A DNA stretch of 32,107 bases from a virus, in IMG/VR virus record IMGVR_UViG_3300030331_000168, positions 1 to 32,107 of that record; one strand, 5' to 3'. A program made the translations under genes and the position numbers. The notes beneath the pieces are model-generated. The model was not told the DNA's origin, did not search any database, and saw only the letters and a program-made list of their open reading frames with translations. This document shows positions 1 to 32,107 of the stretch, in pieces. The stretch's first letter is position 1. The number at the start of each line of letters is the position of its first letter.

Positions 1-1
1 G

Positions 2-99
2 TGAAGCAACAAAACTTGAAAACAATGCAAAAGCAGACGCAAATAGAAAAGCTGAGTATTTATCTTGGGAAGAACAACTAGATTATATCTATCATAATG
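2..99. repeat. Terminal direct repeat, left copy (contig circularity)
   Basis: These 98 bases are identical to 32010-32107 at the other end of the window. The match stops at base 1, which is g here and c in the other copy. The repeat lies inside one open reading frame that becomes complete when the ends are joined. This is what an assembler leaves when it walks around a circular or circularly permuted molecule. A physical short terminal repeat is possible but less likely inside a coding sequence. Confidence 0.93.
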
Positions 100-161
100 G
101 TATAAGTAAATGGAAAACAGATCACATAAAACCAATTAAAGACAAATATCCGAAAGAGTAA
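3..161 (+). CDS. Tail-fibre partner protein, C-terminal part (gene crosses contig ends)
   Basis: This is the 3' part of a gene that begins at 31846. Reading starts in frame at base 3 and stops at TAA 159-161. Joining the ends (32107 followed by base 100) gives one 107-residue protein. The C-terminal part has the pattern LSWEEQLDYIYHNG followed by IKPIKDKYPKE. It resembles a domain I recall from many marine phage tail-fibre neighbours (LDALYHAG ... VKDKYPK type), usually annotated only as a phage protein or possible tail assembly factor. The stop is three bases before the next fibre gene. Function is inferred from position only. Confidence 0.8.
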   Translation, partial: EATKLENNAKADANRKAEYLSWEEQLDYIYHNGISKWKTDHIKPIKDKYPKE

Positions 162-164
162 TTT

Positions 165-689
165 ATGGCATTAATTAAAACTAGAGCAAGAGGACTAAAG
201 CTAGATGATACCTTTGCATTTACAGGCACAGTTTCTGGTGCTGGTGGAGGTAAGATTGCACAAGTTGTTCAAGCACAGCCTATTACAAGTAGTTTTACGA
301 CTTCATCATCAAGTTATGTAGATGTCACAAGTTTAAATGCTAGTATAACACCATCTGCAACAACTTCAAAAGTCTTGGTTCATTGTTATTGTCAACTATA
401 TACATCTGGTGCAACGCAAGGTAATACAGCCAGACTACAACTGTTAAGAGGTTCAACTGTTGTAAATTCTTTTCAATCTACTCATTATGATCAAGGAGGA
501 ACTGGAGTTCAGGGTGCAAATACTTGTACTATAACTTTTTTAGATTCGCCTAGCAGTAGTAGTTCTGTGACTTACAAAGTTCAAATAAAAAAACAAGAGG
601 GGTCTAGTGCAACATTACAAGCCTCGGCAACAAATTCTGGCTCTGGAGAGTCAACACCAACTTTTACATTATTAGAGGTATTAGCATAA
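165..689 (+). CDS. Tail fibre / receptor-binding-like protein, third fibre cassette
   Basis: The product has 174 residues. The N-terminus reads ALIKTRARGLKLDDTFAFTG, an opening I recall from marine phage fibre and appendage proteins, where it may be the attachment segment. From about residue 30 the chain is rich in Ser, Thr and Gly with alternating hydrophobic residues, as in a beta-sandwich tip. AAAGAG upstream is a plausible ribosome site. Its stop overlaps the next start (TAATG at 687-691). It follows two other fibre genes in the circular map and may be a short fibre or tip. No enzymatic motif is visible. Confidence 0.65.
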   Translation: MALIKTRARGLKLDDTFAFTGTVSGAGGGKIAQVVQAQPITSSFTTSSSSYVDVTSLNASITPSATTSKVLVHCYCQLYTSGATQGNTARLQLLRGSTVVNSFQSTHYDQGGTGVQGANTCTITFLDSPSSSSSVTYKVQIKKQEGSSATLQASATNSGSGESTPTFTLLEVLA

Positions 690-901
690 TGGATAATATT
701 TTAAAATTTTTTAAAGCATTAGAAATCTTAAAATCAAATACTGAATGTAGTTTTTCTGGAGAAATACTTGATGAAGATGATTTCAATAAAATAGCATGGA
801 AAACAGGAGTAGATGAAAATGATCAAGTTATAGAAACTAATGCTTGTCCTCACTCTGAGATAACTTGGACTAAATTAAAAGCAGAAATGGATAAACTCTA
901 A
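689..901 (+). CDS. Small acidic fibre-partner protein
   Basis: The product has 70 residues and its start overlaps the stop of the fibre gene upstream. It ends with ITWTKLKAEMDKL, which matches the TWTEIKTKMD segment of the 80-residue protein encoded at 30616-30858, also directly after a fibre gene. It therefore belongs to a repeated pattern of one fibre gene followed by one small protein. A tail-fibre assembly or chaperone role is a reasonable guess from position; there is no direct evidence of activity. Confidence 0.6.
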   Translation: MDNILKFFKALEILKSNTECSFSGEILDEDDFNKIAWKTGVDENDQVIETNACPHSEITWTKLKAEMDKL

Positions 902-906
902 ATTGA

Positions 907-1488
907 ATGTGGAAACCTTTCATTATAGGCACAATATTAGCCACTATTATAGTTTTTTTTCTTAATAGTATGATGAACTCAGCACTAGCTGAGACAAACA
1001 CAGTATCATCAACAGTCGTAACAAATAACACGCCACCTACAGCAAATAGTCCAAGCGTAGTCGTAAATAATTCAGATGTATGTAAAACTGCTGTTGCTGG
1101 GGCAGTGCAAACTCAAATACTTGGTATTAGTTCTGGTATGACAGTAACAGATGAAAATTGTGAAAAACTAAAATTATCAAGATCATTATATGCTATGGGT
1201 ATGAAAGTCAGTGCAATTAGTTTACTTTGCAGTGATAGTAGGGTTTGGGATAGTATGCACATGGCTGGTACGCCTTGCCCTTATATGGGTGCTATCGGTG
1301 AGGAGGCAAAAAAAGGTTGGGAAGAAAACCCTGATATGATTCCAGAGGGCAGTATTATTTTTGCTAAAATGCAAGAAGTAAAAGAAGAAGAAGAAAAAAC
1401 TAATCACACTGTAAGAGATTTGAATGATTTTGAAAAGTTTGTCATTGTGGGTATGGCTATGTATATTGGCGTGCCTATCCTTTTCTAG
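907..1488 (+). CDS. Conserved marine-phage membrane/periplasmic protein
   Basis: The product has 193 residues. Residues 5-28 form a hydrophobic N-terminal segment ending in NSALA, either a signal peptide or an anchor. A Thr/Asn/Pro-rich linker follows, then a cysteine-containing domain with DENCEKLKLSRSLYAMGMKV, SLLCSDSRVW and GTPCPYMG. The last 20 residues are hydrophobic again. I recall similar proteins in marine T4-like phages, of unknown function. The 3' end overlaps the next gene by 65 bases in another frame, so one DNA stretch encodes this hydrophobic tail and the next protein's signal peptide. No clear ribosome site precedes ATG 907. Confidence 0.65.
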   Translation: MWKPFIIGTILATIIVFFLNSMMNSALAETNTVSSTVVTNNTPPTANSPSVVVNNSDVCKTAVAGAVQTQILGISSGMTVTDENCEKLKLSRSLYAMGMKVSAISLLCSDSRVWDSMHMAGTPCPYMGAIGEEAKKGWEENPDMIPEGSIIFAKMQEVKEEEEKTNHTVRDLNDFEKFVIVGMAMYIGVPILF

Positions 1489-3016
1489 TAAAGCTGTAGA
1501 TTGCGATACTGATACTCTAGGCTTATGTACGCCTACTATTGAGCAAATCATTGAAGAGACAAGCATTGAGACTATTGAGTTCCAAGCCGATGGTATTTTA
1601 ACCACCACTGAAACAACAACTACAACTACTACTACCACAGTTACTAATGAAAGTTCTGGCGATATTTTAGACAGCGATAATGGTTATGTAGTGAAAAATA
1701 AAGACGGCAATATGTCGATTGACTGGGGGGGTCAAGGCAGTGCATCTATGCCATCTGGTTCTACTTGTGGTCAATTAGGCACTGATAAGTGTGCGATGAT
1801 TACTGGTGGGGGCAGTACAACCAGTATTATGGGCGTGCCAAATATGGGTACGACTTTTATCAATACAGTCGATATATCTGATCTAAATTTTACTCATGGA
1901 GGCAGAACTAATTACGAAATAAAAGTTTACAAACCTGATGCTCAGGACTCCATTTATATGCACATAACAGGAAAAAACGGAACAACAAACGTATTTAGTG
2001 GCACTGATATTTTAAGTGCTAGTGGCACAAACAGTCAATATGGTCAGTATTCAGGTGGGTTTGATTTTACAGGCAGTTTAACATCGGTCATCATAGAGGT
2101 GGGTGGGCGTGATATTAACATGGCAGTGGGCGTGATGTTCGATGATGTTTCTGTGGAGGTACTTTACAATGTGGTCAGCACCATAGTAGAGCAAACAATA
2201 ACAAGCGTAGAAATGTTTGTTGCCTTAAATACAGATGCACCTGAAGAAGTCCTTGATGTTGTAGAAGATATATTTGAGGCAAATGCACCAATAGAAACCG
2301 ATGTAGGTTTTGATTTTGAGCCTATTGAGGTAGAAGAAATAAGCTACGAATCGGTTGAGATTGAGATTGCAGAAATAGAGATTGAGGAAATCCAAGTAGC
2401 AAGTTTAGATTTACCTGAGCCAGAAACAGTTGAGGTTACTGTGGTAGATGTAGAGGCTGAGATTGAAATGGAGTTAGAAATGGATTTAGAAGTAGAGATA
2501 GAGGAAACTGTTGAAACTCAGCCAGAATTATCAAAAGAAGAATCAACGCAAGAACCAAGCCAAACTGAAAGTGATGACGAAAAAACCTCCGTAGAAGAAA
2601 ACAAAACAACCAAAGAGGAATCCAAAGAGCAAGAAACAAAAGTAGAAAAGGAAGAACAAAAAGACCAGCCAGAAAAAAACCAAGACAATAAAAAAACCTC
2701 TGATAAAAAGTCTGACGAGAAAAAGGCTGAATCATCTAAAGAAAAAGCTGTAAAAAAAATTATGAAAAAGATTGATGACAAACAAAAATATGATGAGACC
2801 AGTCAAATAAAAACCCTTGTAGTTATGCAAGTATTAGGTAATACTAAATCATTTTTTGAATCTCAGCAAGTCCTCAATGACAGGGCAAACTTTTTTACAG
2901 ATACTACTTTGCCAGATGCAGTAATATCTGATAATAATTTAGCTGGTTATCTGCTGTTTGGAGGTAGCGACCAACTAATTAATGAAATGATTGATAGTCA
3001 ATGGCAACAGAAATAG
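1424..3016 (+). CDS. Exported acidic/lysine-rich protein with conserved beta-rich domain
   Basis: The product has 530 residues. Residues 1-24 are a good signal peptide: a Lys, a hydrophobic core LWVWLCILACLSF and an SSKA cleavage site. Next come a Cys pair (CDTDTLGLC), a threonine run near residues 60-73, and a Gly/Ser-rich domain (about 75-250) with the recognisable GVPNMGTTFINTVDIS and GGRDINMAVGVMFDDVSV. Residues about 270-370 are strongly acidic, 370-450 are Glu/Lys-rich and probably disordered, and the last 70 form a small globular end. I recall relatives in marine myoviruses with unknown function. An exported or virion-surface role is inference. It starts inside the upstream gene, with only a weak AAGAGA ribosome site. 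Confidence 0.7.
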   Translation: MILKSLSLWVWLCILACLSFSSKAVDCDTDTLGLCTPTIEQIIEETSIETIEFQADGILTTTETTTTTTTTTVTNESSGDILDSDNGYVVKNKDGNMSIDWGGQGSASMPSGSTCGQLGTDKCAMITGGGSTTSIMGVPNMGTTFINTVDISDLNFTHGGRTNYEIKVYKPDAQDSIYMHITGKNGTTNVFSGTDILSASGTNSQYGQYSGGFDFTGSLTSVIIEVGGRDINMAVGVMFDDVSVEVLYNVVSTIVEQTITSVEMFVALNTDAPEEVLDVVEDIFEANAPIETDVGFDFEPIEVEEISYESVEIEIAEIEIEEIQVASLDLPEPETVEVTVVDVEAEIEMELEMDLEVEIEETVETQPELSKEESTQEPSQTESDDEKTSVEENKTTKEESKEQETKVEKEEQKDQPEKNQDNKKTSDKKSDEKKAESSKEKAVKKIMKKIDDKQKYDETSQIKTLVVMQVLGNTKSFFESQQVLNDRANFFTDTTLPDAVISDNNLAGYLLFGGSDQLINEMIDSQWQQK

Positions 3017-3486
3017 ACGTAGGAGGAGTTAAGTTTAGAGGAGGTAAAATCTTCTTAATAATAACAATACTTAGTTCTTTTGTAGGCGTATTATGGGGAG
3101 GTTTCGAGGCATATCAAAGATATTTAGATATGGAGGCTAAAATAGAGAGTTTTGTTAGCCCTGATATGTCAGGTTTTGATAAGAAACTAGAGGTTTTAGA
3201 TACTGAGTTTAATATGTTGCAATCAGAAATATCAATCATTCTTGAAGAGGTTGCTTTAGTAGCTGATGTAGCCAAAGAACTTAAAAACGATCTAAAAGCA
3301 GATGTTCGTAGGATTGAAACTATTGTTGAAGATGTAGAAACTAGGGTCAAAGAAGATGCTAGAGAAAATTCAAGAGATTTAAAAGATGCTATTGATGGCA
3401 TTGAATCAGATATGGCTGACTTAGAGAAAAAGACTGAAAAACTTGTAAGAGACGCATTAGAGAACCCTTTAAGTAAGTTGAAATAA
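3001..3486 (+). CDS. Membrane-anchored coiled-coil protein (candidate i-spanin)
   Basis: The product has 161 residues. Residues about 17-38 are one hydrophobic transmembrane segment (FLIITILSSFVGVLWGGF). The remaining 120 residues are charged heptad-like helix with no Gly or Pro breaks until the end, that is, a coiled coil. A short N-terminus, one membrane helix and a long periplasmic coiled coil match Rz-type inner-membrane spanins in layout and length. It sits just upstream of the lysozyme and holin genes. I also recall relatives paired with the preceding exported protein in marine phages, so a partner role for that protein is the main alternative. It overlaps the upstream gene by 16 bases. 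Confidence 0.6.
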   Translation: MATEIDVGGVKFRGGKIFLIITILSSFVGVLWGGFEAYQRYLDMEAKIESFVSPDMSGFDKKLEVLDTEFNMLQSEISIILEEVALVADVAKELKNDLKADVRRIETIVEDVETRVKEDARENSRDLKDAIDGIESDMADLEKKTEKLVRDALENPLSKLK

Positions 3487-3511
3487 AAACTTATTATGGT
3501 ATTTATCAATA

Positions 3512-3700
3512 ATGACTAAAATAGCACCAAAGACAACAAAAGAGCATATTGTAAATATTTACAACAAGATTGATTTGCTAGAAACAAATCATATTTTTCA
3601 CTTGCAAAAAGAGGTTCGTAAATTGAATTACGTTTTATGGACTATTGGTTTTATGGTAACTACCCAGTTTATTGCTTGGGTGCTTAGAATGGTGGGTTAA
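3512..3700 (+). CDS. Small single-helix membrane protein in lysis region
   Basis: The product has 62 residues: a hydrophilic helical N-terminal half with a heptad-like pattern, then one hydrophobic segment at about residues 40-59 (VLWTIGFMVTTQFIAWVL). This could be a small holin, an antiholin or an accessory membrane protein. The GTA-type holin nearby makes an accessory role more likely. Its TAA stop overlaps the lysozyme ATG (TAATG at 3698-3702), indicating coupled translation. No strong ribosome site is seen upstream. Confidence 0.55.
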   Translation: MTKIAPKTTKEHIVNIYNKIDLLETNHIFHLQKEVRKLNYVLWTIGFMVTTQFIAWVLRMVG

Positions 3701-4155
3701 TGTACGAAGAAGTAAAAAAGAAAATTAAGGCATCAGAGGGCTTTTCCAACAAGGGCTATTTTCTGAAGTATAAAGGTGCAAATGGCGAAACTATCCAAGA
3801 GGATTTTATGACTATATTTTGGGGGCATAAATGCGTTGATGGCGACCCTTATGAAGAGGGAGTCGAATACCCAATGGAAGTAGCAGAAAAACAATTTGAA
3901 AAGGATTTTTTGGTTTATCAAAATGTAGCTGATAGATACATAGGCAGTTGCGAAGTGCCTGAGCATATTCGTGAAATAATTATAGAGGTTGCATATAATA
4001 TTGGTGAACCACGCCTATTTTTATTCAAACGAATGAGAGAAAAAATGCAACAGGGTGATTGGGCTGGTATGGCAAATGAACTTAGAGACTCGAAACTCTA
4101 TAGAACTTTGACATCAAGATATGAACCCTTAGCAAAAATTATAGAGGAGTCGTAA
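3700..4155 (+). CDS. Endolysin, T4-type lysozyme (GH24 muramidase)
   Basis: The 151-residue product aligns by eye with phage T4 lysozyme (164 residues). E13 in ASEGF is the likely catalytic glutamate. MTIFWGH (37-43) corresponds to TIGIGH and keeps the catalytic-site threonine as T38. VAYNIGEPRLFLFKRM corresponds to the family's FQMGETGVAGF segment, and the C-terminus matches the Arg-rich end helix. The aspartate equivalent to T4 D20 is not obvious because the loop between E13 and T38 is longer and holds several lysines; D35 is a candidate. It would cleave peptidoglycan glycan strands. There is no signal peptide, so release by the downstream holin is expected. Confidence 0.85.
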   Translation: MYEEVKKKIKASEGFSNKGYFLKYKGANGETIQEDFMTIFWGHKCVDGDPYEEGVEYPMEVAEKQFEKDFLVYQNVADRYIGSCEVPEHIREIIIEVAYNIGEPRLFLFKRMREKMQQGDWAGMANELRDSKLYRTLTSRYEPLAKIIEES

Positions 4156-4560
4156 ATGGTATTAGGAAAATTATTATCTGGTGGATTAGTTGAAAATGTT
4201 GGAAAAATAGTTGATGAGTTGCATACTTCTGATGAAGAAAAAGCACAAGCTAAAATAAAACTAAAAGAATTAGACAATCAATTAAAACTCAGTCAAATGG
4301 AAATTAACAAAGTTGAGGCTGGTCATAAATCTATTTTTGTCGCTGGCTGGCGTCCAGCAACGGGGTGGTTAATAGTGGGAATCTTATTCTATTCCTATAT
4401 ACTGCAACCATTTATTTTAATGACTTTAAAGATTATTGGAAAAGATATTGATTTGCCTGTTTTAAATATGCAAGAAGTTATGCCAATAATCTTAGGAATG
4501 CTCGGACTCGGTTTCAGTCGCAGTTACGAAAAAAAACATAAAGTCGCTAGAGATAAATAA
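4156..4560 (+). CDS. Holin, GTA holin 3TM family
   Basis: The product has 134 residues. The hallmark FVAGWRPATGW (61-71) leads directly into a transmembrane helix (about 70-92), with a second hydrophobic helix near 105-120. This pattern is typical of the 3TM holin family found in gene transfer agents and phages. An amphipathic helical N-terminus (15-58) precedes the motif. It starts directly after the lysozyme stop, forming a lysozyme-holin pair. It should permeabilise the inner membrane and let the lysozyme reach the wall. Confidence 0.85.
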   Translation: MVLGKLLSGGLVENVGKIVDELHTSDEEKAQAKIKLKELDNQLKLSQMEINKVEAGHKSIFVAGWRPATGWLIVGILFYSYILQPFILMTLKIIGKDIDLPVLNMQEVMPIILGMLGLGFSRSYEKKHKVARDK

Positions 4561-4574
4561 CGAAAGGAGTCATT

Positions 4575-4703
4575 ATGGCTAGAAAATTTGTTGAAGAAAA
4601 AATAACTAAGTGGTGGCACGCATTCACTGAGTTAAAATCTTGGGTACAAATAGCAATAGCAATCGTTCTGGTTGTTATAGTTCATAATTATGTATTGCAT
4701 TAG
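4575..4703 (+). CDS. 42-residue single-span membrane protein
   Basis: This short gene is preceded by a strong ribosome site (GAAAGGAG, seven bases before ATG 4575). The protein starts MARKFVEEKITKWWHAF and ends with one hydrophobic helix (VQIAIAIVLVVIVHNYV). Its place directly after the holin suggests a lysis accessory such as an antiholin or second holin. It could equally be a small virion membrane-interacting protein. I do not recognise the family. Confidence 0.6.
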   Translation: MARKFVEEKITKWWHAFTELKSWVQIAIAIVLVVIVHNYVLH

Positions 4704-4706
4704 ACT

Positions 4707-4811
4707 ATGGCAAAGAAAAAGAAAAAAGCTGTAGGTCTAACTAGCAAACAGAAAAAGTTGCCTAAAGCGTTGCAGATGGCAATTTTGAAGAAACAGAAAA
4801 AGGGGAAATAA
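4707..4811 (+). CDS. 34-residue lysine-rich protein
   Basis: The gene starts three bases after the preceding stop. The protein begins MAKKKKKAVGLTSKQKKLPK and is extremely basic, with Lys at about 40 percent of positions. The middle (LPKALQMAIL) could form a short amphipathic helix. Closely spaced coding and similar proteins near the head genes (16538-16729) support it being real. DNA binding or condensation in the virion is a guess from charge. Confidence 0.5.
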   Translation: MAKKKKKAVGLTSKQKKLPKALQMAILKKQKKGK

Positions 4812-4813
4812 AT

Positions 4814-4912
4814 ATGCCAAGAGGAGTCGGTTATGGGTCAAGTAGAATGACAATGAGATCAAAACCTATAAAACCTAAAAAACCAAAAAAGAAAAAGAAG
4901 AAAAAGAAATAA
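4814..4912 (+). CDS. 32-residue protein with poly-lysine tail
   Basis: The gene starts two bases after the preceding stop and ends overlapping the next ATG (TAATG at 4910-4914). The N-terminus is MPRGVGYGSSRMTMRS; the tail is repeated KPKKP followed by eight lysines. Such short MPRGxGYG proteins with Lys-rich tails recur in phage genomes near structural genes as far as I recall. Function unknown; binding of nucleic acid or of an acidic partner is possible. Confidence 0.45.
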   Translation: MPRGVGYGSSRMTMRSKPIKPKKPKKKKKKKK

Positions 4913-5100
4913 TGGTCAAGGTAGCGTCTATAAAAAATATTATTAAAGACCTAACGCCTAGACAACAGAAAACTATGCGATCTCATGCAAGGCATCATAC
5001 TTTAAAACACATGAGGTCAATGGCTCGACTTATGGGTGGTAGGAGGAAACTTAATTTCTCTCAAGCCCATCGAGTCGCTATGAGAACTACTGGGCGATGA
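4912..5100 (+). CDS. Conserved small basic phage protein (LTPRQQKTMRSHARHHT type)
   Basis: The product has 62 residues rich in Arg, His and Lys. It contains LTPRQQKTMRSHARHHT, LKHMRSMARLM and a final SQAHRVAMRTTGR. I recall this pattern from small proteins in many marine phages, where function is unassigned. Two short helices separated by a Gly-Arg loop are likely. Its start overlaps the upstream stop and its stop overlaps the next start (ATGA at 5097-5100), so it lies inside a translationally coupled run of small genes. Confidence 0.65.
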   Translation: MVKVASIKNIIKDLTPRQQKTMRSHARHHTLKHMRSMARLMGGRRKLNFSQAHRVAMRTTGR

Positions 5101-5246
5101 CTGGCATTACCACATCAGCTTTAGTTACTGAGCTAATAGGTAAAAGACCAATAAAAAGAAGAAAAGTAAGTAGAAAATCATTTAAGGCAACTCAAAATCG
5201 CAATTTAAGAGCCGTACAGAGACTTTTAAGGGTTAGGGGTAGCTAG
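5097..5246 (+). CDS. 49-residue basic protein, last gene of the rightward unit
   Basis: ATG 5097 overlaps the preceding stop as ATGA. The protein begins MTGITTSALVTELIGKRPIK and continues with an Arg/Lys-rich stretch ending QRLLRVRGS. The TAG stop (5244-5246) shares a CTAG palindrome with the stop of the opposing gene, so the two transcription units meet with no spacer. Function is unknown; the basic charge matches its neighbours. Confidence 0.55.
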   Translation: MTGITTSALVTELIGKRPIKRRKVSRKSFKATQNRNLRAVQRLLRVRGS

Positions 5247-5258
5247 TACCCCCAAACC
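5230..5258. terminator. Hairpin at the convergent operon end
   Basis: GGGGTA (5236-5241) pairs perfectly with TACCCC (5247-5252) around a five-base loop GCTAG. Flanking bases extend the stem imperfectly to about 12 pairs (5230-5258). The loop holds both overlapping stop codons. Neither strand has a good U-run after the stem, so intrinsic termination may be weak, or the hairpin may act with another factor or as a bidirectional RNA 3' end. Confidence 0.5.
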
Positions 5259-6043
5259 TCCTTTCGTGCCTCTAGGACAGCGTTATCTCGCCAAATCCAG
5301 TCATCAGGGTTAGGAATAAGACTATCTCTAACGTCATCTAATGAATTTACTTGTTTTAGATAATTAGCCATAACAAATACGATATGTTCGCATATCCTAA
5401 ATGGTTTATCGTAATCAGTCAAAGACATACTTTCAAATTCAGTGCTAGATTTTTTTGCAATCAAGTACCAAAGTTTTTGATTTGCATTTGTGCCTCTTTG
5501 ATAGATAGCTTGTTGCATAGCATGAGACATAGATAAGCCACTTGGTTTACGCTTGGTCGTTTTAAGATCAATGTAAAAATCCTCCTTAGTTTGCTTATCC
5601 TCAAAATGAAAGTCAGTGTAACCTATCAGTGGTACTCCATGTATATTGAGTTCTACCTTTTTTTGATAGCCTAGTAGATTCCATTTGAAACCAAACTCAT
5701 TGAAAGCATTGATACCCTCATTGAATAAAGGAATTAAGTTGTATTCCTCTTCATCTTTTTTTGGGTCATCAAACAACTTACAATTAGCTTGGAACTCATC
5801 AATCATTTTATCTATTGCGTCTTGCTTATCCATACCATTGAGCCACATATTCAAACCTGACTCTACTGCTTTGCCTCGTTCTGCTGATGCACTACTAGGA
5901 AATTGAAAACCAAATATCCTACGCAAAGCCCAGCGTTCACGATTGAATGCAAACTCATTAAGATGACTAAAAGACAAGGGCAATAAACTTTTATCGCCCT
6001 CACGAACAGATGCTAAATCCCATTTTTTAAAATGTTCAATCAT
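5243..6043 (-). CDS. PD-(D/E)XK nuclease, Cas4/RecB-like
   Basis: The product has 266 residues with the ordered motifs of the PDDEXK_1 family. They are RGKAVE (56-61) with the first acidic residue E61, GYTDF (141-145) with D144, D159-L-K161 followed by TTKRKPSG, and a helix with QQAIYQ (177-182), the Q-x3-Y type motif. I see no four-cysteine Fe-S cluster, so it is not a full Cas4. It probably acts as an exonuclease in phage recombination or replication, or in host DNA breakdown. Its start overlaps the upstream stop (ATGA). It is the last gene of the leftward unit. Confidence 0.8.
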   Translation of the reverse strand: MIEHFKKWDLASVREGDKSLLPLSFSHLNEFAFNRERWALRRIFGFQFPSSASAERGKAVESGLNMWLNGMDKQDAIDKMIDEFQANCKLFDDPKKDEEEYNLIPLFNEGINAFNEFGFKWNLLGYQKKVELNIHGVPLIGYTDFHFEDKQTKEDFYIDLKTTKRKPSGLSMSHAMQQAIYQRGTNANQKLWYLIAKKSSTEFESMSLTDYDKPFRICEHIVFVMANYLKQVNSLDDVRDSLIPNPDDWIWRDNAVLEARKEVWGY

Positions 6044-6249
6044 TGAGTTACCTTTTTAGCAAAGGCTTTGGTCATTCTTGATACAACCTGATTTAACCTA
6101 GACTGCATTTCTTCAATGTCCCCAAGTTCTTCGTGAACCTCAGTCCATATATGAAGATTATGCTCACCATGTTTTTTAATAAACTCATCTTTAGTTAGAT
6201 TGCCAGCATCTTCTTGCATAGTCATATACCAAGCACTTGTTTTACTCAT
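6040..6249 (-). CDS. Small helical protein upstream of the nuclease
   Basis: The product has 69 residues, with a strong GGAGG ribosome site before ATG 6249. It is hydrophilic and helical, with LTKDEFIKKHGEHNLHIWTE in the middle and a basic end MTKAFAKKVTQ. I do not recognise a family. Four-base overlaps with genes on both sides imply coupled translation with the HTH protein upstream and the PD-(D/E)XK nuclease downstream. It might be a nuclease cofactor, but only location supports that. Confidence 0.55.
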   Translation of the reverse strand: MSKTSAWYMTMQEDAGNLTKDEFIKKHGEHNLHIWTEVHEELGDIEEMQSRLNQVVSRMTKAFAKKVTQ

Positions 6250-6443
6250 TTGACCTCCAATGAATATTCTGCAAAAGTCTTACCCTTACGAGTAACATTT
6301 TCAGTAATGATGTTATGACCCTTTTTTCTAAGATCGAGAATCCTTGCACTCAATCTAAAACAACCAAATTTATTTAGTGCTGTTAATGGGGTTAGTTTTT
6401 TACCTGACAATAGGTAATTAAGTATTTGTGTATTCTGGCTCAT
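6246..6443 (-). CDS. Small helix-turn-helix protein
   Basis: The product has 65 residues. QILNYLLSGKKLTPLTALNKFGCFRLSARILDLRKKGHNI fits the short winged-helix family seen in many phages (pattern LTPLxALxxFGCxRLxARIxDLRKxGxxI; quoted here only as consensus). It is followed by a beta-hairpin wing, TENVTRKGKTFAEY. An AAAGGAG ribosome site precedes ATG 6443. It probably binds DNA and may regulate phage genes or assist replication; the target is unknown. Confidence 0.75.
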   Translation of the reverse strand: MSQNTQILNYLLSGKKLTPLTALNKFGCFRLSARILDLRKKGHNIITENVTRKGKTFAEYSLEVK

Positions 6444-6455
6444 ATAAACTCCTTT

Positions 6456-6809
6456 CTATAAGTTTTTAGCCAATTCCCTTTCGTTGACGACTTTAGTTCT
6501 GAGGTCATCACGAAAAGCCTTAAAGGTTTCGTATCTAATCTTAGAACGATTCCTTGCTTTAAGAGTTTGCCTGTATCTGTCGGTAAACTGCTTAAACTTT
6601 TCATCAGAATAAATGTAACCATTTAATTCTGTCATGTTCTTATACCCACTATTTTTTGTATGTTCTAGTGTTAATTCTGCTATTACCATCTTTTCCTCTT
6701 TTTTCATAAGTTCTACTGCTGTGTCATCATCAGCAAAACTTAACCCTAGTTCTTCTTGCTTAGAGGATAAAATATTTGGGTTGAAATCTAATGAATAAAT
6801 ATCAGTCAT
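6456..6809 (-). CDS. Conserved phage hypothetical protein
   Basis: The product has 117 residues and is mostly helical and charged. The N-terminus is MTDIYSLDFNPNILSSKQEE; the C-terminal half contains YSDEKFKQFTDRYRQTLKAR and YETFKAFRDDLRTK. I recall proteins with this C-terminal pattern in phage early regions near recombination genes, without a function. Start 6809 overlaps the upstream stop by eight bases. A 60-residue frame overlapping it on the same strand was rejected. Confidence 0.55.
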   Translation of the reverse strand: MTDIYSLDFNPNILSSKQEELGLSFADDDTAVELMKKEEKMVIAELTLEHTKNSGYKNMTELNGYIYSDEKFKQFTDRYRQTLKARNRSKIRYETFKAFRDDLRTKVVNERELAKNL

Positions 6810-7023
6810 TTTTTTGCTCTAATTCTTGTTGTATTAATTCATACTGTATTAAGTTTTTTTCTTCTTTAATTCTTTTTTCCAAGCCTTTTATTGCTAATGA
6901 AGATTTTTTTATTTCTTTTAAAGCGTCATCTTTTTGTTTTTTGTAATAATTCAATTTAGAGTAACAACGTCTTAATAAATACATTTTATTCTCAATAGAT
7001 TCTGTATTAAAATTATATTTCAT
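6802..7023 (-). CDS. Small coiled-coil protein
   Basis: The product has 73 residues. I chose ATG 7023 rather than a TTG nine bases upstream, because AAGGAG lies ten bases before the ATG and only one base before the TTG. The sequence is very Lys/Glu-rich with heptad-like spacing (YYKKQKDDALKEIKKSSLAI, KGLEKRIKEEKNLIQYELIQ), so it should form a coiled coil. It overlaps genes on both sides. No family is recognised. It may be a small structural or regulatory partner of the HNH or 117-residue proteins, which is inference from position. Confidence 0.55.
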   Translation of the reverse strand: MKYNFNTESIENKMYLLRRCYSKLNYYKKQKDDALKEIKKSSLAIKGLEKRIKEEKNLIQYELIQQELEQKND

Positions 7024-7315
7024 TTTCTTCAAACTCCTTATCAGCGATTTTTTGATCTAATTCTTTTTTAAATTCTTCATTCAATGCTTTGTTACTATGT
7101 GCCATCGTATGACACTGACGACAAACTGGAAACAAGTTGGTTGGTACGTTGTAAGAATTTTTTTTACTGCCACCAAATCCACGAGATTTCAAATGATGAA
7201 TTTCGACTGCTGGTCGTTGATAACAACCCCAACACTGGGGGGTATCAATCATAGATAACCCCCAATAGTCGTAAAATATCTTACGATAGTTTTTAGATGT
7301 CTTTGAGATTGTCAT
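7013..7315 (-). CDS. HNH endonuclease
   Basis: The product has 100 residues. Cys pairs C28-x2-C31 and C65-x2-C68 flank the HNH core: H40-H41 (EIHHLKSRG), N60 (NVPTNLFPVC) and H69/H73 (CHTMAH). The Cys pairs should bind structural zinc, while the His residues coordinate the catalytic metal. This is a compact HNH domain with no added DNA-binding domain. It is not near the terminase genes, so recombination, replication or host DNA cleavage is more likely than packaging. It overlaps the upstream gene by 23 bases and has no clear ribosome site of its own. Confidence 0.8.
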   Translation of the reverse strand: MTISKTSKNYRKIFYDYWGLSMIDTPQCWGCYQRPAVEIHHLKSRGFGGSKKNSYNVPTNLFPVCRQCHTMAHSNKALNEEFKKELDQKIADKEFEENEI

Positions 7316-7718
7316 TAAATGATTTCACTGCATTTTTAGTCAAAGCATTTATATCTTCAACGCTGAAATGACCACTACCCATTGAACGCCCAACAACCCC
7401 AGTAACAAAAATAAGTCTATCGTTCTTATTTATACCACTTGATACTGGTCTAGCTTTTGGTGGTTCTTGACTTGGTGGAAAACCATCATCAAGAGTATGA
7501 TTGTCAGCAACAGTTACATTTTTGACATTAGTATATTGATTACCTTTGTCAGATGTTTTTACATTGATGACAGTAAAGTCAATCGCATCACCAGATTTAG
7601 GTAATGGATTTAAAACCTGACCTCTACAATATAATCTTGTCCCATCGACTAGATCAATCGCATAGTTTGGTTTACCATCTTCAGAATTGTCAAAGATTTT
7701 ATCAATTATATTAGACAT
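7293..7718 (-). CDS. Possible ssDNA-binding OB-fold protein
   Basis: The product has 141 residues. The first 75 show a beta-barrel-like pattern: YAIDLVDGTRLYCRGQVL, DAIDFTVINVKTSDKGNQY, TNVKNVTV. This resembles an OB fold, but it is a weak, by-eye call. A Pro-rich linker (FPPSQEPPKARPVSS) follows, then a domain with DRLIFVTGVVGRSMGSGHFS and DINALTKNAVKSFNDNL. Similar proteins occur in phage replication regions as I recall. A strong AGGAGGT site and AAT-repeat leader suggest high expression, as expected for a single-strand binding protein. A recombination accessory role is the alternative. Confidence 0.5.
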   Translation of the reverse strand: MSNIIDKIFDNSEDGKPNYAIDLVDGTRLYCRGQVLNPLPKSGDAIDFTVINVKTSDKGNQYTNVKNVTVADNHTLDDGFPPSQEPPKARPVSSGINKNDRLIFVTGVVGRSMGSGHFSVEDINALTKNAVKSFNDNLKDI

Positions 7719-7743
7719 TGTAGTACCTCCTATTATTATTATT
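7719..7743 (-). promoter_or_regulatory. AAT-repeat translation leader upstream of 7718
   Basis: Reading the minus strand, an AAT repeat of about 13 bases is followed by AGGAGGTACTACAATG, giving a near-perfect ribosome site. The repeat also contains the stop codon of the upstream gene. The same design precedes the genes starting at 10236 and 11003. The unstructured A/U-rich stretch would suit ribosomal protein S1 binding and efficient initiation; that role is inference. Confidence 0.6.
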
Positions 7744-8185
7744 TGTTAATGACATTATAACCTCTACCCTCTAAACAATTATTTATTAAATCTTGTCTAG
7801 TTTGTAGTTTGGGTGAAAGCCATAATACCCTCCAACGAAAACCATTATACACTACTTTACCCTTGTCTAATAGGGCATTTGTATTGTCTTTAACTATATC
7901 TTGACAAGTGTATAGGTCATCGTGGTATCTGTTCATATCACCATTGATATTTGCAGATGATTTTCCTCTTGAGTCTACTATTGGTGCATTGCTACAGCCC
8001 ATAACAGCCATAGCAACGCATAGTAAAAGAGAAATTATTATTACTCTAAAGTAAAACCTAAAGTAAGTTTTTTGTTTAGGTAAATTATGATGATATTCAT
8101 AAACTGGTTGTCTAGTTCTTAAACAGTAACCTATAACTTGTTTACTCATATAACCATAAGGAAAATATTTATTTCTCTTTTTCAT
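7739..8185 (-). CDS. Phage lipoprotein with long N-terminal extension
   Basis: The product has 148 residues. I chose ATG 8185 over 8191 because GAGG lies seven bases before it. Residues about 45-63 are a hydrophobic segment leading to VMGC (61-64), a lipobox-like site with C64 followed by SNAP. The C-terminal part has MNRYHDDLYTCQDIVKDN and ends NNCLEGRGYNVINK, like small bacterial and phage envelope lipoproteins. The 44-residue basic N-terminal extension before the hydrophobic core is far longer than a normal lipoprotein n-region and contains its own Cys and Tyr-rich sequence. It may remain as a cytoplasmic tail or affect export. Confidence 0.6.
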   Translation of the reverse strand: MKKRNKYFPYGYMSKQVIGYCLRTRQPVYEYHHNLPKQKTYFRFYFRVIIISLLLCVAMAVMGCSNAPIVDSRGKSSANINGDMNRYHDDLYTCQDIVKDNTNALLDKGKVVYNGFRWRVLWLSPKLQTRQDLINNCLEGRGYNVINK

Positions 8186-8789
8186 AAACATACCTCACTT
8201 TTGGTTTAAGATCAGAGTCTGATCTGTTAGGTCTATTAGCCCAGCCTTTACTGTTTACTGAGTAATTAATATCTTTGTCTTTTTTAAAACCAGCAAACTC
8301 TAAGTATTTACCTTTTTGCCATTTATGAATGTAAGTAACAATTTTATTAAATGAATAATAAAGGCTAAACTCATTGATTGCTTTTTTTACAAAGTAACTG
8401 GGTAATTCAAAACCATCTTTTAGTGGATTGAATTTTGGGTGAAAACAAATCCTAGTAATTTCAAAAATATTTTTATCTTTGAATCTAGCTACTGGATTAC
8501 CAATAGATAGTATGCCTAGTATTTTACCTAATGAATATAATGTTGGGTCGCCATGCTCATTATAAGACCAAAAAAAATCATCACCATCATAATTATTTGG
8601 ATATGCTTTTTCAAACCATTTAGTAAACAAATCATCATACCAATCATAGTTAGATACTGGCTCGTATGAACCAGTATCTTTTATTAGTATGAACGATTGC
8701 TTATGACCCACTGGTGGCTTGTTAGTTCTATGAAAAGAATCATAAAGAACCTTAGCCAAAGGGAAATGCAAATGTTCTACTCTAACCAT
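8169..8789 (-). CDS. XF1762-like GNAT-type protein
   Basis: The product has 206 residues. By recall it matches the XF1762-type phage/bacterial family. It has SFHRTNKPPVGHK (18-30), LSIGNPVAR (94-102), FEITRICFHP (109-118), NKIVTYIHKWQKGKYLEFAG (148-167) and a C-terminal KGWANRPNRSDSDLKPKVRY (181-200). The middle segments fit the strand and helix order of an acyltransferase fold. An insertion at about 35-90, rich in Trp, Tyr and Asp, separates the PPVG segment from the rest. The substrate is unknown; a Mom-like DNA base modification or protein acylation are both possible. It overlaps the ATPase upstream by eight bases and the lipoprotein downstream. Confidence 0.65.
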   Translation of the reverse strand: MVRVEHLHFPLAKVLYDSFHRTNKPPVGHKQSFILIKDTGSYEPVSNYDWYDDLFTKWFEKAYPNNYDGDDFFWSYNEHGDPTLYSLGKILGILSIGNPVARFKDKNIFEITRICFHPKFNPLKDGFELPSYFVKKAINEFSLYYSFNKIVTYIHKWQKGKYLEFAGFKKDKDINYSVNSKGWANRPNRSDSDLKPKVRYVYEKEK

Positions 8790-10236
8790 TGTTTACTCCA
8801 CAGTAAAGTTTTGCACCTATTCTAGTCAAACCATCATAATATTTTTCACTAAGATGATCGCCTGAATACCAGTGTCCAAACTCATGTATCATCAAGTCAA
8901 TGATTTCTACTTTGTTTGTTTTTAGATCAAACCATTTCTTACCTAAAGTTTTGTAATAAAATTCTAAGTCAGAGCCATTTGTCCCTCCACAATAAGTAGC
9001 CATAAGACGATTACCACCTAAACCAAACTCATTGTATATTGTAACATTAAGTTCAACTCCAAAAAGTTTTTTGTGTAATCTTTTATAAAGAGAAACAACT
9101 TGTTTCATTTCTTTAGTTACTTTTGACTTGTCTAAAACTTTAGCTGGTATTTCACCATCAAAGTTTGGACTTGCATATTTACCAATAGAACCAGATGGTC
9201 GAGCAAAGTCTTTGTACTCTTCTCTAGTTCTTTTGATATTATCCCAGACCCTAGAGTTGAAACTACCACCAGTAATAACATTTACATCATCTGCAAATGC
9301 TTTTTTGTTAGCCTCATGGTCAGACATATCAAAGACAACAGCGTCCTCACCATACCTAGATTCAACAACATCTTTGACTGCATCAACATCAGCATTTTCA
9401 AGAGCCTCAGTTACCCAAGCAGATTTAGCTTGCTCATCAGTCAAGTCAGATGATGTATGATTGAGTACATAAGTCTTTAGCTTTTTGAGATAACTAGGAC
9501 TTACATTGTCTCTATCTTTGTTGAGAGGTATCTTTTGATCTACATTGATTGAAAAACCAATATCAGTTTCAACCACAGGGATTCCCATTTCATAAATAAA
9601 ATGTTTATCTGTTTTGAATAACTCAATATTAGTAAGTCTTGATGATCTCACTAGATTGCCCTCATCATCAGTAACAACTGTTGGTAAATTTTCTGTAAAT
9701 ATTTTAAAATCATCTGGTCGTCTTACACGATGACCATTTACAGAATAATTAACAAACATTGGTGGTATGATAGTTTTTGCTTTTTCTGAAAGTTCAGAAA
9801 TTTCACTCCAAGTTAAATTTAACTCACCATAAAATTCTGTACCCTCTATTGTTCTTATTGATGATCTTTTTCTTGAACCATCATCTAAAAACTTTACTGA
9901 GCCAGTAGTAGATTTTATAAAAGCATATTTAAACATAGCTAGAGCAAACTTTTCCCCTACATTAAATCTACCCCTTTTTTCTACGATACCTTTTTTGTAG
10001 CTAGGGGCAAACATAGTGTAAGAGTCTTTAAGGTCTCTAAAACCATCTTTGCTGTTATCTATACAATTAATGTAACTTTTATGCTGGGTTGTTTTACCAA
10101 TATTCAAATTACAATTACTTATATTTTCATCAAAAGAATTACTGACAAGTTCCTTGATGATAAAGAATTTATCTTTTTCACTTTGGACTTGTTGCAATCC
10201 TTTTTTATCAACTTCAAACCAATTATTCTTTTGCAT
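8782..10236 (-). CDS. GHKL (Bergerat-fold) ATPase with C-terminal HExxH metallopeptidase-like motif
   Basis: The product has 484 residues. ATG 10236 is chosen for its GGAGG site; the longer frame to 10299 has none. The N-terminal domain has the Bergerat boxes: E29-LVS-N33-SF-D36, D60-NSKD-G65-F, and RGRFNVGEK (88-96), as in MORC, MutL or T4 RIIA-type ATPases. A conserved stretch, DQKIPLNKDRDNVSPSYL, follows the ATPase core. At the C-terminus, H451-E452-F-G-H455 with a further H461 gives HExxHxxxxxH, a zinc metallopeptidase signature with metzincin-like spacing. I know of phage proteins annotated only as ATP-binding with this build; activity is unassigned. ATP-gated proteolysis in host takeover or counter-defence is a hypothesis. 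Confidence 0.75.
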   Translation of the reverse strand: MQKNNWFEVDKKGLQQVQSEKDKFFIIKELVSNSFDENISNCNLNIGKTTQHKSYINCIDNSKDGFRDLKDSYTMFAPSYKKGIVEKRGRFNVGEKFALAMFKYAFIKSTTGSVKFLDDGSRKRSSIRTIEGTEFYGELNLTWSEISELSEKAKTIIPPMFVNYSVNGHRVRRPDDFKIFTENLPTVVTDDEGNLVRSSRLTNIELFKTDKHFIYEMGIPVVETDIGFSINVDQKIPLNKDRDNVSPSYLKKLKTYVLNHTSSDLTDEQAKSAWVTEALENADVDAVKDVVESRYGEDAVVFDMSDHEANKKAFADDVNVITGGSFNSRVWDNIKRTREEYKDFARPSGSIGKYASPNFDGEIPAKVLDKSKVTKEMKQVVSLYKRLHKKLFGVELNVTIYNEFGLGGNRLMATYCGGTNGSDLEFYYKTLGKKWFDLKTNKVEIIDLMIHEFGHWYSGDHLSEKYYDGLTRIGAKLYCGVNNG

Positions 10237-10480
10237 TGTTGCCTCCATTATTATTATTAGGTTTGTTGAAAGTTTCGTCCATCTTCTTACCAAGAGCATT
10301 AGCTTTATCTAATATTTCTTTTGGTAATAAATGAACAATTTTACTCCTCATTACTAATTTACCTTTGTTATCATAAACGCCAGTAGAATTATCTAAGTGA
10401 GTAATCTTGAACAAATGAATGACCTCATCGTTTTCGATAAGGTCAAACTTTTGAATTTTTTTGAAAGGTCTAGGAATCAT
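10223..10480 (-). CDS. Small hypothetical protein upstream of the GHKL ATPase
   Basis: The product has 85 residues. ATG 10480 is chosen because GAGGT lies six bases before it; upstream in-frame ATGs would extend 15 residues into the preceding gene. The body (KKIQKFDLIENDEVIHLFKI, NSTGVYDNKGKLVMRSKIVH) looks like a small beta-rich fold. The C-terminus PNNNNGGNNAKE is encoded by the AAT-repeat leader and ribosome site of the ATPase gene, so this tail is probably a by-product of that leader. It overlaps the preceding gene by 11 bases. Function unknown. Confidence 0.55.
   Translation of the reverse strand: MIPRPFKKIQKFDLIENDEVIHLFKITHLDNSTGVYDNKGKLVMRSKIVHLLPKEILDKANALGKKMDETFNKPNNNNGGNNAKE
10237..10259 (-). 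promoter_or_regulatory. AAT-repeat translation leader upstream of 10236
   Basis: On the minus strand an AATAATAATAAT run is followed by GGAGGCAACAATG. The design matches the leaders at 7719-7743 and 11004-11030, but here it lies inside the end of the upstream gene. It fixes the ATPase start at 10236. Confidence 0.6.
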
Positions 10481-11003
10481 CTGATACCTCACATAACACA
10501 TCATTCTCACCCCACTCGTTTTCAACTCTGAAAAAATATGTGTCTAGGTGCATACCACCCCAGCTTTTATGAGTAACCCATGCTGGTGATTGAACCTCTA
10601 ATTCTTGAAGATTGAAACCATTCAAAATTCTACTTTTACCATTACCATGATTGTAAGGTAAAAATTTTCTGTTACCAAATTTTGAACGTTCATCTTCATG
10701 TAAAAGCCAAACAGTTTTTTTATTACCAGTATAGTAATCATCAACAACTATTTCTTTTGCTTTTACTCTACGAGTACCATCAAAAAGACCAAAAAAATTC
10801 CACTTACCAAAATTTTCACATAGTGATCTTTTTGCACTATCAAGACTAGAACTCTGCTCACTAGCCCACTGACTTAAAAAACCATCAGTATCACAACGAG
10901 CAAAAGATTCTTCAGCCCTCTCTTGTTTTTTGATTGAGTCAGAACCATACTGTTTTGCAAGTTCTAACCAATCAGTTTGAGTCATTTCGTTTCTATTAAA
11001 CAT
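10470..11003 (-). CDS. Conserved phage protein (CDTDGFLSQWAS family), first gene of the leftward unit
   Basis: The product has 177 residues. It contains SFARCDTDGFLSQWASEQSS (33-52 approx.), then FFGLFDGTRRVKAKEIVVDD and TVWLLHEDE. I recall this conserved pattern from many phages of Proteobacteria, always unnamed. The N-terminal third is helical; the rest looks beta-rich, with Trp and Gly (THKSWGGMHLDTYFF). It begins the leftward unit with a strong CGGAGG site and an AAT-repeat leader, so it is probably among the first and most highly made early proteins. Function unknown. Confidence 0.65.
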   Translation of the reverse strand: MFNRNEMTQTDWLELAKQYGSDSIKKQERAEESFARCDTDGFLSQWASEQSSSLDSAKRSLCENFGKWNFFGLFDGTRRVKAKEIVVDDYYTGNKKTVWLLHEDERSKFGNRKFLPYNHGNGKSRILNGFNLQELEVQSPAWVTHKSWGGMHLDTYFFRVENEWGENDVLCEVSDDS

Positions 11004-11030
11004 TGTAGCCTCCGTATTATTATTATTATT
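11004..11030 (-). promoter_or_regulatory. AAT-repeat translation leader upstream of 11003
   Basis: On the minus strand about 16 bases of AAT repeat precede CGGAGGCTACAATG. It is the longest of the three repeat leaders. The GGAGG is four to five bases from the ACAATG-type start context shared by all three. No gene overlaps it, so the repeat here is not a coding by-product. Confidence 0.65.
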
Positions 11031-11039
11031 AATTAAATA

Positions 11040-11065
11040 AAAACCTACTAAATTTTTTAGGTTTT
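11040..11065. promoter_or_regulatory. Inverted repeat in the leader of the leftward unit
   Basis: AAAACCTA (11040-11047) and TAGGTTTT (11058-11065) form an eight-pair stem with a ten-base loop. On the minus strand the stem is followed by TTTTTATTT, so it could attenuate or protect the leftward leader RNA. It is A/T-rich and therefore weak. A protein-binding site is an alternative. Confidence 0.35.
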
Positions 11066-11095
11066 GTATATAGTAATTTTACATAAAAAAAACCC

Positions 11096-11123
11096 TTGAT
11101 TCCCAACGATTTTTCACTAATAA
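11096..11123 (+). promoter_or_regulatory. Candidate sigma70-like rightward promoter with overlapping repeat motif
   Basis: TTGATT (11096-11101) and TAATAA (11118-11123) are 16 bases apart, resembling -35 and -10 boxes. The nonamer TTTCACTAA (11112-11120) overlaps the -10 box and occurs again, as two inverted copies, at 12648-12679. It lies in the only sizeable non-coding region, between the divergent units. In such A/T-rich DNA chance matches are common, so this is tentative. I found no convincing leftward promoter by eye. Confidence 0.3.
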
Positions 11124-11196
11124 TTTTATTATTCTTTTTTTAGCGAGGCATTGTAGCTATAGAATAGGTAATTAAACCCATTTTGATTACCGAATC

Positions 11197-11225
11197 GAGG
11201 GGTGGGAATCTTAGGCTCACCCCTC
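11197..11225 (+). promoter_or_regulatory. G/C-rich hairpin just upstream of the first rightward gene
   Basis: GAGGGGTGGG (11197-11206) pairs over its full ten bases with CTCACCCCTC (11216-11225), allowing one G-U pair, around a nine-base loop. It ends six bases before ATG 11232. The only Shine-Dalgarno-like sequence (GAGG) is inside the stem, so folding would hide it. It might control translation, stabilise the 5' end, or end a short upstream RNA; the last is weakened by only four T residues after it. Confidence 0.55.
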
Positions 11226-11231
11226 AGTTTT

Positions 11232-11633
11232 ATGACTAAAGAGTTTTATATTCAAATAGCGTGTAACGAACTACTAAATGCCCTGACTGAAATTTACAAC
11301 TTTCGTCATTACCATGTTGCCAATGAGGGTAAACGATCTGTCCAATATTTAATAAAACTAAAAAAAATGGGCTTTCGTGCTGGCGTGCCTGATTTTATTA
11401 TTGAGTACCCAGAGGGCAGATTATTATATGTTGAGTTAAAAAATGAAAAAGGTAAACTCACAGATGCACAAAAGATTTGGAAAATTAGATCAAGTGATTT
11501 AAAGACTCCATTTTTTGTTGTTAAAGGAAACACGAAACAATGCCTTACAGAACTAACAGAAATCATCGACCAATATGTCCCTCGTAATAGACATAGGAAA
11601 AGGCAAGAGAATATATCTGCCACAGGGACTTGA
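11232..11633 (+). CDS. VRR-NUC domain nuclease
   Basis: The product has 133 residues from ATG 11232. A GTG at 11202 is in frame but lies inside the hairpin. Motifs fit the VRR-NUC family: NEGKRS (31-36), RAGVPDF with D54, YVELKNEKGKLTDAQ with E68, K70 and Q80. It is a stand-alone minimal domain, as in many phages, and probably cleaves branched DNA such as Holliday junctions during replication or before packaging. It is the first gene of the rightward unit. The C-terminal 20 residues overlap the next gene in another frame. Confidence 0.85.
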   Translation: MTKEFYIQIACNELLNALTEIYNFRHYHVANEGKRSVQYLIKLKKMGFRAGVPDFIIEYPEGRLLYVELKNEKGKLTDAQKIWKIRSSDLKTPFFVVKGNTKQCLTELTEIIDQYVPRNRHRKRQENISATGT

Positions 11634-11826
11634 TAACCAAGACGAATTTATAGGTTTATGGTTGAAAGCACAGGAAAAAGCAGTTACAAAGGCTAAAGAT
11701 TTATTTATTTTTAGGAAATATTCCAAAGAGGAATTTGACGACAAAGTAGATGAATTAACATACCAAATATATAAACAGTTAAGAAATGGGGGTAACAATG
11801 TTTATAGACGAGAACTCGAAACCTAA
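11575..11826 (+). CDS. Small hypothetical protein between nuclease and replication gene
   Basis: The product has 83 residues. It overlaps the VRR-NUC gene by 59 bases and the next gene by 29. The central, non-overlapping part encodes FIGLWLKAQEKAVTKAKDLF and EEFDDKVDELTYQIYKQLRN, a plausible helical protein. No ribosome site is obvious, so translation may be coupled. An internal start further downstream is possible. It fills a gap that would otherwise hold nothing, which supports it being real. Function unknown. Confidence 0.45.
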   Translation: MSLVIDIGKGKRIYLPQGLDNQDEFIGLWLKAQEKAVTKAKDLFIFRKYSKEEFDDKVDELTYQIYKQLRNGGNNVYRRELET

Positions 11827-12643
11827 AGAAAAACTCAAAGCATGGTATTTATTTACCGAAGATTTTATAGCTGGCACATCGCATTTAAGTAATGAAGAGA
11901 TTGGTATATATATGCGATTGCTTTGTTGGAATTGGAATAAGCGATGCATAGGCTTACCAAAAGATATTGATACAGTAAAACGAATCGCAAGTTGTTACAC
12001 TGAAAGCGAAAAGATTTCATGTGAAAAGATAGTTAAAGAATTTTTTGTAGAGGTAGAAAATCATTACCAAAATGAGAGACAACTACAGGAATATCTTTAT
12101 ATTCGTAAGAGAATAGACGCATCTAAGGTAAATGGTAAACTAGGTGGCAGACCAAAAAAACCTAGCCAAAACCCCCCTACCACTACCTCTACCCCTACCA
12201 ATACATCTACAAATAAATACTCTCAAACTTTTAATAAATTTTGGGATAAAGTAACTAATAAAGTCAGCAAGGGTACAGCAGAAAAGAATTTCAATAAGAT
12301 AGAAAAAGAGTGGCAAGATAAACCTGAAGAACTGGCAGATCTATATAATAGCTATTATAATACTGTAGATGATAAAAACTTTGCTAAACAACCAGCATTC
12401 TGGCTATCTGCAAAAAAATATTTAGATGAAAAACCAAAGAAAAACTATAATTTTGGCGTAATTAATCAAGATGAACAAAGATTACAAATGTTTACTGAGG
12501 CTATAAAAAATAAAAAAGTTACACAATTTGTTAAAGATTGGGCGTTAAAGAACAAAGATGTAATTGATATGGGTATCAGAAAAGGACTGATTACAAAAGA
12601 TCAAGCCATAAATGATTTAGAAATGGCTAATGAATATAAGTAA
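11798..12643 (+). CDS. DUF1376/YdaU-type replication protein (replisome organiser-like)
   Basis: The product has 281 residues from ATG 11798, which follows a G-rich site (GGGGG, 11788-11792); an ATG 12 bases upstream lacks one. Residues 10-105 match the DUF1376 pattern: KAWYLFTEDFIAGTSHLS, EEIGIYMRLLCWNWN, GLPKD. KLGGRPKKP and a Pro/Thr linker follow. The C-terminal part (FNKFWDKVTNKVSKGTAEKN, KQPAFWLSAKKYLDE) resembles the end domain of phage O/DnaT-like initiators. It probably loads host replication proteins at a phage origin. No helicase or polymerase is encoded nearby. Confidence 0.75.
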   Translation: MFIDENSKPKEKLKAWYLFTEDFIAGTSHLSNEEIGIYMRLLCWNWNKRCIGLPKDIDTVKRIASCYTESEKISCEKIVKEFFVEVENHYQNERQLQEYLYIRKRIDASKVNGKLGGRPKKPSQNPPTTTSTPTNTSTNKYSQTFNKFWDKVTNKVSKGTAEKNFNKIEKEWQDKPEELADLYNSYYNTVDDKNFAKQPAFWLSAKKYLDEKPKKNYNFGVINQDEQRLQMFTEAIKNKKVTQFVKDWALKNKDVIDMGIRKGLITKDQAINDLEMANEYK

Positions 12644-12647
12644 ATTC

Positions 12648-12679
12648 TTAGTGAAAAAAAAACAAAAACATTTCACTAA
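12648..12679. promoter_or_regulatory. Inverted repeat TTAGTGAAA / TTTCACTAA
   Basis: Two perfect nine-base arms (12648-12656 and 12671-12679) are separated by 14 mostly A residues. A third copy of TTTCACTAA overlaps the candidate promoter at 11112-11120. The repeat lies between the replication gene and a small gene. It could be a regulator binding site, an RNA hairpin, or part of an origin next to the initiator gene, where the A-rich spacer would melt easily. There is no U-run after it for a rightward terminator. Confidence 0.45.
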
Positions 12680-12733
12680 AACAAAAATAGTCAATCTAGT
12701 ATGTATTTATAAACAATAAACAACGAGGTAATT

Positions 12734-12982
12734 ATGATACTAGCTAAACTAAAACAAGATACAGAACCAAACGAAAATATAGTTTTTTGGGACAGTAAAA
12801 ATGAACAAGGAGTCCAAGAATATTATATGCCTGAAGATACTTATGGATTTATAGTAGATCAGGGTAAAACTGATGGTCAAAGACATTTAAGTTTTTTCTT
12901 TTTTCACGATCAAGAAAAATCTATAGAGTTCTTTGGTTTAGATACATTTGATAAATATGTAGAAACTATTGTAGTAAACTAA
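12734..12982 (+). CDS. Small acidic hypothetical protein
   Basis: The product has 82 residues. CGAGGTA lies upstream of ATG 12734 as a ribosome site. The protein is acidic, with strand-like segments (ENIVFWDSKNEQGVQEYY, HLSFFFFHDQEKSIEFFG) and a short C-terminal helix. It stands alone with non-coding sequence on both sides, which is unusual in this tightly packed genome and suggests separate control. I do not recognise the family. A small host-takeover or inhibitor protein is possible but unsupported. Confidence 0.6.
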   Translation: MILAKLKQDTEPNENIVFWDSKNEQGVQEYYMPEDTYGFIVDQGKTDGQRHLSFFFFHDQEKSIEFFGLDTFDKYVETIVVN

Positions 12983-12989
12983 AATTATT

Positions 12990-13071
12990 ATCGGCAGAGA
13001 GTGAAGAATATAAAAACTTTATTTTCTGTCGATTATCTGTTAAAAAAAACTTACCTAACTCATAGGGTAAG
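12990..13071 (+). promoter_or_regulatory. Two hairpins upstream of the terminase operon
   Basis: ATCGGCAGA (12990-12998) pairs with TCTGTCGAT (13025-13033), with one G-U pair and a 26-base A/T-rich loop. CTTACC (13050-13055) pairs with GGTAAG (13066-13071), which partly covers the GAGG ribosome site of the small terminase gene at 13078. The second could modulate start of late-gene translation. Both are moderate stems found by eye. Confidence 0.35.
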
Positions 13072-13077
13072 AGGATT

Positions 13078-13380
13078 ATGGCAAGACCGAAAAAATATAA
13101 CATAGATACTAAACAAGTAAGTAAATTAGCAAAATTAGGTTGTACGAATAAAGAGATTGCAGACTTTTATGGCTGTAGTGCTGACCTAATTGAAAAGAGT
13201 TATTCGGAATTTCTGACAAAAGGGCGAGCAGAAATGAAAATGCGTCTAAGACAGTTACAGTGGAAAAGTGCTGAAAAGGGGGCGATTGTTATGCAAATTT
13301 GGCTTGGCAAACAAATACTCGGTCAATCTGAAAATACAATAACCGAAGATGACGAACCACTGGCATGGTCAGTTGAGTGA
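13078..13380 (+). CDS. Terminase small subunit (predicted)
   Basis: The product has 100 residues. The N-terminal half is a helix-turn-helix (VSKLAKLGCTNKEIADFYGC, SADLIEKSYSEFLTKGRAEM). It is followed by a conserved helix, LRQLQWKSAEKGAIVMQIWL, and GKQILGQ, a pattern common in small DNA-packaging proteins of phages. It lies two genes before the large terminase. It should bind the packaging site on phage DNA and help the large subunit start packaging. Its TGA stop overlaps the next GTG start (GTGA). Confidence 0.75.
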   Translation: MARPKKYNIDTKQVSKLAKLGCTNKEIADFYGCSADLIEKSYSEFLTKGRAEMKMRLRQLQWKSAEKGAIVMQIWLGKQILGQSENTITEDDEPLAWSVE

Positions 13381-13919
13381 TACCTTTTCCAAAGAAAAAA
13401 TATAACATAATTTATGCCGATCCACCTTGGACTTACAAAGTTTGGTCAGGAAAAGGTAAAGAAAAAAAATCAGCAGAAAATCATTATGATTGTATGACTG
13501 ATGAAGATATTAAAAATTTACCTATCAAAAATATATCAGATGAAAATTCTATATTATTTTTATGGGTTACTTATCCGTTACTTGAGCAAGGATTATTAAC
13601 AATAAAAGAATGGGGTTTTAATTACAAAACTTGTGCTTTTAGTTGGATTAAAAAAAATAAAAAGTCTGATAGTTTATTTTGGGGTTTAGGTCATTGGACA
13701 AGAGCCAATAATGAAATTTGTTTATTAGCTACTAAAGGAAAACCGAAAAGAGTTTCCAAAGGAGTTCATCAAGTAGTTTACGAGCCAATTAGAGAACATT
13801 CACGAAAACCAGATTGTGTAAGAGATCGCATAGTAGAATTATGTGGTGATATTTCAAGAATAGAATTGTTTGCTAGACAAAAAGTTGATGGCTGGGATAG
13901 TTGGGGCGATGAATTATAA
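13377..13919 (+). CDS. MT-A70 family DNA adenine N6-methyltransferase
   Basis: The product has 180 residues with a GTG start at 13377. The catalytic DPPW is D15-W18 in NIIYADPPWTYKVW. The family pattern continues with LFLWVTYPLLEQGL, WGFNYKT, RANNEICLLATKG and a C-terminal IREHSRKPDCVRDRIVELCG, then RIELFARQKVDGWDSWG. All conserved blocks are present and the length is normal for phage members. It probably methylates adenine in phage DNA using SAM, protecting it from restriction or marking it. Its position between the two terminase genes, overlapping both, is notable. Confidence 0.88.
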   Translation: MIPFPKKKYNIIYADPPWTYKVWSGKGKEKKSAENHYDCMTDEDIKNLPIKNISDENSILFLWVTYPLLEQGLLTIKEWGFNYKTCAFSWIKKNKKSDSLFWGLGHWTRANNEICLLATKGKPKRVSKGVHQVVYEPIREHSRKPDCVRDRIVELCGDISRIELFARQKVDGWDSWGDEL

Positions 13920-15133
13920 TGCCACTTACAAAACCACAAAAAGAAGTTCTTACTTGCGATAAACGCTTTAGAGTTCTTATATCTGGTCGTAGGTTTGGCA
14001 AAACATTTTTAGCAATACAAGAAATGGCAAAGTTTGCTAGATTTCCAAATCAGCGTGTTTGGTATGTCAGTCCTAGCTACAGACAAAGTAAAACTATTTG
14101 TTGGGATATGCTCAAAGAACAAATGATAAAACATAAGTGGATAAAAAAGATTAACGAGTCAGAATTATCTATTACATTAAGGAATAATTCACAAATAAGT
14201 CTAAAAGGTGCTGATAATTCACACAGAGATAATTTACGAGGCGTAGGCTTAAATTTTATTGTTATGGACGAGTTTGCTGATATACAACCACAAGCATGGT
14301 ATGAGGTTTTAAGACCGACATTATCAGATACGCTAGGACACGCTTTATTTTGTTCAAGTCCAAAAGGATTCAATTTCGCCTATGATCTTTATAGCAAAAG
14401 AGACCCAGAGTGGCAGAGTTTTAAATACACTACATTAGAGGGTGGTCAGGTATTACAGTCAGAGATAGATCAAGCAAAGAATGATTTAGATGAGAGAACT
14501 TTTCAACAAGAGTATCTTGCTACATTTATTACTTATGCTGGCATTATTTATTATAACTTTGACAGAGATAAAAACATCGTTGAAACATTTAGTAACAATT
14601 CAACTACCTTACATATTGGTTTAGATTTTAACGTCTCACCTATTTGTGCTGTTGTAGCTATAATAGAAAATGATAGTATTTACGTTGTAGATGAGATACA
14701 AATATATTCTAGCAATACTAATGAAATGGTTGAAGAAATAAAAAATAGATACAAAAATAATCACACTGTAATTTATCCTGACCCATCTGCCAGACAAAGA
14801 AAAACATCGGCTGGTGGACAAACTGATTTATCAATTCTTATCAATGCTGGTTTTGATGTTAAGTGTAGAAACAAAGCACCATTAGTTAGAGATAGAATAA
14901 ATGCAGTAAATTCTAAATTAAAAAACTCAAATGGTAAAAATAGTTTGTTCGTTTTAAAATCTTGCAAAAACGTAATCAAAAGTTTAGAAAGACAGATATA
15001 CAAAGAGGGTACTCATGTTCCTGACAAAGACAGTGGTTTCGATCACTTCAATGATGCGTTAGGTTATTTAGTTGAATATAAATATCCTATCAGACGAAAC
15101 TTTGAGCCTAGCCCTCCTAGTAGGTGGAGTTAA
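13919..15133 (+). CDS. terL: Terminase large subunit
   Basis: The product has 404 residues. The ATPase domain has Walker A SGRRFGKT (22-29), Walker B NFIVMDEFAD (112-121, D117-E118) and motif C FCSSPKG (144-150). The RNase H-like nuclease domain has HIGLDFNVSP with D236, a central acidic region (VVDEIQIY) and a C-terminal DSGFDHFNDALGY with the last metal-binding Asp. It pumps DNA into the prohead and cuts concatemers. The start overlaps the methyltransferase stop (TAATG) and its own stop overlaps the portal start in the same way. Confidence 0.95.
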   Translation: MPLTKPQKEVLTCDKRFRVLISGRRFGKTFLAIQEMAKFARFPNQRVWYVSPSYRQSKTICWDMLKEQMIKHKWIKKINESELSITLRNNSQISLKGADNSHRDNLRGVGLNFIVMDEFADIQPQAWYEVLRPTLSDTLGHALFCSSPKGFNFAYDLYSKRDPEWQSFKYTTLEGGQVLQSEIDQAKNDLDERTFQQEYLATFITYAGIIYYNFDRDKNIVETFSNNSTTLHIGLDFNVSPICAVVAIIENDSIYVVDEIQIYSSNTNEMVEEIKNRYKNNHTVIYPDPSARQRKTSAGGQTDLSILINAGFDVKCRNKAPLVRDRINAVNSKLKNSNGKNSLFVLKSCKNVIKSLERQIYKEGTHVPDKDSGFDHFNDALGYLVEYKYPIRRNFEPSPPSRWS

Positions 15134-16563
15134 TGGATAGAAAATTTTTGACATCAAAGCACCCACTTTGGAACGCAAACATAGCAAATTGGGAGTTTTA
15201 TATTCGTAGTTATCTGGGTGGTAATGATTATAAAAATGGTTATTACCTCCACAGATATATTTTAGAATCACCAGAGGAACACGATCAAAGAATTAGACAT
15301 ACTCCATTAGATAACCACTGCAAGAATGTGGTGCAAATATATACAAGTTTTTTATGGCGAGTCCCACCAACTAGAGAATATGGTAGTTTAGATGGCGACC
15401 CACAACTAGAGTCATTTATCAACGATGCTGATTTAGATGGCAGATCATTCAATACTGTAATGCGTGAGGTTCAAATGAACGCAAGTATCTATGGTAATTG
15501 TTGGGTAATAATTGACAAGCCACAAACAAATACAAAAACTAGAGCAGAGGAATTAGAGCAAGACATCAGACCTTATATGTCTATCTATACGCCAGAAAAT
15601 ATTATTAATTGGAATTACAAAAGAGCATCAAGTGGTAGATTCTATCTTGATATGCTTTTACTTGTAGAAGATATAAATGCAGACAGGGCAATCGTAAAAT
15701 TATTTACAGAGGAAAGTATTTCTACTTTTGAGGTAGAAGATTTTGAAAAAGAATATGCAGATGGTGAGGCAAGACTTATTGAAGAAGTACCAAACCCTAT
15801 TGGTAGAATACCAGCAGTAAATGTTTACAATCTTAGAGGTAACAAACGACCAATAGGTATTAGTGATCTAGCTGATGTTGCATATTTACAACAGTCTATC
15901 TACAACGACTACTCAGAAAAAGAACAACTTATTAGATTAGCAAACCACCCAAGTTTAGTTAAGACTCCTAATGTAGAGGCTAGTGCTGGTGCTGGTTCGA
16001 TCATAGAAATACCAGAGGATATGCAAGCCGACCTAAAACCTTACATCATTCAACCAAGTGGACAAAACTTAGATGGGATTATGAATTGTATTAGAATGAA
16101 AGTAGATGCTATTGATAGAATAACACACATGGGTTCAGTCAGAGGCACATCAGGACAACAAATCTCTAGTGGTATTGCACTACAAACAGAGTTTCAGCTA
16201 CTCAATGCAAAGTTATCAGAAAAAGCAGATTATTTAGAAAACGCTGAAGAACAAATCTGGTCATTGTTTGCTATGTGGCAAAATAAAGATTGGGACGGAT
16301 CAGTAGATTATCCTGATACTTTTGATGTCAGAGACTGGGCTAATGACTTACAATTTTTACAAATGGCTAAATCTAGTGGCATAAAATCAGAAACATTTAA
16401 CAAAGAGTTAGATAAACAAATAGCAGAGGCTGTAATTGATGATGACCAAATGATTAAAACAATAAATGATGAGATTGACTCTGCTAGAGGTTTACGAGGA
16501 CAATTCAGAACAACTGAGGTAGAGGGGCAGACAGTAGGTGGCGAAGAAGAAGAAACGAACTAG
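15133..16563 (+). CDS. Portal protein
   Basis: The product has 476 residues from ATG 15133; a GTG nine bases upstream is also possible. GGTGGAG before the ATG and the TAATG overlap with terL favour the ATG. The protein is acidic and helical with the portal order: an N-terminal region DNHCKNVVQIYTSFLWRVPP, a wing-like domain with NASIYGNCWVIID, a stem/crown region IGISDLADVAYLQQSIYNDY and a long C-terminal helical part, SSGIALQTEFQLLNAKLSEK. Size and position directly after terL fit a dodecameric portal at the capsid vertex. The extreme C-terminus is Glu-rich. Confidence 0.85.
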   Translation: MDRKFLTSKHPLWNANIANWEFYIRSYLGGNDYKNGYYLHRYILESPEEHDQRIRHTPLDNHCKNVVQIYTSFLWRVPPTREYGSLDGDPQLESFINDADLDGRSFNTVMREVQMNASIYGNCWVIIDKPQTNTKTRAEELEQDIRPYMSIYTPENIINWNYKRASSGRFYLDMLLLVEDINADRAIVKLFTEESISTFEVEDFEKEYADGEARLIEEVPNPIGRIPAVNVYNLRGNKRPIGISDLADVAYLQQSIYNDYSEKEQLIRLANHPSLVKTPNVEASAGAGSIIEIPEDMQADLKPYIIQPSGQNLDGIMNCIRMKVDAIDRITHMGSVRGTSGQQISSGIALQTEFQLLNAKLSEKADYLENAEEQIWSLFAMWQNKDWDGSVDYPDTFDVRDWANDLQFLQMAKSSGIKSETFNKELDKQIAEAVIDDDQMIKTINDEIDSARGLRGQFRTTEVEGQTVGGEEEETN

Positions 16564-16729
16564 AAGAGTACCAAAAGATAAGGACTCAGGCTTACCCAAA
16601 AAATATTTATCTGGGCTTAAAGGCAGAAAAAGATCAAGAAGAGCCAGCCTTATCAAACAAGTATCATCAATTTATAAATCTGGTGGTTTCATACCAAGAG
16701 CATTACTTAGAGCAAGGACTAAGGCATAA
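16538..16729 (+). CDS. Small basic head-region protein
   Basis: The product has 63 residues with a GTG start at 16538. GAGGGG ten bases upstream supports it. It overlaps the portal end by 26 bases. The sequence runs MAKKKKRTRRVPKDKDSGLP, then KKYLSGLKGRKRSRRASLIK and GGFIPRALLRARTKA. The KDKDSGLPKKYLSGL pattern recurs in small marine phage proteins as I recall. The high charge suggests binding to DNA or to the acidic portal tail. Function is not established. Confidence 0.6.
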   Translation: MAKKKKRTRRVPKDKDSGLPKKYLSGLKGRKRSRRASLIKQVSSIYKSGGFIPRALLRARTKA

Positions 16730-16971
16730 TGGCAGTTAGACGTAAACCTTTATCAGCAAGTGTCAAAGCAACACTTAGAAGAAAAGCAAAAGCAAAAAAA
16801 GGCGTTACATATTCAACACTTGTTAAAGTATATCGTAGAGGTCAAGGTGCTTTTTTAAGTGCTGGTAGTCGTAGAGTTCCTATGGCTAGCTGGGCGATGG
16901 GACGTGTAAACTCGTATTTAAGGGGGTCAAGAAAACACGATACTGACCTTAGAAGAAAAAGCAGAAAATAA
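16729..16971 (+). CDS. Small basic head-region protein (RGxGA...WAMGRVNSYL type)
   Basis: The product has 80 residues and both ends overlap neighbours as TAATG. It shows YSTLVKVYRRGQGAFLSAGS, then WAMGRVNSYLRG and KHDTDLRRKSRK. This pattern also occurs in proteins of large viruses and phages annotated as domains of unknown function (DUF5824-like by recall, uncertain). It is very basic. Placement between portal and minor head protein suggests a virion or head-assembly role. Confidence 0.6.
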   Translation: MAVRRKPLSASVKATLRRKAKAKKGVTYSTLVKVYRRGQGAFLSAGSRRVPMASWAMGRVNSYLRGSRKHDTDLRRKSRK

Positions 16972-17246
16972 TGGCAACATATCAAGGTAGATCAGTTAAG
17001 TTGGGAAAACCATTTAGAACCCCATCAGGTAGTAAAAAATTTGCTGTTTATGTCAGAGACAGAAAAACTGGAAATGTCAAAAAGGTAAGATTTGGCGACA
17101 AGTCGATGAGCATTAAATCAAACATACCAGCCAGAAAACGTAGTTTTTTAGCACGCATGGGTGGAGTTTTGAAAAGAGTTCGTGGGCAAAAGAATCTTAG
17201 TCCAGCTTTTTGGAGTATGTACTCTTGGCGTAACAGTATCAAATGA
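16971..17246 (+). CDS. Conserved small basic phage protein (KPFRTPSGSKKFAVYV type)
   Basis: The product has 91 residues. YQGRSVKLGKPFRTPSGSKK and FAVYVRDRKTGNVKKVRFGD, followed by IPARKRSFLARMG, match a domain I recall in many marine phage head regions. Relatives usually end with a Cys/His-containing segment (RARHNC ... KARYWSCKMW). Here the Cys residues are missing and the end reads AFWSMYSWRNSIK. It may have lost a metal site while keeping the fold. Function unknown; location points to head assembly. ATGA/TAATG junctions couple it to both neighbours. Confidence 0.65.
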   Translation: MATYQGRSVKLGKPFRTPSGSKKFAVYVRDRKTGNVKKVRFGDKSMSIKSNIPARKRSFLARMGGVLKRVRGQKNLSPAFWSMYSWRNSIK

Positions 17247-18151
17247 GCAAGATATTAGATAAACTTGCAGATCAACACGAAGAACGCATAGTAAATACCT
17301 TATATCGTTTAGAGGAAGATGTTGTAAAAGCAGTCAGACAAGCAACTGGTGGTAGTCTTGATACTACTGACATAAGATTAGCAATAGAATTACAACCAGA
17401 ACTAAGACAAACAATAGAAAATGTTTTTTTAGAAGAGGCAGATTTATTAATCAATGAAGATTATAATAAAATAGCAAAAGAGGTTTTAGATGAATTTGGC
17501 AAAATGCCCATACCAGTCAATTTTAAAACTCTTACAGAGGTAGATTTATTTACAATTAATTCTCTTAAAACCCAAACATTTCAAGGTTTTGAAGATATTG
17601 CAGAGAGATTTTTAAAAGAAATAAACGATGAGGTTTATCAAAGTATTATAGCTGGCAGACCTTTTGACGATATGGTTAGTAATATCAGGGGGCATATTAA
17701 TGGAGTGTATCAGCAATCAAATATAGCTGAGATAAATGAGTTAGTAGATTTTATAAATGAGAATAAATACAACATGAACATGAAACAACAAGTTGAAGAT
17801 GCAATAAGAAAACTACATACACAGTATGCATCAGACAGATCAGGTGAAAACTTGCGTAGATATTCTGGTCAGATTGCTCACGACTCTGTAATGCAGTTTC
17901 ATGGTCAATTCACAGTTAAAAAAGCAAAAGATGCTGGCTTAAATCATTTTCAATACGTTGGGACATTAGTTCGAGACTCTAGACAATTTTGCCGAAGAAT
18001 GGTAAACAGAACACTAACCGAAACAGAAATTAGGAGTATTTGGAAAAACGAGGGTTGGTCTGGTAAATCAAATGGCGACCCATTTATTGTTAGAGGTGGC
18101 TATAGATGCAGACATACTTGGATTCCAACAGACCCTAACTGGAAAATATAA
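17243..18151 (+). CDS. Minor head protein, Mu F / SPP1 gp7-like
   Basis: The product has 302 residues. The first 225 are mainly helical. The C-terminal domain has the family signature: LNHFQYVGTLVRDSRQFCRR, then MVNRTLTETEIRSIW, GDPFIVRGGYRCRHTWIP. The Cys/Asp/Arg residues of DSRQFCR and the GYRCRHTWIP end are typical of the Mu F-like head morphogenesis domain. It is expected to sit near the portal and to assist head assembly or DNA ejection. It lies between portal and scaffold as in other siphophages. Confidence 0.82.
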   Translation: MSKILDKLADQHEERIVNTLYRLEEDVVKAVRQATGGSLDTTDIRLAIELQPELRQTIENVFLEEADLLINEDYNKIAKEVLDEFGKMPIPVNFKTLTEVDLFTINSLKTQTFQGFEDIAERFLKEINDEVYQSIIAGRPFDDMVSNIRGHINGVYQQSNIAEINELVDFINENKYNMNMKQQVEDAIRKLHTQYASDRSGENLRRYSGQIAHDSVMQFHGQFTVKKAKDAGLNHFQYVGTLVRDSRQFCRRMVNRTLTETEIRSIWKNEGWSGKSNGDPFIVRGGYRCRHTWIPTDPNWKI

Positions 18152-18164
18152 AAGGGAGTATTAA

Positions 18165-18881
18165 ATGGCTGATGAAAACCAAGTAGAACAAACTACGGAA
18201 ACTAAAGAAACAGAACAACCAGTTGAACAACCAACTGAGGCTGTAAACACACACACATTTTCTGAGGAAGATGTAAACAATATTGTCAAACAAAGACTGG
18301 CAAAAGAGAGAGCATCTATATTTAAAAAATTAGATGTTGATGATTTAGATACTGCAATCAATGCAGTCAAAACTCAAAAAGAGGCTGAAGAAAAAAGCAA
18401 AATACAAAAGGGTGAGTTTGAAAAATTATTAAAAGAAAAATCTGAAGAGTATGGAAAAAAAATTGGAAACCTAGAGAGTGAGTTAAGAGATATAAAAATT
18501 AACAAGGCTCTTTTATCTTCAGCATCAAAAAATCGTGCTATCAACCCAGATCAAGTTGTTGAATTACTGAAACCAAATTTAAAACTAAATGAAACTGGTT
18601 CAGTAGAAGTCCTTGATAAAAATGGTATTGCACGATATAACAGTAAAGGGGATACTCTATCTACTGATGAATTAGTAGAAGAGTTTTTGAATGCAAACCC
18701 ACACTTTGTTTCTGCTACTCCTAGTGGCAGTGGCTCAGTGCCAAATGTAGGTCGGAACGAACTTAATACTCCGTTAAAGTTGAGTGATTTAGATATGAAT
18801 AATCCAGAGGACAGGAAGAAGTACGCTGAATATAGAAAACAACGTAATTCAAAACCAACTGAGATTATTTTAAATAAATAA
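18165..18881 (+). CDS. Capsid scaffold protein (predicted)
   Basis: The product has 238 residues. The Gln/Thr/Glu-rich N-terminus (about 1-30) looks disordered. A coiled-coil stretch at about 65-115 (KEAEEKSKIQKGEFEKLLKE, KSEEYGKKIGNLESELRDIK) and a C-terminal domain, NPDQVVELLKPNLKL and NNPEDRKKYAEYRKQ, follow. A charged coiled-coil protein directly before the capsid gene is the classic layout of a gp20/scaffold protein. It should guide coat assembly and leave the prohead. A good GGGAG ribosome site precedes ATG 18165. No protease gene is seen, so removal may not need one. Confidence 0.78.
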   Translation: MADENQVEQTTETKETEQPVEQPTEAVNTHTFSEEDVNNIVKQRLAKERASIFKKLDVDDLDTAINAVKTQKEAEEKSKIQKGEFEKLLKEKSEEYGKKIGNLESELRDIKINKALLSSASKNRAINPDQVVELLKPNLKLNETGSVEVLDKNGIARYNSKGDTLSTDELVEEFLNANPHFVSATPSGSGSVPNVGRNELNTPLKLSDLDMNNPEDRKKYAEYRKQRNSKPTEIILNK

Positions 18882-18904
18882 CCATTATAAAGGAGTAAAA
18901 AAAA

Positions 18905-19747
18905 ATGGCTAACGAAACGACAAGTAGCACGATTTCAGAACTATATACTGAGATTGTTGCAGAGGCTTTGTTTGTAGCAAACGAACAAAGTATAATGAGA
19001 AATCTAGTGCGTAACTACACTATTTCAGGTGGTGGCAAATCTGTAGAAGTACCAATCTACGGAGTAGTATCAGCATCAGCAGTGAGTGAGGCATCAGACT
19101 TATCAAACACAGCAGTGAATCCAACATCAGTTACTATAACAGCAAGTGAAGTAGGAATCATGACCACATTAACGGATTTAGCAAGAAACTCAGCATCAAG
19201 AAATGTTGGTGCAGATGTAGGCAGATTATTTGGTGAGGCTATTGCAAAAAAAGTTGATACAGATTTATCAGCATTATTTACAGGCTTTTCAGAGGGTCAA
19301 GGTTCTGCTGGTGGGGAACTAACTATTGATGAAATGTTTAAAGCAGTTGCAAAACTTAGAACTGCAAACGTCCCAGCACCTTACTATGGAGTATTTCACC
19401 CAAAGGTAATGTATCAGATCAAAAAACAACTAACTAACACATTTGTTGGTAGTGCTGGTAATATGCCAGACATGGGTAATGAGGCACTAAGACAAGGGTT
19501 TGTTGGTACTATTGCTGGAGTTCAAATTTTTGAGAGTTCAAACATTGCAGTAGATGGTTCTGATGACTCTATTGGTGCAATCTTCTCACAAGATGCTTTA
19601 GGTATGGCTATGATGCAAGACCTAAAGATTGAAAGCCAAAGAGACGCTTCTCTTCGTGCAGATGAAATTGTAGCAACAGCAGTGTATGGAGTAGGTGAGT
19701 TACATGACTCTTATGGAGTTAAATTAACTGCTGACTCAGCACTTTAA
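18905..19747 (+). CDS. Major capsid protein, HK97-fold (predicted)
   Basis: The product has 280 residues. A strong AAAGGAG site precedes ATG 18905, as expected for the most abundant protein. The sequence is rich in Ala, Ser and Thr. It shows GGGKSVEVPIYGVVSASAVS (N-arm/E-loop-like), TTLTDLARNSASRNVGADVG, GVFHPKVMYQIKKQLTNTF and a C-terminal DASLRADEIVATAVYGVGEL with HDSYGVKL, typical of compact HK97-fold coats. It follows the scaffold gene and is followed by a hairpin. No obvious N-terminal delta domain is present, fitting the separate scaffold. Confidence 0.88.
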   Translation: MANETTSSTISELYTEIVAEALFVANEQSIMRNLVRNYTISGGGKSVEVPIYGVVSASAVSEASDLSNTAVNPTSVTITASEVGIMTTLTDLARNSASRNVGADVGRLFGEAIAKKVDTDLSALFTGFSEGQGSAGGELTIDEMFKAVAKLRTANVPAPYYGVFHPKVMYQIKKQLTNTFVGSAGNMPDMGNEALRQGFVGTIAGVQIFESSNIAVDGSDDSIGAIFSQDALGMAMMQDLKIESQRDASLRADEIVATAVYGVGELHDSYGVKLTADSAL

Positions 19748-19761
19748 TAATTAATTAATAT

Positions 19762-19790
19762 AGGGGTGGTCAATCCACCCCTTATTTGGT
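19762..19790 (+). terminator. Hairpin after the major capsid gene
   Basis: AGGGGTGG (19762-19769) pairs perfectly with CCACCCCT (19775-19782) around a five-base loop, TCAAT. It is followed by TATTTGG, a poor U-run, so partial termination or 3' end protection is likely. It would raise capsid mRNA relative to downstream tail genes, a common phage arrangement. Confidence 0.65.
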
Positions 19791-19800
19791 ATAAAAAATT

Positions 19801-19983
19801 ATGAGTATTGAAACAGTAAAACTTGTTAATAAAAAAGGTGAAGTAATAGAAAGATACAAACACGACTATGAAAACAATCTTGAAAGATTTAATATGCGTG
19901 GTTGGTCTTTACAAACTGCAAAAACAGTAAGTGAAACAGCTGTTGTAAAAAAAGTTACAAAAAAAAAGAAAAGTAAAAAATAA
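19801..19983 (+). CDS. Small protein with RGW motif and lysine-rich tail
   Basis: The product has 60 residues. An N-terminal beta-like part, VKLVNKKGEVIERYKHDYEN, is followed by FNMRGWSLQ and a tail ending KKVTKKKKSKK. A 57-residue protein encoded at 21363 has the same design (YQKRGWQVQ plus a Lys-rich tail), suggesting an ancient duplication or shared short domain. It lies between capsid and connector genes; a small virion or assembly role is likely. No good ribosome site precedes ATG 19801. Confidence 0.6.
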   Translation: MSIETVKLVNKKGEVIERYKHDYENNLERFNMRGWSLQTAKTVSETAVVKKVTKKKKSKK

Positions 19984-20459
19984 TGGCGACCAGCCAATTT
20001 AGTGTTGCGAATACTAATTTGCAAAAAATACAGCCTGACATTTTAGGCTTTGGTATAGCTGACTTTGGCGATCAATTACAGTTTGCAGAGAATGATGTTC
20101 TTAGACGAATCCGAGAGGAATGGTGGGAACGATACAGACATCAAGTAAGATATAAAGATATTACTAAAGTTACATCTGTAGAAATGGTAAATAGTAAACT
20201 TACCGATTCGCAATGGACACAATCAGTAGTTTATTTAGCATTATGGAAATATATTTATCCAATATTAACAAAATGGCGAGACCCAGATACAGGCGAGGGT
20301 AAAGATACTTTCCAAGTTCAAATAGATTTTTATAGAGATAGATATGAGGAAGAGTTCCAAGCAATATTGCGTGATGGCGTTGAGTACGATGAAGATGGTG
20401 GGGGGACAGTATCTGATAGTGAAAAAGAGCCTTTGCACATGCTTAGACTTGTCCGATAA
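19983..20459 (+). CDS. Head-tail connector / adaptor protein (predicted)
   Basis: The product has 158 residues. It has helical segments (DVLRRIREEWWERYRHQVRY, TQSVVYLALWKYIYPILTKW) and a C-terminal helix DRYEEEFQAILRDGVEYDED. The order capsid, connector, completion protein, terminator, tail tube matches siphophages, and a mostly helical protein of this size fits the gp6/gp15-type adaptor that docks under the portal. It starts and ends with TAATG overlaps. The fold is inferred from size and position. Confidence 0.68.
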   Translation: MATSQFSVANTNLQKIQPDILGFGIADFGDQLQFAENDVLRRIREEWWERYRHQVRYKDITKVTSVEMVNSKLTDSQWTQSVVYLALWKYIYPILTKWRDPDTGEGKDTFQVQIDFYRDRYEEEFQAILRDGVEYDEDGGGTVSDSEKEPLHMLRLVR

Positions 20460-20923
20460 TGGTAGCAGAACTTAATGTTGATGCTAATGTTATTGAAGTA
20501 AGAAATTTCTTAAAAAAACTTTCAAAAAAACAAAAAAGAACAATACAAAAATCTCTTAATAGAGTTTCTAATATGGCAGTCTTAATGATTACAAAGAGAA
20601 CTCAAAAAGGCTTAAAACCTGATGGTGGAAGATTTATACAATATTCTGAGGCATACAAACAAAGTAAAGATTTTAAAAAAAAGAAAAACAAATTTGTTGA
20701 TTTAACTTTGTCAGGTAAAATGTTTAGAAGTTTAGACTTTAGGAAAAGAGGTTTAAGAAATACTTTATTTTTTGCTAACAAAGAGAGAGAAAAAATTGCA
20801 TTTAGACATGATACAGGGGTTGGTAAACTACCTCCAAGACCTTTTTTTGCTATAGGTAGAACTGAGGAAGAAAAAATAGTACAAGAGTTTAACAGATTTT
20901 ATTTTAAAGAAATGAGACTATGA
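20459..20923 (+). CDS. Tail-completion protein, HK97 gp10 / virion morphogenesis-like
   Basis: The product has 154 residues and is strongly basic. A helical start (FLKKLSKKQKRTIQKSLNRV) leads to MITKRTQKGLKPDGGRF, SGKMFRSLDFR and the end pattern GKLPPRPFFAIGRTEEEKIV. That P-R-P-F-x-G segment followed by a C-terminal helix is typical of HK97 gp10/virion morphogenesis proteins. It should act at the head-tail joining step. Its end overlaps the next start (ATGA at 20920). Confidence 0.72.
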   Translation: MVAELNVDANVIEVRNFLKKLSKKQKRTIQKSLNRVSNMAVLMITKRTQKGLKPDGGRFIQYSEAYKQSKDFKKKKNKFVDLTLSGKMFRSLDFRKRGLRNTLFFANKEREKIAFRHDTGVGKLPPRPFFAIGRTEEEKIVQEFNRFYFKEMRL

Positions 20924-21363
20924 GTAAGAGAGAAAATATTGCCAACGATATTATTACTAAACTAGATGCTGTAACTAGCCCTATCGAGTTTAAAAAACTT
21001 ACAAGAGAACCATTTGAGGTTGAAGAACTTAGCGATGCTCAGTTTCCTAGTGCTTTTATACAAGCTGGCGATGAAACGAGAGAACCAGCGTCCATTGGTG
21101 CATCAGGTTCTGGTTCATACAGAGGCACAATAGATTTTATTATTGTTGCATTTGGTAAGGGTACAACTAGCAATATTGATACTGTAAGAAACCAAATCAT
21201 TGAAGTGGTTGAAGAAACTCTTGATAATGATATAACAAGAAATGGAAATGCACTGGACACACAAATTGTTGAGGCATCGTCAGACGAGGGTACTATTTAT
21301 CCTTATGGTGGAGTGCGTATAACTGTGAGAGTAGTGTATGAATTTGTAAGGGGGACAGCATAA
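20920..21363 (+). CDS. Tail terminator protein (predicted)
   Basis: The product has 147 residues. It has an alpha/beta pattern: an N-terminal helix (ENIANDIITKLDAV), strands around QFPSAFIQAGDE and GTIDFIIVAFGK, a helix VRNQIIEVVEETLDNDIT, and a final strand GVRITVRVVYEFVRG. This layout resembles lambda U-like tail terminators and fits its place just before the tail tube gene. It would cap the tail tube and join it to the connector. Confidence 0.68.
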   Translation: MSKRENIANDIITKLDAVTSPIEFKKLTREPFEVEELSDAQFPSAFIQAGDETREPASIGASGSGSYRGTIDFIIVAFGKGTTSNIDTVRNQIIEVVEETLDNDITRNGNALDTQIVEASSDEGTIYPYGGVRITVRVVYEFVRGTA

Positions 21364-21536
21364 TGGCACAAGATATAACTATGACCAAAGGTAATGCTAC
21401 AATAAAAATTGCACCAGATTTTTTAGAGTATTATCAAAAAAGAGGTTGGCAAGTGCAAGATAAAAATAAAAAAATATCAGTTGCACAGGAAACTAAAAAG
21501 ATTATAAAAGAATTAACTAAAGAAAAAAAGGAGTAA
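21363..21536 (+). CDS. Small protein with RGW motif, before the tail tube gene
   Basis: The product has 57 residues. ATG 21363 overlaps the upstream stop as TAATG. The sequence contains IKIAPDFLEYYQKRGWQVQ and a Lys-rich helical tail (ETKKIIKELTKEKKE). The RGW element plus a basic tail mirrors the protein encoded at 19801. Function unknown; a small assembly or virion factor is plausible given its place between tail terminator and tail tube. Confidence 0.6.
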   Translation: MAQDITMTKGNATIKIAPDFLEYYQKRGWQVQDKNKKISVAQETKKIIKELTKEKKE

Positions 21537-21542
21537 TAGATT

Positions 21543-21929
21543 ATGGCAACTCATCATGGAAAAGACGCAGTAGTTCATATTGGTGGTACTAATATTGGAC
21601 AAGCTACTGGTTTTACTATTGATACTACACACGATGTAGTAGAGGACACTGCTCTAGGAAACTCAATGAAATCATTCATAACTGGTAGAGGTAGTTTTAC
21701 TGCATCTATTGATATGAACTTTGATGATGACGACTCAGCACAAGGTAGCCTTGTACAAGGTGCTAGTGTTAGTGTAGAGTTTATGCCAGAGGGTTCAGGT
21801 TCAGGTGAACAAAAATTATCAGGAACTGGAATCGTAACTGGAATGAGTGTTGGTGTTACTTTAGATGGCGTTACTACTAGAACTGTATCATTACAAGGTT
21901 CAGGTGGTCTAACTATCGGCACAGTATAA
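21543..21929 (+). CDS. Major tail tube protein (predicted)
   Basis: The product has 128 residues, almost all beta-type and rich in Gly, Ser, Thr and Asp. It includes GKDAVVHIGGTNIGQATGFT, DVVEDTALGNSMKSFITGRG, and a hairpin, SVSVEFMPEGSGSGEQKLSG, then VTGMSVGVTLDGVTTRTVSL. The GxxxFTASIDMNFD segment followed by a substituted beta sheet is usual for small tail tube proteins. AAAAAGGAG upstream is a strong ribosome site. The gene is followed by the frameshifting chaperone and tape measure, the standard order. Confidence 0.85.
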   Translation: MATHHGKDAVVHIGGTNIGQATGFTIDTTHDVVEDTALGNSMKSFITGRGSFTASIDMNFDDDDSAQGSLVQGASVSVEFMPEGSGSGEQKLSGTGIVTGMSVGVTLDGVTTRTVSLQGSGGLTIGTV

Positions 21930-21940
21930 ATTAGTTATTT

Positions 21941-22294
21941 ATGGCTGATGAAAAAATTGATTATTTTGATGGGATTCGTTCTCATTTTGAAGAACTAGAA
22001 GTTAAAATAATCGAAGTCCCTGAGTGGGGATTAATAGGTGATAAAGCGATTTATGCCAAGCCTTTTAATATGCAAGAGAAATCTAAAATATTTAAAGGTG
22101 CTAATTCAAACGATATTGGGGTGCTGGTTGATGTCATAATAGAAAAAGCATTAGATAAAGACCATAAGAAAATGTTTAATGCTACACACATACTTAGTTT
22201 CAAACAAAAAGCAGATACAGAGGTGCTTGCTAGAGTAGCAAGTCAGATCATGGGTACTCAACAAGAGACTTTTGACGACATTAAAAAAAACTAA
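21941..22294 (+). CDS. Tail assembly chaperone, short (G-like) form
   Basis: The product has 117 residues and is acidic and helical, with YAKPFNMQEKSKIFKGANSN and DVIIEKALDKDHKKMFNATH. It ends DDIKKN at TAA 22292-22294. The position between tail tube and tape measure is that of lambda G. The final codons hold a canonical -1 slippery sequence, so some ribosomes should continue into the frame ending at 22464. The chaperone is expected to coat the tape measure protein and recruit tube subunits, then leave. Confidence 0.82.
   Translation: MADEKIDYFDGIRSHFEELEVKIIEVPEWGLIGDKAIYAKPFNMQEKSKIFKGANSNDIGVLVDVIIEKALDKDHKKMFNATHILSFKQKADTEVLARVASQIMGTQQETFDDIKKN
22285..22291 (+). other. -1 ribosomal frameshift site A AAA AAC
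   Basis: The run of eight A residues (22283-22290) plus C22291 gives A AAA AAC in the correct phase: ATT AAA AAA AAC TAA in frame 0. Slipping back one base after the AAA and AAC codons changes the next codon to CTA at 22291 and opens a 57-codon frame. This is one of the most efficient bacterial slippery heptamers, at the expected place in a tail chaperone gene. Confidence 0.88.
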
Positions 22295-22464
22295 AAAATA
22301 ACGTAGAACTCCAAAACATTTTTTTCTTAGCAGAAAAACTACACAAAACTATTAGCGAAATCTTGCAAATGTCAGTTGCAGAGTTTAATATGTGGATAGC
22401 ATATTTTGAATTGCAAATAGAAGAACGTAAAAGGCAAGAGCAAGTTAGTAGAATGAAAAAATAA
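22291..22464 (+). CDS. Tail assembly chaperone, -1 frame extension (GT-like)
   Basis: This 57-codon extension is open from the slip site to TAA 22462-22464, directly before the tape measure ATG. It has no ATG suited to independent start. It encodes a helical segment (LAEKLHKTISEILQMSVAEF, NMWIAYFELQIEERKRQEQV), typical of T domains of lambda-like GT proteins. The fused product would have about 174 residues and start at 21941. Phase, length and neighbours all support programmed frameshifting. Confidence 0.85.
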   Translation, partial: LKNNVELQNIFFLAEKLHKTISEILQMSVAEFNMWIAYFELQIEERKRQEQVSRMKK

Positions 22465-24588
22465 ATGGCTACGAAAAAAGTAAATATTGATATAGTCGCA
22501 AGAGATAAAACGACTAAAGCCTTATCTGGCGTTCAAAAAAATCTTGGCAATCTAAAAAGAAGTGTTTTTAGTCTTAAAGGTGCATTAATTGGTATCGGTG
22601 CTGGTGCTATTGTTAAAAGTTTTGTTGATGTAGGTAGAGAGGTAGAGAGCCTACAAATTAGATTTAAGTTTTTATTTGGTAGTGCTGAAGAGGGTGCAAT
22701 AGCATTTGATAATCTTACAAAATTTGCCTCCAAAGTACCTTTTTCATTAGAGGAAATATCACGAGCATCTGGTAACTTAGCAGTCGTAGCAGATGATGCA
22801 AACGATCTGAATAGAATATTAAAAATAACTGGTAATGTTGCGGCAGTCACAGGATTAGATTTTGAAACAACTGCATCGCAAATACAAAGAGCATTTTCAG
22901 GTGGTATTGGTGCGGCAGACCTTTTTAGAGAACGAGGCGTTAGAGCATTATTAGGATTTAAGCAAGGGGCAGTAGTTACAGCAGAGGAAACAGTTGAAAG
23001 GTTTGAAGAATTATTTTCAGGCACTGGACAATTTGCAAAAGCAACTGAGGATTTATCTACCACCCTAACTGGTACTTTATCTATGCTTAGGGATAGCTAT
23101 TTCAATTTTCAAAAAGATGTAGCAGAGGGATTTTTTACTGAATTAAAAAAAGAATTTGGCGATTTACAAAAATTTATTAATCAAAACGAAAAGCAAATAG
23201 AAGATATTGCAACTACTATAGGTGAAAACTTTGCTGGTGCTATTACCAAAACATCAGAGGTCATAAGAGATATTGCCCCAGCAATAAAAGGAATAGCTAA
23301 CTCTTTTGGTAATATGATTACAGGATTTCAAAGTTTGCCCTCATTTGTTCAAGAGGCTGGTTTAGTTGGTGCGTTATTATTTGGTAAAAAAGGTTTGATT
23401 GCTCTTGGTGCTATAACTTTTCTTGTAGGACAAATAAGAAGTTTAATAGATGAGGCTAAAACTGTTGCAGATTTAAGATTACTTGACCCTAAAGAAATAG
23501 ATAACATTGAGCATATAAATTTACTCTTAGAATCATTTAAAAAACAAAGAGCCGATATTATTAAGGTAATGAATGACCCAGATAGTAAGATACCTTTAGA
23601 TACATCATTAGCTGAATTAGCAGAAGTAGATGGTGCAATAGCAAACTTAAAGAAAAGATTACAGTCAATAGCTTTGAATGAACTTGTAGTACAACAAATG
23701 GAAGAGTTTGATAAAGCTATTGGCGATGGTGCAAAAGCAGTTGATGAATTAATTATTAAAATAAAAAAGAAACCACCAGTGCCAGAGGGTTTTGGCGATG
23801 CTGAAGAAAAAGTAGATGCACTGAAAGAAGTTGTAGGATTACTTGATAACGATTTTAACGATTTATTTAGCACACTGGCTGAGAAAAAAGCATTTAACAA
23901 ATTAGTACAAGATGGAAAAAAAGTAGAAGAGCAACTTACATTTATGCAACAAGCAACAAAAGATTTTAAAGATGGTTTTGATAAAGCTATGAATAAAGAT
24001 ACTTTTGATGGTTTTGTCAAGGCTGGTCAAGATGCTTTTGAATCTCTTAAAACAACACTCACTGATTTTGTTATGACAGGTAAATTAAACTTTGAAAATT
24101 TAGCTAGATCAATAGTGAAATCATTAGTAGAGGCTTTGATTGGTAAAGCAATTAGTTCAGCAATAGCTAAATCTGAGGCTATGATGTTAATGTCCACAAT
24201 TAGAAAAGCGATGCGTAGTGTTTTTGAGGGTGCATTGAAAACATTTGCTAGTATTCCATTTCCATTTAATATTTTAGCAGTTGGTGCATCAATAAAATTT
24301 GGTATGGGTTTAGTAAATAAAATTAGAGGTTTTGAAAAAGGTGGGCGACCACCAGTAGGGCAACCAAGTATTGTTGGTGAAAAAGGTGCTGAGTTATTTG
24401 TACCAGATCAAGCTGGAACTATAGTACCCAATAATCAACTAGGTATGGGACAGCCAGTGACAGTAAACTTTAATATAAATACTGTGGACGCAAGAGGTTT
24501 TAATGAACTATTAGTAAACAGCAGAGGTACTATCGTAAATATGATTAACAATGCAGTAAATGAAAAGGGTAAGATGGCGATTATATGA
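22465..24588 (+). CDS. Tail tape measure protein
   Basis: The product has 707 residues. It begins with a basic segment and a hydrophobic stretch, LKGALIGIGAGAIVKSFVDV, then FLFGSAEEGAIAFDNLTKFA, as in lambda-type tape measure proteins. Long helical regions follow, with a second hydrophobic region near residues 295-330 (LVGALLFGKKGLIALGAITF). The C-terminal part has GGRPPVGQPSIVGEKGAELF and VPDQAGTIVPN, a frequent C-terminal signature. By the usual 0.15 nm per residue, the tail would be about 100 nm. No lytic transglycosylase or peptidase motif is visible. Confidence 0.92.
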   Translation: MATKKVNIDIVARDKTTKALSGVQKNLGNLKRSVFSLKGALIGIGAGAIVKSFVDVGREVESLQIRFKFLFGSAEEGAIAFDNLTKFASKVPFSLEEISRASGNLAVVADDANDLNRILKITGNVAAVTGLDFETTASQIQRAFSGGIGAADLFRERGVRALLGFKQGAVVTAEETVERFEELFSGTGQFAKATEDLSTTLTGTLSMLRDSYFNFQKDVAEGFFTELKKEFGDLQKFINQNEKQIEDIATTIGENFAGAITKTSEVIRDIAPAIKGIANSFGNMITGFQSLPSFVQEAGLVGALLFGKKGLIALGAITFLVGQIRSLIDEAKTVADLRLLDPKEIDNIEHINLLLESFKKQRADIIKVMNDPDSKIPLDTSLAELAEVDGAIANLKKRLQSIALNELVVQQMEEFDKAIGDGAKAVDELIIKIKKKPPVPEGFGDAEEKVDALKEVVGLLDNDFNDLFSTLAEKKAFNKLVQDGKKVEEQLTFMQQATKDFKDGFDKAMNKDTFDGFVKAGQDAFESLKTTLTDFVMTGKLNFENLARSIVKSLVEALIGKAISSAIAKSEAMMLMSTIRKAMRSVFEGALKTFASIPFPFNILAVGASIKFGMGLVNKIRGFEKGGRPPVGQPSIVGEKGAELFVPDQAGTIVPNNQLGMGQPVTVNFNINTVDARGFNELLVNSRGTIVNMINNAVNEKGKMAII

Positions 24589-25193
24589 GTGGTGCATTTC
24601 CTAGTACAAATTTTAACGCTGTTAATATCAAGAACAATCAAAAGACTTTACTGTCAGAAACAGACAGTGGAAAAACATTTAGACGACAAGTTCAAGGACA
24701 AAGATTTAGTTTTACAGTTTCATTCCCTCCTATGAAACGAGAGGACTTTGCCCCCATTATGGCTTTTATTATGAAACAAAGATCAAGAAAAGAAAGTTTC
24801 ACCATAACCTTGCCAAGTACATTTAATGCTCTTGGTAGTGAAACTGGTACTTTACTTGTTGATGGGGTGCATTCCTCAGCAGATACAACAATAGACATTG
24901 ATGGTTTTGCTGGCGATGGTGCTGGTAGATTGAAAGCTGGTGACTTTATAAAGTTTGCACACGATAAAGTTTATATGATTGTTGCTGATGTTACATCATC
25001 AAGTAATTCTGCAACTGTAACAATAGAGCCACCACTGAGAACTGCATTAGCTAATAATAGTGCTGTAACTTATGATGCTGTGCCTTTTACTGTTCATCTT
25101 ACTAGCGATGTGCAAGAGTTTAAAATTAACCAAAATGATAAAGATGGAAACCCTATCTTTAGATATGAATTTGATGTCATTGAAAGTTTGTAA
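24585..25193 (+). CDS. Distal tail / minor tail protein (lambda M position)
   Basis: The product has 202 residues. It starts within the tape measure stop (ATGA). The first half has FRRQVQGQRFSFTVSFPPMK and MAFIMKQRSRKESFTITLPS, which suggests a tail-tip beta domain. The middle contains a small beta-barrel-like insertion, LKAGDFIKFAHDKVYMIVAD, and the end is QEFKINQNDKDGNPIFRYEF. Relatives in siphophages sit directly after the tape measure. A role at the tail tip is inferred from position. Confidence 0.65.
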   Translation: MSGAFPSTNFNAVNIKNNQKTLLSETDSGKTFRRQVQGQRFSFTVSFPPMKREDFAPIMAFIMKQRSRKESFTITLPSTFNALGSETGTLLVDGVHSSADTTIDIDGFAGDGAGRLKAGDFIKFAHDKVYMIVADVTSSSNSATVTIEPPLRTALANNSAVTYDAVPFTVHLTSDVQEFKINQNDKDGNPIFRYEFDVIESL

Positions 25194-25759
25194 TGCCAAG
25201 AGGATTAACAAGTGCAGTTAAAACAGAACTAGCAACTGGAATACTAGACCCAGTTTTTTTAGTTGATATTGAGTTTTCATCAAGAGTCTATCTTACCACA
25301 GCACCATTTGATTTAACATCTAGTGTTTCAGGTAGTTCACAAACATACTTATCTAATGGTCATCTTAGAAGTATTACAGGGGCAAACGAAACAAATAGAC
25401 CTACAAAAAATACTTTATCATTTAGTTTATCAGCAGTAGATCAAACCTATGTAGCTGTTGCTCTTAGTGAAAACATAATTAATAAAAATGTAAGTTTGTA
25501 TAAAGGGTATCTTGATGGTAACAACGCCCTTATATCTGACCCATTTTTATTATTTTATGGAACGATAGACGAATACAAAATTAGCGATAATACAAGCACT
25601 GCAAATCTAATTATTAGTGTTACTTCACACTGGGGTAACTTTAGTAAAGTTGGTGGTAGGACAACTACCGATAATTCACAGCAAAGGTTTTTTAGTGGTG
25701 ATAAGGGTATGGAGTTTGCCTCACTTACTGTTAAAGACATAAAATGGGGTAGAGAATGA
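25193..25759 (+). CDS. Tail-tip protein (lambda L position, DUF2163-like N-terminus)
   Basis: The product has 188 residues. The start, LTSAVKTELATGILDPVFLV, then DIEFSSRVYLTTAPFDLT, and later NKNVSLYKGYLDGNNALISD, look like the DUF2163/tail-tip proteins of gene transfer agents and siphophages. The final part (NSQQRFFSGDKGMEFASLTV) is a typical end for the L-type family, but no cysteine cluster is seen, so the Fe-S site of lambda L seems absent. Overlaps at both ends tie it to its neighbours. Confidence 0.62.
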   Translation: MPRGLTSAVKTELATGILDPVFLVDIEFSSRVYLTTAPFDLTSSVSGSSQTYLSNGHLRSITGANETNRPTKNTLSFSLSAVDQTYVAVALSENIINKNVSLYKGYLDGNNALISDPFLLFYGTIDEYKISDNTSTANLIISVTSHWGNFSKVGGRTTTDNSQQRFFSGDKGMEFASLTVKDIKWGRE

Positions 25760-26199
25760 CAAGCATACATTTATACAATGCAAACAAAAAAGATTTGAAC
25801 GATATTTATGATCTATTGGTTGAATACAAAGAAACAGATTTAGCAGATGCAAACTACCCAGAAATAGATAAAAACAAATCTATAAACTTTTTAAATACAA
25901 TTTATGCAAAGGGTAAAATTATTTTACTTAAAGATTTAGATACAGATAAACTAATAGGTTGTTGTTTGTTTAATATATCAGAGTATTTTTTTAGTAGATC
26001 AAAAATTATGATAATACAAATGATATACATTAAAAAAAAATACAGGAACTTTAAGTTAGTAAAACAAATTGTAGAATCCATAAAAGATTTGGCTGAGGAT
26101 ATGCCAATAGTTTTATCTATTACATCAGGACTTGGTATTGACCCAGTGTTTGAAAAATTAGGTTTTGAAAACATGGGTGGGAATTGGAGGCTAACGTAA
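25756..26199 (+). CDS. GNAT-like acetyltransferase in the tail-tip operon
   Basis: The product has 147 residues. It follows the GNAT order: an N-terminal strand and helix (IHLYNANKKDLNDIYDLLVE), strands KIILLKD and KLIGCCLFNISEYF, motif A (MIIQMIYIKKKYRNFKLVKQ) and motif B (DPVFEKLGFENMGGNWRL). The usual R/Q-x-x-G-x-G/A acetyl-CoA loop is changed to KKYRNFKLV, with no Gly, so activity is uncertain. It occupies the place where lambda-like phages have the K peptidase. It might modify a tail or host protein; such genes recur in marine phage tail operons by recall. Confidence 0.7.
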   Translation: MTSIHLYNANKKDLNDIYDLLVEYKETDLADANYPEIDKNKSINFLNTIYAKGKIILLKDLDTDKLIGCCLFNISEYFFSRSKIMIIQMIYIKKKYRNFKLVKQIVESIKDLAEDMPIVLSITSGLGIDPVFEKLGFENMGGNWRLT

Positions 26200-29100
26200 A
26201 TGGGAGGTTGGAATCCATTAGAAGATGCTGTTGATTTCGTTACCGATGTAGTTGATGCTGTTGTTGATCTAATAGAGGACTTTGTTGGTTGGTTAAATCC
26301 TATGCCTGATATTCCTGACTTTGGGGATATGCAACAAGACATCAATGCAAAGGGCGTTTTAGTTAATAAATTTAGTGCTAATGCTCATATACCAGTAATT
26401 TATGGAACTAGAAAAGTAGGGGGTAATGTTGTTTTTCTCGAAAGTTCAGGCACTGATAACGAATCGTTATTCATGGCTATCGTACTTAGTGAGGGTGAAA
26501 TAGATGATATTACTCAAATATTTGTTAATGATAATCTTGTAACATTTAACGCTGACATAGCTGATAATACTCAAATAACAGTAGCAAGTTCTGATTCTAA
26601 TTTTTTTGATACTGAAAACTCAGCTAGTTTAATTACTGTAGAACCTCATTTTGGAACTGATTCGCAAAGTGCATCTAGTTTATTATCAGGTTTATCATCA
26701 TGGACAAGCGATCATCGCCTAAGAGGACACGCATATTTAGCCATAAAATTTACATGGAACTCAGACAAATTTGGCTCTTTGCCCTCAGTAAATGCAGTTG
26801 TTAAAGGTAGAAAAATATATAATCCAAACTTAGATAGCACTGTTACTGGTGGTAGTGGCTCACATAGAAAAAACGACTCTACTACATGGGAATACTCAGA
26901 CAACCCAGTTTATCAATTACTTGATTATTTAAGAAACGATAGATTTGGTATGGGTATTACAGATACATATTTTGACTCTAATTATGCTGACTGGCAAGTA
27001 GCTGGCGATGTTTGCGATACAAAAATAACCCCTTTTAGTGGTGCTAGTCAAATAGATTTAATGGACAGCAATACAGTTGTAGATACATCAAAAAAAGCTA
27101 TTGATAATGTTAAGGAGTTTGTCAAAGGTTCAAGAGCATTCCTAAATTTTAGTGCTGGACAATATAAAATATTAGTTGAATCGTCAGGTTCTGCATCTAT
27201 AACTTTGACTGAAGATAATATTTTAGGTGGCATAACAGTATCAAGTAAAAACAAAAACTCACGATATAACAGAGTAATAGTAAATTTTATTAACCCAGAT
27301 AAAAATTTTCAATCAGATCAGGCTCAGTTTCCCCCAGTAAATGAAACTGGCATAGCAACAGCAGATCAACACGCAACTATGAAAACTGCCGATGGAGGCA
27401 TATTATTAGAGGGTAGATTTGATTTTCCTATGCTTACAAGCCCATATCAGGCTCAGGAAATGGCAGAAATAATATTGCGTAGGTCAAGATCAAGTTTAGA
27501 CGTTACATTGAAAGCAGATGCTACAGCCTTAGAACTTAGCATAGGTGATATTGTAAACATAACCCACGCAACCCCAAGTTTTTCTGCAAAACCTTTTAGA
27601 GTACAGGGTATGTCATTAAATGCAGACGAAAGCATTGGTTTACAATTATCTGAGCATCAAGACAGTTATTATACTTTTGGAACGCAACAAGAAGTGGCAA
27701 CGATACCAGATACTACACTGCCAAACCCTTTTTCTACAAGTCCACCAGCAAGTTTAACCCTAGATGACGAATTGATAGAATATGCTGATGGTATTGTTAT
27801 TACTAGATTAATTATTACTATTGGGGTTTCACCTGATAACTTTGTTGATAACTACGAGGTACAAATAAAACAAACAAAAGATCAAGATGGTAACAGCGTA
27901 ACCGATTCGTTTAGAGAAATAGCAGTAGGTAAAATATTAGAATATCAGCATTTAAACGTAATAGATGGTGCTGAATATCAAGTAAGAGCAAGAGCAGTTA
28001 ATACTCTTGGGGTAAAATCAACTTTTGTTTCTGCAACTAGAGTGATAGTTGGTGGGGTTGAAGTTCCAAGTAATGTCCAAGATTTTGCTGTAGAAATGCA
28101 CGGACAAGATCACATGAAACTTACTTGGACTCCACCAAGTCAGCAATCAGATCTTGATATATCCTTTTATGAAATAAGGTATCAAAATGTAACAACTGGT
28201 GCAAACTGGCTAAACTCAACAAATTTAGTTAGATGTCCTAGAAGAAAATGCGACTCGGCAATAGTACCAGCACGCGTGGGCTCGTATCTTATCAAAGCAT
28301 GTGATAAAAATGGGAATACATCAGCAGAGGCAACTATCGTTACAACCAATATATCAGGAATTCAATCATATACACTTGTCTCTTCATTTACAGAAACCCC
28401 TGATATTTTTACTGCATTAGATCAAATGGACGCTAGTTTTCCTCTAGCTGTAAAAATAGACCCATCTGGTGATACTATACTTAGTCTTGATACTGTTACT
28501 AATTTTGACGATACTGTTGGAAACTTTGACAGTCCTAGTGGTGATTTTGAACTAGGTGGTACAGATACAACATCAAACCCCAACTTTAATAATGCTAACA
28601 GAGACGCAAAAGGTTTTTATAATTTTACTAACACATTGTCATTAGCACAAATATACGATGGTAATATAGAGCCTACAATTACACTTGATGCAGAAAATCC
28701 TTACGATTTATTTGACAGTGGTAGAGGTGCTTTAGAATTTGATTCTGCCAAAGCCCCTTTTGATGGCACAGAACAAATACACGCATTCCATAGAGTACAA
28801 ATAGCAACCTCCACTACAGCATTAGCTGATTGCACAAACTTTGTTGATATAACTCAATCTGCAACCTTTAAATTTAAGTTTGCGAAGTTTAGATTAAAAT
28901 TAACAAATGATGATGCTCAAACGTCAAGTAATGTAAAAACTATTGCAGTAAAATTAAATATGGAAGAGAGAACTTTTGCAGAAAGCGATCTTGCTACATC
29001 ATCAGGCAGTAAAACAATTACTTATACAAACCCATTTTTTGCAGTCCCAGCTATAGGTATATCTGCTCAGAATATGGCAACAGGCGATGTATTTACAATT

Positions 29101-29208
29101 AGTTCTAAAACAGTTTCTGGTTTTACTATTGCTTTTGTCAATTCAAGTGGTGCATCAGTTGATAGAACTTTTGATTACATCGCTAAAGGTTATGGGTTGC
29201 AAAGTTAA
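26200..29208 (+). CDS. Central tail hub / host-specificity protein (lambda J-like)
   Basis: The product has 1002 residues. The first 45 are acidic and Val/Trp-rich (VDAVVDLIEDFVGWLNP). Residues about 50-110 hold HIPVIYGTRKVGGNVVF and MAIVLSEGEIDDITQIFVND, characteristic of J-type hub proteins. Hub domains continue through DNPVYQLLDYLRNDRFGMGI and GRFDFPMLTSPYQAQEMAEI. From about 535 to 720 there are FN3-like domains (NVQDFAVEMHGQDHMKLTWT, SYLIKACDKNGNTSAEA). The C-terminal 280 residues are beta-rich and probably carry fibre attachment or receptor contact. There is no NlpC/P60 or tail lysozyme domain. Confidence 0.88.
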   Translation: MGGWNPLEDAVDFVTDVVDAVVDLIEDFVGWLNPMPDIPDFGDMQQDINAKGVLVNKFSANAHIPVIYGTRKVGGNVVFLESSGTDNESLFMAIVLSEGEIDDITQIFVNDNLVTFNADIADNTQITVASSDSNFFDTENSASLITVEPHFGTDSQSASSLLSGLSSWTSDHRLRGHAYLAIKFTWNSDKFGSLPSVNAVVKGRKIYNPNLDSTVTGGSGSHRKNDSTTWEYSDNPVYQLLDYLRNDRFGMGITDTYFDSNYADWQVAGDVCDTKITPFSGASQIDLMDSNTVVDTSKKAIDNVKEFVKGSRAFLNFSAGQYKILVESSGSASITLTEDNILGGITVSSKNKNSRYNRVIVNFINPDKNFQSDQAQFPPVNETGIATADQHATMKTADGGILLEGRFDFPMLTSPYQAQEMAEIILRRSRSSLDVTLKADATALELSIGDIVNITHATPSFSAKPFRVQGMSLNADESIGLQLSEHQDSYYTFGTQQEVATIPDTTLPNPFSTSPPASLTLDDELIEYADGIVITRLIITIGVSPDNFVDNYEVQIKQTKDQDGNSVTDSFREIAVGKILEYQHLNVIDGAEYQVRARAVNTLGVKSTFVSATRVIVGGVEVPSNVQDFAVEMHGQDHMKLTWTPPSQQSDLDISFYEIRYQNVTTGANWLNSTNLVRCPRRKCDSAIVPARVGSYLIKACDKNGNTSAEATIVTTNISGIQSYTLVSSFTETPDIFTALDQMDASFPLAVKIDPSGDTILSLDTVTNFDDTVGNFDSPSGDFELGGTDTTSNPNFNNANRDAKGFYNFTNTLSLAQIYDGNIEPTITLDAENPYDLFDSGRGALEFDSAKAPFDGTEQIHAFHRVQIATSTTALADCTNFVDITQSATFKFKFAKFRLKLTNDDAQTSSNVKTIAVKLNMEERTFAESDLATSSGSKTITYTNPFFAVPAIGISAQNMATGDVFTISSKTVSGFTIAFVNSSGASVDRTFDYIAKGYGLQS

Positions 29209-29231
29209 ATAAGAAAGGATATAGATAATAC

Positions 29232-29546
29232 ATGGCTCAGGTATCAGATGTTAGTTTAGCGAATCAAGGTTTTAGTTCATTTAGAACTGAATTGAACAAT
29301 ATTTTATCAGCACTCAATTCTCAACATAGTGGGAGTTCTGCCCCAGCGTCAGTAGTAGCTGGCACATTATGGGTAGATACTGCTACATCAGGGGTTTTAA
29401 AATTAAAAATGAATGATGGCACAGATAACGTAGAAATTTTACAATTAAATATATCAAGTAATGCTTTGACAAGTACGATGAGTGTTACTGGTACTATTAG
29501 CGAAACTGACCCAAACGCTTTGCCATTAGCAATCGCTTTAGGATAG
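29232..29546 (+). CDS. Short tail appendage protein
   Basis: The product has 104 residues. It matches a recurring phage pattern: DVSLANQGFSSFRTELNNIL, then SGSSAPASVVAGTLWVDTAT and LKLKMNDGTDNVEILQL. In many phages this segment is the N-terminal part of a longer fibre or head-decoration protein; here it stands alone. An AAAGGATA ribosome site precedes ATG 29232. The context, directly after the hub, suggests a virion appendage adaptor. Confidence 0.7.
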   Translation: MAQVSDVSLANQGFSSFRTELNNILSALNSQHSGSSAPASVVAGTLWVDTATSGVLKLKMNDGTDNVEILQLNISSNALTSTMSVTGTISETDPNALPLAIALG

Positions 29547-29554
29547 GAGGATAA

Positions 29555-29905
29555 ATGGCTAATACTTTTAAAGTAAAAACAAATGGTGCGATGCCAGCCA
29601 GTGCTGGAACTCCACTTACTTTATACACAGTGCCAAGTTCCACCACTACAGTTGTTATTGGATTGACACTTTGTAATATTCATACAACAGCAGTAACTGC
29701 TGATGTTCAATTAGTTTCAGATACAAGCGACACAGAAACAAACGAGACAGTTTTATTAATCAAAGATGTGAGCATTCCAGCTGGAAGTTCATTAGAGGTT
29801 TTATCTGGTGGTAAGTATGTCATGCAAACAACTGATATAATGAAAATAGATTGTTCAGTTTCTGCAAAGATAGACGCAACATTAAGTATATTAGAAATAA
29901 CATAG
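29555..29905 (+). CDS. Beta-rich structural protein of marine-phage type
   Basis: The product has 116 residues. The opening FKVKTNGAMPASAGTPLTLY and the middle TTTVVIGLTLCNIHTTAVTA, then SSLEVLSGGKYVMQTTD, form a small beta-sandwich. I recall near-identical short proteins in marine phage contigs, placed among tail genes, with no assigned function. GGAGGA before ATG 29555 is a strong ribosome site. It could be a tail-tip decoration or a fibre-anchoring protein. Confidence 0.65.
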   Translation: MANTFKVKTNGAMPASAGTPLTLYTVPSSTTTVVIGLTLCNIHTTAVTADVQLVSDTSDTETNETVLLIKDVSIPAGSSLEVLSGGKYVMQTTDIMKIDCSVSAKIDATLSILEIT

Positions 29906-29914
29906 AGGTTTAGA

Positions 29915-30616
29915 TTGGCTTATATTGGACAACAACCTGCAAAAGTAGCATTAACAAGTTCAGATATCGGGGCTGATATTATCAATGCTGACAAAATTGC
30001 AAATGATAGTATTAGTGAAGAACATATTGATAATACTGCTATTACAGGGTTTAGTGCATTAACATCTTTAGCAGACACAGATAAATTTTTAGTTTCCGAT
30101 GCAAGTGATAGTGGCAATCTTAAATATGTGGAGAATCAATATTTAGGTGGTGGTACTGTTAAAAAGATTACTAATGCTTATTTCTCTACAACGAGAGTAG
30201 CAACATCTTTTGATAAAGCTACAATTATATCTTCAGAAAATTTTGTTGCTCCAACTAATGGTCCTGTAAGCTGGTCATTTACTAAAGATGAATCGAGTAC
30301 AGCAATTATTTTTCATTTTCATTTTAGTTTATTAAATGGTTCACAATGTCATGCGTCAGCAATTTATAAAGATGATAATTCAAATTTTAGAAGAATCGCA
30401 TTTGATTTAGGTAGAAATGGAGGTGGTTCAATAATGTTATCTGGAGTTCAGTATTATACAGGATTAGGTACAGGATCACATACTTTTAAATTTTCTTGTG
30501 GAAGGTCAAATGATGGAGCAAATACAAGTTTTATACACAACCCAGATACTAATGACGGATCAGATATGTCAGGTGCAACTTGTTCAGCAGTAGTAGTTTA
30601 TGAGGTATCAACGTAA
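29915..30616 (+). CDS. Tail fibre protein, first fibre cassette
   Basis: The product has 233 residues with a TTG start at 29915 preceded by GAGG. The N-terminus AYIGQQPAKVALTSSDIGAD, with INADKIANDSISEEHIDN, is the repeated attachment segment found in many marine fibre proteins. Residues about 90-230 form a beta-rich tip ending GATCSAVVVYEVST, similar in style to the end of the protein at 165-689. It probably contacts the host surface. The stop overlaps the small partner gene (TAATG). Confidence 0.75.
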   Translation: MAYIGQQPAKVALTSSDIGADIINADKIANDSISEEHIDNTAITGFSALTSLADTDKFLVSDASDSGNLKYVENQYLGGGTVKKITNAYFSTTRVATSFDKATIISSENFVAPTNGPVSWSFTKDESSTAIIFHFHFSLLNGSQCHASAIYKDDNSNFRRIAFDLGRNGGGSIMLSGVQYYTGLGTGSHTFKFSCGRSNDGANTSFIHNPDTNDGSDMSGATCSAVVVYEVST

Positions 30617-30858
30617 TGGCACTTTTTGATACAATAGCTTGGACTATAGAAAATTTTAAAGGTTATGAAGGTAATCCACCAAGTAATAAAACCGAATATG
30701 ATAAAGTAAAAAATGATATGTTTACAGGCACTCCCCCTACTTGGACTGAAATTAAAACTAAAATGGATAATTATGTAAGTGTTAAAGATAGTGCAAAAGC
30801 TAAGTTAATAGCTGGTGAGCCTTTGACAGAGGAAGAGGCAGAAAGGATAGTTTTATAG
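30616..30858 (+). CDS. Small fibre-partner protein
   Basis: The product has 80 residues. It has ALFDTIAWTIENFKGYEGNP, then PPTWTEIKTKMDNYVSVKDS and a C-terminal LTEEEAERIVL. The TWTEIKTKMD segment matches TWTKLKAEMD in the protein at 689-901. Both genes directly follow fibre genes. The helical, charged nature suits a fibre chaperone or assembly partner; that is inference. The next fibre gene starts two bases after its stop. Confidence 0.62.
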   Translation: MALFDTIAWTIENFKGYEGNPPSNKTEYDKVKNDMFTGTPPTWTEIKTKMDNYVSVKDSAKAKLIAGEPLTEEEAERIVL

Positions 30859-30859
30859 T

Positions 30860-31849
30860 ATGTCTTACATAGGTAAAGAACCAACTACAGGCGATTTCGT
30901 TTTACTTGATAGCATAACGACAAGTGCAACAGCTAGTTATACTATGCAAAAAAATTCTGTTAACTTTGAACCTCAAAGTGCAAATCACATGATCGTATCT
31001 CTAAATGGAACGATACAAGCACCTGTAAGTTCATTTACTGTTTCAGGTTCTACACTTACTTTTGCAAGTGCATTAACAAGTTCTGATGTCATAGATTTTA
31101 TTTTAGTCTTAGGTAATGTCAATGATGTAGGGGTAGCTAGTTCAGTTGTTGATAGTGCAATAACAAAAAATAAATTAAATTTAATATCAACAAGTGGCAG
31201 TCCAGGTCTTGAAGTAAAAGGCGATGGCAGTTCAGAAAATGGGACAATACAACTTAATTGCTCAGCTAATTCACATGGAGTAAAAATCTCTAGTCCTGCA
31301 CATTCAGCAGGTCAATCATACGAATTAATTTTACCAACAGGAAATGTAACTGCTGATAAATTTTTAAAAGTAGCAAGTGTTAGTGGTTCTGGTGCAACAG
31401 GTATTGGTCAATTATCTTTTGCTGATGGCGAGGGTGGTACGAATACCCCTTATTTTCATGTTACGAAAAGTGGTGACCAAGCAATTTCAAGTGATAGTTT
31501 TACAACAGTAACATTTGATTCAGAAATATTTGATAGTGGAAACGCATTTGCTTCTAATACATTTACAGCACCATCTTCTGGTTATTATTTTATATATTCA
31601 CAATTAGTATGGAGTGGTACAACAAATTCAGATTATTCACTTAATAGATTAATGAAAAATGGTAGTCCTGTAAACTGGAACGCATTTTTTCAAACTAACA
31701 GCAGTGGTGGTTTTGGTGGGTTAATCATTTCATTATCAGCGAGTGATACTGTTACTGTACAATGTTATCAAGACTCTGGTGGTTCATTAAGTTTAAGAGG
31801 TGGAAGTCAAGATGAATGTCAATTTGGTGGATTTAAGTTAATAACATGA
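30860..31849 (+). CDS. Tail fibre with C1q-like C-terminal domain, second fibre cassette
   Basis: The product has 329 residues. The N-terminus SYIGKEPTTGDFVLLDSITT and the following ANHMIVSLNGTIQAPVSSFT with VIDFILVLGNVNDVG are the usual marine fibre attachment module. A beta-rich shaft, LEVKGDGSSENGTIQLN, follows. Residues about 200-329 resemble a C1q-like trimeric head: GNAFASNTFTAPSSGYYFIY, a DTVTVQCYQDSGGS strand and a final CQFGGFKLI. It is probably a trimeric receptor-binding fibre. Its stop overlaps the next start as ATGA. Confidence 0.78.
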   Translation: MSYIGKEPTTGDFVLLDSITTSATASYTMQKNSVNFEPQSANHMIVSLNGTIQAPVSSFTVSGSTLTFASALTSSDVIDFILVLGNVNDVGVASSVVDSAITKNKLNLISTSGSPGLEVKGDGSSENGTIQLNCSANSHGVKISSPAHSAGQSYELILPTGNVTADKFLKVASVSGSGATGIGQLSFADGEGGTNTPYFHVTKSGDQAISSDSFTTVTFDSEIFDSGNAFASNTFTAPSSGYYFIYSQLVWSGTTNSDYSLNRLMKNGSPVNWNAFFQTNSSGGFGGLIISLSASDTVTVQCYQDSGGSLSLRGGSQDECQFGGFKLIT

Positions 31850-32107
31850 GCAATTTATCATACAAAATTAGAGCATATCTTGGAAGATTACCAGATTTTA
31901 AATCTGAAGTTATTTTATATGATGATGGAAACGGAGTTGTTTATATAAAAGAATGGAACGCAAAAGATAAAGCAAAACCTACTGATGAACAATTAAACGC
32001 ATTAGAAACTGAAGCAACAAAACTTGAAAACAATGCAAAAGCAGACGCAAATAGAAAAGCTGAGTATTTATCTTGGGAAGAACAACTAGATTATATCTAT
32101 CATAATG
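31846..32107 (+). CDS. Tail-fibre partner protein, N-terminal part (gene crosses contig ends)
   Basis: ATG 31846 overlaps the fibre stop (ATGA). The gene runs off the window end after 87 codons plus one base and continues at base 100 after circular joining, giving 107 residues. The N-terminal half, SYKIRAYLGRLPDFKSEVIL with YDDGNGVVYIKEWNAKD, is a small beta domain. The next segment, AKPTDEQLNALETEATKLEN, is helical and leads to the YPK-ending domain described for 3-161. It is the longest of the three small fibre partners. Confidence 0.78.
   Translation, partial: MSNLSYKIRAYLGRLPDFKSEVILYDDGNGVVYIKEWNAKDKAKPTDEQLNALETEATKLENNAKADANRKAEYLSWEEQLDYIYHN
32010..32107. repeat. Terminal direct repeat, right copy (contig circularity)
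   Basis: Identical over 98 bases to 2-99. The genome unit is therefore about 32,009 bases. The overlap gives no information on the physical ends of packaged DNA, which may be cohesive, headful or repeated. Confidence 0.93.

Follow-up and report, generated by a model that had tools for sequence, protein, structure and literature searches.

We found that a gene of a virus record encodes a GHKL ATPase and a zincin-type domain in one chain, a pairing that is conserved in sequences from phages, plasmids and bacteria. Both folds are recovered in structural models and both sets of active-site residues are kept jointly across homologues. These proteins make up a large, unnamed family, present in metagenomic phages, plasmids and bacterial contigs. 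A fusion of this kind had been proposed in a first-pass annotation of the sequence, and it is borne out here by the models and by joint conservation in 111 sequences. The annotation proposed, as a hypothesis, a new kind of phage effector. The protein is present in phages, but also in plasmids and bacterial contigs, so it is not confined to the former.

The fusion gene and its surroundings

The window, i.e. the whole stretch of DNA that was analysed, spans the 32,107 bases of a virus record, with the genes for terminase, portal, major head, tape measure and tail fibre on its plus strand. The fusion gene lies within a run of genes on the opposite strand (about 11,003 to 5,243), which also includes one Mom-like, one HNH and one PD-(D/E)XK gene. 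The first-pass annotation placed the gene correctly at 8782-10236 and omitted the strand, which is minus. The residues that it named (E29/N33/D36, D60...G65, RGRFNVGEK, HEFGH and H461) are all at the numbers it gave. The features discussed below are the following.

8782..10236, minus strand (10236→8782): GHKL ATPase-zincin fusion gene P0002, 484 aa (ORF and homologues)
10242..10246, minus strand: GGAGG ribosome-binding site, 5 bases upstream of the ATG at 10236 (read from the sequence)
8169..8789, minus strand: Mom-like gene, 206 aa, downstream, overlapping the fusion gene by 8 bases (phrog_1384, E 1.5e-4)
10470..11003, minus strand: upstream gene, 177 aa, in the same run as the fusion gene (phrog_5855, unknown function)
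9817..10206, minus strand: predicted Bergerat/GHKL ATP-binding domain, residues about 11-140 (profile, fold, Pfam matches of homologues)
10129..10152, minus strand: N box E29-LVS-N33-SF-D36 (111/111 sequences)
10042..10059, minus strand: G1 box D60...G65 (111/111)
9949..9975, minus strand: G2 box or ATP lid R88GRFNVGEK96 (G89, G94 and K96 in 111/111)
9181..9816, minus strand: middle (transducer-like) region, residues about 141-352 (fold alignment to the N-terminal and middle domains of Hsp90/TRAP1)
9511..9537, minus strand: middle-domain loop Q234-K-I-P237-L-N-K-D-R242 (Q234, P237 and R242 in 111/111)
8785..9180, minus strand: predicted C-terminal zincin domain, residues 353-484 (AlphaFold2 model m020cc7ce8519 and fold comparison)
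8854..8886, minus strand: putative zinc motif H451-E452-F-G-H455-x5-H461 (conservation, profile)

The longest open reading frame of the gene starts at 10299 and encodes 505 aa. The GGAGG at 10246-10242 favours the ATG at 10236 over this longer frame, as do the starts annotated for homologues on plasmids (MQWFDV..., MDWFEV...). The ribosome-binding site is the only expression signal visible ahead of the gene. A strong leader in an early unit had been suggested, and this was not confirmed: a sigma-70 consensus scan of positions 4561-11300 revealed no excess over shuffled sequences (21 versus 28.9). The GNAT-type neighbour reported at the same time is present and matches a Mom-like DNA-modification family, but this gene does not adjoin the fusion gene in the nearest relative (L001). 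Its ORF cluster is also represented in three other loci (L007, L013 and L120). The motif HExxHx5H occurs once across the six frames of the window.

Family size and joint conservation

Searches of viral contigs with the single protein retrieved 15 loci, and those with a profile query retrieved 112 relatives, of which 80 were kept; the contigs of the two sets are partly shared. We found 39 loci with relatives in genome contigs and six matches in plasmids, three of them spanning at least 80% of the query. Among 50,697 phage records a single one matched (two queries), an uncultured phage of 485 kb. The domain pair thus occurs in phages other than the one in the window, a check that the first-pass annotation had proposed. 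The family is widespread (112 relatives in the viral scan and 39 in genomes), yet the query protein has no match in PHROG (E up to 0.1).

We assembled 120 distinct sequences including the query, and left out nine that were shorter than 440 aa, either because they were partial or broken (L009, L011, L012, L013, L034, L060) or because they lacked the peptidase (L133-L135). The resulting 111 sequences (70 viral, query counted, and 41 cellular) have identities to the query that go down to 20%, with a median of 35%. The ATPase residues E29, N33, D36, D60, G65, G89, G94 and K96 are present in all 111. Those of the zinc set are nearly as constant: H451, E452 and H461 are each found in 110 sequences and H455 in 109, the exceptions (L025 and L047) both looking broken. 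Homologue conservation had been named in advance as a check on the fusion, and on both sides of the protein it supports it. There are 24 columns conserved in at least 98% of the sequences, among them those of the GHKL boxes, the four positions of the zinc site and, in the middle domain, residues that include Q234, P237 and R242. Because of this conservation, a chance origin of the motifs is excluded.

The way sequences were recruited matters for these counts. The viral profile set (112) was recruited partly by the HExxH pattern, which biases the counts of zinc motifs, whereas the 39 genome loci were recruited by ATPase motifs only. Hence, the argument for joint conservation rests on the latter. 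HExxH is encoded in 36 of these 39 loci (in L034 in a second frame), and the three that lack it (L025, L047 and L060) look cut or frameshifted at that place. In three viral loci (L133-L135) the ATPase is retained and the chain ends in a CPxCG tail in place of the peptidase, which indicates that the ATPase can work alone.

The N-terminal ATPase and the middle domain

The query matches the Pfam family HATPase_c_3 with 15.7 bits (E 0.016), under the cut-off of 25 bits. This family is matched by 62 of 87 homologues (Pfam, E up to 0.01; best 5e-8), and HATPase_c by 45 of them. A profile comparison aligned residues 22-140 with HtpG (E 1.6e-5, probability 79%). We built an AlphaFold2 model of the whole protein from a 75-row alignment (mean pLDDT 92.5, pTM 0.82), and compared structures with VIA-align in one run on the whole model and one on the C domain, so that rankings are among the matches listed. 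Residues 1-352 of the model match the N-terminal and middle domains of TRAP1 (4ivg; Z 16.3, rmsd 6.5, 313 residues), and the ATPase-transducer regions of topoisomerase II tie with Hsp90/TRAP1. This part also matches MORC, TopoII and MutL. Among viral models, the best match is one unnamed protein of 399 aa (E 1e-32, TM 0.81 by target length), and the next-ranked ones include many RIIA and other GHKL proteins. The N-terminal domain is thus predicted to have a Bergerat fold.

Two details of this region deserve mention. The classical G1 consensus is DxGxG, whereas the spacing in the query is D-x4-G. The sequence homology between the middle domain and HtpG is not significant, and the link to Hsp90 is one of fold. 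HtpG sequences carry a middle-domain loop, LPLNVSRE, that is similar in wording to Q234...P237...R242. By analogy, the latter may be a candidate contact for the ATP gamma-phosphate, a role which is a guess since the sequence link is not significant.

The C-terminal zincin-type domain

When folded alone, the C-terminal 132 residues gave an AlphaFold2 model with a pLDDT of 91.2. H451, E452, H455 and H461 are the sole invariant columns in the C-terminal alignment (75 rows). The third histidine lies 10 residues past the first in 103 of the 109 sequences with HExxH, and 9, 12 or 13 residues past it in the remaining six. In the fold comparison, the best matches were Wss1 (5ln5, Z 7.5), AQ_1354 (YbeY-like, 7.4), selecase (7.0) and 6mdx (6.8), with YbeY at 6.5, all of them under 8, i.e. 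in the range where chance likeness is possible. The entry 6mdx, entitled 'Mechanism of protease dependent DPC repair', is presumably SPRTN. BepA and Ste24 scored a little under the four best. The top 14 rows are metallohydrolases, mostly zincin peptidases (Z 7.5-6.0), and the Hsp90 C domain (4iyn) matches weakly (Z 5.8). Foldseek returned no match at E under 0.001 with this model (best E 0.019).

The Z values are modest, yet they agree with the sequence-profile matches, which are to myroilysin (E 6e-4), proabylysin (0.014) and Wss1 (0.06). In addition, six of 87 homologues match the Pfam family YgjP-like and two match WLM; the query matches neither. We conclude from the models that the C-terminal domain is probably a small zincin, whose nearest solved folds are those of Wss1, YbeY-type proteins, minigluzincins and SPRTN. 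Structure prediction therefore yields a Bergerat fold and a zincin fold, and the outcomes that the first-pass annotation had named as refuting the fusion did not arise, as far as they can be computed. Its description of the ligand spacing as metzincin-like stands for HExxH and the third histidine, which are conserved, but the glycine of metzincins at position +7 is replaced by S458 (Gly in six of 111 sequences). We thus rejected a metzincin identity. No methionine dominates in columns 462-479, after the third histidine (111 sequences).

Phylogeny and selection

We ran a quick maximum-likelihood phylogeny on 97 members, of which 58 are viral and 39 cellular. Viral and cellular labels are intermixed, with 12 changes of which at least four are forced by well supported branches, which indicates that the gene moved between phages and cells. 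Some of the cellular contigs could be prophage. All 11 tree rows of a diverged side clade are cellular and belong to Cyanobacteria and Alphaproteobacteria. In a set of 292 cyanobacterial genomes, 18 had some match and three a full-length one; these three were all already in the family set and none was new, so the side clade is rare. The genome at the centre of this set is one of the three, and it also has broken pieces of a second copy.

In the N-terminal, middle and C-terminal parts, dN was lower than dS wherever dS was unsaturated (10 relatives). Hence, all three parts are under purifying selection. The divergence of the parts is not always concordant. For example, dS between the query and L003 is 0.26 in the middle part and 0.93 in the C part, while with L006 it is 1.22 and 0.77, respectively. 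These values suggest that protease modules may have been exchanged between ATPase modules, within the limits that small samples and saturation set to this inference.

Gene neighbourhoods in phages and bacteria

We found no constant partner gene in phages, as no neighbour recurs outside close relatives. The viral neighbours scanned at 56 loci (148 of 298 ORFs) matched 20 Pfam families, none in more than 2. This tally covers neighbours outside the window and was made on naive ORF calls, so many of the ORFs scanned may be spurious.

In bacteria, immune-type neighbours are found in only part of the side clade. TIR_2 proteins adjoin two of its loci (L054 and L061) and a restriction-type Mrr_cat_2 helicase adjoins a third (L051). 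The neighbours of L055 and L059 are a DUF4145 and an AAA protein, and the one neighbour scanned at each of L049 and L052 had no match. The scan of the side clade covered few genes per locus and left out L050. Also in this clade, on Picosynechococcus plasmids, a diadenylate cyclase (DAC) adjoins L021 and a CHAT protein is present in the annotation of L021/L022. In the main clade, the gene on a Rhodovastum plasmid has a SIR2-HerA pair annotated at a distance of 3 to 4.5 kb.

Possible functions of the fusion protein

Where a GHKL protein combines an N-terminal ATPase with a transducer, it usually forms a dimer on ATP and acts as a clamp (Hsp90, MutL, GyrB). We lean towards the view that the fusion protein is a single-chain ATP-gated zinc protease, used as a stand-alone weapon in the conflict between phages and bacteria. 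The Bergerat and middle domains would dimerise into a clamp closed by ATP, in the way known from Hsp90, MutL and type II topoisomerases, and the C-terminal zincin, in place of the Hsp90 C domain, would bind zinc and cleave what the clamp holds. Substrate binding and closure on ATP would act as the gate, either by bringing the protein to the zincin or by uncovering its active site, and ATP hydrolysis would reset the clamp. We expect the target to be a protein of the host or of a rival, probably one that is attached to DNA or part of a folded complex. Phages would benefit through counter-defence or host take-over, while in the bacterial branch the protein may be a component of defence. A role in conflict is the best bet, since the gene has a mobile carriage without a fixed partner, some loci of the bacterial clade have immune-type neighbours, and VcSduA, discussed below, sets a precedent. 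The phage members adjoin mixed phage genes, and for phages this role is thus argued by analogy.

A specific form of this explanation is that the ATPase clamps DNA, in the manner of MORC, MutL or TopoII, and that a Wss1/SPRTN-like zincin strips proteins off the phage DNA, be they host repressors, nucleoid proteins, restriction enzymes or crosslinks. The presence of Wss1 and the 6mdx protease among the top neighbours of the C domain, the resemblance of the rest of the chain to MORC, TopoII and MutL, and the Mom-like gene and nucleases of the same gene run all point in this direction. Yet Hsp90 fits the N-terminal and middle part as well as TopoII does, families that have no DNA roles reach equal zincin Z values, and no DNA-binding element was identified in the protein, and we regard this form as rather unlikely. 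We give less credit to a foldase akin to Hsp90, with a zincin that would trim client proteins of the phage or the host, e.g. during virion assembly, and with no part in conflicts. It would fit with TRAP1 being the best fold match of the first two domains and with the weak match of the C-domain model to that of Hsp90 (4iyn, Z 5.8). However, the gene is apart from the structural genes, in the opposite-strand run, its occurrence is patchy (one of 50,697 phage records) and some bacterial members are in a context that is not phage-like.

Other alternatives concern the zincin itself. It might be a structural zinc module or a YbeY-type nuclease rather than a peptidase. YbeY has a three-histidine site and a role as an RNase, and the best-scoring folds include both AQ_1354 (Z 7.4) and YbeY itself (Z 6.5). 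This is the least probable of the readings considered: the general-base glutamate E452, dispensable if the zinc site were purely structural, is present in 110 of 111 sequences, and some members match the WLM and YgjP peptidase profiles. Just as improbable as the foldase is a zincin that cuts only its own chain, freeing the ATPase after a trigger. Auto-processing is among the proposals made for the MPTase domains of phage polyvalent proteins (PMC5512222), and natural forms without a peptidase exist (L133-L135). Against this, the C domain is the last of the chain, followed by no more than a short tail, and there is no polyvalent architecture, while close relatives have diverged C domains on similar middle domains, as expected if outside targets change.

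If the ATP-gated protease is the correct explanation, the family points to a so far unstudied kind of protease under ATP control, which may serve phages and bacteria as a weapon against one another. To our knowledge, AAA+ ATPases power the ATP-dependent proteases known to date, and one gated by a GHKL domain would, if true, be a second solution beside these. More tentatively, the family could represent a class of proteases built on a GHKL clamp instead of an AAA+ ring, in which closure around a protein or a protein-DNA complex would switch on the built-in zincin. It would be a one-gene conflict weapon in phages and bacteria, and phages would swap its protease module to suit a new target. We consider this broader proposal possible but doubtful.

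Comparison with known systems

Among the matches listed in the PMC literature, mostly at the level of title and abstract, we found no report of a GHKL-zincin fusion. The polyvalent-protein study describes many phage metallopeptidase fusions, and its main text has zero occurrences of GHKL, Hsp90, histidine kinase or HATPase (PMC5512222). Some relatives match phrog_6077 (21 of 87) or phrog_6203 (25 of 87). These matches are weak and, in the members examined, mostly over the ATPase boxes, with none outside them for these two families, which we treat as separate. One phrog_6077 member, in L078, also has an HExxH near its C-terminus. Similarly, 48 of 87 members match one PADLOC model of TmtA, which we take to be the Tiamat system. 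They share the ATPase boxes, but the match covers 22-147 residues of profiles with 1302-1655 positions in the five members examined, where it is confined to these boxes, and we rejected this identity.

The other known proteins resemble one half of the fusion or the other. Wss1/SPRTN/WLM proteins and minigluzincins share the small zincin fold predicted here and HExxH with a third histidine; their sequence link to the family is weak, and we know of none with a GHKL ATPase. Hsp90, HtpG and TRAP1 resemble it in the ATPase, by profile and fold, and in the middle domain, by fold, but no Hsp90 Pfam match was found in 87 members and the zincin replaces the Hsp90 C domain. T4 RIIA had been put forward as the phage GHKL precedent. 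This stands for the ATPase part, where residues 24-169 of the query align with 42-207 of RIIA (hhalign, E 3e-4, probability 38%). It does not extend further, as nothing aligns past this part with the single T4 sequence, and RIIA, with 725 aa, lacks HExxH. We thus discarded orthology with RIIA, whose relatives are found in 2864 phage records against one for the fusion family. In the available part of a survey of jumbo phages, RIIA and similar GHKL proteins are still termed poorly understood counter-defence systems, and GHKL RIIA is reported along with separate SprT-like and ArdC-like metallopeptidases, with no mention of a fusion between them (PMC7824862).

The nearest known analogue of the fusion protein is VcSduA, a Shedu protein with a GHKL N-terminus (paraMORC3). 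In its published description, the ATPase is hypothesised to control the effector, and defence needs both the GHKL and the nuclease residues (PMC12137116). VcSduA shows that GHKL domains can serve in phage defence when joined to a second enzyme. VcSduA and the fusion protein alike have in a single chain a GHKL ATPase, a clamp-like middle domain and a C-terminal domain that is, or in the fusion would be, an enzyme. They differ in the latter, which in VcSduA is a DUF4263 PD-(D/E)xK nuclease; DUF4263 is not among the six Pfam families matched by 87 homologues (E up to 0.01). By analogy, the fusion may follow the same plan of a GHKL-gated effector, with a zincin where VcSduA has a nuclease.

Predicted peptidase module of the fusion protein

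We compared the C-terminal zincin domain (window 8785-9180, minus strand) with that of four close relatives (L003, L004, L006 and L007). The protease and the ATPase/middle modules are unequally diverged, and in opposite directions among these relatives, which suggests that the C-terminal module has recombined. Three viral members retain the ATPase and middle region, lack the peptidase and end in a CPxCG zinc-ribbon-like tail:

L133:6001-7047, peptidase-less member
L134:3019-4071, peptidase-less member
L135:6001-7053, peptidase-less member

The phage contig L078 encodes two different GHKL proteins, a member of the fusion family and a phrog_6077 protein:

L078:8637-9974, plus strand, second GHKL protein (phrog_6077 match, E 3e-61)

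HELAHYYGRDGTVDH is also present near the end of the latter. The pairing of GHKL with HExxH may have arisen, or been retained, in two phage GHKL families.

Genomic context and further copies

Two other genes of the window are:

8169-8789, minus strand, Mom-like gene, directly downstream of the fusion gene with an 8-base overlap
13377-13919, plus strand, DNA methyltransferase gene (phrog_359, E 6e-83), immediately before the terminase gene

The Mom-like gene looks like a variable insert, because its ORF cluster has members in three loci with relatives of the fusion gene (L007, L013 and L120), yet L001, a relative with 96% identity, does not have it next to the fusion gene.

Further copies of the fusion gene were found in an uncultured 485-kb phage record, which carries no annotation, and, as broken pieces of a second copy, in the Synechococcus genome encoding L055:

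LR745208.1 464752-466149 (L016), copy with 38% identity
G009 contig 22, 13117-13997 (L161-L164), pieces with internal stops

On two Picosynechococcus plasmids (L021 and L022), the gene order is diadenylate cyclase, GHKL-zincin and CHAT protein. We found no name for this trio in the literature searched; it resembles a signalling or defence operon.
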